Shown: one piece after another, positions 1-64,000 of the stretch
Layout of the letters: each line of letters begins with the position of its first letter
Numbering within the stretch: position 1 is the first letter of the stretch
Assembly (NCBI GenBank): GCA_028693165.1
Contig: JAQUVX010000010.1
Location: 1-64,000 of the forward strand
Source: Lachnospiraceae bacterium
Lineage (GTDB): Bacteria > Bacillota > Clostridia > Lachnospirales > Lachnospiraceae
Reading direction: 5' to 3'
Length of the DNA: 64,000 nt
Notes under the pieces: generated by a model
What the model was told of the DNA's origin: nothing
Seen by the model: the letters and a program-made list of their open reading frames with translations, nothing else
Database searches by the model: none
Made by a program: the position numbers and the translations under genes

Positions 1-118
1 TGTGTCTTGTGATGTAAAAAAACCGAGTAAAGAAACCATGTAGGATTTCCTTGCCCGATCCTTTTAATGTCTAACTCACTTTCTATAGTATAACCCATTT
101 ATGTAAATTAGTCAATGG

Positions 119-147
119 TTGGGAATCAGGCTGCGGTATGCTATAAT
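119..147 (+). promoter_or_regulatory. Promoter of the pectinesterase gene
   Basis: A -35 box TTGGGA at 119-124, a 17-base spacer and a perfect -10 TATAAT at 142-147, preceded by the extended -10 dinucleotide TG at 139-140. It lies 33 bases before the start codon. Bases 1-118 show no gene. Confidence 0.75.
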
Positions 148-179
148 GTCATTATTGATTCAGAAAGCGAGGATATAGC

Positions 180-1175
180 ATGCAGACTTCACCTTTTCAA
201 ACGACCATTCACATTGCCGGGGACGGCAGCGGAGACTTCGCGACGATCAGCGAGGCGCTGGCTCTCCTGCGGGAAGCGGACAGCGAAACCGCCCCGGTAA
301 CCCTGCGGATTCATAAAGGGGTATACAAGGAACAGCTCACCATCGACCGCCCTTTTCTGACGCTGATCGGTGACTCCCCGGAGGACACGATTCTCACCGG
401 AAATCTCTATGCGCGGATGCCCTCCGATGATATCGGAAAGCTCGGCACCTTCCGTACTTACTCCTGCCGGATCGCCGCAAACGATGTGACACTTAAGAAT
501 CTGACCCTGGAAAACAGCGCAGGCCGCGGGCCGGATGTGGGGCAGGCGCTGGCGCTCTACGCTGACGGCGACCGGCTGATCTTTGAGAACTGCCGCTTCC
601 TCGGCGGGCAGGACACGCTGTTTACCGCCCCGCTTCCGCCAAAGGAAATTGAGCCCAATGGCTTTGTCGGCCCCGGACAGCACACACCGCGGATCAACGG
701 GCGGCACTATTACAAGAACTGTTATTTAGAGGGCGACATTGATTTCATCTTCGGCGGGGCCACCGCTTACTTTGAAGACTGTGAATGCTTCTCCAAAGAC
801 ATCGGCCGCACGGTCAACAGCTACGTGACTGCCGCCTCCACTCCGGAGGGGCAGGATTACGGCTACGTGATGAACCGCTGCCGTTTCACCGGAAACTGTC
901 CGCCTCACTCTGCCTGCCTGGGACGTCCCTGGCGGGAATATGCCCAGACGGTGCTTTTAAACTGTGAAATCGGCGCGCACATCTGCGCGAAGGGCTGGGA
1001 CGACTGGAACAAGCCGCAGGCTCACGAAACTGTGTTCTTCGCTGAATTTGCAAGCACCGGCCCCTCCTTGGACATGCAAAAACGCCCCGGCTGGGTGCAC
1101 ATTCTCACACCCGCCGAGGCGAAGCAGTTCTCCCGCCAAAACGTACTTGGCGGAACGGATGGCTGGAATCCCTGA
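180..1175 (+). CDS. Pectinesterase (pectin methylesterase, CE8 family)
   Basis: Removes methyl esters from pectin or methylated oligogalacturonides, exposing galacturonate for further breakdown. The 331-residue right-handed beta-helix protein has all expected family residues: Gln122 in GQALAL, Gln144-Asp145 in QDTLF, the nucleophile Asp188 in DFIFGG, and Arg249 and Trp251 in LGRPW. There is no signal peptide, so it is predicted to act in the cytoplasm on imported short methylated oligomers rather than on polymer. The start is set by a GCGAGG site 7 bases upstream. It stands alone under its own promoter and converges with the SleB-type gene. The galacturonate pathway that would use its product lies about 43-52 kb along this window. 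The family is certain; the substrate size is inferred. Confidence 0.93.
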   Translation: MQTSPFQTTIHIAGDGSGDFATISEALALLREADSETAPVTLRIHKGVYKEQLTIDRPFLTLIGDSPEDTILTGNLYARMPSDDIGKLGTFRTYSCRIAANDVTLKNLTLENSAGRGPDVGQALALYADGDRLIFENCRFLGGQDTLFTAPLPPKEIEPNGFVGPGQHTPRINGRHYYKNCYLEGDIDFIFGGATAYFEDCECFSKDIGRTVNSYVTAASTPEGQDYGYVMNRCRFTGNCPPHSACLGRPWREYAQTVLLNCEIGAHICAKGWDDWNKPQAHETVFFAEFASTGPSLDMQKRPGWVHILTPAEAKQFSRQNVLGGTDGWNP

Positions 1176-1196
1176 TGGGTTCCGGCCAGCTCCCTG

Positions 1197-2087
1197 TTAT
1201 TTGAAAAATTCGTGTCGGTCATGCTGGAACAAATACGTCAGCCTCCCGTCAAACCATCGTACATTCGACGACTGGGAACGCCGGCGATTCATAAAATACA
1301 ACGCTCCTGAGGAGTAATCCTCCCCCGCCAGTGCACGGTTCACAGCCTCTACCGTCTCTTCTGTCACATTACATGTATTGATTCTTCCGTCTACAACCGG
1401 AGAAAACTGCGATCTCTGATAAACCACATCGGTGATATTGTCCGGGAACTCCCCGTCCCTTACCCGATTGATGATGACATTCGCCACCAGAATCCGGCCT
1501 CTCATATCACAGATTCCGGCCTCTGCCTCCACGATGCGTTTCAGCACCTCATAGTCTTTTTCCGAATACGCAACTACGGCGGATGCCCTTCTTGCTTCCT
1601 CCTGCGCTTCTTCTGCGGCAATGCGCGCACGCTCCTCCTCGATCTGACGGATTTCTTCTTTTGCTTTCTCTGCCGCGGCCTTTCGTTCCTGCCGCACTTC
1701 AAGCCCTTCCTGTACATTCTCTGCCAGGCTGTTTCCTACCAGCATCTGTCCACTTTTAAGACTTTCTGAATCCGTAAGATGTAGTTGTATCTTTGCTTCC
1801 GTAAGCAATTCAATTTCTCCAGTACCCGCATCTGCATCTGCTGCTGTCGCGATGCCGGTATCCGCCTCCTCAGCTTCCCCTGACGGGGTCTCCGCATACG
1901 CTGTCAGGGCATTGTGTCCGCCGCCGGAAAATCCGGCAGAGGTAAATGTCATGACCGCAACCACGATCGTTCCCGACAGAATGACTGCGCAGGAGCGGTA
2001 CATCCGCTTCGTCATGGCGACTGCTTTGACCCTGGCAGTCCGAAGGAACTGACAGATCGACTGAAGAAATGAGCAGATTGTAAGCAT
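1197..2087 (-). CDS. Cell wall hydrolase, SleB-type catalytic domain
   Basis: A 296-residue membrane-anchored or exported protein. Residues about 36-52 form one hydrophobic segment, followed by an acidic linker and an Ala/Glu/Arg-rich coiled coil. The C-terminal ~120 residues match the SleB/CwlJ hydrolase fold: a catalytic Glu in IVEAEAG, then the NVIINRV, YQRSQFSPV and ALYFMN segments. In Bacillus such enzymes open spore cortex peptidoglycan; vegetative relatives remodel the wall. The start chosen is the ATG at 2087, because GAGGAG lies 6 bases before it; an upstream in-frame start at 2126 lacks a site. Its exact physiological role (spore or vegetative) cannot be told from the sequence. Confidence 0.85.
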   Translation of the reverse strand: MLTICSFLQSICQFLRTARVKAVAMTKRMYRSCAVILSGTIVVAVMTFTSAGFSGGGHNALTAYAETPSGEAEEADTGIATAADADAGTGEIELLTEAKIQLHLTDSESLKSGQMLVGNSLAENVQEGLEVRQERKAAAEKAKEEIRQIEEERARIAAEEAQEEARRASAVVAYSEKDYEVLKRIVEAEAGICDMRGRILVANVIINRVRDGEFPDNITDVVYQRSQFSPVVDGRINTCNVTEETVEAVNRALAGEDYSSGALYFMNRRRSQSSNVRWFDGRLTYLFQHDRHEFFK

Positions 2088-2197
2088 ACAATACTCCTCT
2101 CTTCTGAAAAAATAAGCAATTCCCAATAATCCCCATATTTTTCATATTGAAGTGGGATTCAAATCCTAAAATTGCCCGTTTTGTGGTGTCGATCGTT

Positions 2198-2227
2198 ATT
2201 ATAGTGGGGACTTTGGAAAAATGTCAA
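2198..2227 (-). promoter_or_regulatory. Promoter of the SleB-type gene
   Basis: On the minus strand a perfect TTGACA (2222-2227), an 18-base spacer and TATAAT (2198-2203), leaving a leader of about 110 bases before the start codon. The remaining AT-rich sequence up to 2390 shows nothing recognisable. Confidence 0.7.
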
Positions 2228-2391
2228 TGCACTTTTTACATTTTTGTGACATCTGATCGTTTGAATTTCTTTCCATCTCAATATTTTTGTATCTTTTATA
2301 CTATTTTCTTTCTGATTATTCCCTGTTTTTTATCGATTTATACCATTCATCTATTGCGCAAATGTTACATTTTTGTTAAGTTCGACTGTAT

Positions 2392-2424
2392 AAAAAGGGA
2401 GTCGAACGCTGTCGGCTCCTTTTT
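2392..2424 (-). terminator. Intrinsic terminator after ybaK
   Basis: AAAAAGG pairs with CCTTTTT around a short GC stem, followed on the minus strand by A/T-rich sequence. It lies 15 bases beyond the ybaK stop. Because both arms end in A or T runs it could also work in the other direction. Confidence 0.7.
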
Positions 2425-2438
2425 ATGTCAACCATTCT

Positions 2439-2930
2439 TTACAATGTCTGTGTCAGATCGGCGTATTCCGCCTCGATATAGGTCTTCAAATCCTCCGGAT
2501 TTACGATGATCTGCGCCCCGCGAATCCCGGCGCTGACTGCGATTTCTTCAAAAAGCTGGGCCGTCTCGTCGAGATAGGTCGGAAACTTCTTTTTCATACC
2601 CACAGGGGAACAGCCTCCGCGGATGTAGCCTGTGGTCGCCAGAAGCTCCTTCATGGGAAGCATCTCCACCTTCTTATCGCCCGCCGCCTTCGCCACTTTT
2701 TTTAAGTCCAGCTCCTCGGCCACGGGAATGCAGCAGACCAAAAATCCGGTCTTTTCTCCCTTGAGCACCAGCGTCTTAAACACCATGTCCACGTCCTGCC
2801 CAATGGCCTCCGCCACATGGATGCCGGACAGATCCTGCTCGTCCACCTCGTACTCCTGAACGCGGTAGGCGATGCCCGCCGCATCCAGAAGCCGCATGAC
2901 GTTCGTCTTTTCCAGTTTATGTACCTTCAT
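2439..2930 (-). CDS. ybaK: Cys-tRNA(Pro)/Cys-tRNA(Cys) deacylase, YbaK/EbsC family
   Basis: Trans-editing enzyme that hydrolyses Cys wrongly attached to tRNA(Pro). The 163 residues cover the whole YbaK fold, with the conserved Lys in VFKTLV, the segment CCIPV, and the GGCSPVGMKK loop of the family. Its start lies 2 bases beyond the stop of the large dehydratase subunit gene, so it is translated as the last gene of that unit and ends at the terminator at 2392-2424. Its presence in a leucine-type operon has no obvious functional reason. Confidence 0.9.
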   Translation of the reverse strand: MKVHKLEKTNVMRLLDAAGIAYRVQEYEVDEQDLSGIHVAEAIGQDVDMVFKTLVLKGEKTGFLVCCIPVAEELDLKKVAKAAGDKKVEMLPMKELLATTGYIRGGCSPVGMKKKFPTYLDETAQLFEEIAVSAGIRGAQIIVNPEDLKTYIEAEYADLTQTL

Positions 2931-2932
2931 CT

Positions 2933-4177
2933 CTAACTTCTCACAATCTTTCCTGCCACTGCGCAGGCTGCCGCTGTCGCCGGGGAGGCCAGATAGATCT
3001 CCACTTTGGAGGTTCCCATTCTTCCCAGGAAGTTGCGGTTGTTGGTCGCCACCACGCGCTCACCATCGCTCAGGATGCCGCCGGTACGCCCACAGCAGAG
3101 CCCGCAGCCCGGATGGGTGATGATCGCACCGGCCTCCGCCAGAGTCCGAAGCACTCCGAGGCGGTCCGCCTCCTCATACACCTTGCGGCTCGCCGGGGTC
3201 ACGATCAGCTTCACAAACGGAGCCACCTGCTTTCCGTCCAGCACACGGGCCGCAGCCTGCAAATCCTCCAGACGTCCATTGGTGCAGGAACCGATGAAGA
3301 CCTGATCAATCACGGTGCCCTCAAGCTCACTGACATTGCGGATCTTATCGACCTGAGACGGACACGCCATCACCGGCTCGAAGTCCTCCGCGCGGTAGGT
3401 CATGGTCTTTAAATACACCGCATCCGCATCGCCCACAAGCTGCCGCTGAAACGCGTCCAGCGCAATCCCGCAATACGCAGCCGTCTTCTCATCCGGCGTA
3501 AACACCGCACATTTTGCCCCTGCCTCGATGGCCATGTTTGCCATGGTCATGCGGCTGGACACCGACATCTCCTCGACGGTGGAGCCGCAGAATTCCAGCG
3601 CACGGTAGGTCGCGCCATCCGCACCCAGATCGCCGATCAGACGCAGAATGATATCCTTTGACATCACACCCTCCGGCAGCCTGCCGTCAATCTGAATCCG
3701 GATCGTCTCCGGCACCTTCACCCAGAGGGTTCCGGTTCCCAAAATCGCTGCCATCTCCGTGTAGCCGATTCCGGTGGAAAATGCGCCCACGCAGCCGTAG
3801 GTCGTGGTGTGGCTGTCCGTGCCGAACACCACATCCCCCGGCTTCACATAGCCGGCCTCCGTCATCAGCTGATGGCAGATTCCGTCACTGCGGTGAATGT
3901 GTTTGATCCCGTACTGCTCCACAAATGCGTCGCCGATCTTAAAATGTCTCGTATCGTCCTGCTGGCTGGCCGGAACCAGATGGTCGTAGATCAGCACCAC
4001 CTTGTCCGGGTCCCATACCTTCGGAAATCCCATCTCTTTGAATTTATCTACAATAAACGGAATCATAATGTCATCCAGCATCACGCGGTCCACCTGTGCC
4101 GTCACGATATCTCCCGGCTTCACAGAGTCCGCACCGATGTTGTGCGCTATGATTTTCTCTATCACAGTCTGTCCCAT
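2933..4177 (-). CDS. 3-isopropylmalate dehydratase-type large subunit, second copy
   Basis: Large subunit (414 residues) of a two-subunit hydro-lyase of the aconitase superfamily. The [4Fe-4S] cysteines are visible in GSCTNGR and in GCGLCCG near the C-terminus, with GTDSHTTTYG and NRNFLGRMG as further family marks. It follows its small subunit by 20 bases. AAGGAGAG 6 bases before the ATG at 4177 decides that start over an upstream one. The family covers isopropylmalate, homocitrate, citramalate and dimethylmalate dehydratases. The paired small subunit has an unusual substrate loop, so leuC is not assigned firmly. Confidence 0.88.
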   Translation of the reverse strand: MGQTVIEKIIAHNIGADSVKPGDIVTAQVDRVMLDDIMIPFIVDKFKEMGFPKVWDPDKVVLIYDHLVPASQQDDTRHFKIGDAFVEQYGIKHIHRSDGICHQLMTEAGYVKPGDVVFGTDSHTTTYGCVGAFSTGIGYTEMAAILGTGTLWVKVPETIRIQIDGRLPEGVMSKDIILRLIGDLGADGATYRALEFCGSTVEEMSVSSRMTMANMAIEAGAKCAVFTPDEKTAAYCGIALDAFQRQLVGDADAVYLKTMTYRAEDFEPVMACPSQVDKIRNVSELEGTVIDQVFIGSCTNGRLEDLQAAARVLDGKQVAPFVKLIVTPASRKVYEEADRLGVLRTLAEAGAIITHPGCGLCCGRTGGILSDGERVVATNNRNFLGRMGTSKVEIYLASPATAAACAVAGKIVRS

Positions 4178-4197
4178 GCTCTTCTCTCCTTTTTGCG

Positions 4198-4695
4198 TCA
4201 ATCCTGATCCAGCCCGTTGCGTCTGCGCATGGCTCTGACCAGACCGCCCGCGTTGATGATCTCCACCAGATTCTCCGGTAGGGATGCGATCGGGTAGGTC
4301 TTGCCCTGGTAATCCACGTCCTGATTGACAGTCACGGTAATGGTGTCGCCTTCCTTCATATCATCGTACAGATCCGGCTGCTCGATCAGCAGCAGTCCGT
4401 TGTTGATCGAATTGCGGAAGAAGATGCGGGCGAAGGATTTGGCGAGGATGCAGCGGATGCCGAGAGCCTTGATGACCTCCGGTGCCTGCTCTCTGGAGGA
4501 ACCGCAGCCAAAATTTTTGCCGGCCACAATGATATCGCCCTCCCTGATCTGCGCCGCAAGCTCCGGCCGCAGCGGAGAAAAGCCGTACTGTTTCATATCG
4601 TCTATGGTTTTCATTGCCAGATATTCGGTTGGGATAATGATATCGGTATCGATATCATCGCCCAATACCCAGACTCTGCCTGTAAACTGTTCCAT
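4198..4695 (-). CDS. 3-isopropylmalate dehydratase-type small subunit, second copy
   Basis: Small subunit (165 residues) that closes the active site and reads the side chain of the substrate. Visible marks are GDDIDTDIIIP, NFGCGSSREQAP and AKSFARIFFRNSINNG. The substrate loop after the IIIP motif reads YLAM, where ordinary bacterial LeuD has YLNT or similar, so the substrate may not be 3-isopropylmalate. It sits 15 bases after the first large-subunit gene and is part of one unit of four dehydratase genes plus ybaK. Confidence 0.88.
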   Translation of the reverse strand: MEQFTGRVWVLGDDIDTDIIIPTEYLAMKTIDDMKQYGFSPLRPELAAQIREGDIIVAGKNFGCGSSREQAPEVIKALGIRCILAKSFARIFFRNSINNGLLLIEQPDLYDDMKEGDTITVTVNQDVDYQGKTYPIASLPENLVEIINAGGLVRAMRRRNGLDQD

Positions 4696-4710
4696 GTTCT
4701 GCTCCTTTTC

Positions 4711-5961
4711 CTACAGCATATCCGCTGTACAAATCTCGCCTTTGACCGCCGAGGCTGCCACGGTCGCCGCCGAGCCAAGGTAGACCTTGGAGCTTGGATG
4801 TCCCGCTCTGCCCTTGAAATTGCGCGTACCGGTACTGATCAGCACTTCATTCTCCCCGATGACTCCCTGACAGCTGCCCCAGCAGACACTGCAGTTCGGG
4901 TTCATGACGATCGCGCCGCTCTCCATAAAGGTGGCGATCAGCCCCTCCTCAAGCGCCTGTAAGTAGACCTCCTGACTTGCCGGAACCACCAGAAAACGCA
5001 CGTGATCCGAGACTTTGCGCCCCTTCACAATCGCAGCGCCCACGCGCAGCTCATCGATTCGTCCGTTGTTGCAGGAGCCAAGAAATGCCTCGTCGATATG
5101 CACGCCGCAGACTTCCTTTGCAGGAACCACCGCGTCCACAAAATCAGGCTTTGCCGCAACCGGCTGAATCTCAGAAAGATCAAAGGTATACTCCTTCACA
5201 TAGGAAGCATCCGCGTCGCTGCGAAAGACCGCCTTCGGCTCACGGCCGCGTGCTTTTAAGTATTCCAGTGCGATCTCATCCGCCTCAAAAATCGCCGTCT
5301 TGGCACCGACCTCCACCGACAGATTGCACAGAACCATGCGGTCATTGACGCTTAAGGTCTTCGCGCCCTCGCCGCAAAACTCCATGACCTGATAGTTGGC
5401 GCCGTTGGCACCGATGGTGCCGATGATCGTCAGCATCAGATCTCTCGGATAGACCCCCTCCGGCAGTCTGCCGGTCAAGTTACATTTGATCGTCTCCGGC
5501 ACCAGCACCCAGGAGGTTCCGGTCACCATGCCGTACAGAAGATCCGTACAGCCCACACCGGTTCCGAATGCGCCCAGCGCCCCATAGGTACAGGTGTGAC
5601 TGTCCGCGCCGAAGATCAGCTCGCCCGGACACACATAATGTTCCATCATAATCTGGTGGCACACGCCCTTGCCCTCCCAGAAATCGATGTTGTGTTCTCT
5701 GGCGAAGTCGCGCATCTTCTTCTGCGATGCCGCGGTCTTGGGATTGTCGGCCGGCACATTGTGATCCACGATGAATACCATTTTTTTGGTGTCTGCGATG
5801 TGCGGATGGTTCAGTTTATTATGATACATATCCACGGTCAGATGGGTGGTTCCGTCATTGCTCATCATGCGGTCCAGATTCACGGTATGGATGTCGCCGG
5901 CCTTCACGGTGTCAACACCGGCCGCCCGCGCGATAATTTTCTCTGCGATTGTCATTCCCAT
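4711..5961 (-). CDS. 3-isopropylmalate dehydratase-type large subunit, first copy
   Basis: Large subunit (416 residues) of the second hydro-lyase in this operon. Iron-sulfur ligands are the Cys of GSCNNGR and the two of NCSVCWG; GADSHTCTYGALGAFGTGVG and NFKGRAGHPSSKVYLGS are also present. In sequence it is clearly distinct from the neighbouring copy, including around the cluster (NCSVCWGSC against GCGLCCGRT), so the two are old paralogues rather than a fresh duplication. The ribosome site GGAGGAGG lies inside the last codons of the small-subunit gene, giving translational coupling. Confidence 0.88.
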   Translation of the reverse strand: MGMTIAEKIIARAAGVDTVKAGDIHTVNLDRMMSNDGTTHLTVDMYHNKLNHPHIADTKKMVFIVDHNVPADNPKTAASQKKMRDFAREHNIDFWEGKGVCHQIMMEHYVCPGELIFGADSHTCTYGALGAFGTGVGCTDLLYGMVTGTSWVLVPETIKCNLTGRLPEGVYPRDLMLTIIGTIGANGANYQVMEFCGEGAKTLSVNDRMVLCNLSVEVGAKTAIFEADEIALEYLKARGREPKAVFRSDADASYVKEYTFDLSEIQPVAAKPDFVDAVVPAKEVCGVHIDEAFLGSCNNGRIDELRVGAAIVKGRKVSDHVRFLVVPASQEVYLQALEEGLIATFMESGAIVMNPNCSVCWGSCQGVIGENEVLISTGTRNFKGRAGHPSSKVYLGSAATVAASAVKGEICTADML

Positions 5962-5965
5962 GTTT

Positions 5966-6448
5966 TTAAGCCTCCTCCTTGTTCAGAGAAGCGATCAGTC
6001 CGCCCTCACTCAAAATCTTCTGCATATACTCCGGCAGCTTCGTGCAGGAATAGGTTTTTCCGCCTGCCCTTGCAACGCCCTCCGTCAGAGACAGCTCCAT
6101 CTCATCGCCGTCCTGCACCGCATCCGGCAGCTCCTTGCACACGATCACCGGCAGCCCGATATTGATAGAATTGCGGTAAAAAATCCGCGCAAAGGATTTG
6201 GCAATCACCGCCTGCACGCCCAGGGCTTTCAGCACACTCGGCGCCTGCTCTCTGGAAGAACCGCAGCCGAAATTCTCTCCTCCCACCACATAATCCCCCG
6301 GCTTTACCTGGCTCGGAAACTCCGGATTCAATGACTCAAAGGCATGCACCTTCATCTCCTCGATGTTCGGGAGCAGCAGATACTGCGACGCGATAATCTG
6401 ATCCGTATCCAGATCATTATGAAATTTAAAAATTTTTCCTGAAGACAT
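5966..6448 (-). CDS. 3-isopropylmalate dehydratase-type small subunit, first copy
   Basis: First gene (160 residues) of the four-gene dehydratase unit. It has the swivelling-domain marks DLDTDQIIAS, NFGCGSSREQAP and AKSFARIFYRNSINIG. The substrate loop reads YLLL, again unlike YLNT. Its promoter shares the 150-base divergent region with the lysR gene, and a well-spaced AGGAGGA precedes the ATG. The context with ilvN, ilvC and a LysR regulator argues for a role in branched-chain or 2-methylbutyrate-type carbon chain chemistry; the precise substrate is open. Confidence 0.88.
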   Translation of the reverse strand: MSSGKIFKFHNDLDTDQIIASQYLLLPNIEEMKVHAFESLNPEFPSQVKPGDYVVGGENFGCGSSREQAPSVLKALGVQAVIAKSFARIFYRNSINIGLPVIVCKELPDAVQDGDEMELSLTEGVARAGGKTYSCTKLPEYMQKILSEGGLIASLNKEEA

Positions 6449-6488
6449 GACTTCCTCCTATGGCTTAAATTGTCCTTTTTCATGGCTT

Positions 6489-6563
6489 TTGACAAATAAC
6501 TGTTTGTATTATAACATCTCCCCTGTTATAATAACAATAGATAATACTCATGGTTATCATAAC
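6489..6563. promoter_or_regulatory. Divergent lysR/dehydratase control region with LysR-type dyads
   Basis: A perfect inverted repeat TTATAAC-N9-GTTATAA lies at 6509-6531, and a second dyad GTTAT-C-ATAAC at 6553-6563, both of the T-N11-A kind bound by LysR proteins. For lysR, TTGTAT (6504-6509) and TATAAT (6527-6532) are 17 bases apart. For the minus-strand unit, a TATAAT-like box overlaps the left arm. The same ATAAC/GTTAT half-sites occur in the ilvN promoter. Confidence 0.65.
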
Positions 6564-6603
6564 AGTCAGTTATGCTTTACCGGAAGATATAAAGGGGATT
6601 TTT

Positions 6604-7494
6604 ATGGATCAGAATTTATCACAGTATCGTATTTTTTATGCGGTCGCCAAGGCCGGCAATATTTCCAAGGCGGCAAAGGAGCTTTACATCAGCCAGCCCG
6701 CCATCAGCAAATCCATCAGCAAGCTGGAGGACAGCTTAAACACCACCCTGTTCACCCGCAACTCCCGCGGTGTGCAGCTGACCGAGGAAGGGCAGGTTCT
6801 CTTCGAGCACACCCGCTCCGCCTTCGATGCACTGTCCACCGGCGAGCAGGAGCTCAAGCGCATTCGGGAATTCAACCTGGGACATATCCGCATCGGGGTC
6901 AGCAACACCCTGTGCCGATTCATCCTGGTCTCCTACTTAAAGGAATTTATCGTGAAATATCCGCACATCAAGATCACCATCGAAAGTCAGTCCACCACGC
7001 ACACCATGGATATGCTGGAGCAGGGGCGCATCGATATCGGACTGGTCGCCGAGTCGCGGCCGCTTAAGAATCTCCAGTTTCTTCCGGTCCGGGAGATCGA
7101 GGACATCTTTGTCGCCACGCCAAGCTATCTGGACAATCTGCGTCTGCGGGAGGGTGCCGATACCGATGTGTTCCAGGTCGGCAATATCATGCTGCTGGAC
7201 AAGAACAACATCACGCGCAATTATATCGATGATTATATGAGCATCAATCAGATCTCCGCCAACAACCTGCTGGAAGTGACCACCATGGATCTCCTGATCG
7301 AGTTTGCCCGGATCGGCCTTGGGATCGGCTGTGTGATCAAGGAATTCGTGAAGGAGGATTTAAACTCCGGAGAACTGGTTCAGCTGCGGCTGGATACGCC
7401 GATTCACAAGCGAACGATCGGGTTTGCTTATCATACGGCACGGACGTCGAAGGCGCTGGATACGTTTATCCGGTTCTGCAAGGAAGCATCCTGA
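6604..7494 (+). CDS. LysR family transcriptional regulator
   Basis: A 296-residue regulator with an N-terminal winged helix (residues 1-60; FYAVAKAGNISKAAKEL then SQPAISKSISKLE) and a C-terminal periplasmic-binding-protein-like effector domain from about residue 90. It is divergent from the dehydratase unit and followed convergently by ilvC, with strong dyads in the shared upstream region. It probably activates the dehydratase genes and possibly ilvN-ilvC in response to a pathway intermediate. The ATG at 6604 is preferred because AAAGGGG lies 6 bases before it; an earlier in-frame ATG at 6550 has no site and would overlap the operators. Confidence 0.9.
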   Translation: MDQNLSQYRIFYAVAKAGNISKAAKELYISQPAISKSISKLEDSLNTTLFTRNSRGVQLTEEGQVLFEHTRSAFDALSTGEQELKRIREFNLGHIRIGVSNTLCRFILVSYLKEFIVKYPHIKITIESQSTTHTMDMLEQGRIDIGLVAESRPLKNLQFLPVREIEDIFVATPSYLDNLRLREGADTDVFQVGNIMLLDKNNITRNYIDDYMSINQISANNLLEVTTMDLLIEFARIGLGIGCVIKEFVKEDLNSGELVQLRLDTPIHKRTIGFAYHTARTSKALDTFIRFCKEAS

Positions 7495-7508
7495 CCGACA
7501 TAACAAAC

Positions 7509-7568
7509 AGACATAACAAAAAGAAGGCCACAACAGGGAATCCTGCACGGCCTTCTTTTGTTATGTCT
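7509..7568. terminator. Bidirectional terminator between lysR and ilvC
   Basis: A long inverted repeat: AGACATAACAAAA plus GAAGGCC on the left and GGCCTTCTTTTGTTATGTCT on the right, with a 19-base loop. A and T runs at both ends suit termination of the two convergent genes. Confidence 0.85.
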
Positions 7569-7572
7569 ATTA

Positions 7573-9245
<1,673 letters not shown>

Positions 9246-9276
9246 GGCTTTCACCCTTTCCTATCAAGTACGATTA

Positions 9277-9305
9277 ATCATAACAATCCTGTTATTATTT
9301 GTCAA
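9277..9305 (-). promoter_or_regulatory. Promoter and dyad operator of ilvN-ilvC
   Basis: Minus strand TTGACA (9300-9305), a 17-base spacer and TATGAT (9277-9282). Inside the spacer and -10 lies the dyad ATAAC-N6-GTTAT (9280-9295), using the same half-sites as the lysR upstream region. There is no T-box leader: the -10 box is only about 30 bases from the start codon. Confidence 0.7.
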
Positions 9306-9334
9306 CTATATAAAAGGAATGCTTACTATTCTTT

Positions 9335-10360
9335 TTAGTTATATCGCACCATGTCCGCGGTGATCTCGGCCAGGCTTCCGGCTCCGCACATACTCATGGT
9401 ATCTGCAAGCTCCGCGCCCAGGCGCCCCACCAGCTCCGCGACACCTTCCTCCGCTCCGCCGTACACGGCAGTCACGAACGGACGGGCGATCAGCACGCCG
9501 TCTGCGCCCAGTGCCAGTGCCTTGAACACATCGGCTCCGGTGCGGATGCCGCCGTCAACCAGAATGGTCATGGAACCGCCCACCGCCGCAGCGATCTCCG
9601 GAAGCACCTCCGCGGTGGACGGGCACTGATCCAGAACTCTTCCTCCGTGGTTGGACACGACAATGGCGGAAGCTCCCGCTTCCCTGGCCTTAAGCGCGCC
9701 CTTCACGGTCATGATTCCTTTGACGATGAACGGCACACCTGCGGCCCCGATGATCTGAGCCAGCTCCTCCACCGTCTTGCTGCCCGCGGGCGGGGTCATA
9801 TTTTTCAGAAACGGCAGTCCCGCCGCATCCACATCCATGGCCGCAGCGAACGCCTTACAGCCGCGCACCAGCTCCATCTTCTCCGCTACCGTCTGCGCAT
9901 TCCACGGCTTTACCGTCGGCACGCCGATCCCGTCTGCCCGGCCGATCGCTTCCGTAGCCGCCTTCATGACCTCCGGATTGGTTCCATCTCCGGTGAATGC
10001 CGCGATTCCGGCCTTCGCACAGGCCGAGACCAGCACGTCATTGTAGGAAGCATCGTTGTATTTCTCTCCGTAATGCAGATTCACCGCGCCCACCGGACCT
10101 GCAAAGAACGGATAGGCAAAGGTTCTTCCAAATACGTTTAAGGAAGTATCCGGCTTGCGGTTCTCGCACAGTGTATCCATCTGCACCCGGATCTCTTTCC
10201 ACTTATCATAATTGCGCACCGCCGTGTCGCCCACGCCCTTGGCTCCCGGCCCCGGAATCTGGTTCCGGCACGCCCGCCCGTTGCAGACTGCACATCCCTT
10301 ACAATATACTCCCAGGCAGGCTCTTGCCTGCTCCAGCACCTCATTCTGTGTCATCATCAT
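9335..10360 (-). CDS. FMN-dependent alpha-hydroxy-acid oxidizing protein
   Basis: FMN enzyme (341 residues) of the glycolate oxidase / L-lactate dehydrogenase family, oxidising a 2-hydroxyacid. The TIM barrel shows the FMN and catalytic sites: the Lys of VKGIMT, SNHGGR with the base His and substrate Arg, and the phosphate-binding DGGIRTG and GADGVLIARP. The first 35 residues are Cys-rich (CLGVYCKGCAVCNGRAC), which could hold a metal or iron-sulfur centre for anaerobic electron transfer; ordinary LldD lacks this. A strong AGGAGGAA precedes the first ATG. The substrate cannot be named, though the ilv genes beside it make a branched 2-hydroxyacid possible. Confidence 0.88.
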   Translation of the reverse strand: MMMTQNEVLEQARACLGVYCKGCAVCNGRACRNQIPGPGAKGVGDTAVRNYDKWKEIRVQMDTLCENRKPDTSLNVFGRTFAYPFFAGPVGAVNLHYGEKYNDASYNDVLVSACAKAGIAAFTGDGTNPEVMKAATEAIGRADGIGVPTVKPWNAQTVAEKMELVRGCKAFAAAMDVDAAGLPFLKNMTPPAGSKTVEELAQIIGAAGVPFIVKGIMTVKGALKAREAGASAIVVSNHGGRVLDQCPSTAEVLPEIAAAVGGSMTILVDGGIRTGADVFKALALGADGVLIARPFVTAVYGGAEEGVAELVGRLGAELADTMSMCGAGSLAEITADMVRYN

Positions 10361-10384
10361 TTCCTCCTATGTTTTATTTCCTGT

Positions 10385-11176
10385 TCAGCCCAATGCCACA
10401 TCCAAAATCATCATAACCACGAATCCAACGGCAAATCCAATCGTACCCATATTGGAATGCTCGCCCTCCGCGGACTCCGGAATCAGCTCCTCCACCACCA
10501 CATACAGCATGGATCCCGCCGCAAATGCAAGCAGATACGGCAGAATCGGGATCACAATCCGTGCCAGCACAATAGTCAAGGCAGCCGCGATCGGCTCCAC
10601 AATACCGGACAGGGTTCCCATCACAAATGCTTTCTTCCTGCTCTCTCCCTCGCTTCGAAGCGGCAGGGAAATAATCGCGCCTTCCGGGAAGTTCTGAATG
10701 GCGATTCCGATCGACAGCGCAAAGGCTCCCGCGATGGAGATCGGTGCATCTCCGCTCAAAAGTCCCGCAAATACCACACCGACGGCCATTCCCTCCGGTA
10801 TGTTGTGCAGCGTCACGGCCAGCACCAGCATGGTGGTCCGCGCCAGACTGCACTTGGGCCCCTCCGGCTCCTCACATCCCATGTGCAGATGCGGGATCAC
10901 CCGGTCCATGAGCAGTAAAAATGCCATTCCAAATGCAAGGCCGACCGCCGCCGGCATAAACGCCAGCTTTCCCATATGCTCCGACATCTCCATCGCCGGA
11001 ATCAGCAGTGACCACACCGAAGCGGCCACCATGACACCGGAGGCAAAGCCCAGCAGCGTCTTTTGAACCACCGGCTTAATCGCATTCTTCACAAAGAACA
11101 CGCAGCCCGCTCCAAGCATCGTGCCCAGAAACGGGATCAAAACTCCCATACTGATATCAAACATCTCCTTTTGCAT
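10385..11176 (-). CDS. ZIP family divalent metal transporter
   Basis: Integral membrane protein of 263 residues with about eight hydrophobic segments, moving Zn2+ or related metals into the cell. The ZIP signature is present twice: HNIPEG in the fourth segment and NFPEG in the fifth; a His pair (PHLHMGCEE) lies in the variable loop. GGGAGAG 6 bases before the ATG at 11176 supports that start. Metal specificity (Zn, Fe or Mn) is not decided by these motifs; the family also contains ZupT and GufA types. Confidence 0.9.
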   Translation of the reverse strand: MQKEMFDISMGVLIPFLGTMLGAGCVFFVKNAIKPVVQKTLLGFASGVMVAASVWSLLIPAMEMSEHMGKLAFMPAAVGLAFGMAFLLLMDRVIPHLHMGCEEPEGPKCSLARTTMLVLAVTLHNIPEGMAVGVVFAGLLSGDAPISIAGAFALSIGIAIQNFPEGAIISLPLRSEGESRKKAFVMGTLSGIVEPIAAALTIVLARIVIPILPYLLAFAAGSMLYVVVEELIPESAEGEHSNMGTIGFAVGFVVMMILDVALG

Positions 11177-11282
11177 ACGCATCTCTCCCTGTTCATTTCT
11201 ATTTTATTCGAATTTTGTCAATTCGTTCGCGGCATGCGCATCCTGCGCGGAGCGTTTTTATATCATAAAACGCAGTTTCCTG

Positions 11283-12065
11283 TCATACGAAAAACTCCGG
11301 CTCTTTTCTTCCGGCACAAACCTTTTTAAGCTTCTGCCGCACGACCAAACGAACCAGACGGCTCACGCTTCTGCCCTCCACCGGACATTCCTGAATGCAG
11401 CGCATACAGCCGATGCAGCGCTCCTGATCCGTGATCTTCGGATCCGTACGTGAGATCGCCTGGGTCGGACATTTGCGAATGCAGGTGCCGCAGTTGCTGC
11501 AGTTAGCGCTCACATGAATCCTGATCGGCAGGCCATGAAACTCCCGGTAAGGGTGATGTCCCGGCACCGAAAGATCATGAAGTTCTCCGACTCTCGCAAG
11601 CGCCTCCAACTGCTTGGCCGCCTGCTGCCCGAACTGCGTCAACATTTCCTGATCCTTCGCATCCGGTCTCCCGGCCGCGATCGAACGGATGATATTGTGT
11701 TCCGCCACCGCCGCAATCGCAGCGGCCGGCACGAACCCCTGCTCCGTCAGGATCTCTTTCAGCTCCAGCAGCGCATCCTCGTAGGCACGATTTCCGTAAA
11801 CCACCACCAGCACCGCCGGCGTTTGATGTCCGTGCAGCTTGCGCAGGCGCTCCGCCGCGGTAACCGGAAGCCGTCCGCCGTACACCGGTGCACCCACGAC
11901 GATCACTTCATTTTCCAGAAAATGATAATCCGGCCGGTTCCGGTTCGCATCCGTCAAGTCAAGCTCCGCCTGATTCCCTCCAAACTGCCCGGCAATTTGC
12001 ATGACCACGTTTTTCGTACTTTTCGTAGGACTGAAATAAATCCCGGTAACCTGCTTGATCTTCAT
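11283..12065 (-). CDS. EFR1-type flavodoxin-ferredoxin fusion
   Basis: A 260-residue cytoplasmic electron carrier. Residues 1-150 are a flavodoxin fold with the phosphate loop SPTKSTKN and the GAPVYGGRLP loop. The C-terminus has two [4Fe-4S] motifs, CSNCGTCIRKCP and CIGCMRCIQECP. The architecture is the EFR1 family common in gut anaerobes, passing electrons between a flavin and clusters. Its partner is unknown. GGGAGGA precedes the ATG. The neighbouring 98-residue gene upstream is on the same strand, 26 bases away, and may be co-transcribed. Confidence 0.9.
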   Translation of the reverse strand: MKIKQVTGIYFSPTKSTKNVVMQIAGQFGGNQAELDLTDANRNRPDYHFLENEVIVVGAPVYGGRLPVTAAERLRKLHGHQTPAVLVVVYGNRAYEDALLELKEILTEQGFVPAAAIAAVAEHNIIRSIAAGRPDAKDQEMLTQFGQQAAKQLEALARVGELHDLSVPGHHPYREFHGLPIRIHVSANCSNCGTCIRKCPTQAISRTDPKITDQERCIGCMRCIQECPVEGRSVSRLVRLVVRQKLKKVCAGRKEPEFFV

Positions 12066-12091
12066 CCGCGATCCTCCCTCTTCTCTTTTCT

Positions 12092-12388
12092 TCAGTAATG
12101 TACCGCCTCATGCTCTGCATTCAGCCAGGCCACAGCCTCCCAGATCCCATCCGTCGTAAACGGAAAGTCCTGACTGTGTTTCTTCTCCTCCGGTGTCACC
12201 TCGAAATTAAACGGCTCCGGCCAGATAATCGCGCGAATCTGCAGCTCTGTCTTCGCCGGAGTCTCCTCCGTCGCCTCTCCGACCACCTTTTCAAACTTTT
12301 GAAGCTGATAGCGCATCCCCTGAAAGCTTCCGGTAAACCGGCTCTTCTTTAAAAACGGGATCGAGATATCTCCATGTAAATCAATCAT
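12092..12388 (-). CDS. Small protein of unknown function
   Basis: A soluble 98-residue protein without signal peptide, membrane segment or cysteine. It is acidic and rich in aromatic residues in its C-terminal half (WPEPFNFEVTPEEKKHSQDF, then DGIWEAVAWLN). AGGAG 5 bases before the ATG at 12388 fixes the start; the longer in-frame extension upstream lacks a site and runs into repeat sequence. I do not recognise the family. It precedes the EFR1-type gene on the same strand. Confidence 0.7.
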   Translation of the reverse strand: MIDLHGDISIPFLKKSRFTGSFQGMRYQLQKFEKVVGEATEETPAKTELQIRAIIWPEPFNFEVTPEEKKHSQDFPFTTDGIWEAVAWLNAEHEAVHY

Positions 12389-12552
12389 AATAACTCCTGT
12401 CTTTTCTGTCAAGTTGCTATTCCTGGTGCCGTTGTTTGATGCTGTTGTTTGGTGCCTGGCTCTCTTTTTCCGGCATGCCACATTGTTTCCCGCTTTGATT
12501 GTACTCCGGTTTGGATGGTTTATCAACAAAAGAAAGGCGACAGCGGACGGGC

Positions 12553-12571
12553 GGGGCGGGGCGGGGTGGGG
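12553..12571 (+). other. Perfect G-quadruplex-type tract
   Basis: Four runs of GGGG separated by single bases C, C and T. It sits exactly at the edge of repeat copy A. Copy B has only two such runs at the matching place (15144-15153). Confidence 0.7.
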
Positions 12572-12905
12572 CGGAAACTCCGGTCTTGTGAGGTTTCATT
12601 TGATGTGTTTGGACAATTGGGGGGCAATAACTTAAAAATCGTCCAAACATCCTCGCTTTCCCCATGATAATGCACATCATTTTGTGCGATTTGGTAATTA
12701 TCAAATGAAACTGACCGTAATTACCCAAGAATTGCTGTATTCGTGGGCAAGCGCCTGTCATTTCAAACAAATATTGTCCAAAACCTCGTATTTTCGGCAT
12801 TATAAGTGCATATATTTGGTAACCGCACATAGTCAGATGGTGAAATTACCAAAAAGCGAAAAGTAGCATAATTTCTAAGTTCGTGCATTGTGTAGCCAGC
12901 CGCCT
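12569..12905. repeat. Non-coding repeat, copy A, upstream of padR
   Basis: About 340 bases closely matching 15145-15487. Three inverted repeats are kept in both copies: GTTTGGAC/GTCCAAAC (12607-12614 and 12641-12648), GGTAATT/AATTACC (12693-12699 and 12719-12725) and TTTGGTAA/TTACCAAA (12815-12822 and 12846-12853). A minus-strand reading frame stays open in both copies, but most differences between the copies change the encoded residue, so protein coding is unlikely. Confidence 0.75.
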
Positions 12906-13427
12906 CTATTTCAACTTCAGCGAAGTGATCCATGCTTCGATCGCCTGTGCCAGTACAAGCTGCTGCTGCAATACCGCCATACCGAATTCAGGAATCTCCG
13001 GCACAGCTTTTTTTATGCTTATATTTTCTTCCAGATAAGCAGTTAGTGTCTTTACATTTTTCTCAATGTTTGTCAGACATTTTTCTTGATTTTCTGGTGT
13101 AAGGCTGTCCAAATTTACAATGACGGCGTTAAAGTCTAAAAAAATATGGATGGGCTTGCAGGATATTTCCAGCACAAGCTTTTCAAACTCTTTTTCACCA
13201 GCCTCAGTTAAAGAATAGACTGCCTTCTCGGCCATTTTTCCTTCTCTTACCGGAGTCCCTTTGATAAGACCCTTTTCCTCTAACTGAATCACCTTTTTAT
13301 ATATGGAAGGAGTGCTGATCTTCACCCACTTTGACAAGTTCCGGTATTCTACTAACTTTTGAATGTCATAGGCGCTTAATGATTCTTTCTTTAATATTCC
13401 TAACACAATCAAATCTATGGTGGCCAT
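12906..13427 (-). CDS. PadR family transcriptional regulator, intact copy
   Basis: A 173-residue regulator. The N-terminal winged helix is of the PadR type (ATIDLIVLGILKKESLSAYDI, then STPSIYKKVIQLEEKGLI), and the C-terminal ~90 residues form the helical dimerisation region. It carries the near-palindrome ATACTATAATTTATATTAC in its own promoter; the same motif sits twice in the promoter of the MATE gene at 16 kb. It therefore probably represses itself and the exporter. The MATE gene that should lie beside this copy has been deleted, leaving only its last codons at 13545-13595. Confidence 0.88.
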   Translation of the reverse strand: MATIDLIVLGILKKESLSAYDIQKLVEYRNLSKWVKISTPSIYKKVIQLEEKGLIKGTPVREGKMAEKAVYSLTEAGEKEFEKLVLEISCKPIHIFLDFNAVIVNLDSLTPENQEKCLTNIEKNVKTLTAYLEENISIKKAVPEIPEFGMAVLQQQLVLAQAIEAWITSLKLK

Positions 13428-13451
13428 GGTGTCCTCCCTTTTTTCTTGAAG

Positions 13452-13470
13452 ATACTATAATTTATATTAC
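13452..13470. promoter_or_regulatory. Putative PadR operator, copy A
   Basis: ATACTATAATTTATATTAC lies 25 bases before the padR start. It matches the fully palindromic sites at 15978-15996 and 16007-16025 in one half and most of the other. Confidence 0.6.
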
Positions 13471-13544
13471 TGTTTTTTCAAAACTGTGTCAAGAGAAGGG
13501 GTCACGAAACGGACCGATTACTCTGGCCGCTTATGGGAGATAGA

Positions 13545-13595
13545 GAATTACATACGGAAAAAGCACAATTTGTTGCTATGGGATGTAGGCTGTAA
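13545..13595 (+). pseudogene. Last 16 codons of a deleted MATE exporter
   Basis: The frame reads ELHTEKAQFVAMGCRL then stop, aligning with the end of the MATE gene at 17453 (ELHMAKAQFVPMESERSAL then stop). The sequence just upstream matches the region before the MATE promoter in copy B. The join falls at a short sequence (ATAAAGAATTA in copy B) present at both ends of the missing segment. Confidence 0.75.
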
Positions 13596-13603
13596 ATGGT
13601 AGT

Positions 13604-14300
13604 AATGATACTACACTAAAACAGCAGGGCGGCGCATGGGCTGAAATCTGTAATCGAGCTTTGGAGCAGAACGGACACCCCGAGCGGATAGACCCGCAGT
13701 TATGAGCGGCAAGGGATAGACCAAATCCCCACCGTTCATTTAGGCGTTGCCGCTTCTGCTATGGAGAAGCGCGGCAACCTCAACCGAGAAATCGAAGTGA
13801 CAAATCAGCGTTTTCGGCAACTGAAAGCGCATATCTCCAAACTGCAAAACTGGCTGAAAGAGGAACAGGCGAACACCGCGCCGCCCACCCTTGCCGACTA
13901 CATTCAAGGTATTCTTTCCCGCAAGGCACAGGCGGGAAAATCAAGCTATTCCCAATCGCTGTATAACCTCAAGAACGCGGCAAATATGCTGAACTTCCTG
14001 CAAAGAAATCAGATAATGGATATGACATGGCTTGATGAAAAGTTTCAGTCCATGATAGGCTCGCAAATGGATATTCAGGATAAGCTAAAACCCGTTGAAC
14101 GGCGGCTTGACACGCTGAAAAAACATATCGAGCAAGCGGAACTTTACATGGAGTGTAAGGGGAAAAAGAAGCTGACGGAAAGCGAGCAAATCCGCAAGAG
14201 CGTTTACACTATCTTGCGGCAGGAACAGCGGGAGTTGTTGGCATCCCGACAAACAGGAAGCTGTCTAAATGTGGATTTGAAAGTCTCCAAAATCAAATAG
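13604..14300 (+). pseudogene. Remnant of a MobA/MobL-type relaxase, C-terminal part
   Basis: Residues GGAWAEICNRALEQNGHPER are followed, after a shift of frame near 13697, by SYERQGIDQIPTVHLGVAA and then MEKRGNLNREIEVTNQRFRQ. The rest is a 150-residue helical region (LADYIQGILSRKAQ, DKLKPVERRLDTLKKHIEQA). This order is the tail of conjugative-element relaxases of the MobA/MobL family. The nuclease domain is missing, the frame is broken, and the last residues run into the neighbouring MBL gene. Read as a scar of a mobilisable element. Family assignment is from remembered sequence pattern. Confidence 0.7.
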
Positions 14301-15029
14301 CCCTGCTCCTTGTACTAACTTTCCACTCTGCTCTATTTTGTCAAACGCCCCCGAAACTCTCCTTATTAAGTCGGCGGGGATAACAAGCTGGTGGTGAGCT
14401 GGCAAAACCCGGTCAACATCCAGAACTTCCACCCGCTTAACCGATTGATAAAACAGTTTTGGGTCAGTAGTTGGATAGAATGCGTCAAGACAACCGAGAT
14501 ATATCAAGTCACCAGAATACAGATACTTTCGCTGGGGCTCGTAAAAACAACAATGCCCAGGCGAGTGACCGGGCGTGTGAATGACGGTCAACAGGCGACC
14601 ACCCAAATCAAAGGTGACACCATCTGTGAATACTGCTGTTGGTATCCCTTGAAACACCTGATACTCTTCTGGGGCAAAGCCCTGCGGGAAGTCACAGGGC
14701 TTTGCCATAAGGTTATGCTTTACTAGTTGTAGGGGAATAGGGAACTGCACAGCCAGCCAGTCACTTTCTGCTTCATGGACTTCAATATGGGAGAAATACT
14801 TGTGCCCGCCTACATGGTCCCAATGGGCGTGGGTCGTTAACACAGTAACTGGAAGATTGGTCAGAGCGTCTACTACTTCTTTGATGTTGTCCACACCTAA
14901 GCCTGTATCAATCAATATGGCCCGTTGTATCCCACACAGCAAATAGCAATGGGGTTCTTCCCAATGCTTGTACTCGCTGATGGCGTATGTGTCTTTGTCG
15001 ATACTTTCAACTGTAAACCATCTACTCAT
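14265..15029 (-). CDS. MBL-fold metallo-hydrolase
   Basis: A soluble 254-residue enzyme of the metallo-beta-lactamase fold. Metal ligands are visible: HAHWDH at residues 67-72, the His of HTPGHSPGH, the Asp of YSGDLIY, and a late His in PAHH. Typical members hydrolyse thioesters such as hydroxyacylglutathione-like compounds, lactones or beta-lactams; nothing here selects among them. Its 3' end overlaps the relaxase remnant by 36 bases. It lies between the two damaged PadR-MATE modules, so it probably arrived with that foreign segment. Confidence 0.85.
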   Translation of the reverse strand: MSRWFTVESIDKDTYAISEYKHWEEPHCYLLCGIQRAILIDTGLGVDNIKEVVDALTNLPVTVLTTHAHWDHVGGHKYFSHIEVHEAESDWLAVQFPIPLQLVKHNLMAKPCDFPQGFAPEEYQVFQGIPTAVFTDGVTFDLGGRLLTVIHTPGHSPGHCCFYEPQRKYLYSGDLIYLGCLDAFYPTTDPKLFYQSVKRVEVLDVDRVLPAHHQLVIPADLIRRVSGAFDKIEQSGKLVQGAGLFDFGDFQIHI

Positions 15030-15144
15030 GTCTTCCTCCTACAACTTCCAATTTCTCAAGCGTATCACTCGCCAAAATACACTAAAATTATACCACACGA
15101 GTATGACCAAATCAACGCGCTTTCTCCGACCGTTCCACCTATGT

Positions 15145-15487
15145 GGGGCGGGGCGGAAACTCCGATCTTGTGAGGTCTTATTTGATGTGTTTGGACAATT
15201 TTGGGTTCACAACTTGAAAATCGTCCAAACATCCTCGCTTTTCCCATGATAATGCGCATCATTTCATGCGATTTGGTAATTGTCAAATGAAACTGACCGT
15301 AATTACCCAGAAATTGTTGTATTCGTGGGCAAGAGCCTGCCATTTCAAGCAAATGTTGTCCAAAACCTCGTATTTTCGGCATTATAAGTGCATATATTTG
15401 GTAACCGCACATAGTCAGATGGTGAAATTACCAAAAAGCGAAAAGTACCATAATTTCTAAGTTCGTGCAGTGTGTAGCCAGCCGCCT
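15145..15487. repeat. Non-coding repeat, copy B
   Basis: Second copy of the element at 12569-12905, in the same orientation and the same place beside padR. The three inverted repeats are intact (15189-15196 with 15223-15230; GGTAATT/AATTACC near 15273-15305; 15397-15404 with 15428-15435), while the loop of the first differs strongly between copies. Confidence 0.75.
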
Positions 15488-15824
15488 CTATTTCAACGAA
15501 GTGATCCATGCTTCGATCGCCTGTGCCAGCACAAGCTGCTGCTGCAATACGGCCATACCGAATTCTGGAATCTCCGGCACAGCTTTTTTATGCTTATATT
15601 TTCTTCCAGATAAGCAGTTAGTGTCTTTACATTTTTCCTTCTCTTACCGGAGTCTCTTTGATGAAGCCCTTTTCCTCTAACTGAATCACCTTTTTATATA
15701 TGGAAGGAGTGCTGATCTTCACCCACTTTGACAAGTTCCGATATTCTACTAGCTTTTGAATGTCATAGGCGCTTAATGATTCTTTCTTTAATATTCCTAA
15801 CACAATCAAATCTATGGTTGCCAT
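15488..15824 (-). pseudogene. PadR regulator, broken copy
   Basis: The first 65 codons match the intact copy closely, but the middle 178 bases are gone and one T is missing from a T run near 15587. The deletion falls exactly at an 8-base direct repeat CATTTTTC that is present at both ends of the matching segment in copy A (13055-13062 and 13233-13240). The product would stop soon after the winged helix. Confidence 0.85.
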
Positions 15825-15846
15825 GGTGTCCTCCTTTTTCTTGAAG

Positions 15847-15865
15847 ATACTATAATTTATATTAC
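15847..15865. promoter_or_regulatory. Putative PadR operator, copy B
   Basis: ATACTATAATTTATATTAC, identical to the site before the intact padR copy. Confidence 0.55.
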
Positions 15866-15970
15866 TGTTTTTTCAAAACTGTATCAAGAGAAGAGATGGC
15901 GAATTTGACCGATTAATCTGGTCGGTTATGAGAGATAAAGAATTAGAATAAAATCGTGTCTATTATTCCC

Positions 15971-16025
15971 TTGACTTATACTATAAATTATAGTATCATT
16001 CCTTTTGCACTATAATTTATAGTAT
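15971..16025 (+). promoter_or_regulatory. MATE promoter with two PadR-type operators
   Basis: TTGACT (15971-15976), a 17-base spacer and TATCAT (15994-15999). The spacer is filled by the 19-base palindrome ATACTATAAATTATAGTAT (15978-15996). A second copy of the palindrome (CACTATAATTTATAGTAT) follows at 16008-16025. Occupation of either would block transcription. Confidence 0.7.
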
Positions 16026-16065
16026 TATATTTTATATCTTATAACAAGTGAAAGGAGCTTTGATT

Positions 16066-17453
16066 ATGAATGAATCGAGTAAAAAAATGGAACTGCTGGG
16101 AGGTGCGCCCATACCACAAGCACTCTTGCATTGGGGCTGCCGGCCATGATCGGGATGTTGATCAATGCGTTGTACAATCTGGCCGACACTTACTTCGTGG
16201 GAGGGCTTGGCACCGACCAGATGGGGGCTGTCACGGTGGCCTTTCCGCTGGGGCAGATCGTTGTAGGATTGGGCCTGCTTTTCGGAAATGGCGCGGCGGC
16301 CTATCTTTCCCGACTATTGGGACGCGGTGATCAGGAAACTGCCAATAAAGCAGCAAGCACCGCACTGTACAGCAGCATTTTGGCCGGAGCCGTTATGATT
16401 CTATGCTCTGTCATTTTTCTAAAGCCTGTTTTGAGACAGCTCGGAGCGATTGACCGCATCATGCCCTATGCCATTTCCTACACCCGTATTTATATTATCT
16501 TTTCTATTTTTAATGTGTTTAATGTTACGATGAATAACATCGTATCCAGTGAAGGCGCGGCCAAAACAGCTATGTGCGCGTTAATGTCGGGAGCGGCATT
16601 AAACGTCGTGTTAGATCCCATTTTTATCTATACGCTTCATTTTGGCGTGGCCGGTGCTGCGATTGCCACAGCGCTTTCACAGATGGTATCTGCCCTGGTC
16701 TATCTGTACTACATATTCAGGAAAAAAAGTGTTTTTGACTTTCAGATTAGGGAATGCTGCTTTTCCAGAGAAATTATGTCGGAAATTTTGAAAATCGGGA
16801 TTCCCACGCTGGTTTTCCAGCTCTTGACCAGCCTCTCCATCAGCATGATCAACCATGCGGCAAAAGAATATGGCAGTTCCGCGCTCGCCGCGATGGGGCC
16901 GTACACAAAGATCATGTCTATGGGAACCTTGATTGTATTTGGATTTTTGAAAGGCTTCCAGCCAATCGCCGGCTTTAGTTATGGGACAAAGAAATTTGAT
17001 CGTCTGTACGAAGCAATCAAAACATCGATTCTCTGGTCAACGGTCTTTTGTGTTGCTTTTGGTTTGATCACTGCCATATTCCCCACGCAGATCATGGCTC
17101 TGTTTACCAGAAGCGATGTGGAGATGATTCAAATCGGTGCCATCGCCTTGAGGGCAAACGGGCTTTCCTTCCTGCTCTTTGGTTTCTATACGGTATACTC
17201 GTTCCTGTTCCTCGTGATGGGCAAGGCGAAAGAAGGGTGTATCCTAGGTGCGTGCCGCCAGGGCATCTGCTTCGTCCCCGTCATTTTACTTCTTCCAGTG
17301 ACTTTCGGATTGCGCGGGGTTCTCTATGCCCAACCGATTGCGGATGTCCTTTCTGCTGTTATCACGGTATTTATGGCAATGCATCTTCATAAAGAATTAC
17401 ATATGGCAAAGGCACAATTTGTTCCGATGGAATCAGAGCGTTCTGCTTTGTAA
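16066..17453 (+). CDS. MATE family multidrug efflux transporter, with a 5' frameshift
   Basis: Cation-coupled exporter of drugs or toxic metabolites with about 12 membrane segments. The natural start is the ATG at 16066, with AAAGGAG 8 bases upstream, reading MNESSKKMELLGGAPIPQAL. Near 16126 one base is missing relative to the expected LLALGLPAM, so this frame stops at 16165, while the second frame, open to 17453, gives GLPAMIGMLINALYNLADTY and the rest of an intact transporter (440 residues). The TTG at 16131 has no ribosome site. Either the gene is inactive, or the base is a sequencing error. Its promoter has two PadR-type operators, but the adjacent padR copy is broken, so the intact copy 3 kb upstream may control it. 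Confidence 0.85.
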
Positions 17454-17565
17454 ATGATTTCTTAAAATACATCCGTTGCAGAGTTTTATTGTTTTGCCTT
17501 GACTTTTCTTCCGCTTTCCTTTATTATAAAAATAAGAAATGGGTTTTACGACCGTACAGCATATG

Positions 17566-18081
17566 CTAAAGCGGCTTGCTCGTTTCTTTTTTTGTGCGTA
17601 AAATATCATAAAGATACAACTTTCCATCGCTGTCATGCCTTACGAGCATTCGTACAGAAAAAACATTATATCTTATCACGCTCTCATGCTCATACACGGG
17701 CAACCCAAATTTTGTGTCATAACGATACCAGCCATATTTTGCTTTTTTCTTATGTTTTGAGTTGTAATCGGGCGCTGATGTTTTGTTTGTCGCTATATGG
17801 ATTAACTCTCCAATGGCCTGGGATGAATTGGCTTTTGCTTTCGCGTTTGTTCCTTTTAAAATCTTTGTATCCTTTGAATGAGAAAATTCATCTGGGAAAT
17901 CCTTTCCGATATAAATTTTTTCTGCTGTCTCTATCATCTCATAACACTGATCAACATATCCCTTTACATATTCTTCCACGTCCCCCCAATCAATCTGTCT
18001 CTTTCCTTTAAAGCGGATATCATGAATCAGAACAATCTTTTTACCATCAGAATCCGTAACAATATCAATGTTTTTATTCAA
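17566..18081 (-). CDS. Stand-alone phage-type nuclease domain (Barnase/EndoU/ColicinE5/RelE-like)
   Basis: A 171-residue protein that I recall as the C-terminal domain of phage minor head (MuF-type) polyproteins, from the group described as phage Barnase-EndoU-ColicinE5/D-RelE-like nucleases. Visible blocks are IYIGKDFPDEF, the Lys/Ala-rich helix with IGELIHIATNK, AKYGWYRYDTKFGLPVYE and VRHDSDGKLYLYDILRTKKET, with several His, Arg, Lys and Tyr residues as candidate catalytic groups. Here it is not fused to a head protein. The start is a TTG at 18081 with AGAGAGGA about 10 bases before. No immunity gene is obvious beside it. Function is inferred. Confidence 0.65.
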   Translation of the reverse strand: MNKNIDIVTDSDGKKIVLIHDIRFKGKRQIDWGDVEEYVKGYVDQCYEMIETAEKIYIGKDFPDEFSHSKDTKILKGTNAKAKANSSQAIGELIHIATNKTSAPDYNSKHKKKAKYGWYRYDTKFGLPVYEHESVIRYNVFSVRMLVRHDSDGKLYLYDILRTKKETSKPL

Positions 18082-18243
18082 GCTAATGTAGTTCCTCTCT
18101 TTGTTAAAATTAAAAAATATAGGATTTCTTTACCGAACGGTAATAGCAAAAAAAGACATATCATATTAGATTATTACATATCCCATACTAACATCATTCT
18201 GCTTAATTTTCAAGCACCTTATCATGTATTTAGCATTCGACCA

Positions 18244-18262
18244 ACGGCACCTCAACAGGTGC
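18244..18262. other. Short perfect hairpin
   Basis: GGCACCT-CAAC-AGGTGCC, a 7-pair GC-rich stem 10 bases from the purD terminator. It may add to termination. Confidence 0.5.
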
Positions 18263-18271
18263 CTCTCAAAC

Positions 18272-18316
18272 AAAAAAAGAGAGACCACAACACCTCCGTG
18301 CTCTCCGTCTCTCTTT
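18272..18316 (-). terminator. Terminator of the pur operon
   Basis: AAAGAGAGAC on the minus strand pairs with GTCTCTCTTT and is followed by a T run; it lies 16 bases after the purD stop. Confidence 0.85.
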
Positions 18317-18331
18317 CCTTACCATGTTTTA

Positions 18332-19606
18332 TTAAGCCTCATCAATCGCTTTCCCGATATCATGCCGCATATATTTATTCTCAAACTGCACCCACTCGGT
18401 CGCAGCGTAGGCATTGGCTCTGGCCTGCTTCAAATCCCTGCCGGTCGCAGTCACGCCCAGAACACGGCCGCCGTTGGTCACGATATCGCCGTCCGCGTCG
18501 AACTTGCTGCCCGCGTGGAAGACGTAGTAGCCGTCGGTATCCTTGAACCTGTCAAGTCCGCTGATTTTAAAGCCCTTCTCATAATGCTCCGGATAGCCGT
18601 CGGAAGCCAGCACGACGCAGACCGCCGCATTGTCCTCGAATTCGAGATCGATCTGATCCAGGGTGCCGTCGATGCACGCCTCAAACACCTCCACGATGTC
18701 ATTCTTCATGCGCGGCAGAACCACCTGCGTCTCCGGATCGCCGAATCGCGCATTGTACTCCAGCACGCGAGGTCCTTTGGCCGTCAGCATCAGTCCGAAG
18801 AAAATGATTCCCTTGAACTCTCTGCCCTCCGCCTTCATGGCATCCACCGTCGCCTGATATACATACTTTTTGCAGAATGCATCCACCTCATCGGTATAGA
18901 ACGGGCTTGGGGAAAAGGTTCCCATGCCGCCGGTATTCAGTCCCTGATCACCGTCCTGCGCACGCTTGTGATCCTGCGCGGAGGTCATGATCTTGATGGT
19001 CTTTCCATCCACGAACGACAGAACCGACACCTCACGTCCGGTCATAAATTCCTCGATGACAATCCGGTTGCCGGCAGAGCCGAACTGCTTATCCACCATC
19101 AGCTCCTGCACGCCTGCCTTCGCCTCTTCCAGATTCTGGCAGATCAGGACGCCCTTGCCAAGCGCCAGTCCGTCCGCCTTCAGCACGATCGGCATCTTGG
19201 CCGTCTCCAGATATGCAAGCGCCGCCTCGGCAGAATCAAACGTCTCATAAGCCGCCGTCGGAATGTTGTATTTCTTCATCAGATCCTTGGAAAATGCCTT
19301 GGAGCCTTCCAGGATTGCCGCATTGGCGCGCGGTCCGAATGCGCGCAGACCTGCTGCCTCCAGCGCATCCACGGCACCTGCTGCCAGCGGATCATCCGGT
19401 CCCACGATCACCAGATCGATCGCCTGCTCTTTGGCAAATGCTGCCAGCCTGTCAAATTCCATCACACCGATATTCACACACTCTGCCACCTCTGCGATCC
19501 CGGCATTGCCCGGTGCACAGTACAGCTTCTCTACGCTCGGGTTCTGAGCCACCTTCCATGCGATCGCATGTTCGCGGCCACCGCCGCCTACGATGAGTAC
19601 CTTCAT
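18332..19606 (-). CDS. purD: Phosphoribosylamine-glycine ligase
   Basis: Second step of purine synthesis: ATP-dependent ligation of glycine to phosphoribosylamine, giving GAR. The 424 residues have the N-terminal GGGGREHA loop, the ATP-grasp region (VLKADGLALGKGV, then EEFMTGREVSVL) and the metal-binding EYNARFGDPETQ. Last gene of purE-purM-purN-purD, 63 bases after purN, and followed by the operon terminator. Length and motifs are normal. Confidence 0.97.
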   Translation of the reverse strand: MKVLIVGGGGREHAIAWKVAQNPSVEKLYCAPGNAGIAEVAECVNIGVMEFDRLAAFAKEQAIDLVIVGPDDPLAAGAVDALEAAGLRAFGPRANAAILEGSKAFSKDLMKKYNIPTAAYETFDSAEAALAYLETAKMPIVLKADGLALGKGVLICQNLEEAKAGVQELMVDKQFGSAGNRIVIEEFMTGREVSVLSFVDGKTIKIMTSAQDHKRAQDGDQGLNTGGMGTFSPSPFYTDEVDAFCKKYVYQATVDAMKAEGREFKGIIFFGLMLTAKGPRVLEYNARFGDPETQVVLPRMKNDIVEVFEACIDGTLDQIDLEFEDNAAVCVVLASDGYPEHYEKGFKISGLDRFKDTDGYYVFHAGSKFDADGDIVTNGGRVLGVTATGRDLKQARANAYAATEWVQFENKYMRHDIGKAIDEA

Positions 19607-19669
19607 CTGATCCTTCCTCCTCTATCACAGACAGACCGGAATCGCGCCGGTCTGTCCTCTGTCTTTTCG

Positions 19670-20257
19670 TTACGCATTCGCAATCAAATCAATCGCCTTC
19701 GGCAGAATCACCCACTCCGCCTGCTCCATCACTCTGCGCTGCAGCACCTCCGGCGTATCGCCGTCCTGCACTTCCACCGCTTTCTGCAAAATGATCGGGC
19801 CGGTGTCCATGCCGCCGTCCACATAGTGAACCGTCGCTCCGGTCACCTTCACTCCGCGTGCCAGCGCCGCCTCATGAACCTTCAGTCCGTAGTAGCCCAC
19901 TCCGCAAAATGACGGAATCAGGGACGGATGAATGTTGATGATGCGATGCTCGTATTTCTCAATCATCAATTCCGGAATCTTCACGAGAAAGCCAGCCAGC
20001 ACGATCAGATCCAGATGATATGCATCCACCTTCGCCACCAGTGCCTCATTGAACGCCTCCCGATTCTCAAAATCCTTCGGAGAGACGCAGACCGCGTCGA
20101 TGCCATGCTGCTTTGCGCGCTCCAGCGCGTAAGCATTCGGATTGTTGCTGACTACCAGCTCCACCTTTGCATTGGTGATCGCGCCCGTGTCAACCGCATC
20201 CAGAATCGCCTGCAGATTCGTGCCCCCGCCGGACACCATCACACCGACTCTCAGCAT
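19670..20257 (-). CDS. purN: Phosphoribosylglycinamide formyltransferase (folate-dependent)
   Basis: Transfers the formyl group of 10-formyl-THF to GAR. The 195 residues show the N-terminal VSGGGTNLQAI loop, the folate-site NIHPSLIPSF with the catalytic Asn-His, and the HYVDGGMDTGPI segment with the catalytic Asp. Its start overlaps the purM stop by 7 bases, so the two are translationally coupled. The folate need connects with the THF-controlled folT gene at 32 kb. Confidence 0.96.
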   Translation of the reverse strand: MLRVGVMVSGGGTNLQAILDAVDTGAITNAKVELVVSNNPNAYALERAKQHGIDAVCVSPKDFENREAFNEALVAKVDAYHLDLIVLAGFLVKIPELMIEKYEHRIINIHPSLIPSFCGVGYYGLKVHEAALARGVKVTGATVHYVDGGMDTGPIILQKAVEVQDGDTPEVLQRRVMEQAEWVILPKAIDLIANA

Positions 20258-21282
20258 AAGGTCACTCCCTTTTCGCCTCCCTCGATGGAACCAACCACAT
20301 ACGGGGTATCGCCTGCCGCCCGGATCGCTTCCATGGTCTTATCCACGTCAGCCGGGTCCACTGCCAGGATCATGCCCAGCCCCATGTTATAGGTGTTGTA
20401 CATCATTTCTTCTGCGATATTGCCCTTCTTCGCCATCATGGTAAAGATCGCCGGTACCTCGTAGCTGTCCTTCTTCACAACGGCACGGATGCCTTCTTTT
20501 AACATACGCGGAATATTCTCATAGAAACCGCCGCCGGTAATGTGGCTGCATGCCTTGACCGTCACACCTGCGTTTTTGATGCTCTTGAGTGCTTTCACAT
20601 AGATACGGGTCGGGGCAAGCAGTGCCTCGCCAAGTGTTTTGCCCAGCTCATCATAATACACATTCAGTCCCTCGCGGGTCAGTTCGTTCTCAAATACCTT
20701 TCTCACAAGCGAGAAACCATTGCTGTGTACGCCGGTCGATGCCATACCGATCAGCATATCCCCAGCCTGCAGATGCTCACCGGTAATCATATCCTTCTTA
20801 TCGCATACACCAACCGCAAAACCAGCCAGATCATAATCCTCCTCCGGCATCAGTCCCGGATGCTCTGCTGTCTCGCCGCCGATCAGCGCCGCCTCAGACT
20901 GCAGACAGCCCTCCGCAACGCCCTTCACGATATCCGCAATCTTCTCCGGCACGTTCTTGCCGCATGCAATATAGTCCAGGAAGAACAGAGGCTCACCGCC
21001 TGCACAGGCAATGTCGTTCACACACATCGCTACCGCATCAATTCCGATGGTATCATGCTTATCCATGATGATCGACAGCTTTACCTTGGTTCCGCAGCCA
21101 TCTGTACCGGATAACAGAACCGGATCTTCCATCTCTTTGATCTTTGCTAAGGAAAAGGCTCCGGAGAATCCGCCGAGCCCTCCCAAAACCTCTTCACGCA
21201 TGGTCTTCTTCACGTGTTCCTTCATCAGTTCAACTGACTTATAACCTGCTTCAATGTCTACTCCGGCTTTCTTGTAATCCAT
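20251..21282 (-). CDS. purM: Phosphoribosylformylglycinamidine cyclo-ligase
   Basis: ATP-dependent ring closure of FGAM to AIR. The 343 residues carry the family marks YKKAGVDIEAGYK, LLSGTDGCGTKVKLS, CVNDIACAGGEPLFFLDY, GGETAEHPGLM and the C-terminal HITGGGFYENIPRM. Second gene of the operon, 43 bases after purE. Confidence 0.97.
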   Translation of the reverse strand: MDYKKAGVDIEAGYKSVELMKEHVKKTMREEVLGGLGGFSGAFSLAKIKEMEDPVLLSGTDGCGTKVKLSIIMDKHDTIGIDAVAMCVNDIACAGGEPLFFLDYIACGKNVPEKIADIVKGVAEGCLQSEAALIGGETAEHPGLMPEEDYDLAGFAVGVCDKKDMITGEHLQAGDMLIGMASTGVHSNGFSLVRKVFENELTREGLNVYYDELGKTLGEALLAPTRIYVKALKSIKNAGVTVKACSHITGGGFYENIPRMLKEGIRAVVKKDSYEVPAIFTMMAKKGNIAEEMMYNTYNMGLGMILAVDPADVDKTMEAIRAAGDTPYVVGSIEGGEKGVTLC

Positions 21283-21325
21283 GATTCTTCCTCCGTATCA
21301 ATTCTATCTCGTGTATGTGAAAGAG

Positions 21326-21838
21326 TTACATCTGCTTTAAATATTCCTGATAGCCGATGCTGTCAAGCTTCTCGGCCTTCTTCACCACATCGCCCTTTAA
21401 CTTCTCTGCATACGCCTTGACCTGCGCAAGCAGTGCGTCATCGGAAGTCGCCAGCATCTTCGCAGCCAGAATGCCTGCGTTGGCGCCGCCGTTGATCGCC
21501 ACGGTTGCCACCGGAATGCCGGACGGCATCTGAACGATGGAGTACAGGGAGTCCACACCGCCAAGATCGGAGGTCTTCATCGGAATTCCGATGACCGGCA
21601 TCGGGAAGATTGCGGCGCACATACCCGGCAGATGTGCTGCCTTACCGGCTCCTGCGATCATGACCTTGATTCCTTTTCCTTCTGCTGCTTTCGCCCACTC
21701 AAAGAAAATATCCGGCTCCCGGTGTGCAGAAATGATCGTCATCTCATACTCGATTCCGAACTGATCCAGAATCTCTGCTGCTTTCGCCATAATCGGCATA
21801 TCTGAGTCGCTGCCCATCACAATTCCAACTTTTGCCAT
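21326..21838 (-). CDS. purE: N5-carboxyaminoimidazole ribonucleotide mutase
   Basis: Class I PurE (170 residues) moves the carboxyl group of N5-CAIR to C4. The signature MGSDSDMPIM and the SAHREPD motif with the catalytic His are clear, as is AGAGKAAHLPGMCAA. First gene of the operon. A PurK partner, expected for class I PurE, is not in the window. Confidence 0.96.
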   Translation of the reverse strand: MAKVGIVMGSDSDMPIMAKAAEILDQFGIEYEMTIISAHREPDIFFEWAKAAEGKGIKVMIAGAGKAAHLPGMCAAIFPMPVIGIPMKTSDLGGVDSLYSIVQMPSGIPVATVAINGGANAGILAAKMLATSDDALLAQVKAYAEKLKGDVVKKAEKLDSIGYQEYLKQM

Positions 21839-21913
21839 TGTAAGCTCTCCTTTTATTCATTTATTATCTTCACTTATAACTAATTCTTATTAATGAATCA
21901 ATACTTATTAATT

Positions 21914-21942
21914 ATAATACTAAACTTTCTTCCCATCGTCAA
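21914..21942 (-). promoter_or_regulatory. Promoter of the pur operon
   Basis: Minus strand TTGACG (21937-21942), a 17-base spacer and TATTAT (21914-21919). The AT-rich leader of about 75 bases before purE shows neither a purine riboswitch nor a clear PurR box. Confidence 0.6.
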
Positions 21943-22000
21943 TAGGCGAGAACACTATTTTTCCGGCACATGGTTCCATCCCGTTCCGGTGTGCATTTGC

Positions 22001-24070
22001 TCACGTCAGCGCCCGGTTCAGCTCCTCCGTCCCGTCCACCACAAACCGCCCTTCACGAATGACCGGAAGCTCCCTTCCGTCTGCACAGACCGCCGTGACC
22101 TCTCCCAGTTCGGAATACGGAACCGTGATGTCCAGATGACAGCCAAAATACGCCTTCGCCACATCTTCTTTTCTCAAGCTCGAGATCTCGTTGTCCCGGG
22201 CAATCACCTCGCGGCCATCCGGATTGTACATCGGCGTGTCCTCGCTCCAACTGTAGCAGGTATCTCCCACCGCAAAATGTGGCCCCATCTTCTCGGCAAT
22301 CAGGATCGGCAGCTTCTCCACAATCCCGAACCGCTCCGCCATCGCGTAAGCCGTAGTATTCGTTCCGATCGCGAATTCTCCCATCGGCAGGGTCTCATGA
22401 TTCTTTAAGATCTCCTGGCGGATCAGCTTTCTGCCTTCCTCCGGATCAGCAAAATTATCACAGCCATATTCCTTCACCATGCCGTCCTGAAACCGCAGCC
22501 GCAGGTTTCGGAACTGGATGTCGCCCAGATAGACCTTGCTCACCTGCAAAAGTCCCGTCGTTCCCGCAAGCACCGGTGAGGTAAATACCTCGCCCACCGG
22601 AATATTCACGTCCGCAACGCAGTTCTCGAAATTAGTCTCCTTCGTCACATCCTTTAGCGGATGCAGCGATACGCAGATGTCGGTCTGATTGCCGCCGCGC
22701 CCCGTCACGTGCACGTGCTCCGCCTGATCCAGCACCTCGATGATCTTTTGCTGAATCGTCTTATACACCTCATAATCCAACGTATTGATGCGAATCGTCT
22801 CCGCAAAAATCTCCGCGAAATCCGCTCCGATCGCCGGAACCGGGAACGCGATGATCGTAAAGCTGGTCTCATCCCCCGGCAGATACTGGTTGACAATCGG
22901 CATGGATTCGTTGGCGTAGATGATCGTCAGCTCCTCCTGCTTTTTGCTCAGGGAACACGCTTCCGGCTTATTCATCGGTTCAAATCCATCTTCGCCAAAA
23001 GTCTCCACCACCGCCGGTCCCGCATACCAGGAAGCTTCGTTCTTATAGGTCTCGTAAGCCGTGCGCAGAACCGCCAGCTTCCGCTCCTTGAATGCCTTGT
23101 CAAAATAGATCGCCTGATCATAGCGATGGTCATAGTCGTACTGACGGTTCGCCGAACTGCCGTGATAGCCGATCTTCCGGTTTGGACTCTTCGTCACAGA
23201 CCAGGATGCCGCCCGGTACAAAATCGTCTCCAGTCCCATCTCCTTAAACTGCCGGATCGCCGAGCGGATCATCCGCTCAAAGCCCAGCTCGTAGCGGATT
23301 CCTACCGTTTTCTTCTTCGACAGGTCGCGTCCCATCACCTCAAAGCCCTTCCGATAGCCCTCCGTATAAGTTGCCGCCATTTTCTCGATGGTCTCCTCCG
23401 GCAGCGTATTCAAAAATCCGGCGATCTGAAGCTCTGCATCCGAGATATACTCTCCAAACCGATACAGGTAGCGCAGGTCCGCCAGATCCTCTTCCATAAT
23501 GATATCCCGTGCAAAGGACAGCGTCGGATCAAGCTGCTCCCGAATCCGGTAAGTCAGCGTCACATCCGTATAGTCGCTGTGGAACCAGTAGAGCACCGCT
23601 TTCACCGCTCCCGTCTCCGGCGTGCCCTCCTCAAACATATTGTACAGCTCGATCATCGTCTCACACAGAATCGTGATATCCGTCAGGCGGCACTCACAGG
23701 CAAACACGATCGCCTCCCGAAACTGTGCATAAAATGCAGACAGCATCGGGCCAAGCTCTGCGCCAAGTTCTGCTGCCGCATAAGCCGGATTGGCAAAGCT
23801 TTTCTCATAATGCTCCGGCAGAATGTCCGCATACAGACTGTGATTTAACTTCTGGAGTTCTGCCAAATCAAACGCTTCCAGTTCCTCCCGAAGCTGCAGC
23901 CGCGCCAGTTCCTCGATCTGTCCCGCAAATCCGGCCATCCGCACAAAGTATGCACGGTACGGCTCTGCAACCCGATCCTCCCCGGGAATCTGCGCGATCC
24001 GCTCCATCGCCAGATCATAGCGCTCCGTGATCTGTGTATTTTCCTCATTCCATAACTTCTGATATTTCAT
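22001..24070 (-). CDS. M29-family aminopeptidase with a long N-terminal extension
   Basis: Metal-dependent aminopeptidase that removes N-terminal residues from peptides. The C-terminal part has the whole set of M29 ligands in order: Glu494 (PVGEVFTSP), Glu565 (GEFAIGTN), His598 (GPHFAVG), Tyr606, and His645 with Asp647 (GCHLDIT). Known M29 enzymes have about 370-410 residues; this one has 689, with a helical, aromatic-rich N-terminal region of roughly 300 residues in which I recognise no domain. No signal peptide, so it should be cytoplasmic. It is first of a run of minus-strand genes only if the small membrane genes upstream are separate. Confidence 0.87.
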   Translation of the reverse strand: MKYQKLWNEENTQITERYDLAMERIAQIPGEDRVAEPYRAYFVRMAGFAGQIEELARLQLREELEAFDLAELQKLNHSLYADILPEHYEKSFANPAYAAAELGAELGPMLSAFYAQFREAIVFACECRLTDITILCETMIELYNMFEEGTPETGAVKAVLYWFHSDYTDVTLTYRIREQLDPTLSFARDIIMEEDLADLRYLYRFGEYISDAELQIAGFLNTLPEETIEKMAATYTEGYRKGFEVMGRDLSKKKTVGIRYELGFERMIRSAIRQFKEMGLETILYRAASWSVTKSPNRKIGYHGSSANRQYDYDHRYDQAIYFDKAFKERKLAVLRTAYETYKNEASWYAGPAVVETFGEDGFEPMNKPEACSLSKKQEELTIIYANESMPIVNQYLPGDETSFTIIAFPVPAIGADFAEIFAETIRINTLDYEVYKTIQQKIIEVLDQAEHVHVTGRGGNQTDICVSLHPLKDVTKETNFENCVADVNIPVGEVFTSPVLAGTTGLLQVSKVYLGDIQFRNLRLRFQDGMVKEYGCDNFADPEEGRKLIRQEILKNHETLPMGEFAIGTNTTAYAMAERFGIVEKLPILIAEKMGPHFAVGDTCYSWSEDTPMYNPDGREVIARDNEISSLRKEDVAKAYFGCHLDITVPYSELGEVTAVCADGRELPVIREGRFVVDGTEELNRALT

Positions 24071-24087
24071 TCATCCAGTCCTTTCCC

Positions 24088-24408
24088 TCAGCTAACCAGC
24101 CCCACGATAATCATGCTGATCCAGAAGATCAAAAGCACACCGCTGACCGCGATGGCCGCCTTCGCCAGAATGTAATTCATCTCCTTTTCCAGAAAGGAAA
24201 GCCCCCCATACCACAGAGCAAGTACCGAAAACACGATACTGGAAAATCCCCAGGCGGCCATATTTATTCCACCCTGTCCCTGCATGTGGACACTGATCAT
24301 CAGGCTGCACACACAGCAGACCAGAGCCACGACAGCCAGTACAAGGGCGCCCCTGCTTTTCTTTGCGAAGGGTTTCCTGATATAGGAAATCTTCTTATTT
24401 TTCTGCAC
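24088..24408 (-). CDS. Small membrane protein, DUF6142-like
   Basis: A 106-residue protein with a basic N-terminus (KNKKISYIRKPFAKKSRG) and three hydrophobic segments at about residues 20-40, 50-67 and 82-105. The start is a GTG at 24408 with GGAGGAGG 7 bases before. It overlaps the end of the VanZ-like gene by 14 bases and lies 17 bases before the aminopeptidase. From memory the pattern fits DUF6142 of Lachnospiraceae; no function is known to me. Confidence 0.75.
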   Translation of the reverse strand: MQKNKKISYIRKPFAKKSRGALVLAVVALVCCVCSLMISVHMQGQGGINMAAWGFSSIVFSVLALWYGGLSFLEKEMNYILAKAAIAVSGVLLIFWISMIIVGLVS

Positions 24409-24868
24409 GCTTTTTCCTCCTCCTGATCCGGATTTGCTGAACCATGTGGTAAAAAAGATAACCCAGGATACCGCCCAGTGTATTTAAAAACATATCGTCC
24501 ACATCAAAACTCCCCACACGGGAAATCAGCTGCGTCACCTCGATGCAGAGACTGAGGCCAAAGCAGATCAGCGTCATATTGTACCATCTGCGTCCTCTTC
24601 GGCTGACGATCGGCAGGAAAAACCCGCAGGGCATGAAGCCCACCACGTTGCCTGCCACATTCAGCAAAAATGCCTTCATCCCCACCTGGTGTCTATAATA
24701 ATAGAACCGTTTGATCTCTTTAAACGGTTCCAGATTGTATGCGTAGCCTCTTTGCATGGAATCCCGTCCAAAGGACTCTGCAAAGAACAGAAAATAAATC
24801 AAAAACCCCAGATAAACAAGGAACAATATCCAGCCAAGCTTTTGATTCCTGGTTGTATTTTTAATCAT
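24395..24868 (-). CDS. VanZ family membrane protein
   Basis: A 157-residue protein with four membrane segments and the VanZ marks FNLEPFKEI-like YNLEPFKEI, LNVAGNVVGFMPCGFFLP, CFGLSLCIEVTQLI and SFDVDDMFLNTLGGILGY. VanZ proteins are linked to teicoplanin and lipoglycopeptide resistance and to cell envelope processes, but most chromosomal relatives have no known job. The C-terminus is very basic (RIRRRKKR). Confidence 0.88.
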   Translation of the reverse strand: MIKNTTRNQKLGWILFLVYLGFLIYFLFFAESFGRDSMQRGYAYNLEPFKEIKRFYYYRHQVGMKAFLLNVAGNVVGFMPCGFFLPIVSRRGRRWYNMTLICFGLSLCIEVTQLISRVGSFDVDDMFLNTLGGILGYLFYHMVQQIRIRRRKKRAEK

Positions 24869-24927
24869 AATTTCCCCATATATTCCTGAAATTTTGCTGT
24901 CCTCTGTCAGGACGCCAGAAAACTTCA

Positions 24928-24962
24928 GGCAGCGGCTGTCTCCCTTCGGAGCAGACGCTGCC
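24928..24962. other. Strong imperfect hairpin after the 49-residue gene
   Basis: GGCAGCG (24928-24934) pairs with CGCTGCC (24956-24962) and further pairs (CTG/CAG, CTCC/GGAG) close around CTTC. No good T run follows on either strand, so a terminator role is uncertain. Confidence 0.45.
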
Positions 24963-24973
24963 CTCTGTCATCA

Positions 24974-25123
24974 TCAAAATGTGATATCGTTCTTTCTTTT
25001 AAGCAGCGCGCTGCCGCTGATGATCGACAAAATGCCGACCACCAGGCCCGTCACCAGGATGATGACGCCCACTGCAATATCGCAGGCACCCGCTCTCTGC
25101 ATGGTCTTATATACTTTCTCCAT
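24974..25123 (-). CDS. 49-residue single-span membrane protein
   Basis: The frame runs from an ATG at 25123 with GAGGAG 7 bases upstream to a TGA at 24974. The product starts MEKVYKTMQRAGACDIAVGV, has one hydrophobic stretch of about 30 residues (VGVIILVTGLVVGILSIISG) and ends in LLKRKNDITF. Small size, a proper ribosome site, a charged amphipathic start and a continuous membrane segment make it a real gene. It lies 23 bases after pyrE and may be the last gene of the pyr unit. Function unknown. Confidence 0.75.
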   Translation of the reverse strand: MEKVYKTMQRAGACDIAVGVIILVTGLVVGILSIISGSALLKRKNDITF

Positions 25124-25146
25124 AAAGACACTCCTCACTGTGCGTG

Positions 25147-25821
25147 TTACTGTGCACCATACTGCTCATAATATGCATCAATCGCTGCTTTTAACGCATC
25201 GTCAATGACGATTTTTCCCTTGTAAGGCTTGTTGTACAGATGCTCCACCACATCCCCCATCGTCACGATGGCCGTGGTCTTAAAACCATATTTCTCTTCA
25301 ATTTCTTTCAGAGCAGACTTGCTGCCCTGTCCGCGCTCCATGCGGTCCACGGAAACGACCAGACCAAGCACATCCACATCGCCCTGCGCCTTGATGATCG
25401 GCAGTGTCTCCTCGATGGAGGTTCCGGCTGTGGTCACATCCTCGATGATCACCACCTGATCGTGATCTTTGATCGGGCTTCCAAGAAGGATTCCCTTGTC
25501 GCCGTGATCCTTTACCTCTTTGCGGTTGGAGCAGTATTTGATGTCGGCATCGTAGAACTCGCTGATCGCCATGGTGGTTGCCACGGTCAGCGGAATCCCC
25601 TTGTAAGCCGGTCCGAACAGCACATCGAACTCCATGCCGAATGCATTCTGGATTGCCTTCGCATAATACTCACCCAGACGACGCAGCTGTGTACCGGTGC
25701 GGTAAAAGCCGGTATTTACGAAAAACGGAGTCTTTCTTCCACTCTTGGTCACGAAATCGCCAAATTTTAAAACCTCACAATCAATCATGAACTCTATAAA
25801 TTCTTTCTTGTAATCTTCCAT
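25147..25821 (-). CDS. pyrE: Orotate phosphoribosyltransferase
   Basis: Joins orotate to PRPP, giving OMP. The 224 residues contain the PRPP loop VVIIEDVTTAGTSIEE and the family segments SGRKTPFFVNTGFY and LFGPAYKGIPL. Fourth of pyrF-pyrK-pyrD-pyrE, 19 bases after pyrD. Confidence 0.96.
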   Translation of the reverse strand: MEDYKKEFIEFMIDCEVLKFGDFVTKSGRKTPFFVNTGFYRTGTQLRRLGEYYAKAIQNAFGMEFDVLFGPAYKGIPLTVATTMAISEFYDADIKYCSNRKEVKDHGDKGILLGSPIKDHDQVVIIEDVTTAGTSIEETLPIIKAQGDVDVLGLVVSVDRMERGQGSKSALKEIEEKYGFKTTAIVTMGDVVEHLYNKPYKGKIVIDDALKAAIDAYYEQYGAQ

Positions 25822-25840
25822 GGTTCTTCTCCTTTGGTTT

Positions 25841-26743
25841 TTATTTCACGCACCCGATCAGTGTATGGATGTCCTCGATCTGGTTCTTCTTCATATATGC
25901 CTCAATCCCCTCGGCGATCTCCACTGTCGCATAAGGATTGTAGAAATTTGCGGTTCCCACCGACACAGCCGTGGCACCTGCCATGATAAACTCCAGCGCA
26001 TCCTCCGCTGTGGCGATACCGCCCATACCGATGATCGGCACGCTCACGGCATTGGCTACCTGATAGACCATCCGCACCGCCACCGGCTTCACCGCCGGAC
26101 CGGACATGCCGCCGGTCTTGTTAGCAATGGCAAATTGACGCTTGTTGATGTCGATCTTCATACCGGTCAGGGTGTTGATCAGGGAGAGCACATCCGCTCC
26201 GCCTGCCTCCGCCGCCTTCGCCATCACCGTGATATCCGTCACATTCGGACTCAGCTTCATGATGACCGGCTGCTTTGCGTGCTGCTTCACCGCTCTGGTG
26301 ATCGCCTCCACCGCTTTCGGATCCTGTCCGAAGGCGATACCGCCCTCCTTGACATTCGGGCAGGAGATATTGATCTCCAATAAATCCACCGGCTCGTCTG
26401 CCAGCCGCTCCACCACCTCAAGATAATCCTCGGTGGTTCTGCCGCAGACATTGACGATGATCTTCGTGTCATACTGTCTCAAAAATGGCAGATCGCGCTT
26501 TGCAAGCACATCGATACCGGGGTTCTGGAGACCGATGGCGTTGAGCATACCGCCGTAAACCTCCGCAATGCGCGGAGTCGGGTTGCCCGGCCACGGCACA
26601 TTCGCCACACCCTTGGTCACCACAGCGCCAAGGCGGTTTAAATCGACGAATTCACTGTATTCTTCTCCGCTTCCGAAGGTGCCGGAAGCCGTCATCACCG
26701 GATTCTTGAGCTCCACACCGGCCAGATTCACTTTTGTATTCAT
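25841..26743 (-). CDS. pyrD: Dihydroorotate dehydrogenase, class 1B catalytic subunit
   Basis: FMN enzyme oxidising dihydroorotate to orotate, working with PyrK and NAD. The 300 residues show the class 1 marks MTASGTFGSGEEY, NISCPNVKEGG with the catalytic Cys and IIGMGGIATAEDALEF. The ATG at 26743 shares its A with the pyrK stop codon (TGATG), showing tight coupling; a longer frame upstream runs through pyrK and is a shadow. Confidence 0.96.
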   Translation of the reverse strand: MNTKVNLAGVELKNPVMTASGTFGSGEEYSEFVDLNRLGAVVTKGVANVPWPGNPTPRIAEVYGGMLNAIGLQNPGIDVLAKRDLPFLRQYDTKIIVNVCGRTTEDYLEVVERLADEPVDLLEINISCPNVKEGGIAFGQDPKAVEAITRAVKQHAKQPVIMKLSPNVTDITVMAKAAEAGGADVLSLINTLTGMKIDINKRQFAIANKTGGMSGPAVKPVAVRMVYQVANAVSVPIIGMGGIATAEDALEFIMAGATAVSVGTANFYNPYATVEIAEGIEAYMKKNQIEDIHTLIGCVK

Positions 26744-27507
26744 CACAGCTCCACCTCCTGCGCCAGGAACACCGGGCCATCCTTGCAGATGCGCTTGTTG
26801 TGCACCTGGGAATGTTCGTCCACGTCCTTCGACTGGCACACGCAGGCCAGGCAGGCTCCGATTCCGCAGGCCATCTTCTCTTCCAGCGACAGCCAGCACT
26901 CGATGCCCTGTTCCTCGGCGTAAGCCTTCAGAGCGCGCAGCATCGGGGTCGGGCCGCAGGCGTAGATCACATCAGCCGTCAGACCGTTGGCTTTGATTGC
27001 ATCGATGACATTGCCCTTTGTGCCGGCGCTTCCGTCCTCGGTCGCCACATAGACCTTGCCGAAGGGCTCGAATTCGTCCTTCAGAAACAGCACGTCACGG
27101 TAGCCTAACACCATCTGTCGCTCACAGTCAAGCTGCTTTGCCAGCTCCAGCATCGGCGGAATCCCGATGCCGCCGCCGATCAGGAATGCTTTCTTGTTCT
27201 TTTTCGTAAAGCCGTTGCCCAGCGGGCCGAGAATCGTGATGTCATCTCCCGCCTGATAAGTCGAAAACTCATCGGTTCCTGCACCGACCACACGGTACAC
27301 GATCCGCACTCTGCCCTGCGCCTTGTCCACTTCACACAGACTGATCGGACGTGGGAGCAGCTTGCTGGCATCGTTTGTGTAGACCGAGATAAACTGTCCC
27401 GGTTTCGCCGCCTTTGCCACCGGCTCCGCCTGAATCCACATACTGAAAATATCTTCGGTCAGCGCTTCCTGGCTGACCACCTTTGCTGTCAGTTTGGTCT
27501 TTTCCAT
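26743..27507 (-). CDS. pyrK: Dihydroorotate dehydrogenase electron transfer subunit
   Basis: FAD and [2Fe-2S] subunit (254 residues) that passes electrons from PyrD to NAD. The FAD site is RPISLCEV, the NAD-binding loop is GGGIGIPPMLELAK, and the cluster cysteines lie in EEKMACGIGACLACVC and later NKRICKDGP. Start at 27507, 13 bases after pyrF. Confidence 0.95.
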   Translation of the reverse strand: MEKTKLTAKVVSQEALTEDIFSMWIQAEPVAKAAKPGQFISVYTNDASKLLPRPISLCEVDKAQGRVRIVYRVVGAGTDEFSTYQAGDDITILGPLGNGFTKKNKKAFLIGGGIGIPPMLELAKQLDCERQMVLGYRDVLFLKDEFEPFGKVYVATEDGSAGTKGNVIDAIKANGLTADVIYACGPTPMLRALKAYAEEQGIECWLSLEEKMACGIGACLACVCQSKDVDEHSQVHNKRICKDGPVFLAQEVEL

Positions 27508-27520
27508 GCTTTCCTCCCGC

Positions 27521-28438
27521 TTACAGCACGCTGCTGATGTCAGCAGCCATGTCAAGCACTGCCTGTCTGGAAGCCTCTGCAAAATGCTCCGCGCCAAACC
27601 TCGCGTACTTCTCCTGCTTGTAAGCCGCGATGATCCCGCGGGAAGAATTGACCACGGCACCCAGACCGTCCTCGTTAAAGCAGGCCTTCAAATCCTTCGC
27701 CGTACCGCCCTGTGCACCGTAGCCCGGCACCAGGAAGTAGGTCTTCGGCATCAGTTTTCTGAGAATGGCACTCATCTCCGGATACGTCGCGCCAACGACC
27801 GCACCGACATTGCTGTAGGCACCGTCACAGCAGTCTGCTCCCCACTCCACGACCTTCTCCGCCACCAGCTCATAGAGCGGTCTGCCGTCGATCAGTCGAT
27901 CCTGGAACTCTCCGCTGGACGGGTTTGAGGTCTTGACCAGCACAAACAGTCCCTTATTCTCTTCTTTACATACGTCCACAAACGGCTTCACGCCATCGGT
28001 ACCCAGATACGGGTTTACCGTCAGGAAATCCGTGTTGAATGCGGTACAGATGCTGCTGCCGACCTTCACCTTGCCCAAATGTGCGGTGGCATAAGCGGCT
28101 GAGGTGGAGCCGATATCGCCGCGCTTCGCATCTCCGATCACCAGCAATCCCTTCTCCTGACAGTAACGGGTGGTCTTCTCATACACCTTCAAACCCTCGA
28201 TGCCAAACTGCTCGTACATGGCGATCTGAGGCTTCACGGACGGAATCAGATCAAAGGTGTGATCCACGATCTCCTTGTTAAAATTCCAGATCGCGTCTGC
28301 CGCTCCCTCCAGCGTCTCTCCGTACTCCTGAAATGATTTTTTCAGGATGTGCTCCGGAATGTAGCTTAACATCGGGTCCAGTCCTACGCAGATCGGCGCT
28401 TTCGTCTTCTGAATCTTCTCTATCAACTGCTGAATCAT
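27521..28438 (-). CDS. pyrF: Orotidine 5'-phosphate decarboxylase (type 2)
   Basis: Last step of UMP synthesis. The 305-residue length and the sequence VIGDAKRGDIGST, with the catalytic Asp-Lys-Asp set, mark the long type 2 family. VGLDP near the N-terminus and NSSRGII near the C-terminus bind the ligand. First gene of the pyr unit. The 95 bases before it contain AT-rich sequence but no PyrR-type attenuator that I can see. Confidence 0.95.
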   Translation of the reverse strand: MIQQLIEKIQKTKAPICVGLDPMLSYIPEHILKKSFQEYGETLEGAADAIWNFNKEIVDHTFDLIPSVKPQIAMYEQFGIEGLKVYEKTTRYCQEKGLLVIGDAKRGDIGSTSAAYATAHLGKVKVGSSICTAFNTDFLTVNPYLGTDGVKPFVDVCKEENKGLFVLVKTSNPSSGEFQDRLIDGRPLYELVAEKVVEWGADCCDGAYSNVGAVVGATYPEMSAILRKLMPKTYFLVPGYGAQGGTAKDLKACFNEDGLGAVVNSSRGIIAAYKQEKYARFGAEHFAEASRQAVLDMAADISSVL

Positions 28439-28533
28439 GGTATCCTCCTTGTATCGGTCGTATTAGATTTTAGTTCTTATAGTCTTTCCTATTTTACCAT
28501 ATCCAGGATGGGCTTTCAAGGGACAAATGCGGG

Positions 28534-29223
28534 TCAGATCAGTCCCGATACCAGCGGCACCGCCACCACCGTAAGCAGCCCGGCCACGGCGATCGACAGG
28601 CTGCTCATGGCGCCTTCCACCTCGCCCAGCTCCAGCGCTTTGGCCGTTCCCACCGCATGGGCGCTGGTTCCAAGCGCCAGTCCCCTGGCGATCGGATCGT
28701 GGATTCCTGCCAGCTTAAAGATCGTCTCGGCGATGATGCTGCCGAAGATTCCCGTGATCATGATGCAGACCACCGTGATGGTCACAATCCCGCCGGCTTC
28801 CTCACTGACCCCCATGCCGATGGCCGTCGTGATCGACTTCGGAAGCAGCGTCACATAATGCTCATGCTCCAGCCCGAATGCCATACACAAAAGAAAAATA
28901 CTGACAGCGCTGGCCGCCACGCCGGAAATGATCGCAATCATCACGGCAGTCACATGCTTCTTTAGCAGCTCCAGCTGCCGGTAAAGCGGAATCGCAAGGC
29001 AGACCGTGGCCGGCGTCAAAAGATAACTGATGTATTTTGCACTCTCATTATAAGTGGCATAATCTACATGAAACAGCTTCAGGCAGACGATGATCAGTGC
29101 CACCGAAACCAGAATCGGATTTAAGATGACCCAGCCGACCTTCTTCTTCAGCCATACTCCCAGCAGGTAGGACAACATGGTCAGCATAAAACCCCAATAT
29201 AAAGATACCTGTAAAAATGTCAT
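28534..29223 (-). CDS. lrgB: LrgB/CidB family membrane protein
   Basis: A 229-residue protein with about seven hydrophobic segments and the family stretches LPKSITTAIGMGVSEEAGG and GTSAHAVGTAKALELGE. With LrgA it forms a holin/antiholin-like pair that influences murein hydrolase release and, in some species, pyruvate or glycolate transport. Its ATG overlaps the lrgA stop by 4 bases. Confidence 0.93.
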   Translation of the reverse strand: MTFLQVSLYWGFMLTMLSYLLGVWLKKKVGWVILNPILVSVALIIVCLKLFHVDYATYNESAKYISYLLTPATVCLAIPLYRQLELLKKHVTAVMIAIISGVAASAVSIFLLCMAFGLEHEHYVTLLPKSITTAIGMGVSEEAGGIVTITVVCIMITGIFGSIIAETIFKLAGIHDPIARGLALGTSAHAVGTAKALELGEVEGAMSSLSIAVAGLLTVVAVPLVSGLI

Positions 29224-29591
29224 ATGATCTCATCCTCTTTCTTCTTTCGTCCTGCCTTCAGCATCCATTCCGCCGTTTTCCCGGTTACCGCCATGACAAC
29301 CATCGTGGAGATCATGCAGGTCGCCACAAGCGGCAGCACTGCGCCCGCCATGCTCGTATAGCTTTCCATCAGCCCCACGCAGGCCGGAATGAACATCGGC
29401 AGCATGATTTCCAGCAGGAAATCCCCTGTGCTCTCCACGTCCTTTAATTTCACCACGCCGCTGCACAGCAGCACCAGCAGCAGAAACAGCCCGTAAACGC
29501 CTGCCGGAATCGGCAGCGGAAGCACATGGTTGAGCAGCTCTCCAATCAGCGTGATGCCGAAGATGATCGTACATTCCCTGATATATTTCAT
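29220..29591 (-). CDS. lrgA: LrgA/CidA family membrane protein
   Basis: A 123-residue protein with four membrane segments and the CidA/LrgA marks LPLPIPAGVYGLFLLL and LEIMLPMFIPACVGLM. AGGAGG lies 7 bases before the ATG at 29591, which is preferred to the ATG two codons earlier. First gene of lrgAB. No LytSR-type regulator is adjacent. Confidence 0.92.
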   Translation of the reverse strand: MKYIRECTIIFGITLIGELLNHVLPLPIPAGVYGLFLLLVLLCSGVVKLKDVESTGDFLLEIMLPMFIPACVGLMESYTSMAGAVLPLVATCMISTMVVMAVTGKTAEWMLKAGRKKKEDEII

Positions 29592-29678
29592 AATCATTCC
29601 TCCTATGCTGAATCATAACACATAAAACATACAATGTGGTATTTTACCACCCGCCCTTTAAAATAACAATCATGTTTC

Positions 29679-29707
29679 TTGTATTCTTTGTGTTTTTTTA
29701 CTATACT
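29679..29707 (+). promoter_or_regulatory. Promoter of the double GNAT gene
   Basis: TTGTAT (29679-29684), a 17-base spacer and TATACT (29702-29707), 33 bases before the start codon. Confidence 0.6.
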
Positions 29708-29740
29708 GTTTGTAAATCGTTTGTAAGAAAGGATTCCCTC

Positions 29741-30568
29741 ATGCCAGACAATCAAACCATCCTGACCTGCTCTTCCCTTTCCGCGGCACAAAAAGAGGCT
29801 GCTGCCGCACTCGTGAACCTCTGCTGCCGCCACGATCAGATGACCCGCGCTTACCCCTTCGCAGAAGATGACGTGACGCATTATCTTCTTTATGGAAAAG
29901 ACCAGCTTCTGTGTGCCATTCTCGCGTGGATTGATCTGGATGACACCAGCGCCGAATGCATGGCCTTCACCCGGCCGGACCTGCGCCGCCAGGGATGTTT
30001 TTCGATGCTGCTGGATCGTGCCCTGGAAACCCACGGCGAGCAGGATCTCTATTTTGCCGCTTCCGAAACCTGCGCGGACACCCTGGCCGTGCTGGATGCG
30101 CTGGGTGCCGAACGGACGGCGCAGGAACATCAGATGGAACGCTTCCTGTCCGAAGATGACCGGATGGATGCGCCAAATTCAGCTCCGCTTGCCCTGACAC
30201 CCGCCCTGCCGTCTGGACAGAGTCTTGCACAGGCATTTTCCCAGACCGACACCACCGCGGATACCCGAACCGATGCCCTGACCGCCACCCCGCTGCGCTG
30301 GATCCTGTCCGATTCCAGGGTTCTCGGCACTTGCCACACCTCCCTTGTCTCCGCCCGCTGTGTCTGTCTGCACGATGTGGAGATCACACCCGAACTGCGC
30401 GGACAGGGCTTTGGCACCCGCCTGCTTGCACTGCTCTTTTCCGCACTCTCTGAGGCTGGCATCCAAAAGATTCTGCTCCAGGTCTCCGGGGACAATCACG
30501 CCGCCATGGCTCTGTATAAAAAAGCAGGGTTCCGCATCACGGAAACCCTGTCCTACTATCTCTATTAA
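29741..30568 (+). CDS. GNAT N-acetyltransferase with two GNAT-like halves
   Basis: Acetyl-CoA-dependent N-acetyltransferase of 275 residues. The C-terminal half has a full acetyl-CoA motif (VEITPELRGQGFGTRLLALL) and the late NHAAMALYKKAGF. The N-terminal half contains a weaker copy (FTRPDLRRQGCFSMLLDRAL). Between them is a Thr/Asp/Ala-rich linker. Such tandem forms occur in mycothiol synthase and other GNATs; one half usually has lost activity. AAAGGA before the ATG at 29741 sets the start. The acceptor is unknown. It converges with the Mrp gene, 10 bases apart. Confidence 0.87.
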   Translation: MPDNQTILTCSSLSAAQKEAAAALVNLCCRHDQMTRAYPFAEDDVTHYLLYGKDQLLCAILAWIDLDDTSAECMAFTRPDLRRQGCFSMLLDRALETHGEQDLYFAASETCADTLAVLDALGAERTAQEHQMERFLSEDDRMDAPNSAPLALTPALPSGQSLAQAFSQTDTTADTRTDALTATPLRWILSDSRVLGTCHTSLVSARCVCLHDVEITPELRGQGFGTRLLALLFSALSEAGIQKILLQVSGDNHAAMALYKKAGFRITETLSYYLY

Positions 30569-30578
30569 ATACAGTACA

Positions 30579-31415
30579 CTACAGCGCCAAAACCTTCTCG
30601 GCTGCCTCGTCCATCCAGTTCTCCTCCAGATATTCGATGGTGCCGCCGTCCACGTTCTCGGCGATCTTCGGATCGATCGGCAGCTTCGCCAGTACCGGAA
30701 GCTCGAACTCCTTAGCGATCTCGTCGATGTGGCTCTCGCCAAACACAGAAATCTTCTTCCCGCAGTCCGGACATACCAGATAGCTCATATTCTCCACCAG
30801 ACCGATGATCGGAATATCCATCTTCTTCGCCATGTTGACAGCCTTGGCCACGATCATGGAAACCAGCTCCTGCGGAGAGGTGACAATGATGATGCCGTCC
30901 ACCGGCAGAGACTGAAATACGGTCAGCGGAACGTCACCGGTTCCCGGAGGCATGTCGACAAACATGTAATCAATGTTCTCCCACAGTGCTTCCTGCCAGA
31001 ACTGCTTCACCGCTCCCGCAATCACCGGGCCCCTCCAGATTACCGGGTCCGTATCGTTGTCCAGCAAAAGATTTGCCGACATAATGCTGATTCCGGTCGA
31101 TGTGGTAGCCGGGATCATCAGCCCGTCCTTCGTCACGGAAAGTCCGTCGGTTCCCAGTCCGAACGCCTTCGGAATGGACGGCCCTGTAATGTCTGCATCC
31201 AGAATCGCCGTGCGTTTTCCTTTTCCGTTCATCTTTACTGCCATCAATGCGGTAACCAGAGACTTGCCTACGCCGCCCTTTCCGCTGACGACACCGATTA
31301 CCTTTTTGACACTGCTGCCTGGATTAAGCGGCTCTAAAAAGCTGGTGCGGTCCACGGTACGGCTGCTGCAATTCTCCCCACAGCTGCTGCAGTCATGTGT
31401 ACAATTTTCGCTCAT
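30579..31415 (-). CDS. Mrp/NBP35 family iron-sulfur cluster carrier ATPase
   Basis: P-loop ATPase (278 residues) that carries or inserts [4Fe-4S] clusters. The deviant Walker A GVVSGKGGVGKSL is present, with DADITGPS, and the C-terminal cysteine pair CPDCGKK where a cluster bridges the dimer. The N-terminus has extra cysteines (CTHDCSSCGENC) as in NBP35-type proteins. GGAGGT 7 bases before the ATG at 31415 sets the start. Confidence 0.93.
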   Translation of the reverse strand: MSENCTHDCSSCGENCSSRTVDRTSFLEPLNPGSSVKKVIGVVSGKGGVGKSLVTALMAVKMNGKGKRTAILDADITGPSIPKAFGLGTDGLSVTKDGLMIPATTSTGISIMSANLLLDNDTDPVIWRGPVIAGAVKQFWQEALWENIDYMFVDMPPGTGDVPLTVFQSLPVDGIIIVTSPQELVSMIVAKAVNMAKKMDIPIIGLVENMSYLVCPDCGKKISVFGESHIDEIAKEFELPVLAKLPIDPKIAENVDGGTIEYLEENWMDEAAEKVLAL

Positions 31416-31553
31416 GTGAATTACCTCCAATTTTCCGGCTGTTTTGTCAACTCCAAACAAGACAGCCCTACTAAAAAGGATACCACAAATCAGAAAAAAG
31501 GGAAAGCCCAAATGTTTCCGATATATTTACAGATATATTTAATATTTTATTCA

Positions 31554-31581
31554 TTGTTTCAACCAGAAAATCTGTTATAAT
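31554..31581 (+). promoter_or_regulatory. Promoter of the alarmone synthetase gene
   Basis: TTGTTT (31554-31559), a 16-base spacer and TATAAT (31576-31581). Confidence 0.6.
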
Positions 31582-31611
31582 GATAGTCAGAAAATACTTC
31601 GAGGTGTACCA

Positions 31612-32322
31612 ATGAACATGAATATGAATCCAAACAGCGAATTAGTGCAGTCAGCCGTCAACGTCCCCAATCTGGTGCAGGTCCCGGAGGCTTTGATCAG
31701 CCAGGCCCAGGAGTTCCAGATCGCCATGATGATGTATACCTGCGCCATCCGGGAAGTCAAAACCAAGCTGGAAGTGCTCAACGATGAGCTTTCTGTCCGC
31801 AACCAGCGCAACCCCATCGAGATGATCAAGTCCCGCGTCAAGAAGCCGGTCAGCATCGTCGAGAAGCTGAACCGCCGAAATCTTCCGCTTTCCTTAGAAT
31901 CCATGCTCCTGAATTTGGATGACGTGGCCGGAATCCGGGTGATCTGCTCCTTCGTGGACGACATCTACGCTGTGGCGAACATGCTGGTCAGCCAGGATGA
32001 CATCACCATCGTCGCCATCAAAGATTACATCAAGCATCCAAAGCCCAACGGTTATCGGAGCTACCATCTCATCATCGAGATCCCGGTATTCTTCTCCGAG
32101 GAGAAGCGCAGTATGCGCGTAGAGGTTCAGATTCGAACCATCGCCATGGATTTCTGGGCCAGCTTGGATCACCAGCTAAAATACAAAAAAGATATCGGCG
32201 ACGCCGCCGATCTGATCAGTGAAGAGCTGCGGCAGTGTGCCGAGGTCATCGCTCAGACTGATCAGCGGATGCTTCAGATCCGCCAGAGCATCGAAGTGCC
32301 AGGCGGATCTGCGAACAATTGA
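31612..32322 (+). CDS. Small alarmone synthetase, RelQ-like GTP pyrophosphokinase
   Basis: Makes (p)ppGpp from ATP and GTP or GDP in stress. The 236 residues hold only the synthetase domain, with LDDVAGIRVICSFVDDIY, KPNGYRSYHLII (nucleotide-binding Tyr) and EVQIRTIAMDFWASLDHQ. There is no hydrolase, TGS or ACT domain. The C-terminal helix is of the kind that forms tetramers in RelQ. Single-gene unit with its own promoter; its stop abuts that of folT on the other strand. Confidence 0.92.
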   Translation: MNMNMNPNSELVQSAVNVPNLVQVPEALISQAQEFQIAMMMYTCAIREVKTKLEVLNDELSVRNQRNPIEMIKSRVKKPVSIVEKLNRRNLPLSLESMLLNLDDVAGIRVICSFVDDIYAVANMLVSQDDITIVAIKDYIKHPKPNGYRSYHLIIEIPVFFSEEKRSMRVEVQIRTIAMDFWASLDHQLKYKKDIGDAADLISEELRQCAEVIAQTDQRMLQIRQSIEVPGGSANN

Positions 32323-32913
32323 TTATTTCATCTGTTTTCTGGCTGCGCCCCGGATCTGTACCGGGGTCTTCAGCAGCCGGAAGATTCCAGACGCTTCCAG
32401 TGCCTTCCCCATTGTAAAGAACAGCATCGAGTTGATCGGCCACATAATCAGATTTTTGAAAACGCGCATCGGAAGCAGGAGCATGAATGCTTTTCCGTAC
32501 AGCATACTGAGCCACAGGGTGCCAAGCAGCATGTTGCACACAATGCTCACCACCAGCTCCGCCGCCAGAATTCTGCGCAGCGTGAGCTGTTTTTTATAGA
32601 AGAACAGCCCGTACAGCACCCCTGCCACCACCGCGCTGAACGTAAATCCGGGGAAAAATGCGCCGGTCGGTTTGATCAGATATTTTAAAATATCCAGTGC
32701 TCCGCTGAACGCTCCGCCCACCACCGGGCCGAACAGATAATACACGAACTGATTGGCAATACTGGAAAAGCCAATCTTGATGTAGTCGCCGATCACCAGG
32801 GTAAAATACCCCAGCACCACGGAGATCGCGCCGAACATGGCGGCTGTGGTGACCGTCCGCACCTGCCGGAACTCACCATAAGAATCGGCAAACAAAGTTG
32901 TTAATTTCTTCAT
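32323..32913 (-). CDS. folT: Folate-type ECF transporter S component
   Basis: Membrane substrate-binding component (196 residues, about six segments) of an energy-coupling-factor importer; it works with a shared EcfAA'T module encoded elsewhere. Marks include AAMFGAISVVLGYFTL, IKIGFSSIANQ and the GPVVGGAFSGALDILKYLI segment common to FolT. The folate assignment rests mainly on the THF riboswitch directly upstream. GGAGG lies 10 bases before the ATG at 32913. Confidence 0.9.
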   Translation of the reverse strand: MKKLTTLFADSYGEFRQVRTVTTAAMFGAISVVLGYFTLVIGDYIKIGFSSIANQFVYYLFGPVVGGAFSGALDILKYLIKPTGAFFPGFTFSAVVAGVLYGLFFYKKQLTLRRILAAELVVSIVCNMLLGTLWLSMLYGKAFMLLLPMRVFKNLIMWPINSMLFFTMGKALEASGIFRLLKTPVQIRGAARKQMK

Positions 32914-32975
32914 AAAAAAATTACCTCCTTTGCAGACCACTCAAACTACAAAGGAGATAATAATCTATCCTCTTC

Positions 32976-33085
32976 GCAGCGGGATGCGGTCTGTGTACCG
33001 CAAGAGATCTTCTTCGTTCTCTTTTCGTCCGGCTGGCAACTCCCTGTCCAGCTGGCACTTAACGCACACAGGCCTACTCTGCTTC
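32976..33085 (-). ncRNA. THF riboswitch controlling folT
   Basis: On the minus strand the leader shows the class conserved blocks in order: AGAGTAG, GCGTTAAGTG, a GGGAG-containing arm, ACGAA, then GCGGT and CCGCATCCCGCT closing P1 against GAAGCAG. Sequence and spacing agree with the tetrahydrofolate riboswitch class found before folT in Clostridia and lactic acid bacteria. Binding of THF would lower folate uptake, probably by hiding the ribosome site, since no terminator stem is evident. Confidence 0.92.
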
Positions 33086-33102
33086 TCTATTTATTTTTGT
33101 AC

Positions 33103-33130
33103 AGTATAGCACACTTTTTCCGGATGTAAA
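33103..33130 (-). promoter_or_regulatory. Promoter of folT
   Basis: Minus strand TTTACA (33125-33130), a 16-base spacer and TATACT (33103-33108), about 18 bases before the riboswitch. Confidence 0.6.
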
Positions 33131-33169
33131 GTGTTATTTTTCGAACATGCCCGGAATGTGCCCGGAAAT

Positions 33170-33751
33170 TCACATCTGCATCAGTCCGTCTCCGTTCTTT
33201 CGAAGCCACAGGCGACGCGCCTTGTAATCCGGCAGCACCCGCTCCACCTCCTGCCAGAACCGTGCAGAATGGTTCATCTCAAGACGGTGAGCCAGCTCGT
33301 GCACCACCACATAGTCCAGCACCTCCTCCGGCGCCAGAATCAGTCTCCAGTTGAAATTCAGGTTTCCTTTTCCGCTGCAGCTTCCCCAACGGCTCTTCTG
33401 ATCCCGAATCGTGATCCGCCCGTAGGTGACCTGCATCACCGCCGCAAATGCCTCCGTCTTCCGTGCGATCACTGCGGCGGCCTGCTTCTGCAGCCGGCTG
33501 TAATCCTCCTGTGACAGCTCCGGGTGCGCCTCCCTCCGCGCGGTAAGTTCCGCTCTGTGCGCAAGCACTTCCTGCTGTTTTTTTAAGATCCATTCCTGCT
33601 TCGCCGCCACAAATGCCTCTATGAAGTCCCGGCTGCAGCGCTTTGGCGCGCGCACCAGTACCGAACCGTCCGGCATGATCTGGATGGCGACCGTCCGGCG
33701 CGCAGAGCGAATCAGCTGATAATCAAGCTCTGTATTTTCCGATAATCTCAT
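33170..33751 (-). CDS. YgjP-type (DUF45) zinc metalloprotease
   Basis: Predicted zinc peptidase of 193 residues. The metal site is HELAH with a downstream His (MNHSARFW), and the family block KSRWGSCSGKGNLNFNWRLI precedes it. No membrane segment. The likely start (33751) lies inside the last codons of the amidohydrolase gene, overlapping by 29 bases, with GGAAAG just upstream, so translation is probably coupled. Substrate unknown. Confidence 0.88.
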   Translation of the reverse strand: MRLSENTELDYQLIRSARRTVAIQIMPDGSVLVRAPKRCSRDFIEAFVAAKQEWILKKQQEVLAHRAELTARREAHPELSQEDYSRLQKQAAAVIARKTEAFAAVMQVTYGRITIRDQKSRWGSCSGKGNLNFNWRLILAPEEVLDYVVVHELAHRLEMNHSARFWQEVERVLPDYKARRLWLRKNGDGLMQM

Positions 33752-35006
33752 TGACTTTCCGATACACGTCCCCCGGCTCTGCGCCGATGTGAAACGTCCC
33801 TTTCTCGTACAAAATTTGTCCATTAACCATGGTAAGCTGTACATTCTGCTTGCTGCCGCTGTAGACCAGATTCCTCGCGATGTGGTTGAGCGGCTGCATG
33901 TTGGGCTGCTGCAAATCGATCACGATCAAGTCCGCCAGCTTCCCTTCGGCAAGGCAATCACAGTCCTCTAATCCCATGGCCCTGGCACCGCCGCGCACCG
34001 CCATGGCAAGCACCTGTTCTGCCGGAACTGCCGACGCATCCCGTTCCCGCAGCTTGGCAAGTCCGGTCACCAAAAACATCTCGCGGAACATGTCCAGGCA
34101 GTTGTTGCTGGCCGGTCCGTCTGTGCCGATCGCCATGGAAATCCCGCGCTCCAGCATCTGCGCGACCGGTGCAGTCCCACTGGCCAGCTTCATATTGGAA
34201 CCAGGATTTGTCACCGCAGTCAGCCCGCGCTTCTCAAAGATCTCCAGATCCTCCTCACTCATATGAACGCAGTGATAACCGCCGCCTCCATAAGCAAACA
34301 TCCCCAGACTGTCCAGATAGGCCGTCGGTGTCATGCCGTGCCGCGCCATGCAGCCTGCCACCTCCGCAGCCGTCTCTGAATTGTGGGTAAACACCGGTGC
34401 ATGATACTTCTCCGCCAACGCGGCCACGCCCCGCAAAAGCTTTTCCGAGGTCGTGTATTCCGCATGAAATCCCAGACGATAACCAATCCGTTCATGGTAA
34501 TCCTGATACTTTTCGTAATTGGCTTCCAGCTCCTCAAGGGAGGACACAAAATCGTTCAGCCCGCTCACCAGCACCGTCCGAAAACCGGTCTCCACGGAAG
34601 CCTGCACCACCTGATCCTGATGAAAATACATATCAAAATTCGAGGTGATTCCACTGGTCAGATATTCCATGATCGCCAGCTTGGCAAGCCACACCACATC
34701 CTCCGGCACAAGCTTCGCCTCCATGGGAAATACCTGCCGGTTCAGCCATTCCTGTAACGGAAGATCGTCCGCATAGGAGCGCAGAAATGTCATCGGCGAG
34801 TGTGTGTGTGCATTCTTAAAGCCCGGCATCATCAGATTGCCTTCCACGTCAATCTCCCGATCCCAGTCCGGCTGTTTGCGCAATACCCCACCGCTTCCCG
34901 GCCCCACGTAGGTAATGCGGTTGTGCTCCACCCACACCTCTCCCTCCGAGATTTCAAAATCAGTCTGCATCGTCATGATCTTTGCATGATAAAAACGGAT
35001 CTTCAT
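33723..35006 (-). CDS. Amidohydrolase, MTA/SAH deaminase type
   Basis: Metal-dependent deaminase (427 residues) of the family acting on 5'-methylthioadenosine, S-adenosylhomocysteine or related adenosine compounds. Metal ligands are visible in NAHTHSP, GFHAEY, HCVHMSEED and GTDGPASNN. The C-terminal beta-sandwich continues to KLADLIVIDL and LVYSG. It fits salvage of the adenosyl part left from methionine cycling. It is the first gene of a two-gene unit with the YgjP-type gene. Guanine or cytosine deaminase activity is less likely but not excluded. Confidence 0.87.
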   Translation of the reverse strand: MKIRFYHAKIMTMQTDFEISEGEVWVEHNRITYVGPGSGGVLRKQPDWDREIDVEGNLMMPGFKNAHTHSPMTFLRSYADDLPLQEWLNRQVFPMEAKLVPEDVVWLAKLAIMEYLTSGITSNFDMYFHQDQVVQASVETGFRTVLVSGLNDFVSSLEELEANYEKYQDYHERIGYRLGFHAEYTTSEKLLRGVAALAEKYHAPVFTHNSETAAEVAGCMARHGMTPTAYLDSLGMFAYGGGGYHCVHMSEEDLEIFEKRGLTAVTNPGSNMKLASGTAPVAQMLERGISMAIGTDGPASNNCLDMFREMFLVTGLAKLRERDASAVPAEQVLAMAVRGGARAMGLEDCDCLAEGKLADLIVIDLQQPNMQPLNHIARNLVYSGSKQNVQLTMVNGQILYEKGTFHIGAEPGDVYRKVNEIIGKYRA

Positions 35007-35040
35007 ATCATTCCTCTTTCTTTTCCTGCCTCGCCGTCAA

Positions 35041-35094
35041 TTGTTAACCTCAAATAATTATTTAGTTGACATTCCATTTTCTCTGTGCTAATCT
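35041..35094 (+). promoter_or_regulatory. BirA operator and promoter of bioY
   Basis: TTGTTAACC (35041-35049) and GTTGACA (35065-35071) with 15 bases between them match the biotin repressor (BirA) box of Firmicutes. The right half overlaps the -35 box TTGACA (35066-35071), which is 17 bases from TAATCT (35089-35094), with an extended TG. Biotinyl-AMP-loaded BirA would block this promoter. Confidence 0.8.
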
Positions 35095-35137
35095 GAAATA
35101 AGCTTATCACAACACACATAAAAAGGAGATCATCATC

Positions 35138-35704
35138 ATGAAATTCACCACCAAAGAACTGGTTCTGGGCGGCATGTTCGCCGCGGTCCTTGCCGTTATC
35201 TCGCAACTCTCTATCCCAATGCCAACCGGTGTTCCGATCACGATACAGATGTTCGGCGTCACTCTGATCGGGGTTGTCCTCGGCTGGCGTCTCGGCCTGC
35301 TTTCCGTCATCACATATATTCTGCTGGGCGCGGTGGGACTTCCCATCTTTGCCAATTTCCGCGGCGGTTTCAGCGTCCTGGTGGGCCTCACCGGCGGCTA
35401 CATCTGGGCATGGCCGATCCTGACCGTACTCGCCGGCCTTCGCCCAAACACCGGAAACCCCCGCACCAACATGATCCTTGTATCCCTGTCCTCCCTGGTC
35501 GGCCTCGCTGCCGTGGAGCTGATCGGCGGCCTGCAATGGGCGGCCCTCTCCGGCGATATGACCTTCGGCGCAGTCTTTGCCTATTCCATGGTAGCCTTTG
35601 TTCCAAAGGATATCATCATCACCATAATCGCTGTCGTGCTCGGCATCCCCATGCGCAAGCTGCTCGGCACTGCCGCCCTGCCGCAGACGAAGCTGCGCGC
35701 ATAA
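35138..35704 (+). CDS. bioY: Biotin transporter BioY
   Basis: S component (188 residues, six membrane segments) for biotin uptake. The BioY marks are PTGVPITIQMFGVTL, LLGAVGLPIFANFRGG, and VPKDIIITIIAVVLG near the end. It works alone or with a shared ECF module. The BirA operator directly upstream supports the substrate. No biotin synthesis genes are near it, so the cell may rely on uptake. GGAG 8 bases before the ATG. Confidence 0.95.
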   Translation: MKFTTKELVLGGMFAAVLAVISQLSIPMPTGVPITIQMFGVTLIGVVLGWRLGLLSVITYILLGAVGLPIFANFRGGFSVLVGLTGGYIWAWPILTVLAGLRPNTGNPRTNMILVSLSSLVGLAAVELIGGLQWAALSGDMTFGAVFAYSMVAFVPKDIIITIIAVVLGIPMRKLLGTAALPQTKLRA

Positions 35705-35758
35705 TCACGGGTTCGGTTTCATACCTTCTTTTCTTCTTTATAGCTTCACGTTTTCTCC

Positions 35759-35809
35759 GCGTTCGCCGTTCGCCATGAGCAAGCAAGCTTGCTCATGGCT
35801 CACTAACGC
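35759..35809. other. Nested hairpin in the bioY-metY gap
   Basis: GCCATGAGCAAG pairs with CTTGCTCATGGC around CAAG (35772-35799), and GCGTT/AACGC close a further outer stem. There is no T run, so it may be an element of unknown role rather than a terminator. The rest of the 35705-35894 gap is unremarkable. Confidence 0.6.
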
Positions 35810-35894
35810 TCATTATATCATGATCCATTACTCCAGTCCATTTTCCTGCTAAATTTGTTGAAACCAAAAATTTTCAAGTTTTTTCCAAAAAAGG

Positions 35895-35946
35895 TTGACA
35901 CGTTCCCTTTTTGGTGTTATTGTACCACTAACCCACTCGGTTGGTA
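35895..35946 (+). promoter_or_regulatory. Promoter and possible operator of metY
   Basis: TTGACA (35895-35900), a 17-base spacer and TATTGT (35918-35923). Immediately downstream an imperfect dyad, TACC-N3-AACC then GGTTGGTA (35923-35946), could be the site of the Rrf2 regulator encoded two genes later. Confidence 0.55.
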
Positions 35947-35977
35947 TGTAAATAAAAGTGAAAAGGAGAATCCCCAT

Positions 35978-37261
35978 ATGTCCAATTACAAGTTTGAAAC
36001 ACTTCAGCTTCACGTAGGTCAGGAACAGCCTGATCCGGCAACCGATTCCCGCGCAGTCCCGATCTATCAGACCACTTCCTATGTATTCCGCGACTCCGCG
36101 CACGCCGCGGCACGCTTCGGACTGGCTGATGCCGGCAACATCTACGGCCGTCTGACCAACTCCACCCAGGATGTGCTTGAGAAACGAATCGCAGCCCTGG
36201 AGGGCGGCGTTGCCGCTCTGGCAACCGCTTCCGGTGCAGCCGCCATCACCTATGCGTTCGAGGCTTTGGCGCAGTTTGGCGAGCACATTGTCGCACAGAA
36301 AACCATCTATGGCGGCAGCTACAATCTGCTGGCCCACACCCTGCCGCAGCGCGGCGTCACCACCACCTTCGTCAATGCACATGATCTGGCAGAGGTTGAG
36401 GGCGCGATTCAGGAGAACACCAAGGCCATCTATTTAGAGACGCTTGGCAATCCGAACAGCGACATTCCGGACATCGATGCCATCGCAGCCATCGCCCACA
36501 AGCATGGTCTCCCCCTCGTCATCGACAACACCTTCGGCACCCCCTATCTGATCCGGCCGATCGAGCACGGCGCTGATATCGTGGTGCACTCTGCCACCAA
36601 ATTTATCGGCGGCCACGGCACCACCCTCGGCGGCATCATCGTGGATTCCGGCAAATTCGACTGGAAGGCCAGCGGCAAATACGCACCGATCGCCGAGCCC
36701 AACCCAAGCTACCACGGTGTCAGCTTCGTGGACGCCGCAGGCCCGGCCGCTTTCGTGACCTACATCCGTGCCATTCTCCTGCGTGACACCGGCGCGACCA
36801 TCTCCCCGTTCAACGCATTTTTGCTGCTTCAGGGCGTGGAAACCTTGTCCCTGCGTCTGGACCGCCATGTGGAGAACACGAAAAAGGTCGTTGCCTTTTT
36901 AAGCAATCACCCGAAGGTTGAGAAAGTCAATCATCCGTCTCTTCCGGACCACCCGGATCACGCCCTGTATGAGAAATATTTTCCAAACGGCGGCGCTTCC
37001 ATCTTTACCTTCAACATCAAGGGCGGTCAGGCGGAAGCTCATCAGTTTATCGACAACCTGGAGATTTTCTCCCTGCTTGCCAATGTCGCCGACGTGAAAT
37101 CCCTGGTGATCCACCCGGCCACCACGACGCACTCCCAGCTTAGCCCGGAGGAGCTTTTGGATCAGGGTATTCAGGCAAATACCATCCGCCTTTCCATCGG
37201 CACCGAGCACATCGATGATATCCTCGCTGATCTGGAACAGGGCTTTGCTGCTGTCAAGTAA
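35978..37261 (+). CDS. metY: O-acetylhomoserine sulfhydrylase (aminocarboxypropyltransferase)
   Basis: PLP enzyme (427 residues) that makes homocysteine from O-acetylhomoserine and sulfide, feeding methionine. The Schiff-base Lys lies in [12 protein letters not shown], and the long form with [15 protein letters not shown] and NPSYHGVSF is typical of MetY rather than the shorter cystathionine synthases. AAAAGGAGA precedes the ATG at 35978. First gene of metY-cysK-rrf2, all concerned with sulfur assimilation. Confidence 0.95.
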
Positions 37262-37290
37262 CGCTATTTTTAAAAAAGGAGAATTTGATT

Positions 37291-38223
37291 ATGGCTAACA
37301 TATATACATCCGCCGATCAGCTGATCGGAAAAACCCCGCTTCTTGAACTCACCCATATCGAGAACGCATTTGGTCTGAAGGCAAAAATTCTTGCCAAGCT
37401 GGAATATCTAAACCCGGCCGGTTCCGTCAAGGACCGTATCGCCAAGGCAATGATTGACGACGCCGAAGCGAAAGGCATTTTGAAGGAAGGCTCCGTCATC
37501 ATCGAGCCGACCTCCGGCAACACCGGCATCGGACTTGCATCCGTCGCTGCCGCCCGCGGCTACCGCATCATCATCGTGATGCCGGAGACCATGTCCGTCG
37601 AGCGCCGTCAGCTGATGAAGGCTTACGGTGCAGAACTGGTTCTGACCGAAGGAGCCAAAGGCATGAAGGGTGCGATCGCCCGCGCCGAGGAGCTTTCCAA
37701 AGAAATACCCGGCAGCTTCATCCCCGGACAGTTTGTCAATCCGACCAACCCGGAGATTCACAGAGCCACAACCGGCCCTGAGATCTATGCAGACACGGAC
37801 GGAAATCTCGATTATTTCGTTGCCGGTATCGGCACCGGCGGCACGATCACCGGGGTCGGGGAATATTTAAAGTCACAGAATCCCAAGATCCGTGTCGTAG
37901 CCGTAGAACCGGCCACTTCTGCCATACTTTCTACCGGCGTTGCAGGCGCTCACAAGATTCAGGGAATCGGTGCAGGCTTCATTCCCGAGGTATTGAACAC
38001 GCACATTTATGATGAGATTATCACTGTGGAAAACGAAGACGCATTTGCGATCGGAAAGCTGATCGGCAAACGCGAGGGCATCCTGACCGGGATTTCCTCC
38101 GGCGCCGCCACCTGGGCAGCGATTGAGCTTGCAAAGCGGCCGGAAAATGAGGGCAAAACCATTGTTGTCCTGCTGCCAGACACCGGTGACCGGTATCTTT
38201 CCACGCCGCTGTTTGCAGATTGA
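37291..38223 (+). CDS. cysK: Cysteine synthase A
   Basis: PLP enzyme (310 residues) joining O-acetylserine and sulfide to cysteine. The PLP Lys is in [11 protein letters not shown], with the substrate loop [11 protein letters not shown] and phosphate-binding [14 protein letters not shown]. Start at 37291 with AAGGAG before it, 29 bases after metY. The downstream Rrf2 gene probably responds to the pathway. Confidence 0.96.
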
Positions 38224-38275
38224 CCCTGATTCATTCTGGTGTTATAGTAAAAGAAAACGAAGTGAGGAAAAAGGG

Positions 38276-38704
38276 ATGATGATATCAACACGTGGCCGGT
38301 ATGCTCTGCGCGTACTGATTGACCTGGCCGAACATCAAACCGGAGCTTATATCCCGATGAAAGAGATTGCTGCGCGTCAGGAACTCTCGCAGAAATATAT
38401 CGAAAAGATTATGCCATTGCTGACAAAAGAGAAGTTGGTAGAAGGGGTTCACGGGAAGGGAGGCGGTTATCGCCTCACCCGTGATCCTGCTGATTATCGT
38501 ATCGGCGACATCCTGCGCCTCGCCGAAGGCGACCTTGCTCCCGTGGCCTGTCTGGGCTGCGATGCTGTTTCGTGCAGCCGCGCACCCCAGTGCCGGACAC
38601 TGGACATGTGGAAGAAATTCTACGAGATGACCAATACCTATTTTGACGGGATCACAATCGCGGATCTGATGAAGAGCGAGGTTGTGGCTGACTACGTGAT
38701 CTGA
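38276..38704 (+). CDS. Rrf2 family transcriptional regulator
   Basis: Dimeric winged-helix regulator (142 residues). ISTRGRYALRVLIDLAEHQ and QELSQKYIEKIMPLLTKEKL form the DNA-binding part. Near residue 90-105 there are four cysteines (ACLGCDAVSCSRAPQC), suggesting a cluster or metal site as in IscR and NsrR; classical CymR lacks this. Position after metY-cysK suggests control of cysteine and methionine genes according to sulfur or cluster status. Confidence 0.88.
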   Translation: MMISTRGRYALRVLIDLAEHQTGAYIPMKEIAARQELSQKYIEKIMPLLTKEKLVEGVHGKGGGYRLTRDPADYRIGDILRLAEGDLAPVACLGCDAVSCSRAPQCRTLDMWKKFYEMTNTYFDGITIADLMKSEVVADYVI

Positions 38705-38711
38705 TTAATGA

Positions 38712-39137
38712 TTAATGTACCAGTGCTGCGCCAAGCGCCCTGCACTTCGCTACCGCTTCCTCATCCGGTGTAAGGTTTGCGATGCAGTCCTCACCTCCGG
38801 CCACGGTTGCTCCGGCATCCTGCATCCGGCTTGCCCACTGGCGCATCCACTCTCCGTCACCCCAGTCATAGGAGCCAAACAGACCGATGGTCTTGCCTGC
38901 GGCAAATGCCTCCACCTGGGTCACAAAATCATCCATATCCGGATCCAGCTCCTCCGCTCCCATTGCCGATGCACCAAGTGCGAAGCTCTCTGCGTCCTTC
39001 AGAACTGAAGCATCCGCAGAAGAAACCTCCACCACATGAGCGGTTCCGCCCGCCTCCGTCACTCCGGCACCGACCGCCTCAGCCATGGCCTGTGTATTTC
39101 CTGTGCTGCTCCAATATACAACATAAACATCTTTCAT
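38712..39137 (-). CDS. Flavodoxin
   Basis: Short-chain FMN electron carrier (141 residues) that can replace ferredoxin when iron is short. The phosphate loop is WSSTGNTQAMA, and the flavin loops are ASAMGAEELDP and SYDWGDGEWM. The start at 39137 has GGAG 9 bases before; the ATG two codons earlier is too near the site. It follows the DUF3793 gene by 44 bases under an operator that looks iron-responsive. Confidence 0.92.
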   Translation of the reverse strand: MKDVYVVYWSSTGNTQAMAEAVGAGVTEAGGTAHVVEVSSADASVLKDAESFALGASAMGAEELDPDMDDFVTQVEAFAAGKTIGLFGSYDWGDGEWMRQWASRMQDAGATVAGGEDCIANLTPDEEAVAKCRALGAALVH

Positions 39138-39181
39138 TTTCATGATCTCCTTTTTTATCTGAATTTTTCTGTATCCGTACC

Positions 39182-39772
39182 TCAAGAAACCGCCACACGA
39201 CACAGTGGATAGCCCTTGACAATCTCCGTCAGCGCCTGTTCCTTCGCCTCGTCATAGACGCGGAAAATCCGTTCTGCGCCCTGCGGGTCATGATAGACCT
39301 TCCAGTAGCGCACTGCCAGACTGTTCTCTCCGCGGTTTGCGATGAAGCCCTCCACATCCTCCAGAGGATATTCCAGCAGCACACCCAGCTCGTGCGGGAA
39401 ATCCCGTCCGGCTCCGGCATACTGCTGATATCTGCCGCGCAGCCGTTTTAAGACTGCCGCGATCTCGAAGCATTCGTAGCCGTAGCGCATCAAAAACGCC
39501 CGCACCTCCGGCTTTTTCAAATACTGTTCCAGCCGCTCATATCGATACAAAAACAGCACTTCCCGCTCTCCATCTGCATACAGCAGCACACAGATAATCC
39601 GGCTCGCGCGCAGATACCGGCGAATCTGCTGCCAGCATCCGGCCTTCACCGTAATCAGATTAGAAAGCTTCACGCCCTTTAATACCGGCGCACACTGCGT
39701 CGCCACCTGGAATCCAAGCTTTGCCTCCGGTGTGCAGCTTTTCAAAAACGTAAGCATGGTTTCTGCCGACAT
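39182..39772 (-). CDS. DUF3793 family protein
   Basis: Soluble 196-residue protein of the DUF3793 family, often found next to flavodoxin or iron transport genes in Clostridia. Characteristic stretches are LKGVKLSNLIT, YLRASRIICVLLY, FPHELGVLLEYPLEDVEGFI and YWKVYHD. AGGAGG 8 bases before the ATG at 39772 sets the start. Function unknown; the context and operator suggest a role in iron limitation. Confidence 0.88.
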   Translation of the reverse strand: MSAETMLTFLKSCTPEAKLGFQVATQCAPVLKGVKLSNLITVKAGCWQQIRRYLRASRIICVLLYADGEREVLFLYRYERLEQYLKKPEVRAFLMRYGYECFEIAAVLKRLRGRYQQYAGAGRDFPHELGVLLEYPLEDVEGFIANRGENSLAVRYWKVYHDPQGAERIFRVYDEAKEQALTEIVKGYPLCRVAVS

Positions 39773-39806
39773 GTTCGATTCCTCCTGTTCGCTTTGGATA
39801 TCCTTT

Positions 39807-39835
39807 ATGTTAGCATACGCTAACCAAGCCGTCAA
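39807..39835 (-). promoter_or_regulatory. Promoter with a DtxR/IdeR-like palindrome
   Basis: Minus strand TTGACG (39830-39835), a 17-base spacer and TAACAT (39807-39812). The perfect palindrome GTTAGC-ATAC-GCTAAC (39809-39824) overlaps the -10 and spacer, close to the core of the iron-repressor box TTAGGTTAGGCTAACCTAA. Confidence 0.6.
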
Positions 39836-39875
39836 GGTAGTCTGAACATGAAAATTTCTCATTATGATGCTGCTC

Positions 39876-40793
39876 TTAGAGCAGGCCTTTTTTCTTAAAC
39901 CAGCGAATCTCGGTCACAAGAATCAGCACACAGAGCAGAATCAGTGCCATATAGCCATACTTCCACTGAAGCTCCGGCATATTAGCGAAATTCATCCCAT
40001 ACCAGCCCACCAAAAGGCTCGGAGGAAGGAAAAGGCTGGTCACCACCGTGAGCAGATTCATGGCATGGTTCTGGCTGATGTCAATCTGGGTCTGATACAT
40101 CTCGCGGATCTGCAGCACATATTCACGCAGCATCTCCACATGGTCATGCAGACGCTCTGCCCGCGCTCCGAACGTGATAAATCGCTGACATTCTGCCTCA
40201 CTTAAGATCTCGTTGTGATTGGCAGCAAGCATATCCGCCATATTGATCAGCTGCTCATAATAGGTATGTAAAACCAGAAGCCGTTTCCGATAGTGGATCA
40301 CCGTCTGGTAAAAATTCTTTGGCACACGGGTCAGCAGCCGTTCCTCGATCACACTCAACTGCTGCTCAAGCCCCTGAAGAAACGGTACCTCCCCCTCAAT
40401 CAGAAGATCCAGAAAATCCGCCAGCACATCGGCCGTCGTACCGTCTACGCGCAGCTCATGCTTTTGCAGCAGCTCCCACAGGCCGGCAAGCACCGGTTCC
40501 TCGCCGATCAGCACCAGCTGCATCCCATCCATATAATATCCAATCCCGATCCGATCACTGAGGATCTCCTTCTTGTTGGGAATAAAAAGCGTTCCCACGA
40601 TGCAGTTTGGCATCAGCTCCGCCTTGCAGTATTGAATGTGTCTCACAAACTGCAAAAGCTGAATCCGGCATCGGATACTCTCTTTGTCCGCCTTGAGCTC
40701 CTCTTCCGTCATGGTTCTGATCTGAATACTTCCCGGTACATAGTCCTGCTTGATATCTGCTCTCACAAGACCCCGCTTTTCCATACATTTCAT
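39876..40793 (-). CDS. CorA-family magnesium transporter
   Basis: Pentameric Mg2+ or Co2+ channel of 305 residues. The large N-terminal cytoplasmic region ends in a long helix (HDHVEMLREYVLQIREMYQ) leading to the two C-terminal membrane segments, with the pore motif YGMNF between them and a basic tail (RWFKKKG). Start at 40793. It is divergent from the MerR gene. Confidence 0.92.
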   Translation of the reverse strand: MKCMEKRGLVRADIKQDYVPGSIQIRTMTEEELKADKESIRCRIQLLQFVRHIQYCKAELMPNCIVGTLFIPNKKEILSDRIGIGYYMDGMQLVLIGEEPVLAGLWELLQKHELRVDGTTADVLADFLDLLIEGEVPFLQGLEQQLSVIEERLLTRVPKNFYQTVIHYRKRLLVLHTYYEQLINMADMLAANHNEILSEAECQRFITFGARAERLHDHVEMLREYVLQIREMYQTQIDISQNHAMNLLTVVTSLFLPPSLLVGWYGMNFANMPELQWKYGYMALILLCVLILVTEIRWFKKKGLL

Positions 40794-40829
40794 AAGATCA
40801 CCTCTTCGACACAATTTTCCTTTTCTCAA

Positions 40830-40858
40830 AGTATAGCACATTTCCGCGCCTGATACAA
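40830..40858 (-). promoter_or_regulatory. Promoter of corA
   Basis: Minus strand TTGTAT (40853-40858), a 17-base spacer and TATACT (40830-40835). Confidence 0.55.
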
Positions 40859-40911
40859 TTTTTAAGAACAATTAAGAACTCTTACGCATTATTACATTTT
40901 CATTACTTCCC

Positions 40912-40940
40912 TTGATTTTGATTCCTTCCTGATCTATGAT
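40912..40940 (+). promoter_or_regulatory. Promoter of merR
   Basis: TTGATT (40912-40917), a 17-base spacer and TATGAT (40935-40940). The 54 bases between the two divergent promoters are AT-rich without a clear dyad. Confidence 0.5.
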
Positions 40941-40971
40941 GTGTCCATCTACGAGCAAGGAGGCAACAAAC

Positions 40972-41784
40972 ATGGGAGAAGCAAAATACCGCATCGGCGA
41001 TGTGGCTAATTTGATGGGACTCAGCCGTGATACGCTGCGTCATTACGAAAAATGCGGAATTCTGATGTCGGAAAAAGGCGACAACGGATACCGTTACTAT
41101 ACAGATCAGGATATTTCCAGGCTGCTGGGTGTCCTTTACCAGCGCAAGATGGACATTGGACTCAATGAGATTGCTGCGCTTTGGACCCACGATGATTCCC
41201 TGTCGCAGCTGGCGGGTATCACCGACGCCAGACTGAAGGAGGAGGAGCTTGCCATAAGACGGCATCAGCAGATCATCGCACGGCTGCAGCTCACCCGCAT
41301 GGAATGTGAGAATTTCCGGACGCATCTCGATCAGGTCGTCTTAAAGGAGCTTCCAAAAAGCTACGTCATCGTTCCCCGCGCGGGCTTCGAAGAGTGCACC
41401 CAGCTCTGGTTTCAGTACGCCAAGGATTATCCGGGCATGGATATGACCTATCTGTTCGACGAATATCACTGGAAGTATGATGAAGATACGCTCTGCCTGG
41501 ACTACCGCAACTCGCAGCTGACTCTGATGCAGGATCTGGCCGAGCATGTGGACTATGAGTTTTCAAAAGAGAACCCGGCCGTCACACAGCCGACGCTCTG
41601 TATCTCCACCTACTGCCTGTCCAACACCCGCGTTCCAGATCCCCGGCATGTGCTTCCGATGATCGACTGGGCCCGTCAGCAGGGACTGATGACCTCGCAC
41701 CAGCTCTACTGCACCTTCGCCATGCAGGGCCTAAATGACGGACAGCATTCTTATTATATGCAGATTTATCTTCCGGTATTTTAG
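40972..41784 (+). CDS. MerR family regulator with a C-terminal effector domain
   Basis: A 270-residue regulator. The N-terminal MerR winged helix is YRIGDVANLMGLSRDTLRHY, then GYRYYTDQDI; a coiled coil at about residues 85-115 is followed by an AraC-effector-like (GyrI-type) ligand region. It probably senses a small molecule. CAAGGAGG 8 bases before the ATG. The MerR-type promoter of the cell-wall-binding protein gene at 43.4 kb is a possible target. Confidence 0.88.
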   Translation: MGEAKYRIGDVANLMGLSRDTLRHYEKCGILMSEKGDNGYRYYTDQDISRLLGVLYQRKMDIGLNEIAALWTHDDSLSQLAGITDARLKEEELAIRRHQQIIARLQLTRMECENFRTHLDQVVLKELPKSYVIVPRAGFEECTQLWFQYAKDYPGMDMTYLFDEYHWKYDEDTLCLDYRNSQLTLMQDLAEHVDYEFSKENPAVTQPTLCISTYCLSNTRVPDPRHVLPMIDWARQQGLMTSHQLYCTFAMQGLNDGQHSYYMQIYLPVF

Positions 41785-41791
41785 GTTTCAG

Positions 41792-41835
41792 AAAAAACGG
41801 CACGTGGATGAATGGATTGTCCACGTGCCGTTTTT
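41792..41835. terminator. Strong terminator after merR
   Basis: AAAACGGCACGTGGA pairs with TCCACGTGCCGTTTT around an 11-base loop, with A and T runs at both ends. It can serve merR and, from the other side, the cell-wall-binding protein gene. Confidence 0.9.
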
Positions 41836-41882
41836 GATGCTGGCCTGCCGGAGTGCTCGACAGGCCAGCGCATTGCTGCCTG

Positions 41883-43313
41883 TTATTCTTTCTCTTTTTC
41901 CTTCTTTTCATTTCCAACATAGGTCACGATACCCTTGCTGTCTGTGCAGTAATAGCGGTCATCGCCGTCCTTCGCGTTGTTCTTCTTTTTCTGAATCTTA
42001 CCGGACGTATTGACCAGATAATCCTCATCCTCCCAGGTTACCACCCGCAGCTTCTCATCCTTATCCGCCGTCTGGGCCTGACCTTTTAAGTAGATGATAT
42101 CATCCTCGATCCCATTGCTGCCCTTTCCGCGATCATCACCGGACTTGCGGAAATGATATGTGTACTTCTCTCCGTCGATCTCCAAGGTTGTGCTTCCGGT
42201 CTTCATGGCTCCCTCTTTTGCCATTCCGCCAAAATAATATACCTCCCACGCCTCGTCCGCATCCGGCAGATCACTCTCGCTCTCAATCTCCTCGTAAGAA
42301 ACGATCTCCTTATCGTTGACACTCAGCTTGTAAAGGCCGTCCAGCATCTTACCGTATTCATCGAAGCCATAATAATTGCCGTTGATTTTCTTGATCTGAC
42401 TCTTTACGATTTCGCCTTCCTTATCGGCGTAAAACCAGGATTCCTCTCCGCTTTCATAGCCCTCCGGGTCCACCGATTCGCCCGGAACCGTCTTGAACCA
42501 TCCCAGCGACAACCAGCTGTCCTGAGGCTGACTGTAGAACATGTCCCCTGGTGTCGCGGATGTATTGCTGCTGGTTGCGTACCAGTTAAATACTGCATTT
42601 CCATTCTCCTCAAACCGGTATTTCTTTCCGTTGATTTTCTTGGTTGTGTCCACGGTTTTCTTTCCGTTGCTCTTGAAATAAAACCAGTACCAGTCCTGGA
42701 AATCGTCGTCCTCGTTCTCCTCATCCTCGACCTCCAGCTTTGCCCACTCTCCGGCACGCAGCGCACCGTCCCCGGCCTCTCCCAGATAATAGATGCCGGT
42801 TCTCCACGCATCGTCATCGGTCAGCCGCTCCGACTGGTCATCCACCCAGCCGTAAAGCATCCGGCCATTCTCGTCAAACGCATAGCGTTTCGTCACGCCG
42901 TCTGCCTTTTTGATACTCTTGAAGGTCGTACTTCCGGAATTGGACGCGCGGTAGGCTTTTCCGTCTGCCCCAAAATAATACCAGCAGGTCTCCGCCTCAT
43001 CGTCCCCCTTCTCCTCATTGTCCAGCTCTCTCCACTGATTTTTGACCTGCACGCCCGATTCATCGACGTAATAGTGATTCTCGTCATCCTCAATCAGGCG
43101 GCTGGTGGCCATCTCTCCATTCTCGTCCATCCAGTACCAGTTATTGCCGGACTTCTTCCAGGTCTCGGTCACCGGAGTCCCATCGGAACCGTAATAGCGC
43201 CAGGTTCCGCTCTCCTCCTGCCAGCCTGTGGCCGCAAATGAAATCATAGAAGCACCTATGGTAAATACGGCAGCGGCACATGGAACCAGCCATCTCTTAG
43301 TCTGTTTTTTCAT
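41883..43313 (-). CDS. Secreted cell-wall-binding repeat protein
   Basis: A 476-residue exported protein. Signal peptide at residues 1-27 (KKQTKRWLVPCAAAVFTIGA, cut after ISFAA). The rest is built of choline-binding-type repeats with the pattern WYYF-ADGK-x-ENG (for example GTWRYYGSDG, NNWYWMDENG, CWYYFGADGK, WYWFYFKSNGKK), separated by acidic stretches. Repeats of this kind bind cell wall polymers non-covalently. No catalytic domain is visible; the C-terminus is charged (KEKEKE). AAGGAG 10 bases before the ATG at 43313. Its promoter has a spacing typical of MerR targets. Confidence 0.9.
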   Translation of the reverse strand: MKKQTKRWLVPCAAAVFTIGASMISFAATGWQEESGTWRYYGSDGTPVTETWKKSGNNWYWMDENGEMATSRLIEDDENHYYVDESGVQVKNQWRELDNEEKGDDEAETCWYYFGADGKAYRASNSGSTTFKSIKKADGVTKRYAFDENGRMLYGWVDDQSERLTDDDAWRTGIYYLGEAGDGALRAGEWAKLEVEDEENEDDDFQDWYWFYFKSNGKKTVDTTKKINGKKYRFEENGNAVFNWYATSSNTSATPGDMFYSQPQDSWLSLGWFKTVPGESVDPEGYESGEESWFYADKEGEIVKSQIKKINGNYYGFDEYGKMLDGLYKLSVNDKEIVSYEEIESESDLPDADEAWEVYYFGGMAKEGAMKTGSTTLEIDGEKYTYHFRKSGDDRGKGSNGIEDDIIYLKGQAQTADKDEKLRVVTWEDEDYLVNTSGKIQKKKNNAKDGDDRYYCTDSKGIVTYVGNEKKEKEKE

Positions 43314-43365
43314 TGTCTGAATTCTCCTTTTTCTGTCATGTATTCGGATTCCTTCCGATGCATTC

Positions 43366-43396
43366 ACCTTACACTATGGAACCGTTCGAAGGTCAA
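43366..43396 (-). promoter_or_regulatory. MerR-type promoter of the cell-wall-binding protein
   Basis: Minus strand TTGACC (43391-43396) and TAAGGT (43366-43371) are separated by 19 bases, and the ends form the dyad ACCTT/AAGGT. The overlong spacer with a dyad is characteristic of promoters twisted into shape by MerR proteins. Confidence 0.55.
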
Positions 43397-43465
43397 CCGA
43401 TGTCATGATTCCGTAAGAATACGTAATATTTCTGCACAGAATTGCGGAGAACTTTCTGGAAATGC

Positions 43466-43509
43466 AAACGAGCTTCCTGTCATTCAATTCTGACAGGAAG
43501 CTCGTTTTT
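43466..43509. terminator. Terminator of the phosphofructokinase gene
   Basis: AAACGAGCTTCCTGTCA pairs perfectly with TGACAGGAAGCTCGTTT around 8 bases, right after the stop codon at 43512. Confidence 0.9.
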
Positions 43510-43511
43510 CA

Positions 43512-44777
43512 TTATTTCCCAAGATAAGAGGAATCCTCCAGACGCAGATGTCTCGGAAGTCCATCCACCATCATCGGGGTCAGCTCCGCCTGAATCAGCG
43601 GACGCACATAGTCTAAAAATGCGGCTGTCACATAGTCGCCATCCTCATTGATCCACTCACGCGGAACCTTCTTCTCCACGTTTGCGATCTTATGTACATC
43701 ATAAATGTCGGTCACACACAGGTAGGGATCATCGGAAACGCGCTTCAGGATGATCATCTTGCCGGTCTCGCCCTCAAAGGCCGCCTTGACCGCCGCGCCG
43801 CCGACCTGATACGCCTCCGTGATGTCCACGCGGCCCACGATATGGGAAGCACAGCGCTGCAGCGAGTTGAACTCGATGGCACGGGTCTTGCAGCCCACCT
43901 CTTTGGAGATTTTCTCGGCCAGGAAGCGCGCCGTACCGGTCAGCTGGCGGTGTCCGAACGCATCCACATAGTCGATGTTGTCCGTCAGCTCGCAGACATA
44001 ACGGCCGTCTGCCACCTTCACGCCTTCTGAAACCGCAATGACAACCGATTTCTTCTCTTTGTGAAGCGCCTCCACCTTCTTCATGAATTTCTCCACATCG
44101 AAGGTGATCTCCGGCAGGAACAGCATGTCAGGGCCTTCACAGTCCTCTCCGGCCGCCAGCGCCGCGGCACCGGTCAGCCAGCCTGCATTCCGACCCATGA
44201 TCTCGATCAGAGTCACGTTCTGCTGATCGTAGACCAGGCCGTCGCGGATGACCTCTTTGGTGATGGAGGCGATATACTTGGCCGCGCTTCCAAATCCCGG
44301 TGTGTGATCGGTCACCGCCAGATCGTTGTCGATGGTCTTTGGTACTCCCATGAACCGGATTTTGCTGCCGTTCAAGATCGCATAGTCGGACAGCTTCTTG
44401 ATCGTATCCATGGAATCGTTTCCGCCGATATAAAAGAAATATTCGATCTCCAGCTTATCCAGAATATCGAAAATCTTATCGTAGATTTCACGGTCCTGCT
44501 TGATCTCCGGCAGCTTGAAGCGGCAGGAGCCAAGGAAGGACGACGGTGTGCGTTTCAAAAGATCAATGTCCAAATCGCTGCGGATATGCTCCGACAGATC
44601 CACTACCTTCTCTTCCAGCAGTCCCTGTACCCCGTGAAGCATTCCGTAAATCTTTTTTGCACCGCGGTCTCTTGCGGTCTTATAAACACCTGCCAGGCTG
44701 GAGTTGATGACCGCCGTCGGCCCTCCCGACTGCCCCACAATGACATTTCCCATTACATTCCCCATTACATGCTTCAT
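43512..44777 (-). CDS. 6-phosphofructokinase, predicted pyrophosphate-dependent
   Basis: Phosphorylates fructose 6-phosphate in glycolysis. The 421 residues are of the group related to PPi-linked enzymes: IGGNDSMD has Asp121 where ATP-users have Gly, and PKTIDND has Lys147 in place of Gly; both changes are the known signature for PPi as phosphate donor. Asp150 is the catalytic base, and MGRNAGWLTG follows. The N-terminus contains a small internal repeat (MGNVMGNV). It lies 14 bases after the PfkB gene of the uronate cluster and ends at a strong terminator. Confidence 0.88.
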   Translation of the reverse strand: MKHVMGNVMGNVIVGQSGGPTAVINSSLAGVYKTARDRGAKKIYGMLHGVQGLLEEKVVDLSEHIRSDLDIDLLKRTPSSFLGSCRFKLPEIKQDREIYDKIFDILDKLEIEYFFYIGGNDSMDTIKKLSDYAILNGSKIRFMGVPKTIDNDLAVTDHTPGFGSAAKYIASITKEVIRDGLVYDQQNVTLIEIMGRNAGWLTGAAALAAGEDCEGPDMLFLPEITFDVEKFMKKVEALHKEKKSVVIAVSEGVKVADGRYVCELTDNIDYVDAFGHRQLTGTARFLAEKISKEVGCKTRAIEFNSLQRCASHIVGRVDITEAYQVGGAAVKAAFEGETGKMIILKRVSDDPYLCVTDIYDVHKIANVEKKVPREWINEDGDYVTAAFLDYVRPLIQAELTPMMVDGLPRHLRLEDSSYLGK

Positions 44778-44791
44778 AAAAACCTGTCCTC

Positions 44792-45820
44792 CTATCTCGC
44801 CATCTCAAGCTGCGGCCCCGTCTGGTTGTGCGCTTTGATGATCGTCTCAATCTCATCCAAATTCGAGGACGGCAGATCGCCCGGTATGGTATTCTTTACC
44901 GCACTGGTCGCGTTGCCGTACTGCATCGCCTTCTCACAATCAAAATTATTTGCCAGCAGACCGTAGAGGGCACCCGAAATATAGGCATCTCCGCTTCCGA
45001 TCCGATCCACGACATCGATGTCGCGGTATGGCTCTTCCTCAAAATAGGTATCATGCTTTGCATCGTAAATAACCGAACCGAAGGTATGACGCTTCGGACT
45101 GTGCACGATTCTCTGGGTTGCCGCCACGATGGAGATCGGATACTCCTGCGCAAAGCTCTTCATCATCTCCTTGGCTGTCCCGGTCTTTTGAAAGGTCAGA
45201 CGCGCGGTATCCTCCGAGCAGAAGAAAATGTCCACGTACGGGAGAATCTGCTCGATGCAAGCGCGCGCCTCCTCGCCGGTCCACAGATTGCCGCGGAAAT
45301 TGACATCGAAGGACACCAGAGTTCCGGCCGCCTTGAACCGTTTGATCATCTCAACCGTGGTCTCACGAATCCTCGGACTCAGCGCCAGCGTGATGCCGCT
45401 GGTGTGAAAGCAGCGGGTCGCCCCATATACATTTTCCGGAATATCGTCAATGTTCAGAGAGTAAAACGAGCTGTTGCTGCGGTCATAGATGACCTTCGGT
45501 TTTCTCGGATACGCACCGTTCTCATAATAGTAGATTCCCACGCGGGCACTCGGCGAATCGTCGTAGATGAAGAAGTCATCGCTGACTCCGTAGGAACGAA
45601 TCTTGCCCTTCATGAAGCTTCCCAGATCGTGGGACGGCAGTTTGGAAATGATGCCGGTGTGAAGCCCAAGAAGTGCCACGCCCACAGCCACATTGAGCTC
45701 CGCGCCGCCAACCTGTTTAACGAAGGTGTCACCGCGCATCAGGCGCTCGTTGTTCGGCGGAGAGAGGCGAAGCAGAACCTGCCCCAGTGTCAGTAAATCA
45801 AAATTTCTGCTGTTTTCCAT
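44792..45820 (-). CDS. PfkB family sugar kinase
   Basis: A 342-residue ribokinase-type kinase. The N-terminal glycine pair region is VGGAELNVAVGVALLG, and the C-terminal anion hole with the catalytic Asp is DRIGSGDAYISG. It resembles the neighbouring 2-keto-3-deoxygluconate kinase in overall order (LTLGQVLLRLSPPNNERL) but is clearly diverged, so it may accept a different keto-sugar acid or sugar. A terminator separates it from the eda-kdgK unit, so it and the phosphofructokinase gene form a separate unit. Confidence 0.88.
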   Translation of the reverse strand: MENSRNFDLLTLGQVLLRLSPPNNERLMRGDTFVKQVGGAELNVAVGVALLGLHTGIISKLPSHDLGSFMKGKIRSYGVSDDFFIYDDSPSARVGIYYYENGAYPRKPKVIYDRSNSSFYSLNIDDIPENVYGATRCFHTSGITLALSPRIRETTVEMIKRFKAAGTLVSFDVNFRGNLWTGEEARACIEQILPYVDIFFCSEDTARLTFQKTGTAKEMMKSFAQEYPISIVAATQRIVHSPKRHTFGSVIYDAKHDTYFEEEPYRDIDVVDRIGSGDAYISGALYGLLANNFDCEKAMQYGNATSAVKNTIPGDLPSSNLDEIETIIKAHNQTGPQLEMAR

Positions 45821-45859
45821 AATCGATTTCCTTTCTTCCGTTCACGAAATGATAGATAA

Positions 45860-45892
45860 AATGGCTAACTCCACATAAGGAAATTAGCCATT
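45860..45892 (-). terminator. Terminator after kdgK
   Basis: AATGGCTAA on the minus strand pairs with TTAGCCATT and is followed by TTTTATC, 23 bases beyond the kdgK stop. Confidence 0.8.
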
Positions 45893-45915
45893 CTTCTTTG
45901 TCAAATAGTGAAAGC

Positions 45916-46947
45916 CTAGCGCTGTACACGGCCTGAACCGTCGCCGCCTGCCAGAGCATCAACCTCTGCACGGGTAACCAGGTTGATATCACCAGGGATG
46001 GTGTGCTTCAGAGCGGAAGCTGCTACTGCAAACTCCAGAGCTGCCTTCATGTCTTTGCCGTCGAGCAGTCCGCAAACCAGACCGGCTGCGAAGGAATCGC
46101 CGCCGCCTACACGGTCAACGATCGGCTCGATGTGGTACTTTCTGGAGTGATAGAACTCACGGCTCTTGCCGTCCATGATGCATGCAGACCAGTCGTTGTT
46201 GGAAGCACTGTGGCTCTCACGCAGGGAGCTGATGATATACTGGAAGCCGAATTTGTCAGCCATCTGATTGAAGATGTCAACATAGCCAGCCAGCTCCAGC
46301 TCACCGGAGGTAACATCGGTGTTGCCCGGCTTGAAGCCAAGAACCTTCTCCGCATCCTCTTCGTTGCCGATGCATACGTCAACGTACTGCATTAAGTTGG
46401 TCATGATCTTCTGAGCCTTCTCGGAAGTCCACAGTTTCTTACGGAAATTTAAGTCAACGGATACGGTTACACCGTGAGCCTTTGCTGCCTTGCAGGCTGC
46501 CTCGGTCAGCTCTGCTGCTGCATCGCTTACGGCCGGTGTGATACCGGTAAAGTGGAACCAGTCACAGTCTGTGAAGATTGCGTCAAAATCGAAATCCTCT
46601 GCTACTGCGGTAGAGATGGAAGAATGCGCACGGTCATAGACCACGTTGGACGCTCTCATTGCAGAACCGGTCTCCAGGAAATAGATCCCCAGTCTCTCGC
46701 CTTTTCTGGAGATGAACTTGGTTCCCACATTGTATTTTCTCATGGTTGCCACTGCACATTCACCGATCGGATTGGACGGAACTGCAGATACGAACTGTAC
46801 GTCATGTCCGTAGTTTGCCAGAGATACAGCTACGTTAGCCTCGCCGCCGCCGTAGTTTACGTCAAACTCGTCTGCCTGAATAAATTTCTCGTTGTTCGGG
46901 GTAGATAATCTCAGCATGATCTCGCCCATGGTTACTACTTTTGCCAT
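45916..46947 (-). CDS. kdgK: 2-keto-3-deoxygluconate kinase
   Basis: Phosphorylates 2-keto-3-deoxygluconate to KDPG, the substrate of the aldolase gene just upstream. The 343-residue PfkB-fold protein has MGEIMLRLSTPNNEKF, VNYGGGEANVAVSLANYG and DRVGGGDSFAAGLVCG with the catalytic Asp. Together with eda, uxaA and uxaC it completes the galacturonate route from altronate. It follows eda by 62 bases. Confidence 0.92.
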   Translation of the reverse strand: MAKVVTMGEIMLRLSTPNNEKFIQADEFDVNYGGGEANVAVSLANYGHDVQFVSAVPSNPIGECAVATMRKYNVGTKFISRKGERLGIYFLETGSAMRASNVVYDRAHSSISTAVAEDFDFDAIFTDCDWFHFTGITPAVSDAAAELTEAACKAAKAHGVTVSVDLNFRKKLWTSEKAQKIMTNLMQYVDVCIGNEEDAEKVLGFKPGNTDVTSGELELAGYVDIFNQMADKFGFQYIISSLRESHSASNNDWSACIMDGKSREFYHSRKYHIEPIVDRVGGGDSFAAGLVCGLLDGKDMKAALEFAVAASALKHTIPGDINLVTRAEVDALAGGDGSGRVQR

Positions 46948-47009
46948 TGTTTTAGTTCTCCTTTATATTTGTACTTTTTATCAACCATTACTTCTGCGTG
47001 AAACGCAAT

Positions 47010-47660
47010 TTATGCACGTGCTGCTGCAACTGCTGCTACGAACTCCTGTGCCTTCGCGGTAACTGCTGCGAAATCGCCGGTCTTAGCGCCCTTGGTCAGG
47101 CTGCTTCCGGTACCAACTGCACATGCACCGGCTTTAAGCCATTTGTCAACGTTATCCACATCAACACCGCCGGACGGCATGAACTCACCCTGCGGAAGCG
47201 GTCCCTTGAAGGAGCTGATTGCTCCCGGTCCTACAATGTTGCCTGGGAATACTTTGATTACGTCGCATCCTGCTTCCAGAGCGGTGATTGCTTCGGTTGG
47301 GCTCATAACGCCTGGCAGCATCGGTACTCTGTAGCGGTTGCACAGCTTGATGGTGTCTACGTTTAAGCCCGGGCTTACCACATAATTTGCACCAGCCAGG
47401 ATTACGGCTCTTGCAGTCTCAGGATCCAGAACGGTACCGGCACCGATCACAACCTTGTCGTTGCTCTTATATTTCTTAGCCATTGCTGCGATGAAGTCGA
47501 TTGGGTTGCCCTCATCCATGGTCATGGTAATCTCGATGAAGTTGATACCGCCTGCGATGATGGCGTCAACAACCTTCTCGCCCTGCTCCATGTCTTTCGC
47601 ACGAACAACAGCTACGAGACAGTCTTCTTTCATTCTTGTCAAAACCTGTTCTTTTTTCAT
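47010..47660 (-). CDS. eda: Bifunctional KDPG/KHG aldolase
   Basis: Class I aldolase (216 residues) splitting KDPG into pyruvate and glyceraldehyde 3-phosphate. The catalytic Glu is in FIEITMTMDEGN, and the Schiff-base Lys in ALEAGCDVIKVFPG; GAGTVLDPE and FMPSGGVDVDN bind phosphate. The strong promoter at 47726-47754 and the palindrome in its leader indicate separate control, probably by the adjacent IclR gene. Confidence 0.95.
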   Translation of the reverse strand: MKKEQVLTRMKEDCLVAVVRAKDMEQGEKVVDAIIAGGINFIEITMTMDEGNPIDFIAAMAKKYKSNDKVVIGAGTVLDPETARAVILAGANYVVSPGLNVDTIKLCNRYRVPMLPGVMSPTEAITALEAGCDVIKVFPGNIVGPGAISSFKGPLPQGEFMPSGGVDVDNVDKWLKAGACAVGTGSSLTKGAKTGDFAAVTAKAQEFVAAVAAARA

Positions 47661-47681
47661 GATAATCTTCTCCTTTACTTT

Positions 47682-47754
47682 GTTCGTATATGCGAACTCA
47701 TTTCACAAATACGATTTATACTTAAATATTAATAGTTACCACAGCATTTGTCAA
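47682..47754 (-). promoter_or_regulatory. Promoter and IclR-type operator of eda-kdgK
   Basis: Minus strand TTGACA (47749-47754), a 17-base spacer and TAATAT (47726-47731). Downstream in the leader, GTTCG-TATATG-CGAAC (47682-47697) is a perfect palindrome placed to block elongation. The -35 region lies 11 bases from the iclR stop. Confidence 0.7.
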
Positions 47755-47764
47755 CAGGAAATCC

Positions 47765-48526
47765 CTATATTTTCTCAAGAAATCCAAGTATTTTTGAGAC
47801 CTCGGCTGCTTTGGCGGAAACCATCCGTCCAAGCTGCTCATAATCCTCAGTCGGCTTGTACAGACTGGACACGCTGATCGCACCCAAAACACTGCCGTCC
47901 GGGCCAAACACCGGGGCGCCCACGCACTCCATATGCTCCTCCATCTCCCGCGCATCCAGGGCATAACCCTGTTCTCTTACTTTGTCCAATTCACGCAAAA
48001 GTGATTCTGCGCTCATGATCGTCCGCTCTGTCTTCTGACGGAAATGAATCCGGCCCATCACCTGATCCCGCGTCGCCGTGTCGCTGTAAGCCAGAATCGC
48101 TTTTCCCAGAGAGGTGCAGTACACCGGGTTCTTGGTTCCGACCGTCGCCGTCGTGATGATCGGGTTCTCCGGCTCGGATTTGCAGATATAAACCACATCA
48201 TGATCCGAACAGACTCCAAAGAATACGGTCTTGCCGACTTCTCTCGCAAAGGCTTTCAGCTCCGGCTCGATCACACTGATGAAATCCAGGTTGTTGGTAT
48301 AGTTGATGCCAATCCGGTAAGCGGTCAAACCGATGGTATAGCGCTGCCGCTGTCCGCGGTCTACATTGATCATCCCCATCTCTGCCAGTGTTGTCACGAT
48401 GTCGTACGCACTGGTCTTGGGGAGCAAAAGCTTCTCGCATAGCTCATCCAGGGTAATCCCATCCGGCTGCTTTGATACCAGTTTCAGGATTTCTACGGTT
48501 CTCTGTGTCGTTCTGTTCAGTTTCAT
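47765..48526 (-). CDS. IclR family transcriptional regulator, KdgR-like
   Basis: A 253-residue regulator. The N-terminal winged helix (RTTQRTVEILKLVSKQPDGI, then LPKTSAYDIVTTLAEMG) is followed by the IclR effector domain (GKTVFFGVCSDHDVVYICK, PVYCTSLGKAILAY, CVGAPVFGPDG). In enterobacteria KdgR of this family represses pectin and uronate genes and is released by 2-keto-3-deoxygluconate; the same role is inferred here from the place between uxaA and eda-kdgK. Confidence 0.9.
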   Translation of the reverse strand: MKLNRTTQRTVEILKLVSKQPDGITLDELCEKLLLPKTSAYDIVTTLAEMGMINVDRGQRQRYTIGLTAYRIGINYTNNLDFISVIEPELKAFAREVGKTVFFGVCSDHDVVYICKSEPENPIITTATVGTKNPVYCTSLGKAILAYSDTATRDQVMGRIHFRQKTERTIMSAESLLRELDKVREQGYALDAREMEEHMECVGAPVFGPDGSVLGAISVSSLYKPTEDYEQLGRMVSAKAAEVSKILGFLEKI

Positions 48527-48572
48527 GTCTAGTCACACCTTTCTTCTGTCTGCTGCCGCCGCTCCGGCAGCC

Positions 48573-50054
48573 TTACAGGGTCACACCCTGTTTGAAGATT
48601 GCCATATCATGGAATCCGGCTTCCTCGGCCTTGACCTTCTTACCGGAAGCAACCGCCAGTACATAGTCAAACAGCTCCTGCGCCAGTTCTTCCTTCGTCC
48701 GGTCTTCCACCATACGTCCGGCGTTGAAATCAATCCAGTTGTCCTTATGTCCAGCCAGTTTAGAGTTGCTGGAGATCTTCACGGTCGGTACCGGGGAGGC
48801 AAACGGAGTTCCTCGTCCGGTAGTGAACAGGACAATATGTGCGCCGGATACCGCCAGTGCCGTGGAAGCCACCAGATCGTTGCCCGGTGCGGACAACAGA
48901 TTCAGGCCCCTGACCTTGACCGGCTCACCGTAGGCCAGCACGCCTCTGACCGGTGCGCTGCCTGACTTCTGGGTACAGCCTAAAGACTTGTCCTCCAGGG
49001 TTGAGATGCCGCCCTTTTTGTTGCCCGGGGACGGGTTCTCGTAGATGGTCTGATTGTGGCTGGTAAAATAATTCTTAAAATCATTGATCAGATCGACGGT
49101 CTTGTCAAACAGCTCCGGTGTCTCGCAGCGATTCATCAGAAGAGTCTCGGCACCAAACATCTCCGGCACCTCCGTCAGGATCGTGGTTCCGCCCTTGGAG
49201 ATCAGCAGATCGGAAAAGGCTCCCACCGTCGGGTTCGCCGTGATGCCGGACAGTCCGTCAGAACCGCCGCACTTCATGCCGATCACCAGCTCGCCGGCAT
49301 CGATCTTCTCGCGGCTGAAGGCTCCGGCATACACTGCCAGCTCTTCGATCAGCTTCATCGCCTCCGCCTGCTCGTCCTCCACATCCTGACACTGCAGGAA
49401 TTTCACGCGCTGTTCATCGTACGCACCGATATACTCTTTCAGCACCGGAATGTTGCTGTTCTCGCAGCCAAGTCCCAGCACCAGCACACCGCCTGCATTC
49501 GGATGGTGAACCATATCCGCCAGCAGGGTACGGGTGTGCTCCTGATCGTCGCCCATCTGAGAGCAGCCGTACGGATGCGGGAATGCGATAATCTCCTCAA
49601 CCGTTCCGCCCACAAACTTCTGCGCCTTCTTTTCCAGCGCCTGCGCGATGGAATTGACACAGCCCACGGTCGGAATGATCCAGATCTCGTTGCGGACCCC
49701 CACCTTGCCGTCCGTGCGGCGGTAACCGTCAAAATAAGCATGCTCGGATTCTTTCAGGGCAGAAGAAACCGGCTCATATTTGTAATCCAGCAGTTCGCCC
49801 AATGCCGTCTTCAGATTGTGGACATGCACCCAGCCCCCTGCCGGTATGGCCTCTTTCGCGTAGCCGATCCGAAAACCGTACTTGATGATCTCACCGCCCT
49901 GGGCAATCGCTTTCAGAGCAAACTTGTGGCCCTGAGGAATCTCCTCCAGGGTCGTCACCTGATACTGTCCCACCGTCAGGCTTTCCCCTTTGGCAATCGG
50001 GCGCAGCGCAACTGCAACATTATCATCTTCATGAATTCTGATAAAATCCTGCAT
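48573..50054 (-). CDS. uxaA: Altronate dehydratase
   Basis: Iron-dependent dehydration of D-altronate to 2-keto-3-deoxygluconate. The 493 residues have the N-terminal SAF domain (EDDNVAVALRPIAKGESL, KFALKAIAQGG) and the large C-terminal domain with GYRRTDGKVGVRNEIWIIPT, PHPYGCSQMGDDQ, VIGMKCGGSDGLSG and FTTGRGTPF. AAGGAG before the ATG at 50054. A LacI-type operator lies 20 bases upstream. Confidence 0.95.
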   Translation of the reverse strand: MQDFIRIHEDDNVAVALRPIAKGESLTVGQYQVTTLEEIPQGHKFALKAIAQGGEIIKYGFRIGYAKEAIPAGGWVHVHNLKTALGELLDYKYEPVSSALKESEHAYFDGYRRTDGKVGVRNEIWIIPTVGCVNSIAQALEKKAQKFVGGTVEEIIAFPHPYGCSQMGDDQEHTRTLLADMVHHPNAGGVLVLGLGCENSNIPVLKEYIGAYDEQRVKFLQCQDVEDEQAEAMKLIEELAVYAGAFSREKIDAGELVIGMKCGGSDGLSGITANPTVGAFSDLLISKGGTTILTEVPEMFGAETLLMNRCETPELFDKTVDLINDFKNYFTSHNQTIYENPSPGNKKGGISTLEDKSLGCTQKSGSAPVRGVLAYGEPVKVRGLNLLSAPGNDLVASTALAVSGAHIVLFTTGRGTPFASPVPTVKISSNSKLAGHKDNWIDFNAGRMVEDRTKEELAQELFDYVLAVASGKKVKAEEAGFHDMAIFKQGVTL

Positions 50055-50074
50055 CTTTGTTCTCCTTTGGTTTT

Positions 50075-50088
50075 TGTAAGCACTTACA
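50075..50088. promoter_or_regulatory. LacI-type operator before uxaA
   Basis: TGTAAG-CA-CTTACA, a perfect palindrome of the LacI family, in the leader of uxaA. Confidence 0.75.
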
Positions 50089-50194
50089 ATTATTCTATCC
50101 AATCCGCCCGCGAAAGTCAATACTCTCCAAAAATTTATTATTTCAACTAGCTTTAGTCTACTTTATTTCCCCTTAAAAATCAAGAAGATTCTCC

Positions 50195-50247
50195 TTGCAT
50201 TTTTCATTGGAACGGGATATAATAAAGCTAATTTGTAAGCTCTTACA
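50195..50247 (+). promoter_or_regulatory. Promoter and operator of lacI-uxaC
   Basis: TTGCAT (50195-50200), a 17-base spacer and TATAAT (50218-50223), followed at 50234-50247 by TGTAAG-CT-CTTACA, the same palindrome as before uxaA. The regulator therefore probably controls itself, uxaC and uxaA. Confidence 0.78.
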
Positions 50248-50267
50248 TAACGACAGGGGGTTAATAC

Positions 50268-51269
50268 GTGAATATATACGATGTGTCAGATCGCGCAGGT
50301 GTGTCGATTGCAACCGTCTCCCGCGTTCTGAATGGAAATTCCAACGTCAGCGAAAAGACGCGGACCCGGGTGCTGGAGGTGATGAAGGAGCTGGGCTACA
50401 CACCCAACGTCTTTGCACGCGGTCTTGGTCTTGGCACCATCCAGACCATCGGCATCATGTGCTCCGATTCTTCCGATCCCTATCTGGCACACGCCATTTA
50501 TTACCTGGAGCGGGAGCTGCGCAACAACGATTACGACTCCATCCTCTGCTGCACCGGCTCCAACCTTGAGACGAAGCACCAGTATTTCGATCTGCTGCGT
50601 TCCAAGAAGGTGGATGCCATCATTTTAGCCGGTTCCAAATTCATCGAACCGAAGGCGAAGGATAATGCTTATATTATAGAAGCTTCTTCCGAAATCCCGA
50701 TCATGCTGGTCAACGGTTATCTGGAGGGCAGCAACATTTACAGCACCCTCTGCGACGACCGCCACGCGACCCATCAGGCCACCAGTCAGCTGATCGCCTC
50801 CGGGTGCCGGAAGATCGTCTATCTGTTTACCAGTCAGTCCTACAGCGGAACCAACAAGCTGAAGGGCTACCGGGATGCCTTGAGCGGACATGGGCTTTCC
50901 GTCCGCGAGGAATACATTCAATATTGTGAGAAGGATGTGCTGGCCGCGCGGGATCTGCTGATGAGCCTTCATCAAGCCGGACTTTCCTTTGATGCCGTGC
51001 TGACCTCCGATGACACGCTGGCTGTCGGCGCTGTCAAATATGCACACGCCGTGGGCTTAAGCATTCCGGATGAGCTGAGCATTATCGGGTACAATAATTC
51101 CGATTATGCCGTGTGCACCGATCCGGAGCTTACCTCCATCGACAGCAAGGTGGAAGCATTATGTACCACCACCATCAATACCCTTATGGGCGTTTTCAAC
51201 GGCGTCAATGTTCCAAGCAGGACTACCATTGCCGCCGATTTGATAAAAAGAGCAACCACAAAATTCTAA
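50268..51269 (+). CDS. LacI family transcriptional regulator
   Basis: A 333-residue repressor starting at a GTG with AGGGGG upstream. The LacI helix-turn-helix and hinge are clear (IYDVSDRAGVSIATVSRVLN, then ELGYTPNVFARGL), followed by a periplasmic-binding-type sugar domain (IQTIGIMCSDSSDPY, TSDDTLAVGAVKYA, SIIGYNNSDYA). Divergent from uxaA and 24 bases before uxaC; probable inducer galacturonate, glucuronate or a keto derivative. Confidence 0.92.
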   Translation: MNIYDVSDRAGVSIATVSRVLNGNSNVSEKTRTRVLEVMKELGYTPNVFARGLGLGTIQTIGIMCSDSSDPYLAHAIYYLERELRNNDYDSILCCTGSNLETKHQYFDLLRSKKVDAIILAGSKFIEPKAKDNAYIIEASSEIPIMLVNGYLEGSNIYSTLCDDRHATHQATSQLIASGCRKIVYLFTSQSYSGTNKLKGYRDALSGHGLSVREEYIQYCEKDVLAARDLLMSLHQAGLSFDAVLTSDDTLAVGAVKYAHAVGLSIPDELSIIGYNNSDYAVCTDPELTSIDSKVEALCTTTINTLMGVFNGVNVPSRTTIAADLIKRATTKF

Positions 51270-51293
51270 TTTCAATCAAGGAGGATTCATCCA

Positions 51294-52697
51294 ATGAAAC
51301 AGTTTATGGGTAAAGATTTTCTGTTGAGTACCGAGTCTGCAAAAACATTATTCCACGATTATGCCGAGAATATGCCGATCCTGGATTATCACTGCCACAT
51401 CAACCCGAAGGAGATCGCAGAGGACCGCAAGTTCGACAACATCACACAGGTATGGCTGGGCGGCGACCATTACAAATGGCGTCAGATGCGTTCCAACGGT
51501 GTGGAGGAGAAATACATTACCGGCGATGCAAGCGACCGTGAGAAATTCCAGAAATGGGCTGAGACCCTTGAGAAGCTGATCGGCAACCCGCTGTACCACT
51601 GGAGCCATCTGGAACTGCAGAGATATTTCGGCTACACCGGTCACCTGTGCGGCGATACCGCGGAAGAGGTATGGAACCTCTGCAACGAGCAGCTTCAGAA
51701 CAAATGGAGCGTTCGCAGCCTGATCAAAGCTTCCAACGTAACCCTGATCTGCACCACCGACGATCCGGTCGATTCCCTGGAATGGCACAAGAAGATCGCC
51801 GAGGACACCACCTTCGACGTACAGGTTCTGCCGGCCTGGAGACCGGACAAGGCCATGAACGTAGAGAAACCGGATTTTGCAGCTTACATGGCAACGCTCT
51901 CTGAAGTAAGCGGCACTGCTGTCAAAGATTTCGCTTCCCTGAAGGAAGCACTGAAAAACCGCATGGCGTTCTTTACAGAGAACGGCTGCTGCGTATCGGA
52001 TCACGCACTTGAGTATGTGATGTACGCTCCTGCTTCCGACGCAGAGGTAGATGCCATCATGGCAAAGGGCCTTTCCGGACAGGCTGTCACCAAGGAAGAA
52101 GAACTGAAATACAAGACCGCCTTCATGCTGTTTGTCGCAAAAGAATACAACCGAATGGGATGGACCATGCAGCTTCACTATGGCTGCAAGCGTGACAACA
52201 ACGCTTATATGTATGAGAAATTAGGCGCAGACACCGGCTTCGACTGCATCAACAACTACGCTCCGTCCGCACAGATGGCAGATTTCCTGAATGCACTGAG
52301 CGCGACCAACGAGATTCCGAAAACCATCATCTACTCCTTAAACCCGAACGACGACGCTTCCATCGGCACCATCCTCGGCTGCTTCCAGGATGCGACCTGT
52401 GCCGGCAAGCTTCAGCAGGGTTCCGCATGGTGGTTCAATGATCACAAGGTAGGCATGACCAATCAGATGACCAGCCTGGCAAACCTCGGCTGCCTGGGCA
52501 ACTTCAACGGAATGCTGACCGACTCCAGAAGCTTCCTCTCCTACACCAGACACGAATATTTCCGCCGCATCCTGTGCGAGCTGATCGGCGGCTGGGTAGA
52601 AAACGGCGAGTACCCGGATGACCAGAAGGCTTTAAAGGGAATTATTGAGGGCATTTGTTATAAGAATGCTGTGAAGTATTTTGGATTTAAGCTGTAG
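51294..52697 (+). CDS. uxaC: Uronate isomerase (glucuronate/galacturonate)
   Basis: Converts D-galacturonate to D-tagaturonate and D-glucuronate to D-fructuronate, the entry step of the pathway. The 467 residues have the amidohydrolase-fold motif DYHCHINPKEI, the QVWLGGDHYKWRQMRSNGV block, TTDDP and MQLHYGCKRDNN. AAGGAGG before the ATG. The following tagaturonate or fructuronate reductase is not in the window. Confidence 0.96.
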   Translation: MKQFMGKDFLLSTESAKTLFHDYAENMPILDYHCHINPKEIAEDRKFDNITQVWLGGDHYKWRQMRSNGVEEKYITGDASDREKFQKWAETLEKLIGNPLYHWSHLELQRYFGYTGHLCGDTAEEVWNLCNEQLQNKWSVRSLIKASNVTLICTTDDPVDSLEWHKKIAEDTTFDVQVLPAWRPDKAMNVEKPDFAAYMATLSEVSGTAVKDFASLKEALKNRMAFFTENGCCVSDHALEYVMYAPASDAEVDAIMAKGLSGQAVTKEEELKYKTAFMLFVAKEYNRMGWTMQLHYGCKRDNNAYMYEKLGADTGFDCINNYAPSAQMADFLNALSATNEIPKTIIYSLNPNDDASIGTILGCFQDATCAGKLQQGSAWWFNDHKVGMTNQMTSLANLGCLGNFNGMLTDSRSFLSYTRHEYFRRILCELIGGWVENGEYPDDQKALKGIIEGICYKNAVKYFGFKL

Positions 52698-52722
52698 GAT
52701 TGGCTGATAATTGAATGAATTT

Positions 52723-52759
52723 GGGGAACCGCCTAGTTGTTTGGGTGGTTCCCTTTTTT
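52723..52759 (+). terminator. Terminator after uxaC
   Basis: GGGGAACC pairs with GGTTCCC (with extension CGCC/GGTGG) followed by six T. Confidence 0.9.
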
Positions 52760-52792
52760 ATGGATTGGCGGGGGTACGGCGATTCAGACAGT

Positions 52793-52903
52793 CAGAGGGG
52801 GCGCAAAAACGCGCTCTCGCTCCGCTTGAGACGTAGGGGTGCTAAGCGTGCAAACTACGCACGCTAAGAACCCACGTCTCAAAGGGTTTTTGCGCCCCCT
52901 CTG
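52793..52903 (+). repeat. Nested palindromic element, copy 1
   Basis: A 111-base structure with three concentric stems. Outer: 18 perfect pairs, CAGAGGGGGCGCAAAAAC (52793-52810) with its complement at 52886-52903. Middle: TTGAGACGT (52826-52834) with ACGTCTCAA (52874-52882). Inner: AGCGTGC with GCACGCT around a 7-base loop (52845-52865). A 15-base unpaired strand GCGCTCTCGCTCCGC (52811-52825) is on one side only. The core matches copy 2 in the opposite orientation. No protein is plausible in it. Confidence 0.85.
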
Positions 52904-53057
52904 CCCGCTTCATCACCTGTCTCTCCCTGCACCCATGAAAAAGCCAATACGAGTTTCGCGTTTGAAACATTCCCCGACTCGATGCATACATACCTAACCC
53001 AAGCAGTTCAACCAGCAAGTTAGGGACGCTCTTCCACTATATGGTTGAGAATGCGCA

Positions 53058-53198
53058 GGAGGTGAGGGCGGCAGGGGGGAGAATGAAAACCCTTTGTGAC
53101 GTGGGCACTTAGCGTGCGTAGTTTGCACGCTTAGTACCCCTACGTCACAAGTGGAGCGAGAGCGCGTTTTCAGGCTCCCCCCTGCCGCCCTCACCTCC
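53058..53198 (-). repeat. Nested palindromic element, copy 2
   Basis: A 141-base structure in the opposite orientation to copy 1. Outer: 24 perfect pairs (53058-53081 with 53175-53198, including GGCGGCAGGGGGGAG), then AAAAC/GTTTT. Middle: TTGTGACGT (53094-53102) with ACGTCACAA (53142-53150). Inner: AGCGTGC with GCACGCT around 7 bases (53111-53131). The conserved unpaired strand (GCGCTCTCGCTCCAC on the minus strand) is at 53151-53165. The 154 bases between the copies show no gene. Confidence 0.85.
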
Positions 53199-53309
53199 GT
53201 CCCCTTCCCCAACCCCCTCTATAATTAACCTTTTCTTTTAAAATATTAAACGAATCTTAAAGTCTTTCTCCCCTCCTCCTGTTATAATATTTGAAAATGG
53301 AGGGCGTTT

Positions 53310-54239
53310 ATGCAAAAATTAATTTTATCCTTTTTCCTGAGTGCGGGAGTTATCATGCTTTCCGGCTGCTCAGGTTCTAATATGACACCAGTTCATCAGG
53401 AGATTTCGGCTGGCCGTGCGGCACCGGCTTCTCTTCCGGGCGTTGAGGCCGGTTCGCAGACTGATTCGGCTGACCCGGCTGATTCTTCTCGCACAGCGAA
53501 GGCAGGCAGCGAAGCCGATTCTGTCACCAGTGCTCCTCACATGATTTTCATTCGCGGGCTGTGTCTCACGGACACCGGACGGGAAGCCTATGTGACCTGC
53601 GGCACAACGGATGGCGAGATTACCGCGGTGACAGCGGACGACAAAGCACCGGAAACGGATGGCGAGGCCAACTTTGATTGTATCGGTGCTCCTTATATTG
53701 CGCTTGCCGACGGAGCTGCCGCCGTTCTTTTAGACGACCGCTATCAGTTGTTTTTGGCGGATAATCTGGTGGAGTATCAGGGTGTCTACAAACAAAAAAA
53801 AGACGTGTCTGCCGACACGCTGAAATGGTTGGATTTCTATTATACCATGTCCGAGACAGAACGCGATGCGTTGTCCATGGTCCCCGATGAATTTTCGGAA
53901 GCCCTCAGCAGCAGCCTGGCTGCCGTCGAGACCGCCAGTACGGATACCTCCTATCTCAGCGAGCTGACTGAGGAGGAACTGTCTGAAACCGAAGCTCTGG
54001 CACAGGTCTATTTCACGGAGGATGTCCCGGTGTTTGAGGGCGTTGATCAGATCTATCCGCTGGACCGTGATGCACTCTATCACAATGTCGGCCTGGAGGG
54101 CGAATACGCCCCCGGCAACATCATCATCTACAAGGTTTTGACCGTCAAGGATCGCCGGGATGGCAATCCATTCCGTTCGATCAGCATTGCCCGCAGGACC
54201 AAATCTGATGCCTGGAAGATCATCAACTGCGGATACTGA
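53310..54239 (+). CDS. Putative lipoprotein of unknown function
   Basis: A 309-residue exported lipoprotein: residues 1-20 are a signal sequence ending in the lipobox LSGC, so Cys20 would carry the lipid. A Ser/Ala/Asp-rich linker (residues 25-75) leads to a domain of about 230 residues that I do not recognise; it is acidic, with stretches such as LYHNVGLEGEYAPGNIIIYK near its end. A TATAAT at 53283 and GGAGG before the ATG support expression. It precedes the KdpDE-like genes convergently. Confidence 0.8.
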   Translation: MQKLILSFFLSAGVIMLSGCSGSNMTPVHQEISAGRAAPASLPGVEAGSQTDSADPADSSRTAKAGSEADSVTSAPHMIFIRGLCLTDTGREAYVTCGTTDGEITAVTADDKAPETDGEANFDCIGAPYIALADGAAAVLLDDRYQLFLADNLVEYQGVYKQKKDVSADTLKWLDFYYTMSETERDALSMVPDEFSEALSSSLAAVETASTDTSYLSELTEEELSETEALAQVYFTEDVPVFEGVDQIYPLDRDALYHNVGLEGEYAPGNIIIYKVLTVKDRRDGNPFRSISIARRTKSDAWKIINCGY

Positions 54240-54293
54240 CAACAGATACTGGCGGCGGATACTGGCGGCCTCTCTGTGAGAACAGCCCTTTTA

Positions 54294-54989
54294 TCACTCC
54301 TTCATCCGGTAGCCCACACCAATCTCTGTGAAGATATAGTGCGGTTCTGCCGGATTTTTTTCCAGCTTCCGGCGGATGTTCGCCATATTGACCCGCAGAA
54401 TCTGATTGTCCGTGTCTGCAAACGGCCCCCAGATCTCCTTTAAAATGGAATCATAGGTCAGCACTCTCCCGGCATTTTTCGCAAGCAGCGAGACAAGGCG
54501 ATACTCGATCTGCGTCAGATGGATGTCCTCGCCATTGAGCAGCACCAGACGGCGCTCAAAATCGATGACCAGCCCATCCCGGCTGTACCGCAGCTCCTGC
54601 GTGGATGCACTTCCTGTCTGAATGCTGTGACGCAGCGCCGTACGAATCCGGGCAAGCAGCTCCTCCGAGCCAAACGGCTTCGTGATGTAGTCGTCCGCCC
54701 CCGCATCCAGTGCCGCCACTTTCTCCCGCTCCTGCGTCCGCGCGGAAATCACGATTACCGGAATCGCAGACACCGACCGCACCTTCTTCAGCACCTCCAT
54801 ACCATCCATGTCCGGCAGTCCCAGATCCAGCAGCACCAGCTCCGGGTGATGCGATGCACACAGGGTCAGTCCCGTCACTCCGCTCTGCGCCCTCAGGGCA
54901 CGGTAATCATTGGAGACCACAATCGTCTCGATATAATTTCCAATATTCTTTTCATCCTCTATAATCAGAATCGTGGGTTTATTCACCAT
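54294..54989 (-). CDS. kdpE: KdpE-like OmpR-family response regulator
   Basis: A 231-residue regulator. The receiver domain has the acidic pair EDE, the phosphorylated Asp in LVLLDLGLPDMDG and the Lys of ITKPF; the C-terminal winged helix is of the OmpR/PhoB type (HLTQIEYRLVSLLAKNAGRV, VNMANIRRKLEKNP). It resembles KdpE. It overlaps the kinase gene by 11 bases. No K+-transport genes are adjacent. Confidence 0.88.
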   Translation of the reverse strand: MVNKPTILIIEDEKNIGNYIETIVVSNDYRALRAQSGVTGLTLCASHHPELVLLDLGLPDMDGMEVLKKVRSVSAIPVIVISARTQEREKVAALDAGADDYITKPFGSEELLARIRTALRHSIQTGSASTQELRYSRDGLVIDFERRLVLLNGEDIHLTQIEYRLVSLLAKNAGRVLTYDSILKEIWGPFADTDNQILRVNMANIRRKLEKNPAEPHYIFTEIGVGYRMKE

Positions 54990-56079
54990 CTTCCTTCTCC
55001 TCCCCCAGAGGCAGCGTGAAGAGAATCTCCGCCCCCTTGTCTCGATTTACCGCCCAGATTTTACCGTGGTGGGCTGTCACGATCGTCTTACAGATCGTAA
55101 GACCGATTCCCACGCCCTTATGGGAATCTCCGCTGGCATTGTTGTCCGTGCCCGCACCGTCAAACAGCGTCTCCATCCGGTTCTCCTCGATCCCTTTGCC
55201 ATAATCCCGGATATGAAAGACAACCTCACGATCCCGCTGTTCCACATACAGCTCCAGCGCATCCTGCACGCCGGAATGATAGACACCGTTTTCCAGCAGA
55301 TTGATCAGCACCTGTTCGATCAGCATGGCATCCATCGGCACCATCAGAAACGTTTCCGGAACACGAACCTTTACCTGCGCGTCGGGAAGCCGTTTGTGGA
55401 AGCGCATGACTGCCTCGGAAACCACTTCCTCAAGCGGTTCCGGGTTCGTGTTCACGCTTGCATCCCCCACCCGGATGCGCGTCACGGAAAGCAGGTTTTC
55501 CACCATATTCAGCAGCCAGTTGGAATCCTCACTGATGTTCTGGACAATCTCACGCTTCTCCTGCACCGAAAGATATTCTTCCCCGGTCAGATAGGTATTT
55601 GCCAGACCGATGATGCTGGTCAGCGGCGTCCGCAGGTCATGCGAAACCGCGCGCAGCAGATTCGCCCGCATCGTCTCCTTCTCCGCCTCCATCAAAAGCT
55701 TCTCACGCTCATTTAACATCTGGTTCTGCTTCTTGAACTTCGTCGTCAGTGCGCTGGTAATCCCAGAGGTCACCATCATGCCGACAAACGTGATCGGATA
55801 CCCATCTATAGAAAAATTCAGCGTCATATACGGATAGGTAAAAACATAGTTTACAAACACCACGCCAAACAAAGACGCAATGATTCCCGGAATATAGCCC
55901 ACCGTATAGCGCGCCACCATCATGACCGCCAGCACATAGATGATCGCAACCGATGTGGAGTTTTTGCTATAGTGAAAAAATGCCTCTGCAACGATCGTGG
56001 ACACGCCCATGATCGCAATCGTCGTCGTTGTATTCATTGCCAGGGTTTTCCGATCCATGGTACTTTTTCTTCTGTTCAA
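54979..56079 (-). CDS. KdpD-like histidine kinase lacking the N-terminal sensor
   Basis: Membrane histidine kinase of 366 residues. Residues about 15-105 form the four-segment DUF4118 membrane domain of KdpD; then a linker helix, the HisKA motif AVSHDLRTPLTSIIG with the phosphorylated His, and the ATPase boxes (NLLENGVYHS, DYGKGI, GVGIGL). Full KdpD has about 900 residues with KdpD and Usp domains in front; these are absent here. The TTG at 56079 with GAGAGGG 7 bases before is the likely start. The signal is unknown. Confidence 0.88.
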   Translation of the reverse strand: MNRRKSTMDRKTLAMNTTTTIAIMGVSTIVAEAFFHYSKNSTSVAIIYVLAVMMVARYTVGYIPGIIASLFGVVFVNYVFTYPYMTLNFSIDGYPITFVGMMVTSGITSALTTKFKKQNQMLNEREKLLMEAEKETMRANLLRAVSHDLRTPLTSIIGLANTYLTGEEYLSVQEKREIVQNISEDSNWLLNMVENLLSVTRIRVGDASVNTNPEPLEEVVSEAVMRFHKRLPDAQVKVRVPETFLMVPMDAMLIEQVLINLLENGVYHSGVQDALELYVEQRDREVVFHIRDYGKGIEENRMETLFDGAGTDNNASGDSHKGVGIGLTICKTIVTAHHGKIWAVNRDKGAEILFTLPLGEEKEDGE

Positions 56080-56214
56080 CTGCGGTCCCTCTCTTTCCTG
56101 TCCTGCCCTCCATATTTTACTACAATTTCACACACCTGTACATGAATTCTTTGTTAGGATTTCATCCCTGGACTTTACCTGACCATTTTAACAGATCTGT
56201 GGTTCATGACGCGC

Positions 56215-56241
56215 AGAAAGCCCTCGCAGTGAGGGCTTTCT
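56215..56241. terminator. Terminator between glgD and the kinase gene
   Basis: AGAAAGCCCTC pairs perfectly with GAGGGCTTTCT around 5 bases. It lies 33 bases beyond the glgD stop; a T run follows on the plus strand. Confidence 0.75.
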
Positions 56242-56273
56242 GACCTGATTTTTTCATTTATCTATATCAACAC

Positions 56274-57419
56274 TTAAACAATCTGACGCTTCGCAACAAA
56301 GACCGGGAAGGTCTCCGCTCCCTTGACTTCCTTGTATGCGGTAACCTTCACGTTCTTATCGGTCACAACATATTCCAGACTTGCGCCCGGCTCCACGACC
56401 GTATCCTGCATCAGCACACAGTTCTTCACCTTCGCCCCTCTTCCGACCTTGACACCACGGAACAGGACGCTGTTCTCCACAGAGCCTTCGATCACGCAGC
56501 CATCTGCCACCATGACATTCTTTGCCACGGAGCCATTGATATAGCGGGACGGGTTATCATCACGGACCTTGGTATAAATCGGACTTCCCTCCGCAAACAG
56601 TGCATCCACATTGGCATCATCCAGCATCTTCATATTCTCATCAAAATAGCTCTTCATGCTGCTGATCCGCGCCACATAGCCGTCATAGCGGAATGCCTGC
56701 ACGTTCAGCTTATCCAGCTGTGGTGCCAGAATGTCACGCTCAAAGTAGATCTGTCCGCGGATAAAGGCTGTGTTGATCTGATCCACCAGCAGCTCCCGAT
56801 CCATAATATAAATATTCATCGAAAGGTTCTGCTTTCCTTCGTCCTTCACATTGATCTTTAACCGGTTGACACGTCCGTCCTCGATCGACAACGTGTAATA
56901 CATATCCGCATTCGTCTCATGAGACATCCGGAAGCTTTCCGGAAGCTCGATCTCCTGATAGGCAACCGTCACATCGGCTCCGCTGGCCGCATGGGCATGG
57001 ATCAATGCGTTAAAGTCAAAATTCACGGCCAGATTCGTATCTGCCATAATCACATATTTTTCTTTCTGTTCGCGCAGGAAGGAAAGGATATTCGCCATCG
57101 CTTCCACGCGTCCATTGTACATCTTCACGTTCTTGTTGGCAAACGGCGGGAACAGATTCAGTCCACCGCTCTTGCGGGTCAGATCCCACTCGCGTCCGGA
57201 TCCCAGATGATCCATGAGAGAATGGTAATTGTTGCGCACAACCAGAGAAATATTGTCGATTCCGCAGTTTACCATGCTGGAGATCAGAAAATCCACCAGG
57301 CGATACCGGCTTGCAAATGGAATGGAAGCCATCAGACGTTCGCTGACCAACTCGGAAACCTGTGAATCATAGCTGTTTGGGAAAAGGATGCCCAGAGCAT
57401 CTGCGTTGGAATTTACCAT
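56274..57419 (-). CDS. glgD: GlgD, regulatory/non-catalytic ADP-glucose pyrophosphorylase subunit
   Basis: A 381-residue partner of GlgC in Firmicutes. It has the nucleotidyltransferase fold and the C-terminal left-handed beta-helix, but the N-terminal nucleotide loop GGxGxRL of GlgC is missing ([20 protein letters not shown]), so it is expected to regulate rather than catalyse. It overlaps glgC by 7 bases, which couples translation. Confidence 0.94.
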
Positions 57420-58621
57420 ATTACTTCACCGCCTTTTACATTATTCTCAACCATGGCTTTCGGACCAATCTTTGCACCTGGCCCGATCGTAACAGCTGGT
57501 CCGATGGTAGCGACTCCGTTCTCGTCTCCCTCTGGTGCCACGCCAACCACCGCATTCTCACCGACGACGACATTTTCACCGACAATGCAGTGTTTTACCA
57601 CAGCGCCTGCCTTGACGGTCGTTCCTCCCATGATGACGGCTTCCTCCACCACAGCGCCTTTCTCAATCCTGACGCCGGAGAAGATGACCGAATGCTTCAC
57701 GTTGCCGTCGATCCGGCAGCCCTCGGTAATCATACAGTTCTCCACCTCGGCCTGCGCGCTGATCTTATGTCCGGTCATACCGCTTGTACGGCTGTAGATC
57801 TTCCACTTGTCATCGAACAGATTGATACCGCTGTGCTCCGGATCCAGCACCTCCATGTTGGCCTCCCAGAGTGAGGAAATAGTACCTACATCCTTCCAAT
57901 AGCCGCTGAAATGATACGCATACATCTTTCTGCGGTCACGGAGCAGGTTCGGAATAATATTGTTGCCAAAATCATTTTCCGAATTCGGATCCTCCTCATC
58001 CTCCATCAGATACTGCTTTAAGGTATCCCAGTTGAAAATATAGATGCCCATGGACGCCAGGTTTGACTTCGGCTGTTTCGGCTTCTCCTGGAATTCCGTA
58101 ATACGATCATCCTCATCCGTTACCATCAGTCCAAAGCGCGGTGCCTCCTCCCACGGTACTTCCATGACAGCTACGCTGAATTCCGCGCCCTTTTCCTTGT
58201 GGAAGCGGAGGAAATCACTGTAATCCTGCTTGCAGATCTGGTCGCCGGAAAGGATAATCACATATTGCGGCTGATAACGCTCAATGAACGAAATATTCTG
58301 GTAGATCGCGTTGGCCGTACCCTTATACCAATCCGAACCGGATGCCTTCTGATAAGGCGGCAGTACATGAACTCCTCCGTGAAGACGATCCAGATCCCAC
58401 GGCTGTCCGTTGCCTATGTACTCATTCAATACCAATGGCTGGTACTGGGTCAGAATCCCCACCGTATCAATCCCGGAGTTTACACAGTTTGAAAGCGGGA
58501 AATCGATAATCCGATATTTCCCTCCAAACGGCACCGCGGGTTTTGCCAGCTTCTTCGTCAGCGCATAAAGGCGTGACCCCTGTCCACCGGCAAGGAGCAT
58601 TGCAATCATTTCTTTCGCCAT
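57413..58621 (-). CDS. glgC: Glucose-1-phosphate adenylyltransferase
   Basis: Makes ADP-glucose for glycogen. The 402 residues show the nucleotide loop [39 protein letters not shown], the catalytic Asp in [19 protein letters not shown] and the C-terminal hexapeptide-repeat helix. Start at 58621 with GGGAGG before it. Other glycogen genes (glgA, glgB, glgP) are not in the window. Confidence 0.96.
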
Positions 58622-58797
58622 ATTACTACTTCCTCCCCTCATTGTCTGTTGCAGTTATAGTGTAATTGTACCATATACGGGGAGAAAATGGCAGTCCTTT
58701 TGGGCGCTTTGTTAAGTTATTTTTTGCTTTAACGTGTAAAAGTTGCGTAAAATGAGGTTGTCGCAACAGGTTAATCTGCAAATCTTTGTAATTTGTA

Positions 58798-58826
58798 TTG
58801 ACACTCATTATAAGATGTTATATAAT
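58798..58826 (+). promoter_or_regulatory. Near-consensus promoter of the SIS gene
   Basis: TTGACA (58798-58803), a 17-base spacer and TATAAT (58821-58826): a full sigma-A consensus, predicting high expression. Confidence 0.85.
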
Positions 58827-58865
58827 GTATTTAAAATCACATATAACAATCAGGAGGGTATTATT

Positions 58866-59834
58866 ATGAGCATTAAAGAGATCGTTGCATCAATCAAAGC
58901 AAAGCAGCCAGAAATCAAAACCGTGTATTTTGTCGGCTGTGGTGCGTCCATGTCAGATCTGTTCCCGGCAAAGTATTTCTTCGAGAACAACTCTAAAAAG
59001 CTTCGCACCGGCTTCTACACCGCAAACAACTTCAACTACTCCACTCCGGCTGCTGTTGATGATACTGCAATCGTCATCACATGCTCACTGAGCGGCAATA
59101 CCCCAGAGACCGTTGCAGCAACCAAGCTGGCTGTCTCCAAGGGTGCACATGTTATTGCCATCACTCACAAAGCTGATTCCGGTCTGGCCGAGGCGGCTGA
59201 ATACCAGATCATCCATGGTTTCTACGAGAGCTATGGCGCAAAGATGGAAAAACCTGCAAGAGCTCTGGAATTAGCCTGCGAAATCCTGAACGAGTACGAA
59301 GGTTATGAACATTATGATGACCTGCATGACGGTCTCGATAAGATTTTCGATCTGATCAACGATTCCGCCAAGCTGTATCGCTCTACTGCAACGAAATTTG
59401 CTGAGGATCATTACAATGCACCAATCTTATACGTTATGAGTTCCGGCGCTACCCAGTACACCGCTTATGGCTTCTCCATGTTCCTGATGATGGAAATGCA
59501 GTGGTTAGAGTCCAGCACCTTCCATACCGGCGAGTTCTTCCATGGCCCGTTCGAGATGGCAGACGAGAACGCACATTATCTCCTGATGATGAACGATGGT
59601 CCTACCCGCGCACTGGATGCAAGAGCACTGACCTTCCTGCAGCGCATGAATGCAAAATACACCGTCATTGACGCAAAAGACTTCGGATTAAGCTCCCATA
59701 TCAAGAGCAGTGTTGTAGAATACTTCAACCCGCTGATGATCGGCGGCCTTACCAGACTTTTAGGAGAAGAGATGGCCATCAAGCGTGATCATCCGCTGAC
59801 CATGAGAAGATACATGTGGAAACTTGAGTATTAA
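58866..59834 (+). CDS. SIS domain sugar-phosphate protein, FrlB-like
   Basis: A 322-residue protein with two SIS folds of the sugar isomerase/deglycase type. Marks are YFVGCGASMSDLFPAKYF, CSLSGNTPETVAATKLAVSKG and the C-terminal HTGEFFHGPFEM, where Glu and His act in catalysis in GlmS and FrlB. FrlB splits fructoselysine 6-phosphate; this protein could act on a glycated amine or an amino-sugar phosphate. AGGAGGG before the ATG at 58866 and a consensus promoter. An importer and a PHP gene follow convergently. Confidence 0.86.
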   Translation: MSIKEIVASIKAKQPEIKTVYFVGCGASMSDLFPAKYFFENNSKKLRTGFYTANNFNYSTPAAVDDTAIVITCSLSGNTPETVAATKLAVSKGAHVIAITHKADSGLAEAAEYQIIHGFYESYGAKMEKPARALELACEILNEYEGYEHYDDLHDGLDKIFDLINDSAKLYRSTATKFAEDHYNAPILYVMSSGATQYTAYGFSMFLMMEMQWLESSTFHTGEFFHGPFEMADENAHYLLMMNDGPTRALDARALTFLQRMNAKYTVIDAKDFGLSSHIKSSVVEYFNPLMIGGLTRLLGEEMAIKRDHPLTMRRYMWKLEY

Positions 59835-59884
59835 TCATCAAGGAATCCCGTTCAGCAATTCATATAAAGTAAATTGAACAGGAA

Positions 59885-59920
59885 AGGAACCGCCTCATGA
59901 GAAGCGGTTCCTCTTGTTTT
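59885..59920 (+). terminator. Terminator after the SIS gene
   Basis: AGGAACCGC pairs with GCGGTTCCT and is followed by CTTGTTTT. It also lies at the end of the opposing PHP gene. Confidence 0.85.
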
Positions 59921-60725
59921 ATTCTACTTTACATCCAGGTATCCGTTGTCTTCGTTCATAGAAACTGATTTCCGGAAATCCTGCTTCTCTCAGCATCATC
60001 TCCGCCGCACTCAGATCTGCTGCCACGTCCTGTGGCCTGTGTGCATCGGATCCAACCGTCACGATCGTTCCACCAAGCTCTCTGTAACGCTTCAGCGTCT
60101 CAGGCCCCGGCATGGCCTCACCGACTCCCTGTCGAAAACCAGAGGTATTAATCTCGATTCCTTTTCCTCTGGCAATCACATTTCCCAGCACTTCATCCAT
60201 ATAATCCCGGCAGAGTTCCTGCTTTACCTCAAATCCATGCTTCACCAGATGACGTTTCACCAGATCCAGATGACCGATACAGTCAAATTCGCCATAAGCT
60301 GATAATTCAATCAGGTTGCGGTAATAGCTCTCCACGATCTGCGGAACCGTCCTCTCCGTATATTCCATACGGCTGAGATCCACATTCTCAATCTTGTGAA
60401 CAGAGCCGATCAAATAATCAAAGGGATACTTCTGTATGATCGAAAACGCTTCCTCTCTGCACAGATGCAACTGCCCAAATTCCATTCCTCTTCGGATGGT
60501 CAGGCGACCGCGAAACTGCTGGCGACAGCGTTCCAGGCTGTCCCAGCAGCGTTTCAGATATTCTTCATGAAAAAACTCCCGGTGTACCCCATGAGCATAA
60601 AACTCGTAATGATCGGTAACTGCAAGTTCTGTCAGTCCACGCTCTACGGCTGCTCTGCACATATCCTCCATCGGCACCTTCGCATCTGGAGATATGCTGT
60701 GTACATGGTAATCCGCTGTCAGCAT
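59919..60725 (-). CDS. PHP-domain phosphoesterase, histidinol-phosphatase-like
   Basis: Metal-dependent phosphatase fold of 268 residues. Metal ligands: DYHVHS at the start, VTDHYEF, the Glu of GMEFGQ, HLDLVKRH and the late GSDAHRP. The relatives include HisJ/HisK histidinol phosphatases. Here it is the last gene of an ABC sugar importer unit, 19 bases after the second permease, so a sugar phosphate or phosphodiester substrate is more likely than histidinol phosphate. Confidence 0.88.
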   Translation of the reverse strand: MLTADYHVHSISPDAKVPMEDMCRAAVERGLTELAVTDHYEFYAHGVHREFFHEEYLKRCWDSLERCRQQFRGRLTIRRGMEFGQLHLCREEAFSIIQKYPFDYLIGSVHKIENVDLSRMEYTERTVPQIVESYYRNLIELSAYGEFDCIGHLDLVKRHLVKHGFEVKQELCRDYMDEVLGNVIARGKGIEINTSGFRQGVGEAMPGPETLKRYRELGGTIVTVGSDAHRPQDVAADLSAAEMMLREAGFPEISFYERRQRIPGCKVE

Positions 60726-60744
60726 AATATTTCCCTCCAGCTCT

Positions 60745-61584
60745 TCATCCTTTCACCGCCCCTGCAGTAAGACCGCGCACAAACTGTTTGGACATACACA
60801 AAAACAGCAGCACCATTGGCAGAGATGCAATCAGAATACCAGCAAGCATGACAACATAATCCGATTTCAAATCTCCCTGGAAGGTCATAAGACCTAACGG
60901 GATGGTCATCAGCTTCTTGTTCTCCAGGAACACATTGGCAAACAAAAACTCATTCCACACGTTGTTCAGATTGACGATGGCACAGGATGCCAATACCGGC
61001 TTACTGATCGGAAGGATAATCCTCGTGAAACGTTGAAAGCTGTTGCAGCCATCCACAATGGCCGCTTCCTCAAGCTCCTTCGGAATCGAGATAAAGTAGG
61101 CACGCATCAGAAACATGGTAAACGGAATACGGAATGCAATGTAAGGAAGAATCAATGCCAGTCTCGTATTATAGAGCTTTAATGCCTGCAAAATCTTGTA
61201 CAGTGGAACCAGAGCAACCTGCTCAGAAAGCGCCATTCCCCCTAAGATCAGGAAGAATACAAAGGTTCCTCCCGGAAGCTGAAATCTGGTAAGACCATAT
61301 GCCAGCATGGAGCTTAAGAGCAGAATGAAGAATATGGAAATCGCACTGACAATCACGGAGTTCTTAAAATAGAAGAAAAGTCCTTTTCCCCACGCGGTTG
61401 CATAGTTGACAAACATCCATTTCTTCGGGAGCGCCAGGGAATTTAAGAACATTTCCTGATTCGTTTTCAAGGAGTTCAGCACCAGCCAGCATACCGGAAA
61501 AAGAATGATACACACCAAAAGCAGAAGAAATACATGAAGCAGCACCTTTTGAATCCTTGTTTTTATGATATATTTATCTGCCAT
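60745..61584 (-). CDS. ABC sugar importer permease, MalG type
   Basis: Membrane subunit of 279 residues with six segments. The EAA loop that contacts the ATPase is EAAIVDGCNSFQRFTRIILP. It belongs to the CUT1 group (oligosaccharides, glycerol phosphate and similar). AGGGGG before the ATG at 61584. It lies 10 bases after the first permease. Confidence 0.92.
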   Translation of the reverse strand: MADKYIIKTRIQKVLLHVFLLLLVCIILFPVCWLVLNSLKTNQEMFLNSLALPKKWMFVNYATAWGKGLFFYFKNSVIVSAISIFFILLLSSMLAYGLTRFQLPGGTFVFFLILGGMALSEQVALVPLYKILQALKLYNTRLALILPYIAFRIPFTMFLMRAYFISIPKELEEAAIVDGCNSFQRFTRIILPISKPVLASCAIVNLNNVWNEFLFANVFLENKKLMTIPLGLMTFQGDLKSDYVVMLAGILIASLPMVLLFLCMSKQFVRGLTAGAVKG

Positions 61585-61594
61585 CTCAAACCCC

Positions 61595-62476
61595 CTAGAC
61601 TTCTCCGGAATGGCTCACCTTCAGCTGGAAGATCGAGGCCGTTACCGTAATAATAAAGATCAGTACACCGGTTGCTGCAGCCATACCCATATCATCATGC
61701 AGGAACGCGTTCTGATACAGGAAAAGTCCCAGTACCTGCGAAGAGTTTCCCGGTCCTCCAACAGTTGTCGAGTAGACCTCCGTGAACAGTTTAAATGCAC
61801 CGATCACTGTAATGATCGAGCAGACAAGCAGCTGCTCCTTTGCAAGCGGAAGCACAATGTTCCACGCCCTTCGGACCGGTCCTGCTCCGTCGATCACGGC
61901 CGCTTCAATATAATCTCTGGATACATTCTGAAATGCAACGACCATCAGCAGGGTGATATATCCGGTAAACTGCCACTGACTCATTGCAATGATACAGAAA
62001 ATAGCCAGATTGCGGTCGCCAAGCCAGGTCTGCTGAAGACTCACAAAACCAAAATGCTTCAGCATGGTATTCAAAAGTCCCATCTGCGGATTATATATAA
62101 AGTTAAACATCATACCAACCGCTGTCAGGGAGACAAGTGCCGGAATAAAATATATATTTCTGCACACCGTCTTAAAGCGGTCTCCGATCAAATTGCTTTC
62201 CAACATAAACGCAAGAAATGTTCCAAATCCCACCTGACAGATCAGTGATATCACACAGTAATATACATTATTGCGGATCATAATCGGGAATGTTTCATTC
62301 GTAAACAATCTGCGGAAATTATCCAGTCCCACAAATTTCATGGAAGCCGAGTAAGAGGACAAACGGAAGAAGCTATAGACCAGGTTCACAATAATCGGAA
62401 TGTACACAAATCCGAGAACCATGAGCAGGCCGGGAATCACATATGCATATGGTGCAAGGTTTTTCTTTTTCTTCAT
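61595..62476 (-). CDS. ABC sugar importer permease, MalF/UgpA type
   Basis: Membrane subunit of 293 residues with six segments and the EAA loop EAAVIDGAGPVRRAWNIVLP. Second gene of the importer unit, 122 bases after the binding protein, with a hairpin in that gap. Confidence 0.92.
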   Translation of the reverse strand: MKKKKNLAPYAYVIPGLLMVLGFVYIPIIVNLVYSFFRLSSYSASMKFVGLDNFRRLFTNETFPIMIRNNVYYCVISLICQVGFGTFLAFMLESNLIGDRFKTVCRNIYFIPALVSLTAVGMMFNFIYNPQMGLLNTMLKHFGFVSLQQTWLGDRNLAIFCIIAMSQWQFTGYITLLMVVAFQNVSRDYIEAAVIDGAGPVRRAWNIVLPLAKEQLLVCSIITVIGAFKLFTEVYSTTVGGPGNSSQVLGLFLYQNAFLHDDMGMAAATGVLIFIITVTASIFQLKVSHSGEV

Positions 62477-62539
62477 CTAGGCACGATCCTTTCCTGGTCT
62501 TCTGGTGATTGCTCACATCAGACCCTATTTTCAGAGAAA

Positions 62540-62558
62540 GGGAGCATTGTCTGCTCCC
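62540..62558 (-). terminator. Attenuating hairpin between binding protein and permease genes
   Basis: GGGAGCA pairs with TGCTCCC around 5 bases, with a T-rich tail on the minus strand. Such a partial terminator would let the binding protein be made in excess of the permeases. Confidence 0.6.
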
Positions 62559-62598
62559 CATCTCATTTCACTCGTTCAAGCTGCTTATCCTTTCCGTA

Positions 62599-63948
62599 TT
62601 ACTGAGCCAGACTCTGCGCTTCCTTCGCTACTTTCTGAATCTTTGCCATTGCATCCGTCGGTGTAACATCGCCATTCGTAATATCGGAAATCTGAGTCAG
62701 GTACTCATCACATACGGTAGAATATAATGCATTATCAAACCAGATGTCCATCTTCTCTGCATTTGCAATTACATCATATGCACTCTTCAGAGATTCATCC
62801 GTCAATGTCTTATCAAGTCCCTTGGATGCGTTGAACCATCCAACCTGTTCTGCCTGCTGTGCTCCGGTTTCCGCGCCCAGGAACCACTTCAGGAACTCTA
62901 CGCATTCATCCGGATACTTGGTCTTAGAAGAAACCGCAAAGCCTTCCGGTGCGCCGGATACCAGATTCATGTTGCCCTTCGCGCCCTCAATCTCCGGGAA
63001 TTTAAACATTCCCCAGTTCAGATCCGGATTCTCCTGTTTGATGTTGGTAATCTCAACCAGTTCACCGAACAGGATCGCATTCTGACCCTGTGTAAACCCA
63101 AGACGTGCCATATCATGAGTCATGCCATTCACTCCGATGTTCATGTAAGAAACAAGCTGCTGATATTTCTCCAACGCCTCTGCATATCCAGGATCCGTGA
63201 ACTCACCGCTCTTCGGATTGTAATCGGCTGCTCTGGTTTCATCCGTTACAAGCTGCTCATTCAAAGCGCCAATGTAGTGAGCAGATGGCCATTTATCCTG
63301 ATTGCCCTCTGCGATTGGGTCCATACCGCTCTCTTTAATCTTATCCAGAACTTCGATAAACTGATCCCAGGTCTGCGGAGCCTCCAGGCCAAGCTTGGTA
63401 AAGATATCTTTGTTATAGAAGAACTCTTTTGCATCCAGTCGGAACGGAATACCATATACCATGCCGTCAGCCGTTGTATATTCCTTCATCTGGCTTTCCA
63501 TCAGAGAATCCTTCCATTCCTGATCTGCCTCCATATATGGAGTTAAGTCTAACAGCAGACCTTCGCGAATAAATCGCTCTGAAAACTCACCGCAGAAGCT
63601 GAAGAAGATATCCGGGCATTCATCAGATCCAACCACCACTTTGATCTTCTCTTTATATGGCTGGTTCTGTGCACTGGTTACCTCAAACTTGATTTCCGGA
63701 TGTAAGGACTCATACTCCGCAATCTTACTCTCGATAAAGCCGTTGCAGGGGTCATCCGGAAAACGATGGAACAATTTAATTACCTTTGTATCACCGCTTG
63801 CAGCCGGGGCCGATGCATCTGCTGTCGTCGCTGCACCACCTGCTGCTGTTGTCGCTGTACTGTCCGAGGAACCTCCGCATGCAGTCAGTCCCAAAGTCAT
63901 AATAGCTGCCATTCCCAAACTCAATGCCTTTTTAAATTTTCTTGTCAT
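62599..63948 (-). CDS. ABC sugar importer solute-binding lipoprotein
   Basis: Extracellular binding protein of 449 residues, lipid-anchored at the Cys of the lipobox LTACGG (about residue 24) and followed by a Thr/Ala/Ser-rich linker. The fold is the family 1 binding protein (VIKLFHRFPDD, GSDECPDIFFSF, YGIPFRLDAKEFFYNKDIF, ILFGELVEI). AAAGGAG before the ATG at 63948. The unit continues with two permeases and the PHP gene. No ATPase gene is present; a shared MsmX-like ATPase is presumably encoded elsewhere. The promoter is at or beyond the window edge. Confidence 0.93.
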   Translation of the reverse strand: MTRKFKKALSLGMAAIMTLGLTACGGSSDSTATTAAGGAATTADASAPAASGDTKVIKLFHRFPDDPCNGFIESKIAEYESLHPEIKFEVTSAQNQPYKEKIKVVVGSDECPDIFFSFCGEFSERFIREGLLLDLTPYMEADQEWKDSLMESQMKEYTTADGMVYGIPFRLDAKEFFYNKDIFTKLGLEAPQTWDQFIEVLDKIKESGMDPIAEGNQDKWPSAHYIGALNEQLVTDETRAADYNPKSGEFTDPGYAEALEKYQQLVSYMNIGVNGMTHDMARLGFTQGQNAILFGELVEITNIKQENPDLNWGMFKFPEIEGAKGNMNLVSGAPEGFAVSSKTKYPDECVEFLKWFLGAETGAQQAEQVGWFNASKGLDKTLTDESLKSAYDVIANAEKMDIWFDNALYSTVCDEYLTQISDITNGDVTPTDAMAKIQKVAKEAQSLAQ

Positions 63949-64000
63949 ATGATACTCCTTTCGCTCCTCCAAGCTTGTTGCTTCGTTGATTAAATACATC

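Follow-up and report, generated by a model that had tools for sequence, protein, structure and literature searches.

What are the two large palindromes that lie close together, in inverted orientation, in a 64,000-nucleotide stretch of DNA (here called the window) from a Lachnospiraceae bacterium? The original prediction had considered a mobile palindromic element, a structured RNA, and a nucleoid or recombination site. On the evidence given below, they are probably two copies from a family of non-autonomous mobile palindromic DNA elements of the Lachnospiraceae, resembling REPINs and MITEs, but larger and built around an asymmetric core.

Anatomy of the palindrome pair

The palindromes (111 and 141 bp) were found, with a common core, at the places and with the stems that had been predicted for them. 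In a repeat search the two copies aligned over 119 nt with 82% identity, and their outer arms were unlike in both sequence and length. The unpaired, conserved strand of the prediction was present: the 13-mer GGAGCGAGAGCGC was exact in both copies, and its 15-base version carried the one change named there. The strand bearing GGAGCGAGAGCGC is referred to as R; it is the minus strand for copy 1 and the plus strand for copy 2. On R the copies point apart, and the prediction that they point towards each other describes the same layout on the opposite strand. The features of the pair are as follows.

52793-52903, R = minus: copy 1, 111 bp; 52778-52917 with its outer hairpin extension (repeat search, folds)
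52797-52900, minus: covariance-model match of copy 1, 87 bits
52793-52810: left outer arm of copy 1, pairing perfectly (18/18, 18 bp) with the right arm
52886-52903: right outer arm of copy 1, partner of 52793-52810
52811-52823, minus: conserved strand GGAGCGAGAGCGC of copy 1, with the GC-GAGA-GC mini-hairpin and without a match on the opposite arm; kept in both alignments
52826-52882, minus: middle and inner stems of copy 1, with loop (repeat search, fold)
52904-53057: spacer between the outward-pointing copies, 154 bp; not common to the other pair spacers compared
53058-53198, R = plus: copy 2, 141 bp (repeat search, fold)
53076-53179, plus: covariance-model match of copy 2, 89 bits
53094-53150, plus: middle and inner stems of copy 2, with loop (repeat search, fold)
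53153-53165, plus: conserved strand GGAGCGAGAGCGC of copy 2, exact match

The middle stem of copy 1 (52826-52837 against 52871-52882) was complementary at 11 of 12 positions, and its inner stem, AGCGTGC, closed a loop of 7 bases. By folding, pairing in this copy reached beyond the named ends, to about 52778-52917. When the sequences were shuffled, none of 200 shuffles folded equally well. The z-scores were -8.8 to -14.6 for folding as RNA, and -10.3 and -13.7 for folding as DNA.

The pair is flanked on one side by uxaC (51294-52697; Pfam UxaC) and on the other by an ORF (53310-54239) for which Pfam gave no match. A terminator-like hairpin (52723-52754) follows uxaC, upstream of copy 1; the count of such hairpins was not above that in shuffles. 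The spacer had been predicted to be free of genes, and no ORF of ≥80 aa was found in it. It had also been predicted that the palindromes match no ordinary terminator or riboswitch. In agreement with this, no Rfam family reached its gathering score over the window pair, nor did Rfam match the element at that score at 8 other loci. Relaxing the threshold to E values up to 10 added, for the pair, a single Brucella sRNA and otherwise only eukaryotic microRNA hairpins, none of these reaching its gathering score. An Rfam structured RNA family was thus rejected as an identification, the element also showing no preference for G-U over A-C (see below). Elsewhere in the window, a THF riboswitch was detected at 32975-33083 on the minus strand (86.4 bits).

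Distribution, pairing and movement

A covariance model (R1) was built from 51 copies and used to search the source genome and other Lachnospiraceae, as had been suggested. Nine copies were detected in the source genome: two on contig C23, one each on C6, C14, C11, C28 and C36, and an outward pair on C19; further copies were also found there by blastn. At E ≤ 1e-5, the element was present in 60 of 150 Lachnospiraceae genomes (60 of 149 genera; own genome included), many of the carriers having at least 20 copies, with up to 26 candidates scored per genome. In a draw from the whole class, 7 of 245 genomes were positive and all 7 were Lachnospiraceae, that is, 7 of the 9 family members (identified by list order) against 0 of 236 others. 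With stricter filters and few scored candidates, the family and class counts are lower bounds. A pattern scan of named genomes gave at least 117 stretches; the 80 titles listed were Lachnospiraceae, Eubacteriaceae, Clostridiaceae, other Clostridia or simply 'bacterium'. Compared with the covariance model, an exact 16-mer search (9/397) and blastn within the genus (3/24) understated the spread. Chance or a local duplication, the latter named by the original prediction as its possible undoing, was rejected on these copy numbers and on the shuffles, none of which folded as well.

A phage or plasmid origin was without support: the window element (one query) had no match in a phage collection, and one element from the genome G420 (one query) had none in a plasmid collection. 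The 16-mer occurred in 15 viral contigs, none of which held the full element by regular expression. In all, 152 element instances were collected by pattern, of which at least one (L077) resembles a chance match. In a separate stretch (L016; G000 contig 30, 1-5000), a repeated segment was noted with an ORF of charged heptad-like repeats (ERAKEERQKVEERAKEDRQ); its matches to the element were weak and chance-like only.

The element is dispersed, probably mobile hairpin DNA, present in a large share of Lachnospiraceae, often in many copies. No published description of it was found in Rfam or in the open-access literature searched; the motif string occurred in 3 papers, none of them with a title on bacterial repeats. 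The element is apparently undescribed.

The arrangement of neighbouring copies was strongly biased. Of the neighbours within 1 kb, 32 pointed outward and none inward, while 4 shared a strand; all 32 of 32 opposite-strand neighbours thus pointed apart, with a median gap of 195.5 bp. These pairs are not all independent, since a pair unit of about 420 bp (85-89% alike) occurs three times in one genome. The count omits opposite-strand echoes of the palindrome, duplicates, a 65-bp partial at L053 that would add a tandem, and contig-edge matches in L121, one of which would count as a further divergent pair. In six genomes (G283, G229, G600, G080, G110 and G083), outward neighbours were seen at distances of up to about 1.3 kb, and G202 had a single inward pair, separated by more than 2 kb. 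No conserved spacer was found between unrelated pairs; whole pair units do recur in some genomes. Head-to-tail arrangements were observed at two places: three element copies with a 164-bp period (L339; G133 contig 59, 125296-125728), and a 65-bp piece, containing the 3' half of the element, repeated three times (L053; G160 contig 146, 9572-9717).

Of the copies, 130 had ORFs on both sides. The suggestion that copies sit between convergent genes held only as a bias: 24 were flanked by convergent ORFs, 12 by divergent and 94 by tandem ones (54 and 40 by orientation). On the 3' side of R, the 3' end of the neighbouring ORF faced the element in 78 of the 130 copies and an ORF start in 52; for the 78, the median distance from the core end was 72-80 nt (two classes). 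Copies were also seen between seemingly co-transcribed ORFs, named by eye: urease (L114), murE/murF-like (L059) and infA/rpsM-like (L045).

Movement was examined in two related MAGs, G419 (JAAUZU) and G420 (JAIDHX), each with dozens of copies. The unit in G420 was bounded, with a length of about 208 bp and the inverted ends TAGGTAATTGCGAAACTC (29 copies shown). The same terminal inverted repeats were present in G419, and some copies of G133 carried GTGTCAAAAGCCC, as judged by eye. When three G419 loci were compared with G420, one (L098) was free of the element in G420; at the empty site the two flanks shared a 16-bp overlap, partly element, in which 14 of 16 positions matched. When twelve G420 loci were compared with G419, 4 aligned across the junction and 8 were split by 197-415 bp. 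The element of L226 was absent from G419, and the site was clean, with an 8-bp overlap (AAAGATAA/AAAAATAA). L230 showed a 10-bp overlap, with about 30 extra bases at the element-free site. At L235 and L238 the 'empty' genome retained the ends of the element, indicating deletion. Clean sites therefore numbered two (L098, L226) of five element-free sites, and the direct repeats (8 bp at L226, a 16-bp overlap at L098, 10 bp at L230) are imperfect and vary in length. Because sites in G419 and G420 differ in presence of the element, with short direct repeats at the two clean ones, the element moves or has moved recently, although precise excision could mimic the two clean empty sites. Together with the copy numbers above, these occupied and empty sites support the option of a mobile palindromic element.

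The exact 14-base end was located at 17 places in G419 and G420; 16 were palindromes of this kind, one was left unresolved, and no gene-sized unit was flanked by this 14-mer. Neither the end search nor the neighbouring ORFs gave an autonomous element, a parent insertion sequence or a dedicated transposase. Among 1263 ORFs beside copies, no recombinase or transposase was recognised in the 30 largest clusters on visual inspection of the first 110 residues. The Y1 transposase domain (PF01797) was missing in 3 of 11 element-bearing genomes (G393, G419 and G422; draft assemblies), G420 gave a match below cut-off, and 11 of 16 element-poor genomes had the domain. Y1/RAYT as the present mobiliser is unsupported, given the three carriers that lack it.

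Half copies at L049, L055 and L066 had suggested a clean 5' truncation like that of a retroelement; L055 and L066, however, seem to retain bases of the outer 5' arm, and internal deletion fits equally. A second palindrome family (H2), with the core GGGCTCCGAAGCAGTGGCAAGTCGCCC, has ends (AGGTAATTGCGAAA) in common with the element. It was found in G419/G420 (L074 1925-2040, L168, L355, L357, L360), often 5' of the element. It was rejected as a universal part of the element, because only 17 of 152 copies had its motif nearby, compared with 2 that had it downstream. In Brotaphodocola catenula (G001), a Lachnospiraceae of the same genus as the window, two loci (L031 and L036) carry a further repeat of about 113 bp (87.6% alike). 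On the R strand it lies some 190-320 nt upstream of the core, and it contains inverted stretches, among them GATTTTGCCGAT..ATCGGCAAAA.

Core, arms and the level at which the fold is kept

Each copy (~110-210 bp) is one long interrupted hairpin, of which 78-97 bp form the conserved core. The core consists of three stems, a bulge of two bases, an internal TTA/TTA loop, and GGAGCGAGAGCG, present on one side only, with the GC-GAGA-GC mini-hairpin. In order, an outer arm of variable sequence is followed by RACCC, a middle stem with 8-10 pairs, ACGY/RCGT and, on the 3' side, the bulge, mostly CT. After these come CGG/CCG with a short stem, TTA opposite TTA and a terminal stem whose length varies; CGGAGCGAGAGCGNGT and the second arm close the series. 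In the alignment, the invariant or nearly invariant bases were mostly unpaired or one-sided.

Covariation was assessed over 138 distinct rows. Pairs were formed in 94.1% of the cells, and both sides changed in 22 of 26 pairs. There were 669 cells with changes on both sides, against 186 in shuffles, and the covariation score was 0.479, compared with 0.175 for shuffled rows and at most 0.086 for slid structures. None of 500 shuffles attained any of these measures.

Such covariation is what an RNA under selection would give, and the element may be read as transcribed, R being a small RNA or the opposite strand a 3'-UTR element. We regard this as unlikely. An RNA under selection would tolerate G-U on its own strand and not A-C. 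In the core, G.T (43) and A.C (38) were about equally rare among 3106 cells, even though the alignment used for the count had been fitted with an RNA model. By contrast, the acceptor and T stems of tRNAs from the source genome (22 distinct, from the best 30 of 49) gave 20 G.T and 1 A.C among 264 cells (Fisher p 2.6e-4, inexact since the cells come from related copies). One column contributed 9 of the 43 G.T and another 17 of the 38 A.C; without both columns the counts were 34 and 21. Since G.T and A.C are thus about equal in the core, unlike in tRNA, the fold looks, from these sequence counts, to be kept at the level of DNA rather than RNA. The option of a structured RNA is accordingly not favoured, G.T exceeding A.C on neither strand as it does in tRNA.

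A looser count over the outer arms gave 193 G.T and 306 A.C of 6353 aligned cells on R. This excess of A.C, equivalent to G.U on the opposite strand, leans towards that strand and to that extent speaks for an RNA, but the count includes fixed mismatches of internal loops. The many copies that face an ORF 3' end at a short distance would also suit an RNA, as would a nearly identical element in two rumen genomes (L089/L110), where the adjacent intergenic DNA could hardly be aligned. This constancy is as if the element were under selection, and counts against neutrality. Against an RNA stand the presence of copies in both orientations between tandem ORFs, their polymorphism in place between G419 and G420, and the absence of the element, at the threshold used, from 90 of the 150 family genomes.

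The outer arms behaved differently from the core. In nine copies from G109, core identity was 0.99 and arm identity 0.67-0.69 (55% for random 25-mers by the same measure), while pairing of the arms was 0.80 within a copy and 0.62 across copies. In G039 the core was 0.86 and the arms 0.63-0.65 identical, with pairing of 0.83 for own arms and 0.54 across copies. A copy's own arm was its best partner in 13 of 13 cases for G039, 5 of 9 for G109, 9 of 15 for G001, 6 of 29 for G420 and 6 of 12 for the JAAVZR set, which is a type and not surely one genome; the counts other than that of G039 weigh against the favoured reading. The arms are therefore unlike between copies of one genome, yet complementary within each copy.

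Of twelve presumed orthologous pairs between G419 and G420, 8 were aligned and 4 had no element on one side by expression. In L225/L254 and L231/L259, whole stem blocks were exchanged on both sides, a pattern expected of gene conversion with another copy; orthologous copies also differed by single compensated pairs.

Mechanism and comparison with known systems

For the mobile DNA element that we favour, the following course of events is proposed. A mobilising enzyme supplied in trans would recognise the fold, in the form of extruded or single-stranded DNA. Outward pairs may arise through joint movement of a copy with its partner, in the manner of REPINs. Gene conversion among copies could hold the cores similar; in the arms, template switching during replication of the hairpin could preserve the pairing, by copying a change in one arm into the other. 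The element most likely has no host function, and intergenic copies may affect mRNAs.

A more specific version, which we put forward only as a speculation and consider rather doubtful, is that the identity of the element is a three-dimensional fold of single-stranded DNA. A candidate enzyme would read the asymmetric core (the bulge, the TTA/TTA loop and the GAGA mini-hairpin) on one strand, and the arms would be renewed for each copy, by template switching or at insertion. If true, this would be a system of transposition or recombination separate from those of RAYT, integrons and classical MITEs.

It is improbable that the element is instead a folded recombination site like the attC of integrons, at which a recombinase binds one folded strand through its unpaired bases and exchanges DNA between copies. 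The asymmetric unpaired bases being the best conserved part, selection on the fold as DNA and not on sequence, the three-copy array in G133 and the flanking of unrelated spacers by outward pairs would all agree with such a site. The short direct repeats at clean sites, however, are typical of transposition; ends inspected by eye had no conserved GTTRRRY/RYYYAAC boxes, and no recurrent recombinase gene was recognised beside copies. Least of all would we expect the host to have spread the element as a transcription terminator or mRNA stabiliser: copies do lie near gene 3' ends, but there is no conserved T tract on the 3' side, ORFs that seem co-transcribed (genes named by eye) have pairs as well as single copies between them, and uxaC already has a terminator-like hairpin of its own, of a kind not above shuffles.

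The element is a common genome component of a major family of gut bacteria, and provides a natural system for watching the arms of a hairpin stay complementary over evolution. A simple wobble count separates selection on a DNA fold from that on an RNA fold; annotation of structured RNAs by covariation would otherwise mistake the element for RNA. The results also point to a putative mobilising enzyme.

REPs and REPINs are described as non-coding, dispersed, intergenic palindromes, often near gene 3' ends (PMC3116915, PMC3733652), and inverted doublets, the REPINs, as the moving unit (PMC3116915). REPs measure 20-40 bp and carry a GTAG or CGTC tag, those with GTAG going with RAYT transposases. 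The words 'Firmicutes', 'Clostridi' and 'Lachnospir' are all missing from the main text of PMC3733652. The present element resembles REPINs in being a dispersed non-coding palindrome with over-represented inverted doublets (32 divergent, 0 convergent and 4 tandem). It differs in its size of 110-210 bp, its conserved asymmetric core, the lack of a fixed tag and insertions bordered by short direct repeats. In some genomes (G133, the JAAVZR type), though not in others, the hairpin is followed by CGTC, and the RAYT test failed on the three of 11 draft assemblies without the Y1 transposase. Because tag, size and dependence on RAYT all fail, the element was not filed as a REP.

Bacterial MITE-like repeats (ERIC/IRU, RUP, Correia) are non-coding palindromes of 100-200 bp with terminal inverted repeats and, in part, target duplication; the conserved part of MITEs is their ends. 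Our element likewise has terminal inverted repeats, but its core is common between genera while its ends differ between them, and the search of G419 and G420 with a single 14-mer end gave no parent insertion sequence. With the parental element and conserved ends failing, it was not filed as a MITE.

The attC sites of integrons fold from one strand of DNA, with conserved extrahelical bases and drifting stem sequence, and are bounded by the 7-mers GTTRRRY and RYYYAAC (R'/R''). The element shares the fold with conserved unpaired bases and drifting stems. In the ends inspected by eye it lacks conserved R'/R'' boxes; it has direct repeats at insertion, and combines a conserved core with variable arms, the reverse of attC.

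Replication template switching has been described, in RNA genes, as a source of both-side changes without G-U intermediates (PMC8794818). The both-side changes of the element fit this description, although PMC8794818 deals with RNA genes and the process is proposed here for a mobile DNA hairpin. The element is thus REPIN- or MITE-like in its behaviour, and is filed as a member of neither.
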